From: an uncultured Pelagibacteraceae bacterium | Lineage (GTDB): Bacteria; Pseudomonadota; Alphaproteobacteria; Pelagibacterales; Pelagibacteraceae | DNA length: 44,074 nucleotides | Reading direction: 5' to 3' | Assembly (NCBI GenBank): GCA_902572345.1 | Contig: CACGEW010000010.1 | Location: 1-44,074 of the forward strand | Shown here: positions 1 to 44,074 of the stretch, in pieces | Numbering within the stretch: position 1 is the first letter of the stretch | Layout of the letters: each line of letters begins with the position of its first letter | Position numbers and translations under genes: made by a program | Notes under the pieces: generated by a model | Told to the model about the DNA's origin: nothing | Database searches by the model: none | The model's input: the letters and a program-made list of their open reading frames with translations, nothing else

Positions 1-1
1 A

Positions 2-1195
2 AAAAATAACTGTTTGCCTATTATTAAATATGTCTCTGCTAAAAATATTAATAAAAAGAGAAATATTAAAGTAAAAAAGAGTCAATGGTTAAATAATTAT
101 CTTAAAGCAACAAAACTTGATGATGTAGATTTGATAGTAGAATTAATAGGCGGCGCTGAAGGCCCTGCTAAAAAATTAGTTTTCAATGCACTTAAAAATA
201 AAAAACACGTTGTTACGGCAAATAAAGCATTAATAGCAAAATATGGAGATCAGTTATCAAAAATTGCAGAAAAAAATAAAGTAAATCTTGAGTTTGAAGC
301 GTCTGTTTGCGGTGGAGTACCTATAATTAGATCTTTAAAGGAGGGGTTAATAGCAAACAAGATTTCAAAGATTTATGGAATTTTAAACGGTACGTCTAAT
401 TATATTTTATCATCCATGGATAAATTAGATAAAAATTTTGAAGCAGTTTTGGATAAGGCCAAAAAATTAGGTTACGCTGAATCTGACCCAAAAGCTGATA
501 TAAATGGCGATGATGTATCTTCAAAATTAAAAATATTGTCCTCTCTATGCTTTAACTCTTTTTTAAATGATAATATTTATGTTGAGGGTATTAAAAATAT
601 AGACAAAACTGATATCGATAATGCTAATAAACTTGGATACAAAATTAAATTATTGGGTTTTGCAGAACTTTTGAATAATAAGATTTATCAAAGGGTACAC
701 CCAACTTTAATAAAAAAAGACTCTTATGTTGCTAGTATAGATGGAGTATTAAACGCAGTTATTGTAGAGGGAAGTCCTGTTGGTCAAAGTACCATTCAAG
801 GTGAGGGTGCAGGACCAGAGGCTACAACTTCGGCTCTTATATCTGATATATCTTCTGTATTGAGAGGTAATATAAAATTTCCTTTTTCAATATCAAATAA
901 AAAAAGGAAAAAACCTAAGTTTGAAAAAATTGACGAAAGATTTTTTTCTGCTTATTTGCGTTTTGAAGTGATTGATAAACCAGGGGTATTATCAAATATT
1001 ACAAACACTTTTTCAAAATATAAAGTATCAATTAAAAGATTGGTTCAAAATCCTGAAAAAAATAAAAAGTTATCGTCTATAATAATAATTTCCCATGATG
1101 CTAAAGACCAGCATTTAAATAAAATAATTAAAGAAATTTCTAAGAAAAATTATATTAAAAAAAAACCAAAACTAATTAGAATAGATAATAATTAA
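2..1195 (+). CDS. hom: Homoserine dehydrogenase, 5' end cut by window edge
   Basis: NAD(P)-dependent reduction of aspartate semialdehyde to homoserine, on the path to threonine and methionine. The reading frame is open to the left edge, so the first in-frame TTG at 14 is not a convincing start and the N-terminal part of the Rossmann fold lies outside the window. Visible parts are the VVTANKALIA segment (about residues 66-75 of the visible protein), the catalytic region with FEASVCGG and LNGTSNYI, and a C-terminal ACT domain over roughly the last 75 residues (EVIDKPGVLSNI). The ACT domain suggests allosteric feedback, normally by threonine. Its stop is directly followed by the glpX start, so the two are probably co-transcribed. 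Confidence 0.95.
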   Translation, partial: KNNCLPIIKYVSAKNINKKRNIKVKKSQWLNNYLKATKLDDVDLIVELIGGAEGPAKKLVFNALKNKKHVVTANKALIAKYGDQLSKIAEKNKVNLEFEASVCGGVPIIRSLKEGLIANKISKIYGILNGTSNYILSSMDKLDKNFEAVLDKAKKLGYAESDPKADINGDDVSSKLKILSSLCFNSFLNDNIYVEGIKNIDKTDIDNANKLGYKIKLLGFAELLNNKIYQRVHPTLIKKDSYVASIDGVLNAVIVEGSPVGQSTIQGEGAGPEATTSALISDISSVLRGNIKFPFSISNKKRKKPKFEKIDERFFSAYLRFEVIDKPGVLSNITNTFSKYKVSIKRLVQNPEKNKKLSSIIIISHDAKDQHLNKIIKEISKKNYIKKKPKLIRIDNN

Positions 1196-2137
1196 ATGTC
1201 TATTGACAGTAAATTTTTAAATTTATTTACAAAAGTTACAGAAAAAGCTGCTATTGGTGCCTCTAAGTTTATTGGCAAGAAAGACAAAATAGCTGCTGAT
1301 AAAGGTGCTGTTGACCCTATGAGGAGAGAGCTTAATAAGATTAATATGGAGGGAACCGTAGTAATAGGTGAAGGCGAAATGGATGAAGCTCCAATGTTAT
1401 ACATAGGGGAAAAACTTGGCACGCTTAATGGTCCAAAATTTGATATTGCCGTAGATCCTTTAGAAGGAACAAAATTCACAGCAAATGGTGAACCAAACGC
1501 CTTTTCTGTTTTGGCTATATCTGAAAAAGGGGGTTTGTTATCAGCACCAGACACATATATGGAAAAAATAGTAATAGGGTCCAATTTACCAAAAAATTTA
1601 ATGGATATAGATAATGGAGTAGAAAAAAATTTAAAATTACTTGCTGATGCAAAAAATAAAAAATTATCTGAATTAAATGCTTGTGTTCTAAAAAGACCAA
1701 GACACGAAGAGATTATTAAAGACTTAACAAAAATGAAAGTAAATATAAATTACATCACTGACGGAGATATTGCTGGTGCACTAAGTGTAATAGGAGATAA
1801 TCCAAAAAATGATATTTATTACAGTACTGGTGGCGCACCTGAAGGTGTCGTTGTGGCAGCAGCACTCTCTTGCTATGGAGGTCAAATTCAAGGTCGATTA
1901 GTTTTAGATGATGAGGAAAAAGTTAGAGCTAAAAAACTAGGTATTAAAGATTTTAATAAAAAATATAACATTGACGATATGGTAAAGGGAGATGTGATTT
2001 TTTGTGCAACAGGTGTCACAACAGGAGATTTAGCAAAAGGTGTTAAGGATTTAGGTAATGAATTTGAGGTAAATACTTTTGTTCTCCATAAAAGTCAAAA
2101 AATTATAAAATCAGTAGTTAATATTTACAATAAATGA
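1196..2137 (+). CDS. glpX: Class II fructose-1,6-bisphosphatase (GlpX)
   Basis: Hydrolyses fructose-1,6-bisphosphate to fructose-6-phosphate in gluconeogenesis; many alphaproteobacterial members also act on sedoheptulose-1,7-bisphosphate. The 313 residues match the usual family length. Metal and phosphate-site motifs are visible: GEGEMDEAPM at about residues 58-67 and DPLEGT at 87-92, followed later by the GGAPEGVV segment. The ATG follows the hom stop without a gap, and the TGA overlaps the recJ ATG (ATGA), so hom-glpX-recJ reads as one transcription unit. Nothing in the sequence looks degraded. Confidence 0.95.
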   Translation: MSIDSKFLNLFTKVTEKAAIGASKFIGKKDKIAADKGAVDPMRRELNKINMEGTVVIGEGEMDEAPMLYIGEKLGTLNGPKFDIAVDPLEGTKFTANGEPNAFSVLAISEKGGLLSAPDTYMEKIVIGSNLPKNLMDIDNGVEKNLKLLADAKNKKLSELNACVLKRPRHEEIIKDLTKMKVNINYITDGDIAGALSVIGDNPKNDIYYSTGGAPEGVVVAAALSCYGGQIQGRLVLDDEEKVRAKKLGIKDFNKKYNIDDMVKGDVIFCATGVTTGDLAKGVKDLGNEFEVNTFVLHKSQKIIKSVVNIYNK

Positions 2138-3918
2138 ATTCGTTTTCGGTAAGTGGCAAAAGTTGGGTGTTAAAAAAATACAATCAAGAAAACATAAATT
2201 TTCTAAAGGAAAATTATTCATTGGATGAAATTACATCAAAATTGCTCACAATAAGACAAATAAAAAAAGATGAAGTAAATTCTTTTTTAAATCCATCAAT
2301 TAAAAATTTTTTACCAAATCCATATATTATAACTGATATGGAAAAATCTACATTAAGAACTGCTAAGGCTATATATCAAAAAGAGAAATTAGGGATTTTT
2401 GGTGATTACGATGTAGACGGTGCTACTTCTACGGCTTTACTAGGGAATTATTTTTCAGAATTAAATTTGATATATGAAACTTATATACCTGATCGTAAAA
2501 AAGAAGGATACGGTCCAACTATAAAAAGTTTTAAAGACTTAATTGATAAAAAAGTAAAAGTAATTTTTACTGTAGATTGTGGTACTCTTTCATTTGAAGC
2601 AATAAATTTTGCGAAGGAAAATAATGTAGATGTTATCGTTTTAGATCATCATCAATCTGAAGTAAAATTACCTAATGCATTTTCAATAGTTAATCCAAAT
2701 CGTTTAGATGATAATTCTAATTTACAATATTTATGTGCAGCGGGGGTTTCTTTTATGTTTTTAGTGTCTCTGAATAGAGAACTAAGAAATAAAAATTGGT
2801 TTAAAGAAAATAATTTAAAAGAACCAAATTTAATAGAATATCTTGATTTAGTTTCATTAGGAACAGTGTGTGATGTTGTTCCTTTAGTCGGCTTGAATAG
2901 AGCTATTGTAAAACAAGGTTTAAAGGTTTTAAAGTCAAAAAAAAATTTAGGTTTAAAAACTTTATTAGATATTTGTAAAATTGATGCTAATCCTTCAATT
3001 TATCACCTAGGATACTTACTTGGACCTAGAATAAATGCTGGTGGAAGAGTGGGTAAATGCTCTCATGGGGCGAATTTATTATTAAATAAAGATCCAAAAT
3101 ATTCTTTCAAACTTGCATCAGAATTAGATCAATTTAATAAAGAACGACAAATGCTAGAAAAAGACCTTTTAAAAAAGATACTAAATGAAACCAAAAACTC
3201 ATCTGATGACCCTGTTTTAATCCTGAGCGGAAAAAATTGGCATGAGGGAGTTATTGGTATAGTTGCAGCTCGATTAAAAGATAAATTTAATAAACCAGTT
3301 ATATTAATTTCTTTAGATGGTAATGTTGGAAAAGCATCCGCGAGGTCTATAATTGGTTTTGATATCGGTTCAGTGATCATTGCTGCAACACAAGCAAAAA
3401 TTTTGTTAAAAGGTGGTGGGCATAAAATGGCAGGAGGTTTTTCAATTCAAACTAAAAACATAAATACCTTCAAAGATTTTGTATATAAAAAATTTAGGGG
3501 TGTAAATGAAGATTTAAAGACTGAAAAGCCATTATTGTTTGATAGTATTATTGCTCCTTCAGCGGTAAATTTAGAATTTTATAATAAAGTTGAAATGTTG
3601 TCTCCTTTTGGCTCTGGTAATCCGGAACCAAAATTTATTATCGAGGATGTAAAAACAATTAATGGAAAAATCGTAGGTGAAAAACATGTTAAATCAGTTT
3701 TAATTGGGAAGGACGGCTCTACTATAAAATCTATTGCCTTTAATGCGGCAGAGAACGATTTAGGAGGCTATCTCTTAAAAAAGAATAATAAATCATTTAA
3801 TATTGCAGGAAAATTATCCCTAAATGAGTGGAGGGGGCAATCAAATGTAGAGTTTATTATCGATGATATTTCTGTTAATAAGACTTTCAAAAATACGGTC
3901 CCATCGTCTATCGGTTAG
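2134..3918 (+). CDS. recJ: Single-stranded-DNA-specific exonuclease RecJ
   Basis: 5'-3' exonuclease of recombination and mismatch repair. It has the DHH phosphoesterase signature (DYDVDG at residues 91-96, DHH at 171-173) and the DHHA1 motif GGGHKMAGG near residue 427, followed by a C-terminal OB-like part. The length of 594 residues is normal. The start overlaps the glpX stop by four bases. Unusually, the last six codons and the TAG stop (3916-3918) lie inside the downstream tRNA-Glu gene, the stop being in its D-loop. The C-terminal residues V-P-S-S-I-G are therefore dictated by tRNA sequence. No in-frame stop occurs before the tRNA. Confidence 0.95.
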   Translation: MNSFSVSGKSWVLKKYNQENINFLKENYSLDEITSKLLTIRQIKKDEVNSFLNPSIKNFLPNPYIITDMEKSTLRTAKAIYQKEKLGIFGDYDVDGATSTALLGNYFSELNLIYETYIPDRKKEGYGPTIKSFKDLIDKKVKVIFTVDCGTLSFEAINFAKENNVDVIVLDHHQSEVKLPNAFSIVNPNRLDDNSNLQYLCAAGVSFMFLVSLNRELRNKNWFKENNLKEPNLIEYLDLVSLGTVCDVVPLVGLNRAIVKQGLKVLKSKKNLGLKTLLDICKIDANPSIYHLGYLLGPRINAGGRVGKCSHGANLLLNKDPKYSFKLASELDQFNKERQMLEKDLLKKILNETKNSSDDPVLILSGKNWHEGVIGIVAARLKDKFNKPVILISLDGNVGKASARSIIGFDIGSVIIAATQAKILLKGGGHKMAGGFSIQTKNINTFKDFVYKKFRGVNEDLKTEKPLLFDSIIAPSAVNLEFYNKVEMLSPFGSGNPEPKFIIEDVKTINGKIVGEKHVKSVLIGKDGSTIKSIAFNAAENDLGGYLLKKNNKSFNIAGKLSLNEWRGQSNVEFIIDDISVNKTFKNTVPSSIG

Positions 3919-3971
3919 GACAGTTGGTTTTCATCCAACAAAGAGGGGTTCGATTCCCCTTGGGACCGCCA
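3897..3971 (+). tRNA. tRNA-Glu (anticodon UUC)
   Basis: Folds as a full cloverleaf. The acceptor stem is GGTCCCA/TGGGACC, the D arm GTCT...GGAC, the anticodon stem GTTGG/CCAAC with loop TTTTCAT (anticodon TTC), and the T arm AGGGG-TTCGATT-CCCCT. The discriminator is G at 3968 and CCA is encoded at 3969-3971. The 5' 22 bases overlap the end of recJ in the same orientation, so the tRNA is probably excised from the recJ transcript unless a promoter lies within recJ. The next gene begins only 7 bases after the CCA. Confidence 0.97.
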
Positions 3972-3978
3972 ACAATTT

Positions 3979-4935
3979 ATGAAAAAAATTGCTGTTATAG
4001 AACAAATTCATAAAGACGGTTTAGAACTTTTAGAAAAAAATTCAAAATATGAGTATGAATTAATTACTAATGTTTCTGAGGAAAACTTAATCAAAAAACT
4101 TCCTGAGTTTGATGGATGCACTTTAAGAGTATCTAAACTAAACGAAAGTATTTTAAAACATTGTCCGAAATTAAAAGTTATTTCTAGACATGGAGTAGGC
4201 TATGACAACGTAGATCTTCCTTATATTAAAAAAAAAAATATTTCATTATTGATAACAGCAACTGCTAATGCAGTAGCTGTAGCGGAACATGTAATTTATA
4301 TGATGTTATCAATATCAAAAAGTATTAATAAATATGATAAAGAAGTCAGATTAGGAAATTTCAAAAAAAATGCATCAAATATTGAAACACTAGAGTTATT
4401 CAATAAAGTAATGTTTATTGTGGGATTTGGGAGAATTGGGAAGAGTTTAATAAAAAGATGTTTGGGTTTTGATATGAAGATAAATGTTTATGATCCATTT
4501 GTTAGCGCAGAAGTTATTCGAGATTATGGTGGAAATAAAATTGAAAATTTAGAGTCAGGTTTAGAAAATTGTGATTATCTTTCTTTACATATCCCTTTAA
4601 CAAATAAAACCAAAAATATGATCAATTACGAAAAAATTAAATCAATGAAGAAAAATGCAGTAATTATAAATACATCAAGAGGTGGGATAATAAATGAAAT
4701 TGATTTAGATAAAGCATTAAAAAACAATATAATATTCGGCGCAGGATTAGATGTTTTTGAAAAAGAACCAATAGATAAAAATAATCCTTTAATTAATAAT
4801 AAAAAAGTTTTACTCAGCCCTCATTCAGCAACATTTACTAATGAATGTAAATCAAGAATGGCTATTGAAACAACAAAAAATATTATTGATTTTTTTGACA
4901 ATACATTGGATAAATCAATGATCGTAAAACCATGA
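3979..4935 (+). CDS. D-isomer-specific 2-hydroxyacid dehydrogenase
   Basis: NAD-dependent oxidoreductase of the phosphoglycerate/hydroxypyruvate dehydrogenase family, 318 residues. It has the substrate-binding segment SRHGVGYDNVD (69-79), the dinucleotide motif GFGRIG (149-154), and the catalytic triad Arg234 (NTSRGG), Glu263 (DVFEKEP) and His282 (SPHSA). There is no C-terminal ACT domain, so it is shorter than classical SerA. The substrate cannot be told from sequence; hydroxypyruvate, glyoxylate or 3-phosphoglycerate are all possible. The ATG lies 7 bases after the tRNA-Glu CCA and no Shine-Dalgarno sequence is visible. Its end overlaps the next gene by four bases. It sits beside the inositol-type cluster, which may or may not be meaningful. 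Confidence 0.88.
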   Translation: MKKIAVIEQIHKDGLELLEKNSKYEYELITNVSEENLIKKLPEFDGCTLRVSKLNESILKHCPKLKVISRHGVGYDNVDLPYIKKKNISLLITATANAVAVAEHVIYMMLSISKSINKYDKEVRLGNFKKNASNIETLELFNKVMFIVGFGRIGKSLIKRCLGFDMKINVYDPFVSAEVIRDYGGNKIENLESGLENCDYLSLHIPLTNKTKNMINYEKIKSMKKNAVIINTSRGGIINEIDLDKALKNNIIFGAGLDVFEKEPIDKNNPLINNKKVLLSPHSATFTNECKSRMAIETTKNIIDFFDNTLDKSMIVKP

Positions 4936-5441
4936 TAGATTTAAATAGAAAATTAAAAAATTTTGGGCCTCTTGAATTTTTAGTTATAAGTTCATTGGCG
5001 TATGTGATAATTATGTTAATTTGGACAGCGTCAACTCGTTCTGCTGTTGTTCAAAAAGCAAATGATATAAAATTTAATCATAAAACAGTTGTTGAATTTA
5101 TTAATAATGAAGTAAGCGAATGTAGTTCTAATGAAAATGGAAAAACTGCCTGGGGAGAAAACTGTAATTCAACTTGGACTTCGTCAAATATAGTAAAATA
5201 TATCCTAGATAATTTTAAATTAAATAATCCATATAAGATTGCAAAGCCATTAATTCAAACCTCGCAAGATCCTAGAATTCAGGCAGAGGGTAAAGCTGGT
5301 CAATCTACAGACAAGGGGATAATTTTTGTATCTGAAAGCAATTTTGAGTCAGAAGCAGGGTCTGAATGGGTAATTGGAACTTGCGTAAAGTCACCATGTG
5401 TAGCGGCTGGTAATAATGAACTTGTTTCTGCTTATCGTTAA
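4932..5441 (+). CDS. Membrane-anchored protein, possibly pilin-like, unknown function
   Basis: I do not recognise this 169-residue family. A short basic start (MIDLNRKLKN) leads into a glycine, a glutamate (GPLE, residues 13-16) and about 18 hydrophobic residues, then an extended polar region. It contains four cysteines, two of them near the C-terminus (residues TCVKSPC), suggesting disulfides in the periplasm or outside. The basic leader, Gly, nearby Glu and hydrophobic helix resemble a type IV prepilin or pseudopilin, but Glu is at +3 after the glycine rather than the classical +5. A plain N-terminal membrane anchor is the simpler reading. It overlaps the upstream dehydrogenase by 4 bases (ATGA) and meets iolE tail to tail with a 4-base overlap. 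Confidence 0.6.
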   Translation: MIDLNRKLKNFGPLEFLVISSLAYVIIMLIWTASTRSAVVQKANDIKFNHKTVVEFINNEVSECSSNENGKTAWGENCNSTWTSSNIVKYILDNFKLNNPYKIAKPLIQTSQDPRIQAEGKAGQSTDKGIIFVSESNFESEAGSEWVIGTCVKSPCVAAGNNELVSAYR

Positions 5442-6337
5442 TTAATTATTTCTAAACCACATTCTTTGGCTGTTTTACTTAAATAATTAAAACCAATTTT
5501 AGCATACTCAAATGGATTAGCTTTGGCTGGATCTTGTTCTGCTTCAACTACTAACCATCCTTTATATTTTTTTTTATGTAAAACTTTTAAGAAAGGTTTG
5601 TAATCAATGCATCCATCACCAGGAACTGTGAATGCACCATCTAAAAAAGCTTGTCTAAAAGTGCTGTCATTTTTTAAGGATTTTTCCAAAATTTCTTTAC
5701 GTATATCCTTACAGTGAACATGGATTAATCTCTCACTGAAATCTTCTGCAAGTTTAATTGAGTTTCCTTGAGCAAATAACATATGCCCTGTGTCAATTAA
5801 CAATTTTACATTATCTTTTGTGCTTTCAATTAATCTTTTTGTTTCTTTTTCCGTTTCAATCACAGTTCCCATGTGGTGATGATAAGCAAGAGGCATTCCT
5901 TCATCCATCATCATTTTACTAATTTCATTTATTCTAGAAATTAATAACTTCCATTCTTCCTCTGATAGTTTTGGTCTTTTTGATAATGGCGTCTTAGGGT
6001 CTCCTTGTATAGAATTAGTTATTTCTGCGAAAACCATACATGGAGACTCACAATCTTTGAAAAGATTTAATTGTGGGCGCATTAATTTAAATTCATCTCT
6101 AGCTGTATTTTTCAAAAGATGTGCGCCATACCACCCAGAACACAATTGTAAATTTTCTTTTTGTAATTTAGGTAGCAGTTCATTAGAATTTTTAGGAAAT
6201 TTGCCACCTGACTCTATTCCAGTAAAACCAGCTTTGCTAGCCTCTGCTAAACATTGCTCTAAGGTAGTGTCGCCTCCTAGTTCGGGCATGTCATCGTTAC
6301 TCCATGCTATTGGTGCTATTCCTAATTTTATAGACAT
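5438..6337 (-). CDS. iolE: Inosose dehydratase (IolE-like)
   Basis: Xylose-isomerase-like TIM-barrel protein of 299 residues. IolE dehydrates 2-keto-myo-inositol (scyllo-inosose) to the diketo-deoxy-inositol that IolD hydrolyses. Family features are the N-terminal GIAPIAWSNDD, the GIESGG strand end, YHHHMGTVIE, LLIDTGHM, HVHCKD and the late VVEAEQDP. These supply the acid and histidine metal ligands expected of the barrel. It is transcribed divergently from the iolG-like gene across a 55-base gap, which must hold both promoters. Context with iolG and iolD supports the assignment. A related sugar-epimerase activity remains possible. Confidence 0.88.
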   Translation of the reverse strand: MSIKLGIAPIAWSNDDMPELGGDTTLEQCLAEASKAGFTGIESGGKFPKNSNELLPKLQKENLQLCSGWYGAHLLKNTARDEFKLMRPQLNLFKDCESPCMVFAEITNSIQGDPKTPLSKRPKLSEEEWKLLISRINEISKMMMDEGMPLAYHHHMGTVIETEKETKRLIESTKDNVKLLIDTGHMLFAQGNSIKLAEDFSERLIHVHCKDIRKEILEKSLKNDSTFRQAFLDGAFTVPGDGCIDYKPFLKVLHKKKYKGWLVVEAEQDPAKANPFEYAKIGFNYLSKTAKECGLEIIN

Positions 6338-6392
6338 AATTTTAATAAAGTACTAAGTTTATATTACAAATAATAAATTTATACAAAAAAAT
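6338..6392. promoter_or_regulatory. Divergent promoter region between iolE-like and iolG-like genes
   Basis: These 55 bases separate two outward-facing genes, so the start signals of both should lie here. The stretch is almost pure A+T. I cannot pick out a convincing -35/-10 pair or operator, apart from a short ATAAATTTAT palindrome that could be chance at this composition. No regulator gene is seen next to it. Confidence 0.35.
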
Positions 6393-7385
6393 ATGATTAA
6401 TATTGCTCTTTTTGGATTTGGAAGAATTGGTCAAATGCATGCGGAAAATCTTACCAAAAATAAAGAAATAAAGTTATTGTACGTGTATGAAAAAATTGAC
6501 CAATTAAGCAATAAAGCGAAAAAAATTTATGGATGTAAAATTGAAAAAAATTATAATAAAATCTTTAATGATAAAAACGTAGATATAGTTTTTATCTCCA
6601 GTCCTACGAATACTCACATCAAATTTATCGAAGAAGGAATGAAAAGAAAAAAAACAATTTTTTGTGAGAAACCTTTAGATTTAAATATCAACAAAATAAT
6701 AAAAAGTTTAAGAAAAGTAAAAAAAATTAAACCTAAAATTCAATTAGGATTTAATAGAAGATACGATCCAGGACATTTTTCAATAAAAAAGGACTTAGAC
6801 AGAAATAAAATTGGAAAGTTAGAAAAAATTATAATTACTAGTAGAGATCCTGCACCACCAGCTATTTCTTATTTAAAATCATCAGGAGGAATTTTTAGAG
6901 ATATGATGATACACGATTTTGATCTATGCAGATTTTATTTAAGAAATGATGAAATAAATGAAATTCATGCTTTTACCTCGTCATTTGTTCCTTTTTATAA
7001 AAAAATTAAAGATCATGAGTTAGCTGTTGTTACAATGAAATCAAAAAAAGGAGTGATTTGTGTAATTACTAATTCAAGACATTGTTCTTTTGGTTACGAT
7101 CAAAGAGTTGAATTGTTTGGTAAAAAAGGAATGTTAATTTCAGGTAATAAGAAAGAGAATTCTACTGAGTTATTCAATTCAACTCAAACTAATGCTCAAA
7201 AACCTTTTTTAAATTTTTTTATTGAGCGTTATAATGATGCATACAACATTCAACTTAAGGAATTAATCTCTCTCCATAAAAATAAAATTAAATCTAGGTC
7301 TACTTTTGAAGATGGTTACCTTGCTTTAAAATTAGCAAATGCGGCATATAAATCTTTAAAATTAAAAAAAACAATTAAAGTCTAA
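6393..7385 (+). CDS. iolG: Myo-inositol 2-dehydrogenase-like oxidoreductase (Gfo/Idh/MocA family)
   Basis: NAD-dependent cyclitol dehydrogenase, 330 residues. The N-terminal Rossmann motif is GFGRIG (8-13). The catalytic lysine lies in EKP (92-94). The second half shows QLGFNRRYD and the signature GGIFRDMMIHDFD, which places Asp170 and His174 as the usual catalytic pair. The match to bacterial inositol dehydrogenases is good in length and in these motifs. It would make the inosose substrate for the divergent iolE-like gene. A second, more distant Gfo/Idh/MocA member lies at 11301-12458, so the substrate split between them (myo- against scyllo- or another cyclitol) is open. Confidence 0.85.
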   Translation: MINIALFGFGRIGQMHAENLTKNKEIKLLYVYEKIDQLSNKAKKIYGCKIEKNYNKIFNDKNVDIVFISSPTNTHIKFIEEGMKRKKTIFCEKPLDLNINKIIKSLRKVKKIKPKIQLGFNRRYDPGHFSIKKDLDRNKIGKLEKIIITSRDPAPPAISYLKSSGGIFRDMMIHDFDLCRFYLRNDEINEIHAFTSSFVPFYKKIKDHELAVVTMKSKKGVICVITNSRHCSFGYDQRVELFGKKGMLISGNKKENSTELFNSTQTNAQKPFLNFFIERYNDAYNIQLKELISLHKNKIKSRSTFEDGYLALKLANAAYKSLKLKKTIKV

Positions 7386-7437
7386 TACCTATAATAACTT
7401 TTAAATATACTGTAGGTTGTATCTAGAAGATTTTTTT

Positions 7438-7466
7438 TTGTAATTACCTCCATAATTTGTTTTAAT
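7438..7466 (+). promoter_or_regulatory. Candidate sigma-70 promoter for the sugar-binding-protein gene
   Basis: TTGTAA at 7438-7443 and TTTAAT at 7461-7466 are separated by 17 bases, close to the TTGACA/TATAAT consensus and spacing. Transcription would start near 7473, giving a leader of about 27 bases with a good Shine-Dalgarno sequence (AGAGGG at 7489-7494) five bases before the ATG. In this A+T-rich DNA such matches arise by chance, so this is a suggestion only. Confidence 0.4.
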
Positions 7467-7499
7467 GCGCACAAATTAATTAACAACAAGAGGGAAATA

Positions 7500-8423
7500 A
7501 TGAAAAAAGTATACTTAACAATTGCTGCTCTTTTAACATGGGCGATGACATCAGTTGCTGCTTTAGCGGTTGATATTATTGTTGTGTCTCACGGGCAAGC
7601 TAATGACCCTTTCTGGTCAGTTGCAAAAAATGGTGTAGATAAAGCTTGTAAAGATATGAAAGTATCTTGCAAATATACTGCTCCAGCAACATTCGACATG
7701 GTTGAAATGGCAAAACTAATCGATAATGCTGTTTCTCAAAAACCAAAAGGTATCGTAATAACTTTACCAGATGCTGCCGCTTTAGGTAAATCTGTTAAAG
7801 CTGCAATATCTGCAGGTATTCCAGTAATATCCATGAACTCTGGTTCAGATGACTACATGAAACTAGGAATTAGTGCTCACGTAGGTCAAACTGAATTTGA
7901 AGCAGGAGTAGGTGGCGGACAAAAAATGAAAGCCGCTGGTGGAAAAAAAGCATTATGTGTTAACCACGAAGTTGGTAACGTTGCTTTAGATAGAAGATGT
8001 GCTGGTTTCAAAAAAGGTTTTGGAGGTTCTGTAGAAATATTAGGAACATCTAATGACCCAACTGAAATTCAAAAAGCTGTTGCTGCTAAATTAGGTGGTG
8101 GATATGACACTATTCTTACTTTGGGAGCTGGTCTAGCAGGTGAAGCTGCTCTTAAAGCATTAGAGTCAGCTGGTAAAGTTGGAAGCATTAAACTTGGAAC
8201 ATTTGATATGTCTCCAGGAATGCTTAAAGCCGCTGCTGCTGGAAAAGTTGAGTTCTTAATCGACCAACAACAGTACTTACAAGGTTACTTACCTATAGCT
8301 ATCTTTTCTCAATATATGAGATACGGAACTATGCCAGCTGGTGTAGTTATGACAGGACCTGGTTTTGTTACACCTAAAAACGCTAAGAGTGTAATTAAAT
8401 GGGCTGCTCAAGGTTATAGATAA
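7500..8423 (+). CDS. Periplasmic sugar/cyclitol-binding protein of ABC importer
   Basis: Type I (ribose/inositol-like, Peripla_BP_4) substrate-binding protein of 307 residues. The N-terminus is a signal peptide (MKKVYLTIAALL..., likely cleaved after ALA near residue 23). The mature part starts VDIIVVSHGQANDPFW, the usual first strand and ligand loop. Permease and ATPase follow. The gene uses more G/C-ending and GCT/GGT codons than its neighbours, has a strong Shine-Dalgarno sequence and is followed by a strong hairpin, all consistent with high expression of the binding protein. Neighbouring iol genes suggest inositol or a related cyclitol as ligand; the sequence alone does not prove this. Confidence 0.92.
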   Translation: MKKVYLTIAALLTWAMTSVAALAVDIIVVSHGQANDPFWSVAKNGVDKACKDMKVSCKYTAPATFDMVEMAKLIDNAVSQKPKGIVITLPDAAALGKSVKAAISAGIPVISMNSGSDDYMKLGISAHVGQTEFEAGVGGGQKMKAAGGKKALCVNHEVGNVALDRRCAGFKKGFGGSVEILGTSNDPTEIQKAVAAKLGGGYDTILTLGAGLAGEAALKALESAGKVGSIKLGTFDMSPGMLKAAAAGKVEFLIDQQQYLQGYLPIAIFSQYMRYGTMPAGVVMTGPGFVTPKNAKSVIKWAAQGYR

Positions 8424-8433
8424 AAGATATATC

Positions 8434-8470
8434 AAAAAGGCCTAGTGAATTTTCACTAGGCCTTTTTTTT
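8434..8470 (+). terminator. Rho-independent terminator / attenuator between binding protein and permease
   Basis: A 14-bp perfect stem, AAAAAGGCCTAGTG (8434-8447) with CACTAGGCCTTTTT (8454-8467), a 6-base loop and a run of T's to 8470. It sits 10 bases after the binding-protein stop and before the permease start at 8485. It would end most transcripts, or stabilise the 3' end of the upstream message, and so give more binding protein than permease and ATPase. Confidence 0.9.
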
Positions 8471-8484
8471 TAAGTTTTTTAATT

Positions 8485-9612
8485 ATGTCTACAAAGTCAA
8501 AAAGTATAAAAACTAAAACTGATTTCAATCAGGACGAAAGACTTAAAAAAGTTTCAAATTTAAAAGTTTTATTAAATAGACCTGAATTAGGGGCTCTAGG
8601 AGGAGCAATTTTAGTTTTTATTTTTTTTGGCATTGTTGCTGGTGATACCGGTATGTTTAGCGCCTACGGAATTTTAAATTTTTTAGATGTATCAGCTAAT
8701 CTCGGAATTATTGCCATCGCTGCGGCAATGTTAATGATTGGTGGAGAATTTGATTTATCAATCGGTTCAATGATTGGTTTTGCAGGAATCTGTATAGCTA
8801 TTCCAGCTATCTATTGGGGGTGGCCTTTATGGATGAGTATTATATTTGCTTTTTCAATGGCAGTATTAGTTGGTTATTTTAATGGAATACTCGTAGTCAG
8901 AACTGGTTTACCATCTTTTATAGTTACGCTTGCAATGTTGTTTATCTTAAGAGGAGCAACTTTAGCATTAACAAGATTAATTACAGGACGTACTCAAGTA
9001 CCGGGTTTAAGAGTTTTAATTGAAAACGATCCTATAGCATGGATATTTGCAACGGACTCATTTAAATGGGTTTTTACATGGCTAGGTTCAATGAATTTAA
9101 TTACTTTAAGAACAGATGGTACCCCTTTAGCCACGGGCATTCCTCCATCTGTCATTTGGTTTATAGCATTAGCAATTTTAACTACCTGGATATTAATGAA
9201 AACTAGATACGGAAATTGGATATTTGCATCAGGTGGAGATAAAAATGGAGCAAACAATGTAGGTGTACCAGTTGGTAGAGTTAAAATAAGTTTATTTATT
9301 GGTACAGCAGTTGCGGCAACGATTTTTGCTACGATACAAGTATTAGATGCTGGATCGGCAGATACTATGCGAGGAACTTTAAAAGAATTAGAGGCCATTG
9401 CAGCTGCTGTAGTTGGAGGATGTCTACTTACTGGAGGTTATGGATCAGCTATTGGTGCAGCTTTTGGAGCAATTATTTTTGGAACTGTATCTATGGGTAT
9501 TTTTTATACAGACGTAGACACAGATTGGTTTAAAGTTTTTTTAGGAGCTATGATGCTTATAGCTGTAATATTCAATAATTATATAAGAAGAAAAGTAACT
9601 GAGAGTAAATAA
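8485..9612 (+). CDS. ABC sugar transporter permease (RbsC/FrcC-like)
   Basis: Integral membrane subunit of a carbohydrate importer, 375 residues. After a cytoplasmic N-terminal stretch of about 45 residues there are roughly ten hydrophobic segments. The family-typical [11 protein letters not shown] and [19 protein letters not shown] segments are present, and the region around residues 300-330 is rich in AAAVVGG and LTGGYGS. The long insert near residues 175-215 is common in inositol and fructose permeases of alphaproteobacteria. It starts 15 bases after the terminator and its stop overlaps the ATPase ATG by one base. It forms the channel for the importer with its neighbours. Confidence 0.93.
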
Positions 9613-10403
9613 TGTCTGACTATTTAGTTCAATTTAATAATATTAGTAAATTTTTTGGAAAAGTAATAGCGCTTAAAGATGTAACAATGAAACTTCGTAA
9701 AGGTGAAATTATGTGTTTATTGGGTGATAATGGTGCAGGTAAATCTACCTTAATTAAAACACTTGCTGGTGTTCATAAACCTGATGAGGGAGAAATTATA
9801 TTTGAAGGTGAAAAAATAGTTTTCGATAGTCCAAAGGATGCTTTAGATATTGGTATTGCAACTGTATACCAAGATTTAGCTTTAGTTCCTTTAATGAGTG
9901 TTACTAGAAATTTTTTTATGGGCAGAGAACCTTTAAAAGGACCTCCTTTTTTAAAAACTTTTGATATAGAGAAGGCAAATAAAATCGCTGCGGAAAGAAT
10001 GGGGCAAATTGGAATTGATGTAAGAGACCCATCACAAGCAGTAGGAACTATGTCTGGTGGAGAAAGACAGTGTCTTGCAATAAGCAGAGCTATTTATTTT
10101 GGTGCAAAAGTTTTAGTTCTCGATGAGCCAACTTCAGCATTAGGAGTTCATCAAGCATCTGTAGTATTAAAATATATAGTAAAAGCTGCATCACAAGGTC
10201 TAGCCGTGATTTTAATAACACATAACGTACATCATGCTTATCCAGTAGGAAATAGTTTTACAGTACTTAATCGAGGTAAAAGTTTAGGAACATATGAAAA
10301 AAAAGATATATCAAGAGAAAAACTTTTAAGTATGATGGCTGGCGGAGAGGAACTTGATAAGTTAGAAGTTGAACTTAAAGAAATGAATAGAATTTCTTCG
10401 TAA
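9612..10403 (+). CDS. ABC sugar transporter ATPase, single nucleotide-binding domain (FrcA-like)
   Basis: Energises the importer. Walker A is GDNGAGKST (38-46), the Q-loop VYQDLA is near 86-91, the signature is MSGGERQ (147-153), Walker B runs into DEPTSALG (171-178), and the switch histidine is H204 (LITHN). At 263 residues it has one domain. Ribose- and inositol-type systems usually carry a tandem protein of about 500 residues, whereas FrcA-type fructose importers have a single domain like this. It would therefore work as a homodimer. Its neighbours are the permease (1-base overlap) and the ROK kinase (2-base gap). Confidence 0.93.
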
Positions 10404-10405
10404 AA

Positions 10406-11308
10406 ATGCAAATAGGTATAGATTTAGGTGCCACAAAGATTGAGTACGTCCTATTAGACAACCAAAATAAAGAACTAACGAGAAGTAGAGTTCCAACTCC
10501 AAAAAATTATAATGAAACTATAATATCAATAATTTCGATTATTAAAGATATCGAAAATAAAAATAAAGAAAATTTAAATGTTGGAATTTGTCATCCAGGT
10601 GCGACTGATAAAACAACAGGTTTAATTAAGAATGCTCATAACTCGCAATGGCTAAATGATAAAAACTTAATCAAAGATTTGAAAAATAAAATTAATAATA
10701 ATATTTATTTAGAAAATGATGCTAATTGTTTTTGTTTGTCTGAAGCTTTTGATGGATCAGCAAGTCATTACGAAACAGTATTTGGTATAATACTTGGTTC
10801 TGGTTGTGGAGGCGGATTAGTAATAAACAAGAAAATAATTTCTGGTTCAAATGGGTTGGGAGGTGAATGGAGTTTAAATAAAATGCCTGATTTGGATGTT
10901 CCTAATTTAAAATCCGAGAATAAATTAGATTTTTCAAACCGTATAGAAGGCTATCTTTCTGGTAAATCAATAGAAAAGAATTTTAAAATAAAATTTAAAA
11001 AAGACTTAACTGCAAAAGATATATTTTCTAAATATAGAAAAAATGACAACGATGCAAAAAACTTTATAAATGATTATAAAGATAAACTTGCAAGATCTTT
11101 AATTATAATTATTACTACAATTGACCCAGATGCAATTGTTTTTGGGGGTGGAATCTCTAATGAAATTGATTTTTTAGATGAGGTAAAATTATTAACGTCC
11201 AAATTGATTAATGAGCCCAATTTAAAAACAGTATTTCTTAAGCCATTGTATGGTGATGCGAGTGGAGTAAGAGGCGCTGCTTTGTTAGGAAGAGATAACT
11301 TTATTTAA
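10406..11308 (+). CDS. ROK-family sugar kinase lacking the zinc motif
   Basis: ATP-dependent kinase fold of 300 residues, starting IGIDLGATKIEYVLL (3-17, phosphate-1 loop). The catalytic aspartate is Asp105 in LENDANC, and GSGCGGGLVI forms the second phosphate loop. Family members normally carry a zinc site made of a histidine (GHxxxx) and a CxCGxxGCxE motif. Here the equivalent region (about 152-190) reads GGEWSLN and contains neither the histidine nor any cysteine. It closes the transporter operon, so it probably phosphorylates the imported compound or a breakdown product. No PfkB-type IolC is present in the cluster. Its tail overlaps the convergent oxidoreductase by 8 bases. Confidence 0.85.
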   Translation: MQIGIDLGATKIEYVLLDNQNKELTRSRVPTPKNYNETIISIISIIKDIENKNKENLNVGICHPGATDKTTGLIKNAHNSQWLNDKNLIKDLKNKINNNIYLENDANCFCLSEAFDGSASHYETVFGIILGSGCGGGLVINKKIISGSNGLGGEWSLNKMPDLDVPNLKSENKLDFSNRIEGYLSGKSIEKNFKIKFKKDLTAKDIFSKYRKNDNDAKNFINDYKDKLARSLIIIITTIDPDAIVFGGGISNEIDFLDEVKLLTSKLINEPNLKTVFLKPLYGDASGVRGAALLGRDNFI

Positions 11309-12458
11309 GAATTTTTTTGATTTTTTCTTGAGTAAATCTTGAGGGAATTTTACATTTAGTAGATAAGACCTCAGTTTTTTTTGACTTTGCTGATCTCATA
11401 ATAGATTGAATTATATCTAATACATGCAGTGAAATTTCGCCATTGCACATATGTTCTGAGTTATTTTCTATTGAATAGGCCATTTCAGATAAACCAGCAC
11501 CTCGATAATTTGCGTTAGTTGGTGACTCGTTTGCTCTAGAGCTTTGGCTTTTTATATTAATTTTACCAAGTTCTAAATTATGTGTTTCGTGCTCTATCCA
11601 TTTACCTCCTAATTCAAGACAGGTAAATACGGATCCTCCAAACATATTTGGATCGGTTACAATAATTGAACCTTTGTCTCCATATAATTCAATATGATTT
11701 CTTTTATGATCCTTAACATCAAAAGATAAAGTCATTTGAATTAATGAATTGTCATGAAATTCTAATGTTGAAACATAGGTAGTATCACATTCAACTTTAA
11801 ATTTTTTGCCTTTTCTAGGACCAATGCCTATTTCTCTTTCATCGAATACTTTTTTTGATCTACTTGTAACAGACTTAACTGGGCCTAATAGTGTTACCAA
11901 TGCAGTAATATAGTAGGGTCCCATATCTATAACTGGACCTCCTTCTTCTTCAGCAAACCATGGTTCTGGACTAGGGTGATAGGACTGAACGCCAGGATAA
12001 GCAAATATTGCATTACCTAAATTTATTTTTCCGATTAATCCACTTTCAATTAATTCTTTTGACTTTTGGATGCCTGCTCCAAGAACTGTGTCTGGAGCAC
12101 TTCCCAAATAAAGATTATTTTTTTTTGCCAACTCTAATAGTTTTTTACCGTCATCAAAATTAATACACATTGGTTTTTCACTATAAGAATGTTTACCGGA
12201 GTTGAGTGTTTTTTCAGAAACTTCATAGTGAGCTTTAGGTATTGTGAGATTCAGTATAATTTCAATATCTTTATCTTTAAAAATATTGTCTAAACTTACT
12301 GACTCAATCCCATATTCTTTTGCACAATTATCTGCTGCTTCATTATTTAAATCAGAACATTTTATAATTTTTATATTATTAAAGTATTCTTGCGCTCTAA
12401 AATAGGTTTCCGAAATATGTCCGCAGCCAACTAAACCAACGTTAAAAACTTTATTCAT
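11301..12458 (-). CDS. Second Gfo/Idh/MocA family oxidoreductase
   Basis: NAD(P)-dependent dehydrogenase of 385 residues, longer than the iolG-like gene upstream. It has the N-terminal GLVGCGHIS dinucleotide motif (8-16), the EKP catalytic lysine (94-96), and GGPVIDMGPYYI (around 173-184) in the place of the usual D..H active site; the expected histidine appears as Tyr-Tyr. The substrate is unknown; scyllo-inositol, an open-chain product or another sugar are possible. It lies 5 bases after iolD on the same strand, so the two are an operon read from the promoter at about 14309-14357. Confidence 0.8.
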   Translation of the reverse strand: MNKVFNVGLVGCGHISETYFRAQEYFNNIKIIKCSDLNNEAADNCAKEYGIESVSLDNIFKDKDIEIILNLTIPKAHYEVSEKTLNSGKHSYSEKPMCINFDDGKKLLELAKKNNLYLGSAPDTVLGAGIQKSKELIESGLIGKINLGNAIFAYPGVQSYHPSPEPWFAEEEGGPVIDMGPYYITALVTLLGPVKSVTSRSKKVFDEREIGIGPRKGKKFKVECDTTYVSTLEFHDNSLIQMTLSFDVKDHKRNHIELYGDKGSIIVTDPNMFGGSVFTCLELGGKWIEHETHNLELGKINIKSQSSRANESPTNANYRGAGLSEMAYSIENNSEHMCNGEISLHVLDIIQSIMRSAKSKKTEVLSTKCKIPSRFTQEKIKKILK

Positions 12459-12463
12459 AGTGA

Positions 12464-14308
12464 TTAAACACCTTTTCTTTGTTTTTTCTTTCCTTCAAGA
12501 TGTTCTTTTAGAGATTTTTTGTTTTCTTCTGTTGTTGGAATTCCAAGAGTAGGGCTTTCCCAGTACGCTGAACCTTCTAACCATTGATATCCATCTGTAT
12601 GAATTGAAATTACATAAGTTTTTTTTGATTTCTTTGCCCTTTTAAATGCCTCTTCTAATTCAGCAATAGAATTAACATGCTCACCATCTGCTCCCATACT
12701 TTTTGCGTGTCCTGAAAAATCTACAGGTACTAAATTAGTAGTCTTTGAACTTTTGAGTAAGCAATTAAATTCTTTGCCACCTTTGTATAATTGCAATCTA
12801 TTAATCACAGCGTGACCACCATTGTCACAAACTATTAATATTATTTTATTGTCTGTTATGACAGAGCTGTAAATGTCTGAATTATAAAGCAAATAAGATC
12901 CATCACCGACAAATGAAACTACTTCCTTATCTGGATTAGCCATTTTAATACCAAGTGCTCCAGAAATTTCGTAACTCATACAACTAAAACCCCATTCAGT
13001 TTCATGTGTATTTAGTTCTCTAGGTTTCCAAACCTGTATTACTTCACCAACCAACCCTCCAGCTGCTGTCACTGCTATATCGGTAGGATCTGAATTTCTG
13101 TAACATGCTCCAATAACTTGAGCATAACTTGGAAGTTTTTGGTTAGTTGGTCCACTTTCTTTATCAACATACGCTTCCCAGTCTTTCAATTCTTTTCTAG
13201 ATTTTTTATACCAATTGTCATCAGCTTTCCAACTTCCTAATGCTTGAGATAATTCCATTAAAGAGACTTTGGCGTCTCCAACAATTGCTTGTGCCATGTG
13301 TTTATTAGCATCAAATCGTGCAGCATTTATAGAAACTAATTTAAAATTAGGATTTTCAAAATTTGCCCAAGAGCCTGTAGTAAAATCTGCAAGTTTAGTT
13401 CCAATAGCAATCGCTGTATCAGTTTCTTTACTTAAATTGTTTGCAGCTTTTCCACCTAAACCACCAATAGTTCCTAAATAATGAGTATGATCTTTTTTCA
13501 TTGATGAATATCCCATCACAGTTTGAGTTACAGGAATGTTATGTTTTTTTGCAAAATTACTTAATTCATCTGTTGCATCTGAATAAAAAACTCCTCCACC
13601 AGCAATAATAATTGGTTTTTTAGATTTTTTTATTAACTCAGCTGCTTCTTTAATTTGAAAATCATCTGGTTTAGGTCTTCTAATCGTATGAATTCTTTCT
13701 TTAAAGAATTCCTCTGGATAATCATAAACTTCACCTTGAACATCTTGACTTAATGAAATACATGCGGGACCACAATCTGCTGGATCTAACATAATTTGAA
13801 TTGCTTGTTGTAGACTTGAAATGATTTGTTCTGGTCTAGTAATTCTATCAAAATATCTAACAACAGGTTTAAACCCATCATTCTGAGTTATCCCTGGATT
13901 ATTAAAGTGTTCAACTTGTTGTAATACTGGGTCTGGCATTCTATTTGCAAATGTATCACCAGGTAAAAAAAGTATTGGAAGTCTATTACTCATCGCTACG
14001 GCTGCTGCAGTAATCATATTTGTTGATCCTGGACCTACGGAAGAGGTTGCCACAAAAATTTGTTTACGCCTCTTAGCTCTTGAATACGCTATTCCTGTTA
14101 AAGCCATGTTTTGTTCATGGTGACCTCGCCATGTAGGAAGTTCTTTTTGGTTTTCCTGAAGTGCTTGGCCTAAACAGGCAACATTGCCATGACCAAAAAT
14201 TCCAAACACGCCTGGAAATAAAGGCACTTTTTTTCCATCTATAAGAGTTTTCTGAGCGATTAAGAATTTAACTAAAGCGTGAGCACAAGTAAGTTGAATG
14301 TTTTTCAT
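12464..14308 (-). CDS. iolD: 3D-(3,5/4)-trihydroxycyclohexane-1,2-dione hydrolase (IolD)
   Basis: Thiamine-diphosphate enzyme that opens the ring of the IolE product to 5-deoxy-glucuronate. The 614 residues have the three-part ThDP fold. The N-terminal Pyr domain carries GIFGHGNVACLGQAL and the conserved Glu in RGHHEQNMA. A central Rossmann-like domain includes KPIIIAGGGVFYS. The C-terminal PP domain has the GDGSYLLYNS cofactor motif ending in ICDNGG-type residues. GHGN and HHEQNMA are typical of IolD rather than acetolactate synthase. This is the most diagnostic gene for inositol breakdown in the cluster. Confidence 0.93.
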   Translation of the reverse strand: MKNIQLTCAHALVKFLIAQKTLIDGKKVPLFPGVFGIFGHGNVACLGQALQENQKELPTWRGHHEQNMALTGIAYSRAKRRKQIFVATSSVGPGSTNMITAAAVAMSNRLPILFLPGDTFANRMPDPVLQQVEHFNNPGITQNDGFKPVVRYFDRITRPEQIISSLQQAIQIMLDPADCGPACISLSQDVQGEVYDYPEEFFKERIHTIRRPKPDDFQIKEAAELIKKSKKPIIIAGGGVFYSDATDELSNFAKKHNIPVTQTVMGYSSMKKDHTHYLGTIGGLGGKAANNLSKETDTAIAIGTKLADFTTGSWANFENPNFKLVSINAARFDANKHMAQAIVGDAKVSLMELSQALGSWKADDNWYKKSRKELKDWEAYVDKESGPTNQKLPSYAQVIGACYRNSDPTDIAVTAAGGLVGEVIQVWKPRELNTHETEWGFSCMSYEISGALGIKMANPDKEVVSFVGDGSYLLYNSDIYSSVITDNKIILIVCDNGGHAVINRLQLYKGGKEFNCLLKSSKTTNLVPVDFSGHAKSMGADGEHVNSIAELEEAFKRAKKSKKTYVISIHTDGYQWLEGSAYWESPTLGIPTTEENKKSLKEHLEGKKKQRKGV

Positions 14309-14357
14309 AAATTCAATATAAACTATTTAATTAATATTCTTTATTCAACAATAATAT
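14309..14357. promoter_or_regulatory. Divergent promoter region between iolD and aldehyde dehydrogenase
   Basis: Forty-nine A+T-rich bases separate two outward-facing operons (iolD-oxidoreductase to the left, dehydrogenase-aldolase to the right). Both promoters should lie here and could share one regulator. I see no clear operator-like inverted repeat. Confidence 0.35.
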
Positions 14358-15803
14358 ATGTACGATAAATACGGACAGTTCATAGATGGTAAGTGGCAAA
14401 AGTCTGCTAGTGGTGAAACTTATGATGTTATTAATCCAGCAACAGAAGAAGTAATAGGAAAGGCATCAAAAGCAAATAGTTCAGACGTACAAAAAGCTCT
14501 TAAATCAGCTGAAAAAGGTTTGCAAATTTGGAAAAATACTTCACCTTGGGAGAGATCTAAAATTATTAGAAAGATCTCAGATTTAATCAAAAAAAGAGTT
14601 GATGTTTTATCAAAATGGTTGACGCTTGAAGTTGGAAAACCAATAACGGAAGGTCCAGGAGAAATAGGTGGTGCAGCAGATATTTTTGAATGGAATTCTG
14701 AGGAAACTAAAAGAATATTTGGAGAGATAAATCAAAGTCGATTTCCAAATACCCAAATTCACGTTATGTATCAGCCAGTTGGCGTTGTTGCAGCTTTAGT
14801 TCCGTGGAATTTTCCAGTTATCCTAGCCTCTAGAAAAATTTCAACTGCCTTAGCAGCAGGTTGTTCAGTTATAGTAAAACCAGATGTAATTACACCAGGC
14901 AGTGTTATGGAAATAGTTGATATTTGTAGGGAAGCAGGAGTACCTCCAGGAGTAGTAAATTTATTATCTGGTGATCCAGCTGGAATTTCTGAAGAATTAA
15001 TTAAGTCAGATATTATTAAAAAGATTTCTATTACTGGATCAACACGAGTTGGTAAATTAATTCTCAAACAAGCTGCGGACAAAGTTCAAAGGGTAACGAT
15101 GGAATTAAGTGGTCACTCACCATTCATAGTTTTTGATGATGTTGATTTAAATAAAGTTACAGACATGGCAATAACTTCAAAATTTAGGAATAATGGGCAA
15201 GTATGTATTTCACCTAATAGATTTTATATACACGAAAAGAAAAAAGATGAGTTTGCAAATTTAATGGTCGAAAAAACAAAAAAACTAAAAATTGGGAATG
15301 GTATGGATAAAGATACGTTACTAGGTCCTTTGTGTACTAAACAAAGGTTAGAAGGAGTTGAAAAATTAGTAGAAACTACAAAAAAAGAAGGTGGTAAAGT
15401 TTTGCTTGGAGGAAAAAGAGCTGCAAACTTTAATAAAGGATATTTCTACGAACCAACAATATTTGATAATGTAAAAGATAATTTTACTATTATGAAAGAA
15501 GAGCCATTTGGCCCGATAGTTCCTATTTTAACTTTTAAAGATTTTAATGAAGTAATGGACAGAGCAAACAACAATGATCTAGGTTTATGTAGTTATGTAT
15601 ACACAACTGATTTAAAAAAAGCTAATAAAGCATCTGAACTACTAGAGTCTGGTTGTGTCGCAGTAAATACTCCTGTTGTAGCTGTAGCAGAAGCACCTTT
15701 TGGTGGAATTAAACAAACTGGGTATGGAAGAGAAGGTGGCTCAATGGCAATTAAAGATTATTTAAATATAAAATATACTCATTTCGGAATCTCATACGAA
15801 TGA
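14358..15803 (+). CDS. NAD(P)-dependent aldehyde dehydrogenase
   Basis: Member of the ALDH superfamily, 481 residues. Active-site residues are in place: Asn151 (PWNF), Lys174 (VKPD), Glu249 (MELSG) and the nucleophile Cys283 (GQVCISPNRF). The sequence is closer to semialdehyde dehydrogenases of the succinate or 2-oxoglutarate-semialdehyde kind than to CoA-acylating IolA/MmsA. The N-G-Q-V-C context and the absence of the MmsA-type motif mean it should make a free acid, not acetyl-CoA. It overlaps the aldolase gene by four bases (ATGA), so the two are translationally coupled and probably act on the same pathway. The natural aldehyde is unknown. Confidence 0.9.
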   Translation: MYDKYGQFIDGKWQKSASGETYDVINPATEEVIGKASKANSSDVQKALKSAEKGLQIWKNTSPWERSKIIRKISDLIKKRVDVLSKWLTLEVGKPITEGPGEIGGAADIFEWNSEETKRIFGEINQSRFPNTQIHVMYQPVGVVAALVPWNFPVILASRKISTALAAGCSVIVKPDVITPGSVMEIVDICREAGVPPGVVNLLSGDPAGISEELIKSDIIKKISITGSTRVGKLILKQAADKVQRVTMELSGHSPFIVFDDVDLNKVTDMAITSKFRNNGQVCISPNRFYIHEKKKDEFANLMVEKTKKLKIGNGMDKDTLLGPLCTKQRLEGVEKLVETTKKEGGKVLLGGKRAANFNKGYFYEPTIFDNVKDNFTIMKEEPFGPIVPILTFKDFNEVMDRANNNDLGLCSYVYTTDLKKANKASELLESGCVAVNTPVVAVAEAPFGGIKQTGYGREGGSMAIKDYLNIKYTHFGISYE

Positions 15804-16588
15804 GAAAAAATAAACTTAAAGAACTTTTCAAAGCAGGTAAGCCAATTATAAATAGTTGGTTAGCAGTTCCAAGTTCTTTTTCAGCTGAAGTAATGGCTAA
15901 TCAAGGATGGGACTCTTTAACAATAGATATGCAGCATGGTCTTATAGATTATCAGAATGCAGTAAATATGTTGCAAGCAATTTCAACGACCGAAACTACT
16001 CCAATTGCAAGAGTTAATTGGAATGAACCTGGCCAAATAATGAAAATTTTAGATGCTGGATGCTATGGAATTATTTGTCCAATGGTAAGCAATAGAAAAG
16101 AAGCAGAAAATTTTATTCAAGCTTGCCAATATCCACCAAATGGTTTTAGAAGTTTTGGTCCAATAAGAGCTTCAATTTATGGTGGTGGTGACTATGCAAA
16201 ACATGCTGATCAAGAAATATTAAAATTAGCCATGATAGAAACTAAAGAAGCTCTAGAAAAACTTGACGAAATTTTAGACACGCCAAACTTAGACGGTATT
16301 TATATTGGACCAGCAGATTTAAGTTTATCCGTGGGCGAAGAACCAGGATTTGATAAACCAGAAAATACAAAAGCTTATAAAGAAATCTTAAGAATTCTTG
16401 AAGCAGCAAAAAAAAGAAATTTGCTCGCTGGATTGCACAACGGAACTGCAGAATATGCACAAAAAATGATTGGCAAAGGATTTAATCTAGTGACTGTTGG
16501 TTCTGATAGTAGGTATATTGGATCGGGTGCTAAATCTGATTTAGAAAAATTAAAAGGTATTAAGGGATCTAAATCTAAAGGATATTAA
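15800..16588 (+). CDS. HpaI/HpcH-family 2-oxo-acid aldolase
   Basis: Class II, divalent-metal-dependent aldolase of 262 residues that cleaves 4-hydroxy-2-oxo acids to pyruvate (or hydroxypyruvate) plus an aldehyde. Characteristic residues are the base His46 in TIDMQHG, Arg71 in ARVNW, and metal ligands Glu147 (MIETKEA) and Asp173 (GPADLSLSVG). Relatives include HpaI, the 2-keto-3-deoxy-glucarate aldolase GarL and the rhamnonate aldolase RhmA; I cannot choose among them. Coupling to the aldehyde dehydrogenase suggests the cleavage product is oxidised, or that oxidation supplies the aldolase substrate. Confidence 0.9.
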   Translation: MRKNKLKELFKAGKPIINSWLAVPSSFSAEVMANQGWDSLTIDMQHGLIDYQNAVNMLQAISTTETTPIARVNWNEPGQIMKILDAGCYGIICPMVSNRKEAENFIQACQYPPNGFRSFGPIRASIYGGGDYAKHADQEILKLAMIETKEALEKLDEILDTPNLDGIYIGPADLSLSVGEEPGFDKPENTKAYKEILRILEAAKKRNLLAGLHNGTAEYAQKMIGKGFNLVTVGSDSRYIGSGAKSDLEKLKGIKGSKSKGY

Positions 16589-16591
16589 TAA

Positions 16592-16840
16592 TTGATTTAT
16601 TATGTTTATATGCTCAAATCTAAGGGCATTAAGCCTGTAACATATGTAGGTTATACAAATAATTTAACAAAAAGAATCAGCTTACATAATTCTGGGAAGG
16701 GAGCAAAATTCACCAGAGGACGTATATGGAGGCTAATTTATAAAGAAAAATATAAAACAAAAAAAGAAGCAATTTCTAGAGAATATTATATAAAGAAAAA
16801 TCGATCATTTAGATTTTTTTTAAAAAATAAATACAAATGA
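16592..16840 (+). CDS. GIY-YIG domain protein (UPF0213/YhbQ-like)
   Basis: Small single-domain nuclease-like protein of 82 residues. The motif reads YYVYMLKS (about 3-10) then TYVGYTNNLTKRI (17-29), with the following HNSGKGAKFTRGR and a glutamate in ISREYYIKK. The start is TTG at 16592; the first in-frame ATG would cut off the first half of the GIY-YIG motif, so TTG is preferred. Members are common in SAR11 and other bacteria, and their DNA target and role are unclear. It sits 3 bases after the aldolase stop and overlaps the next glycosyltransferase by 4 bases, at the junction of the carbon and glycan islands. Confidence 0.85.
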   Translation: MIYYVYMLKSKGIKPVTYVGYTNNLTKRISLHNSGKGAKFTRGRIWRLIYKEKYKTKKEAISREYYIKKNRSFRFFLKNKYK

Positions 16841-18960
16841 AAATTTCAATTTTATTACCTTATAAAGAAAATTTTTCACCAACCTATCCAGGCGCTGTTT
16901 CTATTTTCTTAAGCTCAGTAATTAAAAAAAGTAAATTCAAAAAATTTATAACTGTCTATGGAAGTACAGATTACAAAAAGAAATATAATATAAAATATAA
17001 AAATATAGTTATTTCAAAAAAAATTTTAGGTTTAGGTAGCCAAACTTCTAAATATATTAATGAATTTATTAAATTAGAAAATAAAAAACCTTCAGATATC
17101 GTCGAAGTCCATAATCGACCATTATATATACAACTATTGCCACTCAATAATACAAAAAAGGTTTTATATTTTCATAATGATCCCTTGAGTATGAACGGTT
17201 CAAAGACTTTAAATGAAAGGGTCAATTTACTAAATATTTGTTCAAAAATTGTTTTTAATAGTGAGTGGTCTAAAAATAGATTTTTAACTGAACTAGATGA
17301 TATTTACGTTAAATCATTAAAGTTAATAGTAATTCGTCAAAGTGCTGATAAACAAAAAGTCAATTTAAACGATAAAGAAAAAATTATTACTTTTGTTGGC
17401 AAATTAAATAAAGCAAAGGGATACGATATATTTGGTTCAGCAATTATAGATGTCCTGGATCAATTTAAAGATTGGAAAGCTATAGTAATTGGAGATGAGG
17501 AAAGGGAAAAACTAATTTTCAATCATAAAAGATTGCATATTCTTGGATTTAAAAATCATAGAGAAGTAATAGAAATTTTTAAAAAAACTAATATTTCAGT
17601 TGTATGCTCTAGGTGGGAGGAGCCTTTTGGTAGAACAAGTTTAGAGTCAGCTAGCTGTGGTTGTGCTGTGATAATCACTAATAGAGGGGGATTGCCGGAA
17701 ACAATAACAAATGCTGTAATTTTAAATAATTTATCTAAAACTAGTGTATATAATTCTATCTCCGCACTTATAAGAAATAAAAAAAATCGAGAAGAGTTGC
17801 AAAGATTATCAATTAGTAACTTTAATCTTACTCATACTAATGCATCTATTCAAATAGATGATTATAGAAATGAAATTTTAGACTCATACAAATTAAAAAA
17901 TATCTCTTTGAAGAAAAAATTAAAAATTTTACATGTAACAAATTTTAATGAGAGGCATAATGGTAGACTTTTTTATAATACAGGAAAACGAATAAATAAT
18001 GGTTTTGTAAGATTAAATCATAGTGTTTTAGAATTTAGTGATAGAGACATCGTAAGTTATTATAGAAAAATTAATGACTTAAATGGATCGAAAAGACTAA
18101 ATAGAAAATTTATCGAAGTAATAAGTAATTATTTACCTGATATAATAGTTTTGGGTCACGCTGATTTGATAAAAAGAGAGACTGTACTATTTATTAAAAA
18201 AACTTATCCTAACATAAAATTTTGCCAATGGTTTCTTGACCGGATGGATACAAAATGGATAAAAAATTTATCAAGATTTAGAGATAAATACGATTTGATG
18301 GATGCAAATTTTTGTACTAGTGATCCTAAAAGTCTAAAATTTAAAAAAGAGAAACCAATATATTATTTACCAAATCCAGTAGATGAGTCTTTTGAAAAAT
18401 TAAAAAATTATCAGAACAAATATCTGAATAAAGATGTATTTTTTGCAATGAGCCATGGTGTTCATAGAGGTGTTTTGAAAAGGGGAAAATTCGATGAAAG
18501 AGAAAATTTGATTGAAAAACTAAAGTTATTAACACCAAATATAAAATATGACCTATATGGAATGAGCAACAATCAACCTATATGGGCAGATAACTTCATA
18601 AATAAAATATCAAAATCGAAAATGGGACTAAATTTAAGTCAAGGTAAGCCTGTCAAATATTACAGTAGTGATAGATTCGCTCAAATGATTGGTAATGGGC
18701 TTTTGGTTTTTATTGATAAAAAAACAAAATTTTCTGATTTTTTAAACAGGAATGAAATCGTTACGTACGACTCATTAAGAGATTTATCAAAAAAAATTAT
18801 TAAATATAATAAAAATGATCAGTTAAGAAAAAAAATTGCAAAAAAAGGAAGAGATAAGTACTTTAAATATTTTAATTCTACTATAATTTCTCAGTATATT
18901 TTAGACAAAACTTTTAATTTTAAAAAAAGAAAATATTTTTGGGAAAAAAAAATTAAATAA
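16837..18960 (+). CDS. Two-domain glycosyltransferase (GT4-like plus CgeB-like)
   Basis: A 707-residue fusion of two GT-B type units. The first (about 1-350) ends in a GT4 donor-site segment, RWEEPFGRTSLESASCG, followed by NRGGLPE. The second (about 360-700) begins a new Rossmann start (KILHVTNFNERHNGR) and resembles CgeB/DUF3880-type transferases, with WFLDRMD and a late KYYSSDRFAQMIGNG segment. No membrane segment is evident, so it probably works at the inner face of the cytoplasmic membrane on a lipid-linked glycan. The ATG overlaps the GIY-YIG stop, and its own stop overlaps the next glycosyltransferase start (TAATG). Confidence 0.82.
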   Translation: MKISILLPYKENFSPTYPGAVSIFLSSVIKKSKFKKFITVYGSTDYKKKYNIKYKNIVISKKILGLGSQTSKYINEFIKLENKKPSDIVEVHNRPLYIQLLPLNNTKKVLYFHNDPLSMNGSKTLNERVNLLNICSKIVFNSEWSKNRFLTELDDIYVKSLKLIVIRQSADKQKVNLNDKEKIITFVGKLNKAKGYDIFGSAIIDVLDQFKDWKAIVIGDEEREKLIFNHKRLHILGFKNHREVIEIFKKTNISVVCSRWEEPFGRTSLESASCGCAVIITNRGGLPETITNAVILNNLSKTSVYNSISALIRNKKNREELQRLSISNFNLTHTNASIQIDDYRNEILDSYKLKNISLKKKLKILHVTNFNERHNGRLFYNTGKRINNGFVRLNHSVLEFSDRDIVSYYRKINDLNGSKRLNRKFIEVISNYLPDIIVLGHADLIKRETVLFIKKTYPNIKFCQWFLDRMDTKWIKNLSRFRDKYDLMDANFCTSDPKSLKFKKEKPIYYLPNPVDESFEKLKNYQNKYLNKDVFFAMSHGVHRGVLKRGKFDERENLIEKLKLLTPNIKYDLYGMSNNQPIWADNFINKISKSKMGLNLSQGKPVKYYSSDRFAQMIGNGLLVFIDKKTKFSDFLNRNEIVTYDSLRDLSKKIIKYNKNDQLRKKIAKKGRDKYFKYFNSTIISQYILDKTFNFKKRKYFWEKKIK

Positions 18961-19796
18961 TGTTTTCAGTAATAATACCCACTTTTAATAATCTAAATTA
19001 TTTAAAAATATGTTTGGATAGTCTAGAAAAAAATTCTATTTACGATCATGAAATAATAGTTCATGTAAACGAGGGGATAGATGGGACAGTTGAATTTCTA
19101 AAACAAAAAAAATATAAATTCACTTATAGCAAAAATAATGCGGGTGTCTGTGTTGCATTTAATGAGGCGGTTAAGAAATCATCAAATGATTATATAGTTT
19201 TAGGACATGATGATATGTATTTCTGCCCTGACTGGGATAAAATTTTCTATGAAGAATTAAAAAAAATAAAAGATAATTTTTTTTTTATTTCAGGTACTAT
19301 GGTTCAACCTTTTGAATCATATATAAACTTAAATTGTGGAAAAAACTATTTAGAATTTAATGAGAACAAATTATTAAAAGAACTACCAAAAATTGAATTT
19401 AAAGATTTTCAAGGTACACATTGGCAACCATCTTTAGTTTCAAAAAAAGCTTGGAATCAAGTAGGGGGATTTAGTGAAGAATTTAGTCCAGGACTAGGTT
19501 CTGACCCTGATTTTAATTTTAAACTTTGGAATAAAGGATGTAGAATTTTTAAAGGCTTAGGAAAGTGCAGAGTTTATCATTTTTCTTCTCAATCTTTAAG
19601 AAAAAAGGCTTGGAATGATGGAGCAAAAATCTTTTTGCAAAAATGGGGTATAACAATAAAATTTTTTAAACGATTTTATTTACGATCAAATCTTGTATAT
19701 AAGGGTAAATTAAACGAACCAAATAAAAATATAGAATTTTTTTTAGGTTTACTTTTATGCAAACTAAAATATTTTTATTTAAAATTATTTAATTAA
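18960..19796 (+). CDS. GT2-family glycosyltransferase
   Basis: GT-A fold transferase of 278 residues. The N-terminus SVIIPTFNNLNYLKICLDSL is typical of family 2, with the metal-binding acidic motif at GHDDMYFCPDW (about 80-90) and GLGSDPDFNFKLW (about 181-193) as the ED-like catalytic region. The basic, aromatic C-terminal tail could touch the membrane. It is read from the same unit as the two-headed transferase, overlapping it by one base, and ends 2 bases before the dehydratase-like gene. Donor and acceptor sugars cannot be deduced. Confidence 0.88.
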   Translation: MFSVIIPTFNNLNYLKICLDSLEKNSIYDHEIIVHVNEGIDGTVEFLKQKKYKFTYSKNNAGVCVAFNEAVKKSSNDYIVLGHDDMYFCPDWDKIFYEELKKIKDNFFFISGTMVQPFESYINLNCGKNYLEFNENKLLKELPKIEFKDFQGTHWQPSLVSKKAWNQVGGFSEEFSPGLGSDPDFNFKLWNKGCRIFKGLGKCRVYHFSSQSLRKKAWNDGAKIFLQKWGITIKFFKRFYLRSNLVYKGKLNEPNKNIEFFLGLLLCKLKYFYLKLFN

Positions 19797-19798
19797 AT

Positions 19799-20995
19799 AT
19801 GAAAATTTATTACGGTAAAGCAGTATACGATAATAAGGAAATTTTTGCTGCGTCTAAGGTTTTAAAAAATAAATCTCTTACATTAATTGATGGTCCCTCA
19901 GTTAAAGAACTTGAAAAGAAAATTGCAAAACTTTTTGGAAAAAAATTTGGATTAATGGTCAACTCTGGATCATCTGCAAATCTTTTAGGTTTATCATCCT
20001 TAAATCTTCCAAAAAACTCTGAAGTAATAACTCCTACCTTAACTTTTTCAACTACTGTTTCACCAATTGTTCAAGCTGGATTAATTCCAAAATTTATTGA
20101 TGTTGAAAAATTGTCTTTCGTTTCAAAAATTGATCAAATTAAGAAAGCTATTACAAAAAAAACATCAGCGATAATGATACCCAATCTATTAGGTAACGTG
20201 CCTGATTGGCGTCAAATCTATAAAATAGCTAAAAAACATAACTTAAAAGTAATTGAGGACTCTGCTGATACTATTGGGTACTCTTTTAAAGGTAAAAATT
20301 TTGGATCCTGTTCAGATATTGTAACTAATAGTATGTATGCATCACATATAATAACTGGTGCCGGATTTGGAGGAATAGTATGTTTTAATAACAAAAAACA
20401 CTATGAAAAGGCTAAATTATTAAGAGGATGGGGTAGGTCTTCAGCAATTTTTAATGAATCTGAGGGTATAAAAAAAAGATTTTCTACAAAGGTAGATGGC
20501 ATACCTTATGATGGTAAATATATATTTTCAGCTTTAGGATATAATTTTCTTCCATCAGAAATATCCGCTGCTTTTGCTTTGGAGCAATTAAAAAAATTAA
20601 AAACAAATATTAATCTAAGATGTAAAAATTTCGAGTATTTAAAAAAATTTTTTAGCAAATACGATCATTTATTTTATTTACCACATCAAGAAAATTTTTT
20701 AAAAACCGGTTGGCTGGCTTATCCAGTTATAATTAAAGAAAATTCTAAAATTAAAAGGAGAGATTTACAAATTTTTTTAGAAAAAAAAGGCATACAGACA
20801 CGAACAATATTTACTGGAAATATTTTGAGACAGCCAATAATGAAGAATATAAATTATAAAAAAATTAAAAATTCAGAAAAAAACGCAAACTTTGTAATGG
20901 AAAATGGGATGCTTATCGGTTGCCATCATGGTTTACAAAAGAAAGAATTAGACTTTATTATTGATACTTTTAAAAAGTTTATTTCTAAGTTATAA
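19799..20995 (+). CDS. RfbH/ColD-like DegT-family sugar 3-dehydratase
   Basis: PLP- or PMP-dependent fold-type I protein, 398 residues. It has NSGSSANLLGL (about 55-65), TPTLTFSTT, and the cofactor-binding Asp in IEDSADTIG (Asp154). At the position of the Schiff-base lysine of sugar aminotransferases it has His183 (YASHIITGAGFGG). That change marks the 3-dehydratases RfbH (E1) and ColD, which remove the 3-hydroxyl of a 4-keto-6-deoxy-sugar nucleotide. RfbH carries a [2Fe-2S] cluster with several cysteines just after an RGxGR segment; here that segment (211-226) has none. It is likely involved in making a 3,6-dideoxy sugar for a surface glycan. The tail overlaps the convergent transferase by six bases. 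Confidence 0.85.
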   Translation: MKIYYGKAVYDNKEIFAASKVLKNKSLTLIDGPSVKELEKKIAKLFGKKFGLMVNSGSSANLLGLSSLNLPKNSEVITPTLTFSTTVSPIVQAGLIPKFIDVEKLSFVSKIDQIKKAITKKTSAIMIPNLLGNVPDWRQIYKIAKKHNLKVIEDSADTIGYSFKGKNFGSCSDIVTNSMYASHIITGAGFGGIVCFNNKKHYEKAKLLRGWGRSSAIFNESEGIKKRFSTKVDGIPYDGKYIFSALGYNFLPSEISAAFALEQLKKLKTNINLRCKNFEYLKKFFSKYDHLFYLPHQENFLKTGWLAYPVIIKENSKIKRRDLQIFLEKKGIQTRTIFTGNILRQPIMKNINYKKIKNSEKNANFVMENGMLIGCHHGLQKKELDFIIDTFKKFISKL

Positions 20996-21841
20996 ATTTA
21001 TTCTTTTATAAGAGGGTTTATTTAAGATTGAATTTAAAAGCCCTTTAAATCTCATTTGATATTTTCTTCTTTTATTCTTTGATCTAAATATTTTATAAAT
21101 TAATATTCTAGCACATATTTTTAATATTATTGGTATAAAATAAATATATGCGAGTATACTAATTTTATTTTTTTTAAAGTGGTAAAATTTTGACCACATA
21201 TAATGCCATCCATAAAAGTTTTGAAGTGTATAAATATTTTTATCATCTAATTTAACTACACCTTTTTTAACTCCTTTTGGGTGAAAAACTTTAACTTCAT
21301 TCAGTTGATAAATTTTATATTTTTTTTTGACTAATCTTGCACACAAATCATTTTCTTCAAAAAATAAAAAAATTTTTTCATCAAATCCGTTAATCTCATC
21401 AAAAGCTTTTGTGTCAAAAAAAATAGCCGATCCACTTATTGCATTTATTTGTCCTATTTTTTTTTTTATATCTGATTGATTATGGCTTTTCTCACTTACA
21501 TTAATAAATCTTGGCCCGATAGCGCCAAATTTCAATTCAGTATTAATTACATCCTCAAACTTTTCAAAAAATAAACTATTTACGCCTTGAACATCTGGGC
21601 TGAAAGCAAAAAAATATTTTGAATTAATTTCCTTTCTTCCTTTATTAATTGCAGATCCATAACCGTTATTCTCTGTCTCTAATATTTTAATATTATCTTT
21701 CTTAATTATCTTTTTAAATAAATCTCCATTACCAGAATTATCAACGATTATAATATTATATTTTTTTGGTATATTTTTTATAAAATTTAATGTTTTTTCT
21801 GTGCTTTTATAATTTACTATAATAATCGAAAGATCTGTCAT
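20990..21841 (-). CDS. GT2-family glycosyltransferase (rhamnosyltransferase-like)
   Basis: Family 2 transferase of 283 residues. It starts LSIIIVNYKSTEKTLNF, has the N-N-G-Y-G motif (ETENNGYGSAINKG), the acidic FSPDVQG in place of DxD, and the catalytic-region FLFFEENDLCARL typical of WbbL-like rhamnosyltransferases. A hydrophobic stretch at about 233-250 followed by a strongly basic tail suggests membrane attachment. It is the only gene of the glycan set on the minus strand and lies between the dehydratase-like gene and the recombinase. Confidence 0.87.
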   Translation of the reverse strand: MTDLSIIIVNYKSTEKTLNFIKNIPKKYNIIIVDNSGNGDLFKKIIKKDNIKILETENNGYGSAINKGRKEINSKYFFAFSPDVQGVNSLFFEKFEDVINTELKFGAIGPRFINVSEKSHNQSDIKKKIGQINAISGSAIFFDTKAFDEINGFDEKIFLFFEENDLCARLVKKKYKIYQLNEVKVFHPKGVKKGVVKLDDKNIYTLQNFYGWHYMWSKFYHFKKNKISILAYIYFIPIILKICARILIYKIFRSKNKRRKYQMRFKGLLNSILNKPSYKRINL

Positions 21842-21871
21842 ATTTTAAATAATATTTTTAATAGCTCAATG

Positions 21872-22786
21872 CTATTTGTTAATTAGCTTATTTAAAGCAT
21901 TATTTTTAAACAAATCAGCTTCTTTAATATATCGTCTCACCATATCTACAGATTTATGACCAGTCATAGCCATAATGTTTCTTTCACTTGCGCCTAATTC
22001 TGCAGTAGTTGTTGCAAAACCTGATCTCAAGCTATGTCCAGCATATTTTTTATCGTCCAACCCAGCGTTTGAAGCATGTTTTTTAATAATCAGTGCCACG
22101 TTTTTATCAGATATAGGAAAAATTAAATTGTCCTTGTTCTCGAACATCCAGTTCTTCAAATGTTCGACGGGACAATATTCAATATATTTAAAAGAGGGGA
22201 TGGCTTTAATCATTCCTTCTCCTGATTGATCTGATTTTGATTTTTTTACAAATATTTTTACACCTTCTTTAACAAATTCAACATCATCTCTCGTAATAGC
22301 TACAAGTTCTGATCTTCTAAATCCTCCTGAGAAACCTACTAAAATTAAAGATTTGTCTCTTAATTTTTTAAATTCACTCGCTTCAGAGTCGTTTATTACT
22401 TTAATGATTTGTTTTAAATCATTGAATAATAATGGTTTTTTTGCTTTTTGATGAATGCCTATTTGTCTTTTGATGCCTAATAAATTTTCAACGATTATTG
22501 GATGTTTGGTATCTAAATAATGTCCTTTGTATCTGTGCATGACATTTATAGAGGCTAAACGTCTTTTTAAAGTGCTGTATTTAGATTGTTTCGATAAGTG
22601 CGTCAGATAAAGGGAGACTATTTTTGGATCTGTAGGCATACTTTTCATTTCATGTTTTGAGCAAAATAATACAAAATCATTAAAATCAGATTTATATGCT
22701 CGAATAGTATTTTTAGCTTTTGAAAGCTTTAGATTGTCTAAAGTTTCAATTTCAAGTTTTTTAATATCAGTTGTTAAATCATTCAT
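21872..22786 (-). CDS. Tyrosine recombinase / integrase
   Basis: Site-specific recombinase of 304 residues. A SAM-like N-terminal core-binding domain (about 10-110) precedes the catalytic domain with Arg157 (GGFRRSEL), a lysine near 182-184, His251 and Arg254 (HSLRSG), His277 (TGHKS) and the nucleophile Tyr286 (RRYIKEA). All essential residues are present, so it should be active. It is not XerC or XerD by neighbourhood and lies between a glycan island and an alkyltransferase gene, which fits an island integrase. No excisionase or phage gene is nearby. Its ATG lies two bases from a perfect inverted repeat (22788-22816). Confidence 0.93.
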   Translation of the reverse strand: MNDLTTDIKKLEIETLDNLKLSKAKNTIRAYKSDFNDFVLFCSKHEMKSMPTDPKIVSLYLTHLSKQSKYSTLKRRLASINVMHRYKGHYLDTKHPIIVENLLGIKRQIGIHQKAKKPLLFNDLKQIIKVINDSEASEFKKLRDKSLILVGFSGGFRRSELVAITRDDVEFVKEGVKIFVKKSKSDQSGEGMIKAIPSFKYIEYCPVEHLKNWMFENKDNLIFPISDKNVALIIKKHASNAGLDDKKYAGHSLRSGFATTTAELGASERNIMAMTGHKSVDMVRRYIKEADLFKNNALNKLINK

Positions 22787-22787
22787 A

Positions 22788-22816
22788 ATTTCCGATAACC
22801 ATTAATTATCGGAAAT
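22788..22816. repeat. Perfect 11-7-11 inverted repeat upstream of the recombinase
   Basis: ATTTCCGATAA (22788-22798) and its exact reverse complement TTATCGGAAAT (22806-22816) flank the 7-base spacer CCATTAA. Two 11-base arms around a 6-8 base spacer is the layout of tyrosine-recombinase crossover sites. In the message the same repeat would fold over the GGAAAT just before the integrase ATG, so a translational or transcriptional autoregulatory element is an alternative. I saw no second copy in the window. Confidence 0.6.
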
Positions 22817-22863
22817 AATATATTAAGTGATTTTAGATGTCAATACGTATAATTTGAAAGCTA

Positions 22864-23028
22864 ATGATTAAATTTGTTCTTCCAATAATAGTATTTATAG
22901 CTGCGGTTTACGGAATTTCGTACTTCTGGACTAATTCAAGTTCAAAAGGTAAAAAAATGATAGCTTTAGGCTTAATAATAGCCCTTATAATAGGCATATC
23001 TCTAACAATTTACCTAATTTTTGACTAA
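22864..23028 (+). CDS. Small two-helix membrane protein, unknown function
   Basis: ORF of 54 residues with ATG at 22864 and TAA at 23026-23028. It is made of two hydrophobic helices (about residues 3-22 and 33-52) joined by a short polar, basic loop, TNSSSKGKK, and ends in Asp. The stop overlaps the ATG of the alkyltransferase gene by one base (TAATG), which argues for real translation and coupling. I do not recognise a family. It might be a membrane helper or an unrelated small protein. Random A+T-rich DNA also yields hydrophobic ORFs, but the helix-loop-helix pattern and the overlap raise confidence. Confidence 0.6.
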   Translation: MIKFVLPIIVFIAAVYGISYFWTNSSSKGKKMIALGLIIALIIGISLTIYLIFD

Positions 23029-23303
23029 TGAAGCTAGCTGGTACTAAATTTCAGCTGAAAGTATGGGCTTATTTGAGGAAAATACCTCGTGGAAGCGTTA
23101 AAACCTACTCTCAGGTAGCAAAAGCCATTGGAAAACCCCTAGCAGTACGTGCTGTGGCCAGTGCTATAGGAAAAAACCCTTATGCGCCCAAAATTCCTTG
23201 CCATAGAGTTATAAGATCTGATGGATCACTTGGAGGCTATTCAGGCAAAGGAGGCGTAAAAACAAAGAGATTTTTACTAAAAAAAGAGGGTATAAGGCTC
23301 TAG
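23028..23303 (+). CDS. Minimal O6-alkylguanine-DNA alkyltransferase domain (MGMT family)
   Basis: A 91-residue protein that is just the DNA-binding and active-site domain of Ogt/MGMT. It shows TKFQLKVWAYLRKIPRGSVKTYS, the helix-turn-helix region QVAKAIGKPLAVRAVASAIG, and the active-site IPCHRV with the acceptor Cys58, followed by DGSLGGYSGK. The N-terminal RNase-H-like domain of full Ogt (about 160-180 residues in all) is missing, yet the cysteine is kept, so it is not an alkyltransferase-like (ATL) protein, which has Trp there. The start is fixed by the 1-base overlap with the small membrane protein. Confidence 0.9.
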   Translation: MKLAGTKFQLKVWAYLRKIPRGSVKTYSQVAKAIGKPLAVRAVASAIGKNPYAPKIPCHRVIRSDGSLGGYSGKGGVKTKRFLLKKEGIRL

Positions 23304-23715
23304 AATTGTTATTTGACGGGCGATCGGGTCTATTAGCCCCTATTTCACTGTATTTTTTACTCACACACCAGTCAGTTGTACTCTAAAATCAATGATTGCA
23401 AAAAAAACACCGTCTAAGGCCGTTTAAACGCTATATTCAGTACACGCAATGCTTGTAGAATCGTTAATTATTGCCGCTTTTAGAGAAGTCTAAAACACGC
23501 TATTTTGCTGAATTTTAGCTTTACAATCTTTAATTTTTAAGAGTTGGTCTTGTAAAAACTTGATTTTTAGCACCTCTTTGGACTTATTTATTACTTTTTA
23601 AAGCTTAAATAAGCTTTATTCTTCAATGTTTATTTACTTTTTTTGTTATATATATAAATAATACTTACCTATTACTTCATTAATTACTTTAATTATATTA
23701 TGTAAGTCACTGTAT
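23304..23715. other. 412-base noncoding gap
   Basis: The longest gene-free stretch in the window, between two convergent genes. I find no ORF with family support, no tRNA and no known RNA. The left part is richer in G+C than its surroundings. Small hairpins are visible: TTTTAGA-GAAG-TCTAAAA (23478-23495) and AAAGCT-TAAATA-AGCTTT (about 23600-23617), neither followed by a T run good enough to call a terminator. It could hold a small RNA, terminators of both flanking genes or decayed island DNA. Confidence 0.5.
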
Positions 23716-24615
23716 TTATTGAAAATATTTAAGGCTTAAATAAACAACAATTGGGATAGTAATAAATGACATAACAGTGGACGTCACGATAATACTTGCT
23801 ACGCTGTCTACCACCTTTCTCTCTGAATACATTGAGCCCACCAAATAAGTTAAAACCGCACTTGGCATACATGATTGAATTAGAAGAACACCTGCAGCAA
23901 AACCGTTTAAATTAAGAAATTTAATTAATCCAAATCCTATTAAAGGACCGATAATAACTCTAACCGCTCCTAGAATTGATGCATGAGTCCAAGACACTAC
24001 TTTTAATCTTGATAAAGCAATACCTAAAGACATTAAAACTAAAAATATTGTAGCGTATGTGAGCAAAAATGTAGTGTTTTCTAAATATCCAGGAACATCC
24101 CATTCAAAATATAAAAATATGACTGAAACAATTATTCCGTAAATTGGCATATTCTTAATTAATATTTCAAATGAAAAGCTTTTTTTGGCTAATAAAACTC
24201 CGAGTGTAAAGTGAAGAAGAATAATTACTGATGCAATAGCAGATGCGACCCCTAGCCCAGCTGTTCCATAAGCAAATAAACAAATAGGAATACCCATATT
24301 TCCAGTGTTGGGTAAAATTAATGGTGGTAATTCACTAATAAAATCTTTTTTAAGTAATAAAAGAAATATAATACCTACAATTGAAAAACCTCCAATTATA
24401 ATAAGTGCATAAATAAAATATTCAGTAAAAACACTTAAGGTTACCCCAGTGGTTGTTATCGTATAAAAAATCATTGCAGGTGTACCAACGTTACCGGCAA
24501 ATGTAGTTATAAAATCTGTGCTAATTTCTGGATTTTTTCTTCCAAGATAATAACCTACCCCAATAACAAAAAAAACAGGGGCAATAACATCGATGAGTTT
24601 TAAGTAGAGCTCCAT
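23716..24615 (-). CDS. AEC-family (auxin efflux carrier-like) transporter
   Basis: Integral membrane carrier of 299 residues with about ten transmembrane helices. The start, LIDVIAPVFFVIGVGYYLGR, and the middle, PLILPNTGNMGIPICLFAYG, are family hallmarks (the N-x-G-N/P kinks in helix 4), as is the late LLIQSCMPSAVLTYL. Bacterial relatives move organic acids such as malate or malonate; the substrate here is unknown. Its ATG overlaps the SbmA-like gene stop by one base, so it belongs to the unit read from tRNA-Pro leftward. Confidence 0.88.
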   Translation of the reverse strand: MELYLKLIDVIAPVFFVIGVGYYLGRKNPEISTDFITTFAGNVGTPAMIFYTITTTGVTLSVFTEYFIYALIIIGGFSIVGIIFLLLLKKDFISELPPLILPNTGNMGIPICLFAYGTAGLGVASAIASVIILLHFTLGVLLAKKSFSFEILIKNMPIYGIIVSVIFLYFEWDVPGYLENTTFLLTYATIFLVLMSLGIALSRLKVVSWTHASILGAVRVIIGPLIGFGLIKFLNLNGFAAGVLLIQSCMPSAVLTYLVGSMYSERKVVDSVASIIVTSTVMSFITIPIVVYLSLKYFQ

Positions 24616-25619
24616 TAAGCTCTTACATCAGATTTCCTTGGTTTTCTCAACTTATTTTTGAAATTTATAGCTTCTTCAAATTCCATCAAACGTTTATGGA
24701 TTGATCTAAGCTCTGTTATTCTAGTCCAATTTTGTAAGAAAAGAGAGAAACTACTTTGGACTTCTCTAAAAGCACTGGATGTTTGGATTAAAACACCTAA
24801 CGTCATAGCACCAGTGAACAAACCTGGACCCATTAACAAATAAGGTACAATAATCATAGTTTGGTTATACATTATTAACCAAAGATCAAAATATCCATAG
24901 TGTAGAAAAAGCCTATGATAATTGAATTTTATGCCTGTAAATAATTGTAAAATAGATGGAGCTTGAGCATAATTTTTTCTATCATCCTCACCGTAAACTA
25001 ACTCTTTTCTAAAAGCAGCTTCAACTTTTTGATTATTATATTCAAGTCCAGGCAGTTTTATTCCAACTATCCAGCTGATTATTAAACCACCTAAACTAGC
25101 TACTAATGATACCCATACTAATGATCCTGAAATATCTTTAAAAAAAGGAATTACAACATTAGATGAAAGACCCCAAAGAATTGGAAGAAAAGCAATAAGA
25201 AGCATAATTGCTCTCACTATTTGTAAACCTAAACTTTCTACGATTTTAGCAAAATTCATCGCATCCTCTTGTATACGTTGAGAGGCCCCTTCTACTTTTG
25301 CATCAACAGCACGCCAATAAGGCATATAAGAAAAAGTCATAGCTTCTCTCCATCTAAAAGCCCATAACCTAGTAAAGTAATTTGTAATCGTATAAATGAT
25401 TACATACGGTATAGCCAATTTCATAAATAAAGCTATACCATCATAAAATTCTGATAATTCTCTCTCAGGTGCCTTTTGTAAAAGATCGTAAAAACCCTTG
25501 TACCATTCATTAATTTTTACATCGATATATGTTTGAGCTAGAAGAGATAAAATTATAAAAGCAAAACCACCCCAAGACCAAAGTAACCACTTACTTTCAG
25601 TAAAATAACTACGCCACAT
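24615..25619 (-). CDS. SbmA/BacA-family transporter
   Basis: Inner-membrane protein of 334 residues related to SbmA/BacA, the proton-driven importer of peptides, bleomycin-like compounds and cobalamin. Family-typical segments are visible: INEWYKGFYDLLQ near residue 37, the TRLWAFRWREAMT cytoplasmic loop, the long helix with DAMNFAKIVE, and YLLMGPGLFTGAMTLG. At 334 residues it is shorter than E. coli SbmA (about 400), mainly at the ends. There is no ATPase domain, which separates it from BacA-fused ABC exporters. It lies 2 bases after the NDUFS4-like gene. Confidence 0.85.
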   Translation of the reverse strand: MWRSYFTESKWLLWSWGGFAFIILSLLAQTYIDVKINEWYKGFYDLLQKAPERELSEFYDGIALFMKLAIPYVIIYTITNYFTRLWAFRWREAMTFSYMPYWRAVDAKVEGASQRIQEDAMNFAKIVESLGLQIVRAIMLLIAFLPILWGLSSNVVIPFFKDISGSLVWVSLVASLGGLIISWIVGIKLPGLEYNNQKVEAAFRKELVYGEDDRKNYAQAPSILQLFTGIKFNYHRLFLHYGYFDLWLIMYNQTMIIVPYLLMGPGLFTGAMTLGVLIQTSSAFREVQSSFSLFLQNWTRITELRSIHKRLMEFEEAINFKNKLRKPRKSDVRA

Positions 25620-25621
25620 AA

Positions 25622-25906
25622 TTAGCTCTTAAGAAAATTGTCTGCATAAGATTTGATAACAAATTCTTTCTTCTTGGGTTCAATTACTTTGTACATAATG
25701 TTGTTTTTTTTTGCATAATCAACAGCTTTTTCCTTGGTAGGAAATTTAAGAATTACTTCTTCTAAAGTATCTGATGACGTTTCCCAACCCATTAATGGGT
25801 TGATTGATGGGTCTTTTGTTTCAAATTTTAAAACCCATTTTTTTAATTTTCCCCTACCCGATTGCATTGCGGTTTTAGTAGGAATGTAGATTTTTGCTTT
25901 TTTCAT
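25622..25906 (-). CDS. NDUFS4-like NADH dehydrogenase accessory subunit (ETC complex I)
   Basis: A 94-residue member of the ETC complex I subunit family, the bacterial counterpart of the 18-kDa mitochondrial NDUFS4, found mainly in alphaproteobacteria. Typical elements are the start KAKIYIPTKTAMQSGRGK, then WVLKFE, then NPLMGWETSSDT, and FPTKEKAVDYAKKN. It stabilises the NADH-oxidising arm of complex I. The start lies 8 bases after the tRNA-Pro CCA with no Shine-Dalgarno sequence, so it is probably translated from the processed tRNA transcript. Confidence 0.92.
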   Translation of the reverse strand: MKKAKIYIPTKTAMQSGRGKLKKWVLKFETKDPSINPLMGWETSSDTLEEVILKFPTKEKAVDYAKKNNIMYKVIEPKKKEFVIKSYADNFLKS

Positions 25907-25914
25907 ATTTTTAA

Positions 25915-25991
<77 letters not shown>

Positions 25992-26065
25992 ATCGACTGT
26001 TTTTATAGGTTAATTATGCCTTTTTGGCAATTGAAAGATAGTCTCTATAGAAGTAAATAGTACCT

Positions 26066-27238
26066 ATGATCCAACATATAACTAAACCATTTAGAGATTT
26101 TTTTAAATTAGAAGCATCCTCTGGAATTATGCTTTTGATAGCTGCGGTATTAGCATTAATTATAAGTAACGGTTCATATAGTGATCAATATTTTTCAATT
26201 TTAAAAAAATACATAACACTAGGAACAGATAGTTTTGGACTTAAATTAAGTGTTTTGCATTGGATCAACGACGTCTTAATGGCAATATTCTTTTTTTTCG
26301 TCTCTCTTGAAATAAAAAGAGAATTTATACAAGGTGAATTATCAAATCCTAAACAGGCTTTATTACCAATTATAGGAGCTGTAGGAGGAATGGTAGTGCC
26401 TGCCCTATTTTACATATTTATTAATTACTCAGATAGCACCACATTAAATGGATGGGCTATTCCATCAGCAACAGATATTGCTTTTTCTTTAGGTGTATTA
26501 TCATTATTAGGTAAAAGAGTTCCTATTTCATTAAAAGTTTTTTTAACAGCGTTAGCAATTATAGATGATTTAGGTGCTATTGTAATTATAGCTTTCTTCT
26601 ATTCTGGAAATATACAGTCTACTTATTTAATTTTAATGTTATTATCAGTAATAGTTTTAATTGGATTAAATAAATTCAAAATAAACAATTTTTTACCGTA
26701 TTTAATTGTTGGAATTTTTTTATGGGACTTTACACACCAGTCTGGTATTCATGCAACGATTGCAGGTGTTCTTTTAGCTTTAACAATTCCCCACAACACC
26801 AAAAATCATAAAAATTCTTTATTGTTGAAATTAGAACATGGTCTTTCACCTTATGTAGCTTTTGGAATAATGCCAATATTTGCATTTGCAAATGCTGGTG
26901 TTTCGCTTGAAGGTTTAACTTTTGCAACTCTTTTAAATCCAGTACCGCTAGGAATTGTTTTGGGATTATTTTTTGGAAAACAAATTGGAGTTTTTGTTTT
27001 ATCTTATTTATCAGTAAAATTAAAAATTGCAGACAAACCTAATAATTCAACTTGGCCAGCATTCTACGCAGTTTCAATTTTAACTGGGATAGGTTTTACA
27101 ATGAGTTTATTTGTTGGAAATTTAGCATTTGCTAACGATATGCAATATATTGATGGAGTGAAAATTGGCGTACTCGCAGGTTCACTACTCTCAACCGTTT
27201 TTGGTTATGTGCTATTGTTACTATTTTCAAAAAAATGA
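26066..27238 (+). CDS. nhaA: Na+/H+ antiporter NhaA
   Basis: Exchanges internal sodium for external protons at the cytoplasmic membrane, important in sea water. The 390 residues are the usual length, with about twelve hydrophobic segments. The N-terminal FFKLEASSGIMLLIAA and the middle PSATDIAFSLGVL are present, as is the ion-site pair of aspartates in LAIIDDLGAI (near residues 167-168, equal to Asp163-Asp164 of E. coli). The ATG at 26066 gives the standard N-terminus. Its stop overlaps the following scaffold gene by four bases. Confidence 0.95.
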   Translation: MIQHITKPFRDFFKLEASSGIMLLIAAVLALIISNGSYSDQYFSILKKYITLGTDSFGLKLSVLHWINDVLMAIFFFFVSLEIKREFIQGELSNPKQALLPIIGAVGGMVVPALFYIFINYSDSTTLNGWAIPSATDIAFSLGVLSLLGKRVPISLKVFLTALAIIDDLGAIVIIAFFYSGNIQSTYLILMLLSVIVLIGLNKFKINNFLPYLIVGIFLWDFTHQSGIHATIAGVLLALTIPHNTKNHKNSLLLKLEHGLSPYVAFGIMPIFAFANAGVSLEGLTFATLLNPVPLGIVLGLFFGKQIGVFVLSYLSVKLKIADKPNNSTWPAFYAVSILTGIGFTMSLFVGNLAFANDMQYIDGVKIGVLAGSLLSTVFGYVLLLLFSKK

Positions 27239-27636
27239 TAACTAATGAAATAATTAAATTTGCCTCAAACACTTCTAATGTTGGATTAACAAATAAATAT
27301 ACTTTTAAATGTATAAAAAAAAATTCAATGTGTGGTGATATAATTAAAATTGAACTTATTTCAAAAAATTCTAAAATAAATTCAATGAAGTATGAAACTG
27401 AGTCATGTATATTGTGTGAAGCTTCTGCAAGTCTTCTATCAAAAAAAATAAAAAATCTTTCAATAAGAATTATAAAAGAAGATTTAAATAAGCTCAAAAA
27501 AATATCTTTAGATAATTTAAATTTTATTTTTCCTAAAAAATTTAAGGAATTTAGATATTTAATTAACAAAAACAACTCTAATAGGTTAAATTGTGTTTAT
27601 TTGCCTATTGACGCCGTGTTAAAAGCTTTAAAATGA
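27235..27636 (+). CDS. SufU/IscU-like iron-sulfur scaffold protein
   Basis: NifU-N type protein of 133 residues. The three cluster or zinc ligand cysteines and the aspartate of SufU are all aligned: Cys33 and Asp35 in MCGD, Cys58 ahead of the ASAS motif (CILCEASAS), and Cys120 in RLNCVYLP. The sequence is lysine-rich and divergent from housekeeping IscU, and no cysteine desulfurase or other suf genes are beside it. It overlaps nhaA by ATGA and the glutathione peroxidase gene by TGATG-type coupling, so the three form one unit. It could be a sulfur-transfer partner rather than a scaffold. Confidence 0.8.
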   Translation: MITNEIIKFASNTSNVGLTNKYTFKCIKKNSMCGDIIKIELISKNSKINSMKYETESCILCEASASLLSKKIKNLSIRIIKEDLNKLKKISLDNLNFIFPKKFKEFRYLINKNNSNRLNCVYLPIDAVLKALK

Positions 27637-28181
27637 TAAAAAAGATACTTATTATAATTTTTATAATGTTTAATTTTTTTGAAAAAGCAAATTCAGCTTA
27701 TGATAAATTAGTTTATGAATTTAATTTTGATGGAATTGAGGGTGAGAAAATAAGACTAAAAAATTATAAAGATAAAGTAATTGTTGTGGTTAATGTAGCT
27801 TCTAGATGTGGTTTTACTAATCAATATGAGGATTTACAAACTTTGTGGTCCAACTATAAAGATAAAAATTTAGTTATTATTGGAGTGCCTACAAATAACT
27901 TTAAACAAGAACCAGGGTCAAATAAGGAGATCAAGGATTTTTGTGAAACAAATTTCAACATAAATTTTCCACTAACTGAGAAAATCGACGTAATTGGTAA
28001 GAATGCTCACCCTTTTTTTAAATGGGCAAAAAAAAACCATGGCAAAAATGCAATACCTAAATGGAATTTTCATAAAATAATAATTGGTAAAGATGGAAAA
28101 GTAGCAGATACTTTCTCATCAATTACAAAACCAAATTCAAAAAGATTTATTAATTTAATTGAGAGAGAAATTAGAAATTAA
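27633..28181 (+). CDS. Glutathione peroxidase, probably periplasmic
   Basis: Thiol peroxidase of the GPx family, 182 residues. A hydrophobic signal-like start (about 1-22, ending KANSA) implies export, unlike E. coli BtuE. The catalytic set is Cys59 (NVASRCGFTNQY), Gln92 (NNFKQEPG) and Trp in PKWNFHK. Cysteine, not selenocysteine, is encoded. It likely removes lipid or organic peroxides. It is the last gene of the nhaA unit and its end overlaps the convergent MBL hydrolase by 11 bases. Confidence 0.92.
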   Translation: MIKKILIIIFIMFNFFEKANSAYDKLVYEFNFDGIEGEKIRLKNYKDKVIVVVNVASRCGFTNQYEDLQTLWSNYKDKNLVIIGVPTNNFKQEPGSNKEIKDFCETNFNINFPLTEKIDVIGKNAHPFFKWAKKNHGKNAIPKWNFHKIIIGKDGKVADTFSSITKPNSKRFINLIEREIRN

Positions 28182-28938
28182 TACTTAAACCATCGTAGGC
28201 TGGAATAATATTCTTAGGTAATTTCTTTTTTAAAACAAAATAATCAAGATCTATATGCAAATTGGTCAGAATTGTTTTTTTTGGTTTAACTTGATTAATA
28301 AATTTCATAGCATCATCAAAATTAAAATGTGACGGATGTTTATGAATTCTTAAACAATCAATTATCAAATAATCTAGATTAATTAATTTTTTTGAAATTT
28401 TTTTACTAATTTTATTACAATCGCTTATATAGGCTATATTATCGAACAAATAACCTGTAGCTTTTATTAAACCATGTGTGACCTCAAGAGGTTCAATTGA
28501 TAATTGAAATTTATTTTTTGTTATCTTAAATTTTTTACTTACTACATTAGCTTTCATAATCGGCTTGTATCCATGTTTAGGAGTAAAACAAAATTTATAC
28601 GTTTTTTTTATTTCTTTTACTGTTCTTTTGCTACCGTATACTGGGATCTTTTTTTTATTTTTCCAAAAAAAAGGTCTCATTTCAAATATTCCAGTGGTCT
28701 GGTCTGCATGTTCATGTGTATATATTATTGCGTCTAAAGAATTGATTTTATTTTTTAAAAATTGACTTTTAATATCAGGAGATGTGTCAATTAAAATTGA
28801 CAAATTCCCTTTTTGTATATGCGCACAACATCTGGTTCTTAAATTTTTGGAATTTTTTTTTAATTTTGCAGAAAAATTGGTAATCCAAGGTGAACCTAAT
28901 GAACTTCCACATCCTAATATTGTAAATTTATTTTTCAA
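28171..28938 (-). CDS. MBL-fold metallohydrolase (PhnP-like)
   Basis: Metallo-beta-lactamase-fold hydrolase of 255 residues. It starts TILGCGSSLGSPW, shows NLRTRCCAHI, then the metal motif THEHADQ (His75, His77, Asp79), and later EVTHG, ISDCN and TNLHIDLDY. This pattern is that of the PhnP/ribosyl cyclic phosphodiesterase-like group commonly found after tatD in alphaproteobacteria. No phn genes are near, so a role in phosphonate use is not supported; a nucleotide or RNA-linked phosphodiester is likelier. It overlaps tatD by four bases. Confidence 0.85.
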   Translation of the reverse strand: MKNKFTILGCGSSLGSPWITNFSAKLKKNSKNLRTRCCAHIQKGNLSILIDTSPDIKSQFLKNKINSLDAIIYTHEHADQTTGIFEMRPFFWKNKKKIPVYGSKRTVKEIKKTYKFCFTPKHGYKPIMKANVVSKKFKITKNKFQLSIEPLEVTHGLIKATGYLFDNIAYISDCNKISKKISKKLINLDYLIIDCLRIHKHPSHFNFDDAMKFINQVKPKKTILTNLHIDLDYFVLKKKLPKNIIPAYDGLSINF

Positions 28939-29717
28939 TTTAATTTACCAAACAATTTAAAAAAATTTTCAGATGTAATAGAAGAAAAATCATCGAAAGA
29001 GACACCTTTTAGTTTAGATAGGAATTTTACTGTGTGAATAATATAGCTTGGTTCATTAGGTTTTCCTCTTAGAGGAACAGGCGCAAGGTAAGGTGAGTCT
29101 GTTTCAACCAATATTTTATCATTTGGGATTTTTTTAAAAGTCATAGCTAGATCATAAGATTTTTTAAAAGTTACTACACCGCTAGCAGATATATATGCAT
29201 TTAAGTCTAATAATTTAAATGCAAACTCTTTCGATCCTGTAAAACAATGTATTAAAATTTTAAAATCTTTTTCAGCTTTCTTTCTTTTAAGTATTTCTAA
29301 AGTTTCGATTTCAGCGTTTCTTGTGTGAACAATAAGAGGTAAATTTGTAATTTGAGCAGCATTTATGTGTTCTTCAAAACATTTTAATTGATCTTTTTTT
29401 TCAGAGTGATTGTAGAAAAAATCTAAGCCCGTCTCGCCAATGCCAATAATTTTTTTGTTCTGGTTTATTTTTTTAATAATTTTATCAGAGTCAGTTGATA
29501 AATGATTTTTTGCTTCATGTGGATGAATTCCATATGTTCCATAAACACAATTAAATTCTAAAATTATTTTTAGTATTTCAGTAAAACTATTGTCTTTAGT
29601 AGATATGGTTAATAAATATTTTACTCCATCATTGTTTGCTCTATCTATAGTTTCTTTTAAAGATAGAGACATTGGCTCATAATTTAAATGGCAGTGTGAA
29701 TCAATTATCATCTTCAA
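28935..29717 (-). CDS. tatD: TatD-family metal-dependent DNase/hydrolase
   Basis: TIM-barrel amidohydrolase-like protein of 260 residues. Metal ligands are visible: DSHCHLNYE at the start, GETGLDFF in the middle (Glu and Asp), PLIVHTRNA, LIHCFTGS and the late ETDSPYLAP. Relatives are 3'-5' deoxyribonucleases and D-aminoacyl-tRNA deacylase-like enzymes. It overlaps metG by 17 bases and the MBL gene by 4, the order metG-tatD-MBL being widespread in alphaproteobacteria. Confidence 0.95.
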   Translation of the reverse strand: MKMIIDSHCHLNYEPMSLSLKETIDRANNDGVKYLLTISTKDNSFTEILKIILEFNCVYGTYGIHPHEAKNHLSTDSDKIIKKINQNKKIIGIGETGLDFFYNHSEKKDQLKCFEEHINAAQITNLPLIVHTRNAEIETLEILKRKKAEKDFKILIHCFTGSKEFAFKLLDLNAYISASGVVTFKKSYDLAMTFKKIPNDKILVETDSPYLAPVPLRGKPNEPSYIIHTVKFLSKLKGVSFDDFSSITSENFFKLFGKLN

Positions 29718-31242
29718 TTTTTGTAAATAATATATTTAAATCTTTCAATTCTTTATTTTGGTTAAAAATTTCTAAATTATTTACCATATCTAATTTAATA
29801 TTATCGAGAGAGATATTCATTGTATTTAGCACTTTTTTTGTGGCGTCGGGAATGATTGGATTTAGCAAAATTGAAATATTTTTAATTTGATCAGATATTG
29901 TAAATATTATTTCATTCATTCGTATCGGGTCATTTTTCTTTACTGACCAAGGTTCACTATCATTAAAATATTTGTTTGCTTCAAAAGAAAAGCCAACTAC
30001 CATTTTTATGTATTCATTTAAATTTTGATTGTTCATTAAATCTATGAGATTGGGTAATTTTTCTTTTAAACTTTTTAAAAATTGTTGGTCTTCAATTTTG
30101 AGTTTCTGATTTATTGGTATTTTATTATTACAATTTTTTTTTATAAAAGAAAAAACTCGTTGGCAAAGATTTCCATAATTATTTGCTAAATCGTTATTAA
30201 TACAATTTTTCAAGTTTATCATTGATATTGAACCATCGTTACCTAATGAAACTTCTTTTACTAAATAATATCTTAATTGATCTATTCCATATTTATCAAT
30301 GATTTCTAAAGGATCTAAAATATTTCCTAGAGACTTAGACATCTTTTTATCATCTGATAATATCCAACCATGACTAAATATTCTCTTAGGTAGAGGAAGT
30401 TTTGCTGCTAATAAAAAAGCTGGCCAGAATACAGCATGAAATCTTAAAATATCTTTACCTATAATATGAATATCAGCTGGCCAAAAATTTATAAATTTTT
30501 TATCTTTTTCATCCGGAAAATTTAGTGCACTGATATAATTAGTTAATGCATCTAACCAGACATATATTACATGTTTTTCATTACCAGGAACTGGTATTCC
30601 CCATGTAAATGATGTTCTACTTATTGATAAATCTTTCAAACCTTTTTCAACAAATTTTATCACTTCATTCCTCCTTGAAGATGGAAGAATAAAGTTCTGA
30701 TCTTTCTTATAAACATTTAGTAACTTATCGCTCCAAGTAGACAACTTAAAAAAGTAAGACTCTTCTTCAACCCATTCGACTGTGGATCCAGACAATTTTG
30801 AAATTTTAGTGTCTCCTTTATTTTCAATTTCATCTTCATCATAAAAAGCTTCATCAGATACCGAATACCATCCACTATATTTATCTAAATAAATATCACC
30901 TGATTTTACAAGTCTATTCCAAATTTCAATAACTGATTTATAGTGTCTCTTTTCTGTAGTTCTTATGAAGTCATTATTAGATAAATTTAATTTTTTCGTT
31001 AAAGACCTGAAAGTTTCTGAAATTTCATCACAAAAATTTTTTGGGTCCATATTGTTTTTTTTTGCTTCTTTCTGAATTTTCTGACCATGTTCATCTGTCC
31101 CTGTTAAAAATAATACATTTTCGCCCTGTAATCTTTTAAATCTTGCAAAAATATCAGCTACTATACTTGAATAGGCATGCCCCATATGTGGTTTACCAGA
31201 GGGATAGTATATAGGTGTTGTAATATAAAAATTTTTAGTCAT
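29701..31242 (-). CDS. metG: Methionyl-tRNA synthetase
   Basis: Class I synthetase of 513 residues. The HIGH motif is PHMGHAYS (about 18-25), TDEHGQKI follows, and the KMSKS loop appears in DKKMSKSLGN near residue 302. The insert that carries a zinc knuckle in E. coli has no cysteines (SDEAFYDEDE), as in other alphaproteobacterial enzymes. The C-terminal tRNA-binding/dimer domain is missing, which is normal for this short form. It overlaps holB by 8 bases and tatD by 17. Confidence 0.97.
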   Translation of the reverse strand: MTKNFYITTPIYYPSGKPHMGHAYSSIVADIFARFKRLQGENVLFLTGTDEHGQKIQKEAKKNNMDPKNFCDEISETFRSLTKKLNLSNNDFIRTTEKRHYKSVIEIWNRLVKSGDIYLDKYSGWYSVSDEAFYDEDEIENKGDTKISKLSGSTVEWVEEESYFFKLSTWSDKLLNVYKKDQNFILPSSRRNEVIKFVEKGLKDLSISRTSFTWGIPVPGNEKHVIYVWLDALTNYISALNFPDEKDKKFINFWPADIHIIGKDILRFHAVFWPAFLLAAKLPLPKRIFSHGWILSDDKKMSKSLGNILDPLEIIDKYGIDQLRYYLVKEVSLGNDGSISMINLKNCINNDLANNYGNLCQRVFSFIKKNCNNKIPINQKLKIEDQQFLKSLKEKLPNLIDLMNNQNLNEYIKMVVGFSFEANKYFNDSEPWSVKKNDPIRMNEIIFTISDQIKNISILLNPIIPDATKKVLNTMNISLDNIKLDMVNNLEIFNQNKELKDLNILFTKIEDDN

Positions 31243-32173
31243 TATTTAATTTATCTTTTATTGCATTAAGTACTGTATTTTGGTTAAGATTAAATAATAA
31301 AAAATTATTCAAACTTTCAAAGATAAAATCTTTATATTCATATATCTTACTACTGCTTAAAATATTTTTATTATTAAAATTTTCAAAATAATGATCAGTT
31401 ATAAAAAAAGCTATATTTATATACATAATATTCTTATCTTGTTTATACAAATTTAGTAATAGTGTTAAGTTTTTCAATAAAGAGTCATCCAAAGAAATCT
31501 GATTTTCACTAAATATATAATTAAATTTAAGATAATTGCCAGGTGTTAATTTTGATTTTTCAGGGTTTAAAATAGTTTCAATTTCATGATTTTTTATTAA
31601 TTGATTAATAATTGAAACTCGATCTAGCTCACTAAGCATTATCTTAATTTCAATTGCTCGAGATTTTATTGTTTCTAAAAGTGGTTTTGATTTATTATAA
31701 ATTAATATAAAAAAGTTCCTTAATGTTGGTTCTTCAATAATTTTTAATAAAGCATTAAGGCTATTATTATTAAAAAGCTCAATGTCATCTAAAATAATAA
31801 ATCTGTCTTTGTCTAAAATGGATGATTTAAAAACTTTATTTTTCAAGTTTCGAATATCATCAATTTTAGCGCCTTTATAATTTGACCCTTTTAAATAAAT
31901 AATATTTGAAAAAATATTATTTTTAAACTGTTGAAGAAATGATGACGAGTGATTTATTTTTCTAAGATCAATATTATAGTTTTTTTTATCAAATACGGAA
32001 TAAAGAAAATGATTTACAAGAGTTGATTTACCGACTCCTTTATCTCCTGAAAGAAGAGTTACTTTTGGCAGCCGTTTTTTTTCATATAATAATTTCAAAA
32101 AATCAAAATTTTTTTTCAAACCAAATAATGAAAGAGTATTTTGTGCGTTATAATATGCGGGATATGACATCAA
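31235..32173 (-). CDS. holB: DNA polymerase III delta' subunit (HolB)
   Basis: Clamp-loader subunit, 312 residues. The AAA+ part shows a P-loop, GDKGVGKST (about 43-51), and a Walker-B-like segment, FIILDDIELFNNNSLNALLKI, with IIEEP just after it and SRAIEIK as sensor region. The protein contains no cysteine at all, so the four-cysteine zinc module of E. coli delta' is absent. The C-terminal collar is divergent, as is usual. Place between tmk and metG is the classical gene order and supports the call. Confidence 0.9.
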   Translation of the reverse strand: MMSYPAYYNAQNTLSLFGLKKNFDFLKLLYEKKRLPKVTLLSGDKGVGKSTLVNHFLYSVFDKKNYNIDLRKINHSSSFLQQFKNNIFSNIIYLKGSNYKGAKIDDIRNLKNKVFKSSILDKDRFIILDDIELFNNNSLNALLKIIEEPTLRNFFILIYNKSKPLLETIKSRAIEIKIMLSELDRVSIINQLIKNHEIETILNPEKSKLTPGNYLKFNYIFSENQISLDDSLLKNLTLLLNLYKQDKNIMYINIAFFITDHYFENFNNKNILSSSKIYEYKDFIFESLNNFLLFNLNQNTVLNAIKDKLNND

Positions 32174-32814
32174 AAAAGAAGAGATCTTTTTACTATTTTA
32201 AATATTTTTTCTTCTAATAAATCATTATTTGAGGACGAGTCAAAAATATAATAGTTTTTTTTATTCTTTGCTAGTTTTAGAAAAGATTTTTGCGCTTTAG
32301 TGTAGAATGCTTGAGAAAAATTGTCATACCTATTTTTTGTTTTGCGTTTTTTTAATCTTCTCATGGATGAATTGGATGAAACTTTTAAAACAAAAACTAA
32401 ATTAGGTTTTATTCCTCTAAGAATTTTTTTATGAATATTATTTATAAAATTTATATCAACTTTTTTACCATATACTTGATATGCTAATGTTGAGTCCGTA
32501 AATCTATCACAAATAACTACTTTTTTTTGTTTTAAAGCAGGTAAGACTTTATTTTTAATATGTTCGTTTCTTGCAGCTAAGTAAAGTAAAGTGTCAGTAT
32601 ATTTATCAAATTTTTCTTTTAAATTTTTTTCAAAATAATCTTTAAGTATTAAATTTCTAATTAGTTCTGAGCTTTTTGTGCCTCCAGGTTCTCTGGTTAA
32701 AATTGTTTCTATCTTATTTTTTACTAATTTTTTAAAAAGTTTTCTACATTGAAATGATTTTCCGCATCCCTCTACTCCTTCAAATACTATAAAAAAAGGT
32801 TTTTTTTTAAACAT
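32170..32814 (-). CDS. tmk: Thymidylate kinase
   Basis: Phosphorylates dTMP to dTDP. The 214 residues show the P-loop FEGVEGCGKS (11-20), LTREPGGT (the DR/EPGG dTMP-binding region), and CDRFTDSTLAYQ with the DRY/F-type motif. A basic LID region KKRKTKNRYDNF follows at about 154-165. Length and motifs are normal. It overlaps the D-Ala-D-Ala carboxypeptidase gene by eight bases and holB by four. Confidence 0.96.
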   Translation of the reverse strand: MFKKKPFFIVFEGVEGCGKSFQCRKLFKKLVKNKIETILTREPGGTKSSELIRNLILKDYFEKNLKEKFDKYTDTLLYLAARNEHIKNKVLPALKQKKVVICDRFTDSTLAYQVYGKKVDINFINNIHKKILRGIKPNLVFVLKVSSNSSMRRLKKRKTKNRYDNFSQAFYTKAQKSFLKLAKNKKNYYIFDSSSNNDLLEEKIFKIVKRSLLF

Positions 32815-33955
32815 CTCCCCAAATCAAATAATTGAGAGAAGTCATCAAACTTTTGAAGAAATTAACTTTTTTCAAGTCCTCAGCTGCGTACAAGGGTAAT
32901 TTTTTTATAATTTCATCTTTTTTTTTAACGATTATATTTGCTATTTCAGTGCCTTTGTCAATTGGTGCCGATACTGGACCTTCATATTGGAGAGAAACAC
33001 TTAAATGTCTGATATCTTTTTTATTTATAGTTATATAATAATCTTCATTAGTAGTAGCCTTAATCTTATTTTTTTTTCCTAGCCATGCATCTAGCTCAAA
33101 AAATGTTTCATTTTTTTTGGAAATTTCAAAAGTATTTGTATTTCTAAAACCCCAATTAAGAAGCTTTAAAGATTCAGAACTTCTTAGATTTTTGGTATCA
33201 AAACCAGATACAACAGAAATCATTCTCCTATCCTTTTTTTTCATTGAGCTTGCTAATGAATATTTTTCAACTGCAAGGTAACCGGTTTTTACTCCATCAA
33301 CTCCTATGTTTTTATAAAGCAGAGGATTTCGATTTCCTTGTTTTATTGGTTCACCGCCAGTTCTGTCCCAGGTAAAAGTTTTTTCAGCAAACAATTCATA
33401 ATATACTGGATAATTTTTGATCAAATATTTTGACATCAAAGCTATATCTCTAACAGTTGAAGTGTTATCTGGATCATTTATTCCAGAAGAATTAGTAAAA
33501 TTAGTAGAAGTCATTCCAATTTCTCCAGCTTTTTCGTTCATCATATCTGCAAAATTTTCTTCAGATCCAGCTATTCCTTCTGCTAAAGCTACACAAGCAT
33601 CATTACCTGAGGCTATTATTATACCTTTAAGGAGATCTTCCACGGAAACTTGGTCGTTAATCATTATAAACATAGATGAATAGCCGGCTTGTGAAAGTCT
33701 CCACGCGTTTTCGGATACAGTAAATTTATCATCAAGCATAAGTTTGTTCTTTTTAATTAAGTCAAAAGCAACAATTGCCGTCATAATCTTTGTCATTGAT
33801 GCTGGATAAATTTTAGCATCAGGATCCATTTCAAATAAAACTTCATCAGAATGATAGTCAATTAGTATACCGGTTCTTGCTTGAATATTTGGATTTGCAT
33901 ACACACTAGAAATTAAACTTGTTAATAGGGTGGTGATTATAAAAAATTTATTCAT
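32807..33955 (-). CDS. D-alanyl-D-alanine carboxypeptidase (PBP5/6 family)
   Basis: Low-molecular-weight penicillin-binding protein, 382 residues, that trims the peptidoglycan pentapeptide. A signal peptide (about 1-20, ending SVYA) leads to the catalytic Ser53-x-x-Lys56 (ASMTK), SGN at 116-118 and KTG in DGVKTGYL (near 221). A C-terminal PBP5-C-like beta domain and an amphipathic tail (FFKSLMTSLNYLIW) for membrane attachment are visible. It sits between an RlpA-like protein and tmk, in a cell-wall gene run. Confidence 0.95.
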   Translation of the reverse strand: MNKFFIITTLLTSLISSVYANPNIQARTGILIDYHSDEVLFEMDPDAKIYPASMTKIMTAIVAFDLIKKNKLMLDDKFTVSENAWRLSQAGYSSMFIMINDQVSVEDLLKGIIIASGNDACVALAEGIAGSEENFADMMNEKAGEIGMTSTNFTNSSGINDPDNTSTVRDIALMSKYLIKNYPVYYELFAEKTFTWDRTGGEPIKQGNRNPLLYKNIGVDGVKTGYLAVEKYSLASSMKKKDRRMISVVSGFDTKNLRSSESLKLLNWGFRNTNTFEISKKNETFFELDAWLGKKNKIKATTNEDYYITINKKDIRHLSVSLQYEGPVSAPIDKGTEIANIIVKKKDEIIKKLPLYAAEDLKKVNFFKSLMTSLNYLIWGDV

Positions 33956-34685
33956 TACTAAAAATATCTAGTTCTTCGAATCCTAATTTTTTAAGCTTAA
34001 TGTAATCATTTTTTAATAAATTAACAGAAGTATATGGGCCTGAAATGACCTGAGTTTCTTTGTTGTTTAATTTTTTTATTTTAATTTTTTTTTTATCTAA
34101 TCCTTGAATTTCTTGAAGAATTCTCTCTTTAAGAAAGTTTGCGTTGTTAGTGGAATAAAAAGTAGCTATGTGGATAAAAATTTGATTAATATCTTCTTTT
34201 ACTTTTATTATTTTATTTTTTGAAATATTTGAAATTTCAACTGAAGCAACTGGTGCCTTTGACGGTATTTTTTTTTCTTCGTTAAAAATTTTAGCTTTTT
34301 CAGCAATGAATGATTTGTTTTTTTTAATTTCCATTATATCTAATATTGGTAAACTTGGATCAAGATTTAATTTTTCTGCAACAGGCTCTGTAATTAATAA
34401 TTTGTAAAATTCAGGATATTTTATTCTTTTATTATTTTTAAGGACAATACTTTTGTTGTTTTTAGGATTAGAAATTTTTATCAATGTGCCTGTTTTTAAA
34501 TTTTGATGTGAAACTTGCATTATATTATTATTCATTTTTCCTTTTATTATTTTATCTTTAAAATCTATATCATTGTAAATATATACAAAACCTTTAGATG
34601 TATAAGGTATCTTTTGATTGATTGTGGTTAATTGAGGTGAACAAGATAAAATTAAAAAAAATAAAATAATAAATTTAAATTTCAT
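33948..34685 (-). CDS. RlpA-like septal lipoprotein with SPOR domain
   Basis: Lipoprotein of 245 residues. The lipobox LILSC puts the acylated cysteine near residue 15. A double-psi beta-barrel (RlpA-like) region follows (about 32-118: SHQNLKTGTLIKISN) and a SPOR domain closes the protein (about 165-243: IFIHIATFYSTNNANFLKERI), which binds denuded glycan at the septum. The barrel lacks the conserved Asp-Arg-Gly-Pro stretch of active RlpA transglycosylases (NNKRIKYPE is in its place), so it may be a non-enzymatic binding protein. It overlaps mltB by 11 bases and the carboxypeptidase by eight. Confidence 0.8.
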   Translation of the reverse strand: MKFKFIILFFLILSCSPQLTTINQKIPYTSKGFVYIYNDIDFKDKIIKGKMNNNIMQVSHQNLKTGTLIKISNPKNNKSIVLKNNKRIKYPEFYKLLITEPVAEKLNLDPSLPILDIMEIKKNKSFIAEKAKIFNEEKKIPSKAPVASVEISNISKNKIIKVKEDINQIFIHIATFYSTNNANFLKERILQEIQGLDKKKIKIKKLNNKETQVISGPYTSVNLLKNDYIKLKKLGFEELDIFSNE

Positions 34686-35685
34686 TTTTAAAACTCTCTT
34701 TAAGTGTACATACAGCTAAAGCAAATCTTAAAGATCTATTCCAATTTAAAATTTTTTCATAATTTTCAAATATTATAAACGCTGGAGATAAAGTTTCGGC
34801 TCCAGGTATTATGTCTTTATCGGGTATAATAATAGCTGCCTTAAGATTATTATTTATATTTAACTCATCAAAATTTTTGATATATTTTTTAAGAAAACTT
34901 ACTGATTTTTTGTTTTTAATATTTCTTGCAGATGAATTAAGATATTTTTTCGGTATAGTTTCCTTAAGTTCAATTTCAAAAAAACAAGGTTCATTTCTTT
35001 TCCATCCAATAGTTTTTAAATAGTTGGCTGCAGAAGCAAAAGAGTCCTCTATTTTTTTTAATTCAATAGTTTTATTCTTGTTATAATCAATTGCATAATT
35101 TCTTATAGTTCGTGGCATAAATTGAAAATTGCCAAATGCACCAGCCCAAGAACCATACAAGATGTCTCTGTCTATTATCTTTTTATCAACTAGTCTTAAT
35201 AAGATCAATAATTCCTCTGTGAAAAACTCACTTCTTCTTTTATCAAAACTAAGAGTTGCAAGAGAGGAAATTATGTCCATCTTTCCTAAATATTTACCAA
35301 AATTTGTTTCGATGCCCATGAGAGCTAATAATAATTCTTTCTCGACTGCAAAATCTTTTTCAACTGTTTCTATAATAGATTTTTCTTTATTGTATAATTT
35401 TAATCCTTCTTTAATTTTTCGATTTGATGATCTTTTTTTTATATATGTAAAAGTATCTTCATAAAATTCAGGCTGATATCTGTCGTATTCAATTACTTTT
35501 GGTAAAAATTTAGCTTGAGACATTACTTCGGTTACTACTGTATCAGAAATACCAGAATTGATTGCCCTAATCTTAAATTTTTTTAACCATTGATTAAATT
35601 CTGAACCTGCAAAAGAAGAACAAGTTAGAAAGGAATATAAGAAAAATGAATTAATAAATAATTTAAACATTTTATTAATTATCAT
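34675..35685 (-). CDS. MltB-family lytic murein transglycosylase
   Basis: Peptidoglycan-cleaving enzyme of 336 residues. It has a signal-like N-terminus (MFKLFINSFFLYSFLTCSS...). The catalytic Glu is in LMGIETNFGK, followed by ATLSFDKRR and the SWAGAFGNFQFMPRTIRNYA segment, all classic for the MltB/SLT_2 group. Two ATGs are possible (35685, or 35670 which starts directly at the signal peptide); I keep the upstream one but the second is just as likely. It heads a chain of eight overlapping minus-strand genes. Confidence 0.92.
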   Translation of the reverse strand: MIINKMFKLFINSFFLYSFLTCSSFAGSEFNQWLKKFKIRAINSGISDTVVTEVMSQAKFLPKVIEYDRYQPEFYEDTFTYIKKRSSNRKIKEGLKLYNKEKSIIETVEKDFAVEKELLLALMGIETNFGKYLGKMDIISSLATLSFDKRRSEFFTEELLILLRLVDKKIIDRDILYGSWAGAFGNFQFMPRTIRNYAIDYNKNKTIELKKIEDSFASAANYLKTIGWKRNEPCFFEIELKETIPKKYLNSSARNIKNKKSVSFLKKYIKNFDELNINNNLKAAIIIPDKDIIPGAETLSPAFIIFENYEKILNWNRSLRFALAVCTLKESFKNEI

Positions 35686-35776
35686 AATTAATACTTATTA
35701 ACTAGTTAACATAATACTACTTATTTATTGTTATTTTACCTCTTTGATAGTATTAAAGAACCTAAATCATATTCAA

Positions 35777-35866
35777 GGAGAGGTGGCTGAGCGGTTGAAA
35801 GCACTGGTCTTGAAAACCAGCAACGGGGCAACTCGTTCGTGGGTTCGAATCCCACCCTCTCCGCCA
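35777..35866 (+). tRNA. tRNA-Ser (anticodon UGA)
   Basis: Type II tRNA with a long variable arm. The acceptor stem is GGAGAGG/CCTCTCC, the anticodon stem CTGGT/ACCAG with loop CTTGAAA (anticodon TGA), the variable arm is about 35822-35840, and the T arm is GTGGG-TTCGAAT-CCCAC. The discriminator is G and CCA is encoded at 35864-35866. The stop codon of sdhE on the other strand abuts the CCA exactly. Confidence 0.97.
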
Positions 35867-36124
35867 TTAAAATTTAAAACTTTTGAAAATTTTTGCAATT
35901 TTGTTTTTGTCTATTCCTTTTTCTATTAAATTATAATTATAGTAGTTTAAAATCACATCATCTTCAAAATTAAGAAAATTGTCTAATTCCATTAATAAGT
36001 CTTTATCTAAGTTATCTATATTTTTATTAACAAACGAACTTAATAAAATATCCATTTCTTTTGTTCCTCTATAGGCTGCCCGATATAGCAATCTTTTTTT
36101 TAATATTTCTAATTCATTGTTCAT
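35867..36124 (-). CDS. sdhE: Succinate dehydrogenase flavinylation factor SdhE
   Basis: An 85-residue all-helical protein that helps attach FAD to SdhA (DUF339/YgfY family). The hallmark RGxxE is at residues 19-23 (AAYRGTKEMD), preceded by RLLYRA and followed by L-F-E-D-D-type acidic residues. It is divergent from recG across 30 bases, an arrangement common in alphaproteobacteria. Its stop touches the 3' end of tRNA-Ser. Confidence 0.92.
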   Translation of the reverse strand: MNNELEILKKRLLYRAAYRGTKEMDILLSSFVNKNIDNLDKDLLMELDNFLNFEDDVILNYYNYNLIEKGIDKNKIAKIFKSFKF

Positions 36125-36154
36125 AAAATTATATTATACATTTTATCAGCTTTT

Positions 36155-38200
36155 ATGAAAAAAGATTTTATATTTAATGACATCAATAAACTCAAGGGTG
36201 TTGGTCCACAATTGTCTAAATACCTCAAAAAAAAAAAGATAGAAAAAATCAAAGATATAATTTTAAATTTTCCCTATTCAACAACAGATAGATCAACAAT
36301 TTATAAGTTAAACGAATTAGAAATAGGTAAAATCCAATCAATAAAAGTTATAGTAAAAAAACTTTACTTTCCTCGAATAAGAAATCTTCCTAATAAAATT
36401 ATTTGTGAGGATGACACAGGAAAAATTGATATAGTTTATTTTAATAGTCGTGAAGGATATTTGAGAAAATTATTTCCATTAAACAAATGGGTTATAATAA
36501 GTGGTAAAGTAAATTATTTCAAAAAAAAATATCAAATCACTAATCCAGATTATGTTACTTCAATTGATAATAAAGATTATGTAATTAAGAATATTCCTAA
36601 ATATAATTTGACGAAAGGAATTAATGAAAAAAAATATCGATCTATTAGCGATAAGGTTATTAATAACATCCCAAAAATTGATGATTGGTTGAAACAAGAT
36701 TTTATCATTAAGAATAACCTTGTTTCGTGGAATGAAAGTATAACAAATCTTCATAATTTTGAAGACTCTGAAATTCATAAATCCAAAAGTTTTCGAAGAG
36801 TTGTTTTTGATGAGTTGTGTGCAAACTTTCTAACTTTGTCAGAAAACAGAAAAGTAATTAAAAAGAAAAAACCACCAAAAAAATTTGATAAAAAATATGA
36901 AGAGTTAATTTTAAAGAGATTGCCATTTAAGCTTACTAATGATCAAAAAAGAGTTTTATCTGAAATCAATTTAGATCTATTAAGCGATTATAGAATGTTT
37001 AGGATCATTCAAGGTGACGTGGGTTCTGGGAAAACTATTGTTTCTCTTATTTCAATAATTAATGTAATCAAAAGTGGTTATCAATGTGCTTTAATGGCTC
37101 CCACTGAAATTTTAGCAAAACAACATTATGAACTTTCAAAAAAAATTTTAAATAAAATTAATATTCAGATAGATTTTTTAACTGGCAAAACTGAATACAA
37201 AGACAGGAAGATGATTTTAAATAATTTATCAAACGGAAGTACAGATTTATTAATTGGAACTCACGCACTATTTCAAAGAAAAATTAATTTTAAAAACTTA
37301 GGATTTGTTGTAATTGATGAGCAACATAAGTTTGGTGTCAAACAGAGAAGTGAGTTGGCAAAAAAGGGCGGTGAAAATTGCGATGTATTATTAATGTCAG
37401 CTACACCAATTCCAAGAACTATGATGATGTCTCTTTATGGAGATATGGATGTATCTAAAATAAAGGAAAAGCCCTCTAAAAGAAAAAAAATTATTACTTT
37501 GAGTAAACCTGAAAAAAAAATCAATGAAATTTGGCCATTTATAAAAAATCAAATTGGAGTTGGTAATCAAGTATTTTGGGTCTGTCCTTTAATTGAAGAA
37601 TCCTCTTTTTTAGACTACTCATCGGCAAAAAAGAAATTTGAGTTAATAAATAAAAAATTTGAAAATAAAGTTGGTTTAATCCATGGTGCTTTAGAAAAAG
37701 ATGAAAAGCAAAAAATTTTAAAAGAATTTCTGGAAAAAAAAATTTCAATTTTAGTTTCCACAACTGTAATTGAAGTTGGAATTGATTTTCCAAATGCAAA
37801 TTTAATAATTATTGAAAATGCAAATAAATTTGGTTTAGCTCAACTTCACCAACTTAGAGGAAGGGTTGGAAGAGGTGTCAAGCAAGGTACCTGTATCTTA
37901 CTATTTAAAGATGGTTTGAGTAAGAATGCTATTAAGAGAATTAAAATTTTAAAGGAGTCAGATGATGGTTTTTTTATTGCTGAAGAAGACTTAAAGTTAA
38001 GGGGGTTTGGAGATTTAATAGGATTTCAGCAAAGTGGAATTAAAAATTTTAGATTTGCAGATCCTGTAAATCACGAAGATCTTTTTCAATTAGCTGAAAA
38101 TTATGTAAAAAATGTTAGTGATAAAATTAATCAAAAAAAATATGCTTTTCTTTTAAAACTTTTTGATAGAGCGGAAATTATTAATACGAACGAACTTTAA
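36155..38200 (+). CDS. recG: ATP-dependent DNA helicase RecG
   Basis: Reverses stalled replication forks. The 681 residues show an N-terminal wedge/OB domain (about 1-230), then the helicase core: Walker A GDVGSGKT (near residue 288), PTEILAKQH, the DEQHKFGV box typical of RecG, SATPIPRT, and C-terminal motifs TTVIEVGID and QLRGRVGRG. The length is normal. It is read divergently from sdhE, and its stop overlaps the convergent DUF502 gene by four bases. Confidence 0.97.
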   Translation: MKKDFIFNDINKLKGVGPQLSKYLKKKKIEKIKDIILNFPYSTTDRSTIYKLNELEIGKIQSIKVIVKKLYFPRIRNLPNKIICEDDTGKIDIVYFNSREGYLRKLFPLNKWVIISGKVNYFKKKYQITNPDYVTSIDNKDYVIKNIPKYNLTKGINEKKYRSISDKVINNIPKIDDWLKQDFIIKNNLVSWNESITNLHNFEDSEIHKSKSFRRVVFDELCANFLTLSENRKVIKKKKPPKKFDKKYEELILKRLPFKLTNDQKRVLSEINLDLLSDYRMFRIIQGDVGSGKTIVSLISIINVIKSGYQCALMAPTEILAKQHYELSKKILNKINIQIDFLTGKTEYKDRKMILNNLSNGSTDLLIGTHALFQRKINFKNLGFVVIDEQHKFGVKQRSELAKKGGENCDVLLMSATPIPRTMMMSLYGDMDVSKIKEKPSKRKKIITLSKPEKKINEIWPFIKNQIGVGNQVFWVCPLIEESSFLDYSSAKKKFELINKKFENKVGLIHGALEKDEKQKILKEFLEKKISILVSTTVIEVGIDFPNANLIIIENANKFGLAQLHQLRGRVGRGVKQGTCILLFKDGLSKNAIKRIKILKESDDGFFIAEEDLKLRGFGDLIGFQQSGIKNFRFADPVNHEDLFQLAENYVKNVSDKINQKKYAFLLKLFDRAEIINTNEL

Positions 38201-38808
38201 TCAATATTTGTTGTTCCTGCTGAAACAATAAATTTTGAAGCTTGTTCAAAAGTAATATTAAGATAAATCAAATCTTTCTTAGGTACCATTAGTAAAAATC
38301 CACTTGTTGGATTTGGCGTTGTGGGAACAAAAACATTAATTATATCATCTTTAATTTTGTCTCTTATTAAACCTTTGTTTTCCTTTGTAGCAAAACCAAC
38401 AGCCCATACACCTTTTCTTGGATATTCCAATAGCACAACACTTTTTTGATTATTATCACTCTTTGTGAAGCTTTCAGTCATCTGTCCAATAGCAGAATAA
38501 ATAGTTCTTAGTATTGGTATTTTTTTTAAAATATTATTAAAAAGCTCAAAGAATTTTTTACCTAAAAAAGAGAGTGATAACCAACCTGTAAGAGTAATAA
38601 TTAAAAGTGCCATTAAAATTTCTACACCCGGAATATCAAATGGAAGATAATTATTAGGATTTATTTCTTTCGGAATAATCTTTCCTGATATTCTAATAAG
38701 AAATAACGTTAGATAAAGAGTAATTCCTATAGGTATTAAAACAACTATACCCGCTATAAAATTATTTCTAATTTTAGCAAACATAGATTTTTTATTTAAA
38801 TTAGACAT
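38197..38808 (-). CDS. DUF502 membrane protein
   Basis: Protein of 203 residues in the DUF502 family, function unknown. There are two transmembrane helices (about 15-37, NFIAGIVVLIPIGITLYL, and 57-80, GVEILMALLIITLTGWLSL) and a conserved soluble part with VVLLEYPRKGVWAVGF and VPTTPNPTSGFL, both family signatures. The small length and these motifs make the family call firm. It follows recG tail to tail. Confidence 0.9.
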   Translation of the reverse strand: MSNLNKKSMFAKIRNNFIAGIVVLIPIGITLYLTLFLIRISGKIIPKEINPNNYLPFDIPGVEILMALLIITLTGWLSLSFLGKKFFELFNNILKKIPILRTIYSAIGQMTESFTKSDNNQKSVVLLEYPRKGVWAVGFATKENKGLIRDKIKDDIINVFVPTTPNPTSGFLLMVPKKDLIYLNITFEQASKFIVSAGTTNID

Positions 38809-38814
38809 TATTTA

Positions 38815-38892
38815 TTAGGTGTAGCTTGAATATATAATAAAAACCATTATTAAGATAAAAATTGCAATTAATAATTTATTATTTAAAATCAT
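38815..38892 (-). CDS. Possible 25-residue membrane peptide upstream of DUF502 gene
   Basis: A tiny ORF (ATG at 38892-38890, TAA ending at 38815) reads MILNNKLLIAIFILIMVF and on to YSSYT, a single hydrophobic helix, six bases before the DUF502 start. It fills most of the gap to the divergent M48 gene. In A+T-rich DNA hydrophobic mini-ORFs are frequent by chance, so this stays tentative; the same stretch must also hold promoters for both neighbours. Confidence 0.2.
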   Translation of the reverse strand: MILNNKLLIAIFILIMVFIIYSSYT

Positions 38893-38902
38893 AAAATTAA
38901 AT

Positions 38903-39736
38903 ATGTATAACATAAATAGAAGAAAATTTCTTGGGTATTTTGGCTGTAGTTGCTGCTCTTTAATATTGCCATCTTGTTCAACGGTTCCAATTACGGAGAG
39001 AAAACAATTAAGTATTATTTCTGAGTCTAGAATAAATAGACAATCAGCAATCGCCTATGAAAATTTTAGAAATAAATCAAAATTAATTACTAAAGGTAAA
39101 GAACTTAATGAAATAAGAGAAATTGGAAGAAAAATGGAAATTGCAGTAAGTGCTTTTTTTAAAAAAGAAAATAAGGATGATCCAACTGAAAATTTTGGTT
39201 GGGATTACGTCCTAGTTGACAATGATAAAATGGTTAATGCCTGGTGTATGCCAGGTGGTAAAATTGCTGTCTACACGGGTTTATTAAAGATAACAAAAAA
39301 CACTGATGCGCTTTCAATAGTTATGGGTCATGAAATCGCCCATGCAGTAGCTAGGCATTCTTTAGAGAGAATGAGTCATGCAATGACAATAAACTTAGGC
39401 ACAACAGTTGCTGATATTTTTTTAGGTGGAGCAATAAACAGAACGAGGAATACTGTAGGGCAGAATACTGGATTGGATATTTTTAAATTAGGCATCATGA
39501 ATCCTTTCGGACGTAAGCAAGAAACTGAAGCTGATTATCTGGGTTTAATTTTTTCTTCTTTATCAGGGTATAATATTAAAGAGTCAGTCAACCTTTGGAA
39601 AAGAATGGCTGCAAATAAAAAAGGTAAAGAAACACCAGTTTTTTTAAGCACTCATCCAAGTAGTAAAAAAAGAATTGAAAATTTAAGTAACTGGATAGTT
39701 GATGTAATGATAAAATACCCACCAATAAAAACGTAA
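38903..39736 (+). CDS. M48-family metalloprotease, lipoprotein with Tat-like signal
   Basis: Zinc endopeptidase of the M48 (Oma1/LoiP-like) family, 277 residues. The N-terminus reads NRRKFLG (residues 5-11), a twin-arginine-like motif, then a lipobox LPSC with Cys25. The zinc site is HEIAH (143-147) with the third ligand in KQETEADYLG. It probably acts in the periplasm or at a membrane in envelope quality control. The STHPSSKKRI segment near the end is also family-typical. Its stop is 3 bases from the 3' end of the convergent tRNA-Lys. Confidence 0.92.
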   Translation: MYNINRRKFLGYFGCSCCSLILPSCSTVPITERKQLSIISESRINRQSAIAYENFRNKSKLITKGKELNEIREIGRKMEIAVSAFFKKENKDDPTENFGWDYVLVDNDKMVNAWCMPGGKIAVYTGLLKITKNTDALSIVMGHEIAHAVARHSLERMSHAMTINLGTTVADIFLGGAINRTRNTVGQNTGLDIFKLGIMNPFGRKQETEADYLGLIFSSLSGYNIKESVNLWKRMAANKKGKETPVFLSTHPSSKKRIENLSNWIVDVMIKYPPIKT

Positions 39737-39739
39737 TTT

Positions 39740-39815
39740 TGGTGAGCCCTGATGGACTCGAACCATCGACACCCTCCTTAAAAGGGAGGTGCTCTACCAA
39801 CTGAGCTAAGGGCCC
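39740..39815 (-). tRNA. tRNA-Lys (anticodon UUU)
   Basis: Minus-strand cloverleaf: acceptor stem GGGCCCT/AGGGCTC with one G-T pair, D arm GCTC...GAGC, anticodon stem CCTCC/GGAGG with loop CTTTTAA (anticodon TTT), T arm GATGG-TTCGAGT-CCATC, discriminator A and encoded CCA (complement 39740-39742). It is downstream of tgt on the same strand, 46 bases after its stop, and convergent to the M48 gene. Confidence 0.96.
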
Positions 39816-39861
39816 CTAAAGATTGATCTTTTATATACTAATCAAATAAATTTCAAATATT

Positions 39862-40977
39862 TTAATCAAATAAATATATATATTTTTTGTAAAATTTTTG
39901 AAAAGAGCCATTTTTAATACTTAATCGAATTTCGCGCATAAATTGTTGATAAAAATATATATTATGTAAGGAAATTAGCATTGATGCTAACATTTCTTTA
40001 GACTTGATTAAATGATGTAAATAGCTTTTTGAATATTTGTTGAGTTCTCTTATGTCGCAGTTCTCATCTAATGGGGTTTTATCACTTTGGTATTTTGAAT
40101 TTTTTAAATTTATTTTGCCATTCCAGGTAAAAGCTAAACCTGTTCTACCAGACCTAGTTGGCATTACACAATCAAACATATCTATTCCCTCATTCACAGC
40201 ACCTAAAATGTCAGAAGGTGTGCCAACGCCCATTAGATATCTAGGTTTATTTTTTGGGAGATAATCAGTGGTCTCATTTAAAATTTTGAACATATCAGAT
40301 TGTTTTTCACCAACAGCAAGCCCTCCCATTGCGTATCCATTAAAGTCTATTTCAATTAATTTTTGAATACTTTCAATTCTTAAATCTTTATATAAACCAC
40401 CTTGAGCTATACCAAATAAAGCTTTTGATTTGTCTTTTCCAAATTCTATTTTAGATCTTTTTGCCCAATCTGTAGAAACATCGATTGCGTTTGATAAAAT
40501 TTTTTTATCATTTGTAAGTTTTGGACACTCATCTAAAACCATAATTATGTCTGAATTTATTGATTTTTGAACTTTTATACTTTTTTCTGGGCTCAAAATA
40601 ATTTTTTTTCCGTCTAAATGAGAACTAAAAATAGCTCCCAATTTTTTATCAATTTTATTAAACTTTGAAAGAGACATTATTTGATATCCTCCAGAGTCAG
40701 TTAGAATTGGTTTGTGCCAATTCATAAAATTGTGAATACCATTAAACTTTTCGAGAATATTAGTACCTGGTCTTAATAATAAATGATAAGTATTACCTAA
40801 AATAATTTGAGTATTTGTTTTAAGTATATCATCAACAAATAATCCTTTAACTGTTCCTTGAGTGCCTACTGGCATAAAAGCCGGTGTATCTATATTCCCT
40901 TTTGGTGAAATTATTTTACCAAGTCTAGCCTTTCCATTTTGAGCTTTTAACTCAAACGAAAATTCACTAATAGACAT
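39862..40977 (-). CDS. tgt: tRNA-guanine transglycosylase (queuosine), zinc site altered
   Basis: Swaps guanine-34 for preQ1 in tRNAs with GUN anticodons. The 371 residues carry ILGNTYHLLLRPG, the active-site TDSGGYQIMSL, GGLAVGE and the PRYLMGVGTP segment. In known bacterial enzymes four zinc ligands follow (Cys-x-Cys-x-x-Cys, then His). Here the stretch reads PLDENCDIREL, keeping only the first cysteine, while the later histidine (SLHNIYFYQ) is retained. All other regions look intact, so the enzyme is probably active but may not hold zinc in the usual way. It follows the cyclophilin gene by six bases. Confidence 0.95.
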   Translation of the reverse strand: MSISEFSFELKAQNGKARLGKIISPKGNIDTPAFMPVGTQGTVKGLFVDDILKTNTQIILGNTYHLLLRPGTNILEKFNGIHNFMNWHKPILTDSGGYQIMSLSKFNKIDKKLGAIFSSHLDGKKIILSPEKSIKVQKSINSDIIMVLDECPKLTNDKKILSNAIDVSTDWAKRSKIEFGKDKSKALFGIAQGGLYKDLRIESIQKLIEIDFNGYAMGGLAVGEKQSDMFKILNETTDYLPKNKPRYLMGVGTPSDILGAVNEGIDMFDCVMPTRSGRTGLAFTWNGKINLKNSKYQSDKTPLDENCDIRELNKYSKSYLHHLIKSKEMLASMLISLHNIYFYQQFMREIRLSIKNGSFQKFYKKYIYLFD

Positions 40978-40983
40978 GAGATT

Positions 40984-41541
40984 TTATTTTGATCTAAGAG
41001 AAAGTATTTTGTCTGGTTCTGATACGGAGCCGCTATTAGGATCGCCCTTTTTAATTTTGTCTACGAATTCCATGCCTTTAATAACTTTTCCAAATGCAGA
41101 ATATTGACGATCCAAATGCGGAGCTGAGTCAAAACAAATAAAAAATTGACTATTTGCGCTATCAGGATCGGCTGATCTTGCTGCAGAGATAACTCCCCGT
41201 GTATGAGCTATGTCAGTAAATTCAGATTTTAAATTTGGTAAATTTGATCCGCCTGTTCCAGCAAGTGACAAATTAAATTCAGGACTATTTGAATTACCAA
41301 ATTGGACATCTCCTGTCTGAGCCATAAAGCCCTCAATTACTCTATGAAATATTACACCATCATATTTTCCACTATCTGCTAATTCTTTAAATCTTTTTAC
41401 GTGATTTGGAGCCTTATCAGGAAAGAGCTCGATTTCTACATCACCATAAGTTAATTTTAATATCATAAGGTTGTTTTGTGCAAATGTTTCAGAATTATCT
41501 AAACTAAAAATTAATATAAATAAACAAATAAATTTAATCAT
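40984..41541 (-). CDS. Peptidyl-prolyl cis-trans isomerase, cyclophilin type, exported
   Basis: Cyclophilin of 185 residues with a signal peptide (about 1-21, ending FAQ), so a periplasmic folding helper like PpiA. Family signatures are VIFHRVIEGFMAQTGD (active-site Arg and Phe), NSQFFICF and LDRQYSAFGKV. It overlaps the coaD start by one base and precedes tgt, all in one minus-strand unit running from gyrA. Confidence 0.95.
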   Translation of the reverse strand: MIKFICLFILIFSLDNSETFAQNNLMILKLTYGDVEIELFPDKAPNHVKRFKELADSGKYDGVIFHRVIEGFMAQTGDVQFGNSNSPEFNLSLAGTGGSNLPNLKSEFTDIAHTRGVISAARSADPDSANSQFFICFDSAPHLDRQYSAFGKVIKGMEFVDKIKKGDPNSGSVSEPDKILSLRSK

Positions 41542-42029
41542 TAAGATTTTCCTTTAAGAACTTTTACTGTTGATTTAGTAACAAATCTGTCAATATTACC
41601 ACCTAAATTTGCGATTTCTTTAACAAATTTAGATGAAATAATTTGATTTTCAACATCAGACATTAAAAACATGGTTTCAATTTTAGTATTTAGTTTTTTG
41701 TTCATGCCTGCTAATTGAAACTCATATTCAAAATCCGAAACTGCTCGTAAGCCTCTTACAATGGTCTGAGATTTAAATTTTTTACATAGATCTATAGTCA
41801 ATTCGTCAAATGCTATTACTTTAATACGATTTTTATTTAGTTTAAGATCTTTAAATAAAGAGTTGTTAATTAATTTCAATCTTTCCTCTATTGAGAAATG
41901 ATAGTTTTTATAAATATTATCAGTTGTAGCGATAATAACTCTATCGAAAATATTTAAAGACTTTTTTATTACATCGATATGTCCGAAAGTTATTGGGTCA
42001 AATGTACCGGGATAAATGGCTGTTTTCAT
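41541..42029 (-). CDS. coaD: Phosphopantetheine adenylyltransferase
   Basis: Fourth step of coenzyme A synthesis. The 162 residues show the nucleotidyltransferase motif YPGTFDPITFGHIDVI (6-21), IVRGLRAVSDFEYE and the ISS-type segment (NQIISSKFVKEIA). Length and motifs are canonical. It begins 2 bases after gyrA, and the order gyrA-coaD-ppiase is common in alphaproteobacteria. Confidence 0.97.
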   Translation of the reverse strand: MKTAIYPGTFDPITFGHIDVIKKSLNIFDRVIIATTDNIYKNYHFSIEERLKLINNSLFKDLKLNKNRIKVIAFDELTIDLCKKFKSQTIVRGLRAVSDFEYEFQLAGMNKKLNTKIETMFLMSDVENQIISSKFVKEIANLGGNIDRFVTKSTVKVLKGKS

Positions 42030-42031
42030 AT

Positions 42032-44074
42032 TTATTGTATATTATCTTCAATTTTTATAACAGAAACAACTTTTTCATTTCCTGAGAGTTTTTTAATCCT
42101 TACACCTTGAGTATTACGACCTGCTACTCTTATTTCTTTAACTGCGCACCGCATAATACTGCCTTTATCAGTTGATAAAATTATTTCGTCTGACTCACTC
42201 ACGACTAATGATGAAGAAACATTTCCGTTTCTTGGCGAATTAATAATACCAATTATTCCTTTGCCACCTCTATTTGTAACTCTATAATCTAAATATGATG
42301 ATCTTTTTCCATATCCATTTTCAGAAACTGACAAAATATATTTATCTATAGCATTCTTAATTTTTTTATCTTTGCCTATAGTTTTTTGATCAATTTTACT
42401 ATTATCTAAAATTGACACGGATATAACCTTGTCTTTATCTTTAAGTTGTATACCTTTTATTCCTTTAGAAGATCTGCCTTTAAACAATCTTAATTTTTTT
42501 GATTTGAATCTTATACATTTACCTAACTGAGTACTAAGCAAAATATCTTGATCATCTCTACATATTTTGACACCTATAATTCTATCATCTTGATCGAGTT
42601 TCATAGCAATTTTCCCGCTATTGTTAATATTAATAAAATCTTCTAATGTATTTTTTCTAACATTTCCTTTAGCTGTGGAAAAGATTACCATTAATTTTTT
42701 CCATTCAGTTTCGTCCTCAGGTAAGGGCATAATCGAGCTAATTGAATGATGGCTCTTTAAAGGTAAGATATTAAAAATAGATTTTCCCTTCGAAGCGGCA
42801 GTTCCCTCTGGAATTTTGTGTGCCTTAATTTTATAAACAAGTCCTTGTGTTGAAAAAAATAAAACTGGCGTGTGCGTGTTAGCGGTAAATATTTGAACTA
42901 CAAAATCTTCTTCTCTAGTTGATATACCTGTTTTGCCTTTACCTCCACGTTTTTGTGCTTTTAATGAGCTTAAGGGACTTCGTTTTATATAACCCTGATT
43001 AGTAATGCTTATAACAACTGACTCTTTCTGAATAGTTTCTTCAATATTATAATTAAGAACTGCATCAATAATTTTTGTTTTTCTTGGGGAAGCAAATTTA
43101 TCTTTAATATTTTCTAACTCATTTATTATCAATTTATAAAGTTCTTTTTTAGAGTTAATTATTTTATTGAATTCAATAATCATTTCAGCAAGTTTGTTAA
43201 TTTCATTTTCAATCTCACCAATTCCAAATGCTGTTAGTTTTTGTAACCTTAATTCCAAAATTGCGTTTACTTGATGGTTAGACAAGGTATAGCTTGAAAT
43301 ATTTTTTTTTCTTTCTATTAAAGAAATTAACTTTATACTTTTTTTTATCTTCCATTTTTTTGATAGAAGATTCTTTTTAGCTATTTCTGAATTTTTTGAG
43401 TTTTTTATAATTTTAATGACTTCATCTATATTTTCAACAGCTGTAGCAAGACCTATCAATATATGAGCTCTTTCCTCAGCTTTTTTTAAATCAAATTTAA
43501 CTCTTTTAATTACAGTGTCTTCTCTAAATTTTAAAAATTCAGAAATGAATTCTTTTAAATTTAAAATTTTAGGCTTATTGTTTACTATTGCTAATGTATT
43601 AAAGCCGAATGAGTTTTCTATGTTTGTGAGTTTATATAATTGCCTTCGAATTGTTTCAGGCTCTACACTTTTACGTAATTCTATAACTACACGAATTCCT
43701 TCTCGATTAGATTCATCTCTTATATCTCTTATTCCTTCAATTTTTTTATCTCTTACTAATTGAGCAATTCTCTCAATTAAAATAGATTTATTCACTTGAT
43801 AAGGGATCGATTTAATGATTAATGTTTCTCTGCCACCTTTTTTATCTTCTAAATCAATTTCTCCTCTTATTTTAAATGAACCTCTTCCTTTATTATAACC
43901 TTGTTTAATTATATCTTTTCCAATTATAATTCCGCCTGTTGGAAAATCTGGTCCAGGAACATGTTTCATTAATTGCGCTATTGTAATATCTTTATTATTA
44001 ATAAATGCTATAGTTCCATTTATAATTTCACCTAAATTATGAGGGGGTATACTTGTCGCCATTCCAACTGCAAT
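42032..44074 (-). CDS. gyrA: DNA gyrase subunit A, N-terminus cut by window edge
   Basis: The frame runs off the right edge: before the first in-window ATG (44062) four more codons read I-A-V-G, giving the standard GyrA sequence G-M-A-T-S-I-P-P-H-N-L. The catalytic tyrosine and the quinolone region lie outside. Visible are the tower and coiled-coil parts, then the C-terminal DNA-wrapping beta-pinwheel with the GyrA box as QKRGGKGKTG and repeated R-x-T-x-GG type blades (RVTNRGGKG, VAGRNTQGV). This identifies gyrase rather than ParC. Confidence 0.97.
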   Translation of the reverse strand: MAVGMATSIPPHNLGEIINGTIAFINNKDITIAQLMKHVPGPDFPTGGIIIGKDIIKQGYNKGRGSFKIRGEIDLEDKKGGRETLIIKSIPYQVNKSILIERIAQLVRDKKIEGIRDIRDESNREGIRVVIELRKSVEPETIRRQLYKLTNIENSFGFNTLAIVNNKPKILNLKEFISEFLKFREDTVIKRVKFDLKKAEERAHILIGLATAVENIDEVIKIIKNSKNSEIAKKNLLSKKWKIKKSIKLISLIERKKNISSYTLSNHQVNAILELRLQKLTAFGIGEIENEINKLAEMIIEFNKIINSKKELYKLIINELENIKDKFASPRKTKIIDAVLNYNIEETIQKESVVISITNQGYIKRSPLSSLKAQKRGGKGKTGISTREEDFVVQIFTANTHTPVLFFSTQGLVYKIKAHKIPEGTAASKGKSIFNILPLKSHHSISSIMPLPEDETEWKKLMVIFSTAKGNVRKNTLEDFININNSGKIAMKLDQDDRIIGVKICRDDQDILLSTQLGKCIRFKSKKLRLFKGRSSKGIKGIQLKDKDKVISVSILDNSKIDQKTIGKDKKIKNAIDKYILSVSENGYGKRSSYLDYRVTNRGGKGIIGIINSPRNGNVSSSLVVSESDEIILSTDKGSIMRCAVKEIRVAGRNTQGVRIKKLSGNEKVVSVIKIEDNIQ

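Follow-up and report, generated by a model that had tools for sequence, protein, structure and literature searches.

A 29-bp inverted repeat situated immediately upstream of a tyrosine recombinase gene in an uncultured Pelagibacteraceae bacterium is, with a probability of about 0.83, the recombination site of the adjoining enzyme, and would serve as the dif site of the chromosome. The best reading of the comparisons presented below is a single-recombinase Xer system with a dif-like site, parallel to XerS/difSL, XerH/difH and the XerL system of Legionella. Across the inspected members of the family the site is conserved, it lies at the switch of GC skew in the complete genomes, and site and enzyme change in a coupled manner. 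In such a system, each arm would be bound by one subunit, and a tetramer would bring together the sites of sister chromosomes that have become joined. Strand exchange within the 7-bp centre would then separate the dimer into monomers ahead of cell division, with FtsK as the probable controlling factor.

The recombinase and the adjoining repeat

The gene (21872..22786, minus strand) encodes a tyrosine recombinase of 304 aa (Pfam PF00589, E 3e-20) with a Cre-like fold: Cre was the best solved-structure match to its structure model (pLDDT 80.8, pTM 0.58). Residues R157/R158, K184, H251, R254, H277 and Y286 were invariant in an alignment of five sequences. In its own assembly (990,790 bases, 21 contigs, 92% complete), the recombinase was the sole match to itself and the sole PF00589 gene. 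Its scores were below every curated cut-off of the four NCBIfam equivalog models compared (XerA, 84 bits against 220; XerD, 77 against 330; XerC, 74 against 335; XerS, 41 against 267).

The repeat (22788-22816, plus strand) is made of a first arm, ATTTCCGATAA (22788..22798), a centre of 7 bp (22799..22805) reading CCATTAA on the plus strand and TTAATGG on the gene strand, which is the presumed region of strand exchange, and a second arm, TTATCGGAAAT (22806..22816), matching the first exactly as an inverted repeat. When the arms were extended to 14 nt, the match between the two halves was 93%. Re-reading of the sequence thus returned the perfect 11-7-11 repeat directly 5' of the recombinase that had been described in an earlier, sequence-only reading of this DNA; its distance from the ATG (22784-22786) had been given as two bases and is in fact one (22787). 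By itself, the repeat is just mildly unusual, because 0.17 perfect repeats with 11-nt arms and a centre of 6-8 nt are expected by chance per 44 kb (60 first-order Markov sequences, with a maximum of two repeats in any one) and because the window, i.e. the whole stretch of 44,074 nt that was analysed, contains one further repeat of that class, a terminator-like palindrome at 8436. At 8434-8467, two perfectly complementary 16-nt arms around a 2-nt loop follow a gene for a sugar-binding-protein-like product and probably form a terminator.

Unlike the bare repeat, the conservation of the site is unusual. A set of 49 loci was inspected, composed of the 30 best homologue matches and 20 chosen genomes (11 of them single-contig), minus one duplicate, and the motif GATAA-N7-TTATC, i.e. 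the core of the two arms, was found in identical placement immediately upstream of the gene in all 49. On the gene strand, the centre read TTAATGG in 35 loci, TTAATTG in 11, and TTAATGA, TTTATGG and TTTATTG in one each, according to a hand count of the 49 rows (a scripted count covered 48, with 10 TTAATTG).

Two types of site, A and B, differing in their outer arms, are described below. No second copy of the site with up to three mismatches was present in the assembly of origin. Of the 197 family genomes searched, 53 had one copy each of a type A site with no or one mismatch, and seven had a match with two mismatches, five of these having no closer match. For type B, copy number rests on the sampled parts of G003 and G078, in which no second copy with up to four mismatches was detected. 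Measuring 29 bp, with a pair of arms around a short centre, and found as a single type A copy, the site fits the pattern of single-recombinase dif/Xer systems. The earlier suggestions that the adjoining DNA had been inserted at the site, or that the spacer allows inversion, found no support in these searches: a partner copy was encountered neither in the assembly of origin, nor in the 197 genomes, nor in the G003 and G078 samples. The same reading held that a crossover site would be refuted by the absence of a second copy combined with conservation of the repeat in place. As far as the searches went, this is the situation observed, but the crossover site itself survives, because the two partners recombined at dif are the same site on either sister chromosome.

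Distribution in the family and its sister family

A homologue of the recombinase was found in 150 of the 197 genomes, including 11 single-contig genomes among those listed; the gene was not found in the other 47, and 27 genomes without a match are absent from the listing behind this count. A second survey, covering 148 genomes of the order that were each at least 80% complete, recovered it in 109 of the 123 genomes belonging to the recombinase's family. The recombinase is therefore a core gene of this family. Eight of the 11 single-contig genomes had no PF00589 gene besides it, the remaining three (G009, G017 and G063) having an extra PF00589 match. The 47 genomes without the gene, including five drafts of 93-99% completeness in which PF00589 was entirely missing, count against the dif reading, although gaps in the assemblies around the variable island are a possible cause.

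All 25 genomes of the sister family (G197-G221) gave just weak matches, with identities of 21-26% where listed. When the XerD model was applied, two XerC/D-like genes were detected in each of the 11 sister-family genomes tested (307-325 and 244-257 bits), and the best gene in each of 12 genomes of the recombinase's family reached 65-82 bits; none of these 23 genomes exceeded the curated XerD cut-off of 329.6. A canonical pair of XerC and XerD paralogues was not recovered in the tested genomes of the recombinase's family. Since the sister family has two XerC/D-like genes and the tested genomes of this family only the distant enzyme, a single different enzyme appears to have taken the place of the XerC/XerD pair. 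The retention of both genes in the 11 sister-family genomes tested would place this switch between the two families.

Position at the chromosome terminus

In all five complete genomes, which represent four genera, GC skew turns from plus to minus around the site. The distance between site and skew switch, expressed as a percentage of the chromosome, was 2.9 in G003, 0.1 in G005, 4.3 in G009, 3.1 in G078 and 0.2 in G040; these coarse fits (20 evenly spaced 20-kb samples per genome, 10-kb grid, arcs of 25-75%) had wide bootstrap intervals. Fine maps of the contiguous 100 kb on either side placed the cumulative maximum 559 bp from the site in G003 and 1,866 bp from it in G078, two maps that are not independent because both genomes belong to the same genus. 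The gamma domain of FtsK was found in all 12 genomes tested. A point against the dif reading is that no clear KOPS-like motif emerged among strand-biased 6-8-mers of five genomes, which displayed just a general bias towards purines and A-runs.

Two site types and coupled enzyme change

The outer arms separated the 49 loci into type A, with TTCC (35 loci), and type B, with ACTAAY and near variants (14 loci). In the protein tree, type B enzymes formed one clade of 13, in addition to the long-branched G022, and one or two origins of this type are therefore to be considered. Genera g1, g4 and g9 each contained both types, so that gene and site seem to have been transferred jointly between lineages. 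Such movement of the module between genera counts against the dif reading, as a mobile element would move in the same way.

Residue 228 was K in all 35 type A enzymes and Q in all 14 type B enzymes. It is located at the start of a helix (227-240, as taken from the structure model) and type B enzymes carry an insertion just ahead of this helix, which, by alignment with XerD, would be the helix through which the catalytic domain recognises DNA. We take R259 of Cre, a residue that contacts a G in the loxP arm, to be the counterpart of K228, and the arms of the site presumably resemble SloxP.

Elsewhere, an exact TTCCGATAA-N7-TTATCGGAA was found no more than 300 bp away from 34 recombinases (12 on viral and 22 on genome contigs), and 32 of the 33 that could be aligned had K or R at position 228, although some of them are near-copies. 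The corresponding figure was 7 of 22 in a comparison set of less related or more distantly placed recombinases. Among nine aligned plasmid enzymes, three had Q at this position: that of Sporosarcina is accompanied by a type-B-like AATGATAA arm, that of Salinibacter by ACCGATAA-type arms about 930 bp upstream, and the third by nothing more than a loose repeat, located some 760 bp upstream. A strict residue-228 code was rejected on account of the Salinibacter Q enzyme with its ACCGATAA arms and of the 7 of 22 other enzymes with K or R; as judged from these alignments, the rule linking residue 228 to the arms is a tendency. The earlier proposal that the repeat is the enzyme's own site is very probably correct, given that site type and enzyme type change together and that these arms recur next to related recombinases in phages and in bacteria outside this group.

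Numerous TTCCGATAA-N7-TTATCGGAA sites were also observed on Selenomonadales contigs (Anaerovibrio and Selenomonas; L175, L180, L193, L198, L204, L208, L223, L245 and others), in many cases centred on GTATAAA and extended by TAC/GTA-like sequences, mostly without an adjoining recombinase; some of these genomes had more than one site-bearing contig. Likewise, Saccharothrix contigs (L187, L220, L196, L215 and L251) displayed identical arms around a GGTTCAC centre, on two contigs in S. luteola, and a recombinase match was absent from the stretch examined.

Sites on viral contigs and in phages

The exact type A site was present in at least 120 IMG/VR contigs, against two for a reversed-pattern control. 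The 120 matches listed comprised 25 contigs with a GC content of at least 0.45 and 95 AT-rich ones. A related recombinase was located within 300 bp of the site in 12 of the 120, 11 of which were GC-rich; among the AT-rich matches listed, three had any recombinase match and 92 had none in the stretches examined. Of the 120, 66 had a gene belonging to one shared cluster, the longest sequence of which is a terminase, at a median distance of 384 bp from the site. Three AT-rich contigs tested by protein match pelagiphages, on the basis of sequence identity: the terminase of L084 is 98.6% identical to that of HTVC106P and the terminase of L040 82% identical to those of Skadi and HTVC010P, and L065 has 69% identity to an HTVC027P protein.

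A type B site (call threshold, at least 18 of 22 positions matching) was found no farther than 55 bp from the type A site in 24 of the 95 AT-rich matches listed, two of them duplicates, and in none of 1,900 shuffled flanks. Such neighbouring sites occurred in L084, L034, L056, L093, L105, L118 and others, and were near-abutting in L084, L034 and others. Ten viral contigs among the matches listed had a centre identical to a host centre. Phages of the IMEX type carry a dif mimic and lack an integrase; the viral contigs, which are partial, contained mimics, and no integrated copy was encountered in the host genomes searched. Among the cultured phages examined, nine infecting Pelagibacter and one Methylophilales, no type A site was found either exactly or with up to two mismatches, and three of the ten records contained a match with three mismatches. 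Inspection of terminase leaders by eye revealed, in Greip, a type B pair whose centre measures 6 bp; in HTVC106P, a type A pair lacking one base; and in HTVC100P, half a type A site together with a type B pair; in the remaining cultured phages the sites were degenerate or absent. No close relative of the enzyme was found in phage isolates, the best having about 26% identity among the matches listed.

A phage terminase match was detected in four of the 197 genomes. A prophage residing at the host site was considered and rejected, the recombinase being on a different contig in G068, G183 and G010 and about 180 kb away in G123; within flanks of up to about 1.5 kb, these four terminase loci contained no type A or type B site, apart from one core-only match in G123.

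Promoter, leader and genomic surroundings

A putative promoter of the recombinase gene overlaps the site. The -35 element, TTGACA (22838..22843, minus strand), is conserved, as all 49 loci had TTGAC at a distance of 32-34 nt ahead of GATAA. The -10 element, TATTAT (22815..22820, minus strand), is the best-matching hexamer and overlaps the site by 2 nt; when spacings of 16-18 nt were compared, the best -10-like hexamer was at 17 nt in 44 of the 49 loci. As the -10 element covers two bases of the arm, the predicted start of transcription falls within the site. Because of this overlap, the bound enzyme probably represses its own gene, a role as operator that can be held in addition to that of dif.

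It is improbable, however, that the repeat is an operator alone, to which the recombinase or another regulator binds for the control of its own promoter, with recombination taking place elsewhere. The fixed distance of the -35 element, the contact of the -10 element with the site and the predicted start inside it (49/49 loci) are what an operator would require, but the position at the terminus and the conservation of the central bases are left unexplained, copies of the site are found close to terminase genes on viral contigs of the AT-rich group (of the 95 listed, 92 were without a recombinase match in the stretches examined), and another site for the enzyme was not found.

The surroundings of the dif-like module, in a window with a GC content of 0.288, are conserved on one side and variable on the other. 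In a comparison covering flanks of 1.5-3 kb per locus, an ogt-type methyltransferase gene (TIGR00589; 23028..23303, plus strand) and an AEC transporter gene had homologues in 34 and 35 of the 48 other loci, respectively. On the gene side, the next glycosyltransferase of the window had a homologue in just 3 of 48, its place being taken elsewhere by other glycosyltransferase-like gene clusters. A small GIY-YIG domain protein is encoded at 16592-16840, immediately before glycosyltransferase genes. The asymmetry between the two sides, together with the frequency of related recombinases on plasmids, is what would be expected if the repeat were the attL or attR of an integrated element carrying the glycan island as cargo. 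Such an origin is nevertheless very unlikely: a flanking second copy was not found in the assembly of origin, the 197 genomes or the G003 and G078 samples, and the gene is widespread (150/197 and 109/123) and located at the skew switch.

The alternative given in the sequence-only reading, an RNA hairpin of the leader masking the start region of the mRNA, is hardly credible: the 71-nt leader does fold better than its shuffles (z -2.66, 3 of 200 equally good), but this alternative is weakened by the predicted transcript start within the repeat, which would leave most of the first arm untranscribed, by copies of the site in phage intergenic DNA and beside recombinases of other groups, and by outer arms that vary together with the DNA-recognition helix of the protein.

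Origin and significance

Among annotated records, the best relatives of the enzyme were plasmid recombinases with 34-42% identity (best 15 of 2,159), including those of Alicyclobacillus, Paenibacillus and Protochlamydia; enzymes of viral contigs were equally close (41% for L076, 38% for L101). In five of ten plasmid loci, the 300 bp upstream of the gene contained a symmetric repeat with a 6-7-bp centre, the arms of which were GATAA-like or related. The Chromobacterium plasmid locus, a sixth, had a 9-7-9 repeat whose arms are unrelated, and one of the ten loci had a GTCCGATAA pair about 860 bp upstream. Perhaps the module is of plasmid ancestry, as these likenesses would suggest. A more comprehensive scenario is conceivable, if somewhat doubtful: the ancestor of the family would have lost XerC/XerD and taken up a plasmid-type, Cre-like module, two specificities would since have been traded between genera, and the tandem mimics in relatives of HTVC010P-type pelagiphages would exploit either host enzyme. 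If this is true, the phage mimics, one per type, would serve integration or the resolving of phage genomes.

The dif reading provides a concrete gene and site for what appears to be a group surveyed as lacking dif/Xer, and locates in the tree the switch from two Xer proteins to one enzyme. For pelagiphages, it supplies a link to the host that can be tested. Additionally, the two linked types of enzyme and site represent a natural experiment in recombinase specificity.

Comparison with known systems

According to the survey by Carnoy and Roten in 2009 (PMC2731167), Pelagibacter ubique is without a dif/Xer system, and no evidence for Cre/loxP-like resolvers was obtained in the dif/Xer-deficient proteobacteria. 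This survey was the only literature found on the resolution of Pelagibacter chromosome dimers, and the titles and abstract openings of the papers listed yielded no later report on a SAR11 dif. For pelagiphages and Xer, the only paper found was PMC3861242, in the available text of which Xer occurs solely in the title of a reference.

The canonical XerC/XerD-dif system shares with the present one its catalytic residues, a site at the terminus and the FtsK gamma domain, but it relies on two enzymes instead of one, the arms are symmetric here, and the XerC and XerD models score 74-77 bits against cut-offs of 330-335. Cre/loxP-like systems (Nigri/nox, Panto/pox and Cre; PMC4957104) likewise consist of an enzyme with its own symmetric site nearby; their centre is of 8 bp as opposed to 7, and the present module is chromosomal, widespread within its family and located at the terminus.

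XerL/dif of the Legionellales is a precedent that was identified from similar signs (PMC9765430, also for what follows). It has a single recombinase, and its site, of 29 bp and with long symmetric arms, is located close to the maximum of GC skew; this group, too, had been described as being without dif/Xer, and a mobile element carries a mimic of the site, as do the viral contigs here. The likeness is one of anatomy, and the XerL gene of L. pneumophila is more than 400 kb away from the site, whereas gene and site are adjacent here. XerS/difSL and XerH/difH (PMC5357621) are also made of one recombinase with dif near the gene as one module. Their proteins are longer (354-362 aa, against 304-334 here), the centre of difSL measures 11 bp and not 7, and the XerS model gives 41 bits for a cut-off of 267. 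The site adjoining the recombinase gene, as observed in all 49 loci, is nonetheless a trait of XerS and XerH and not of XerL.
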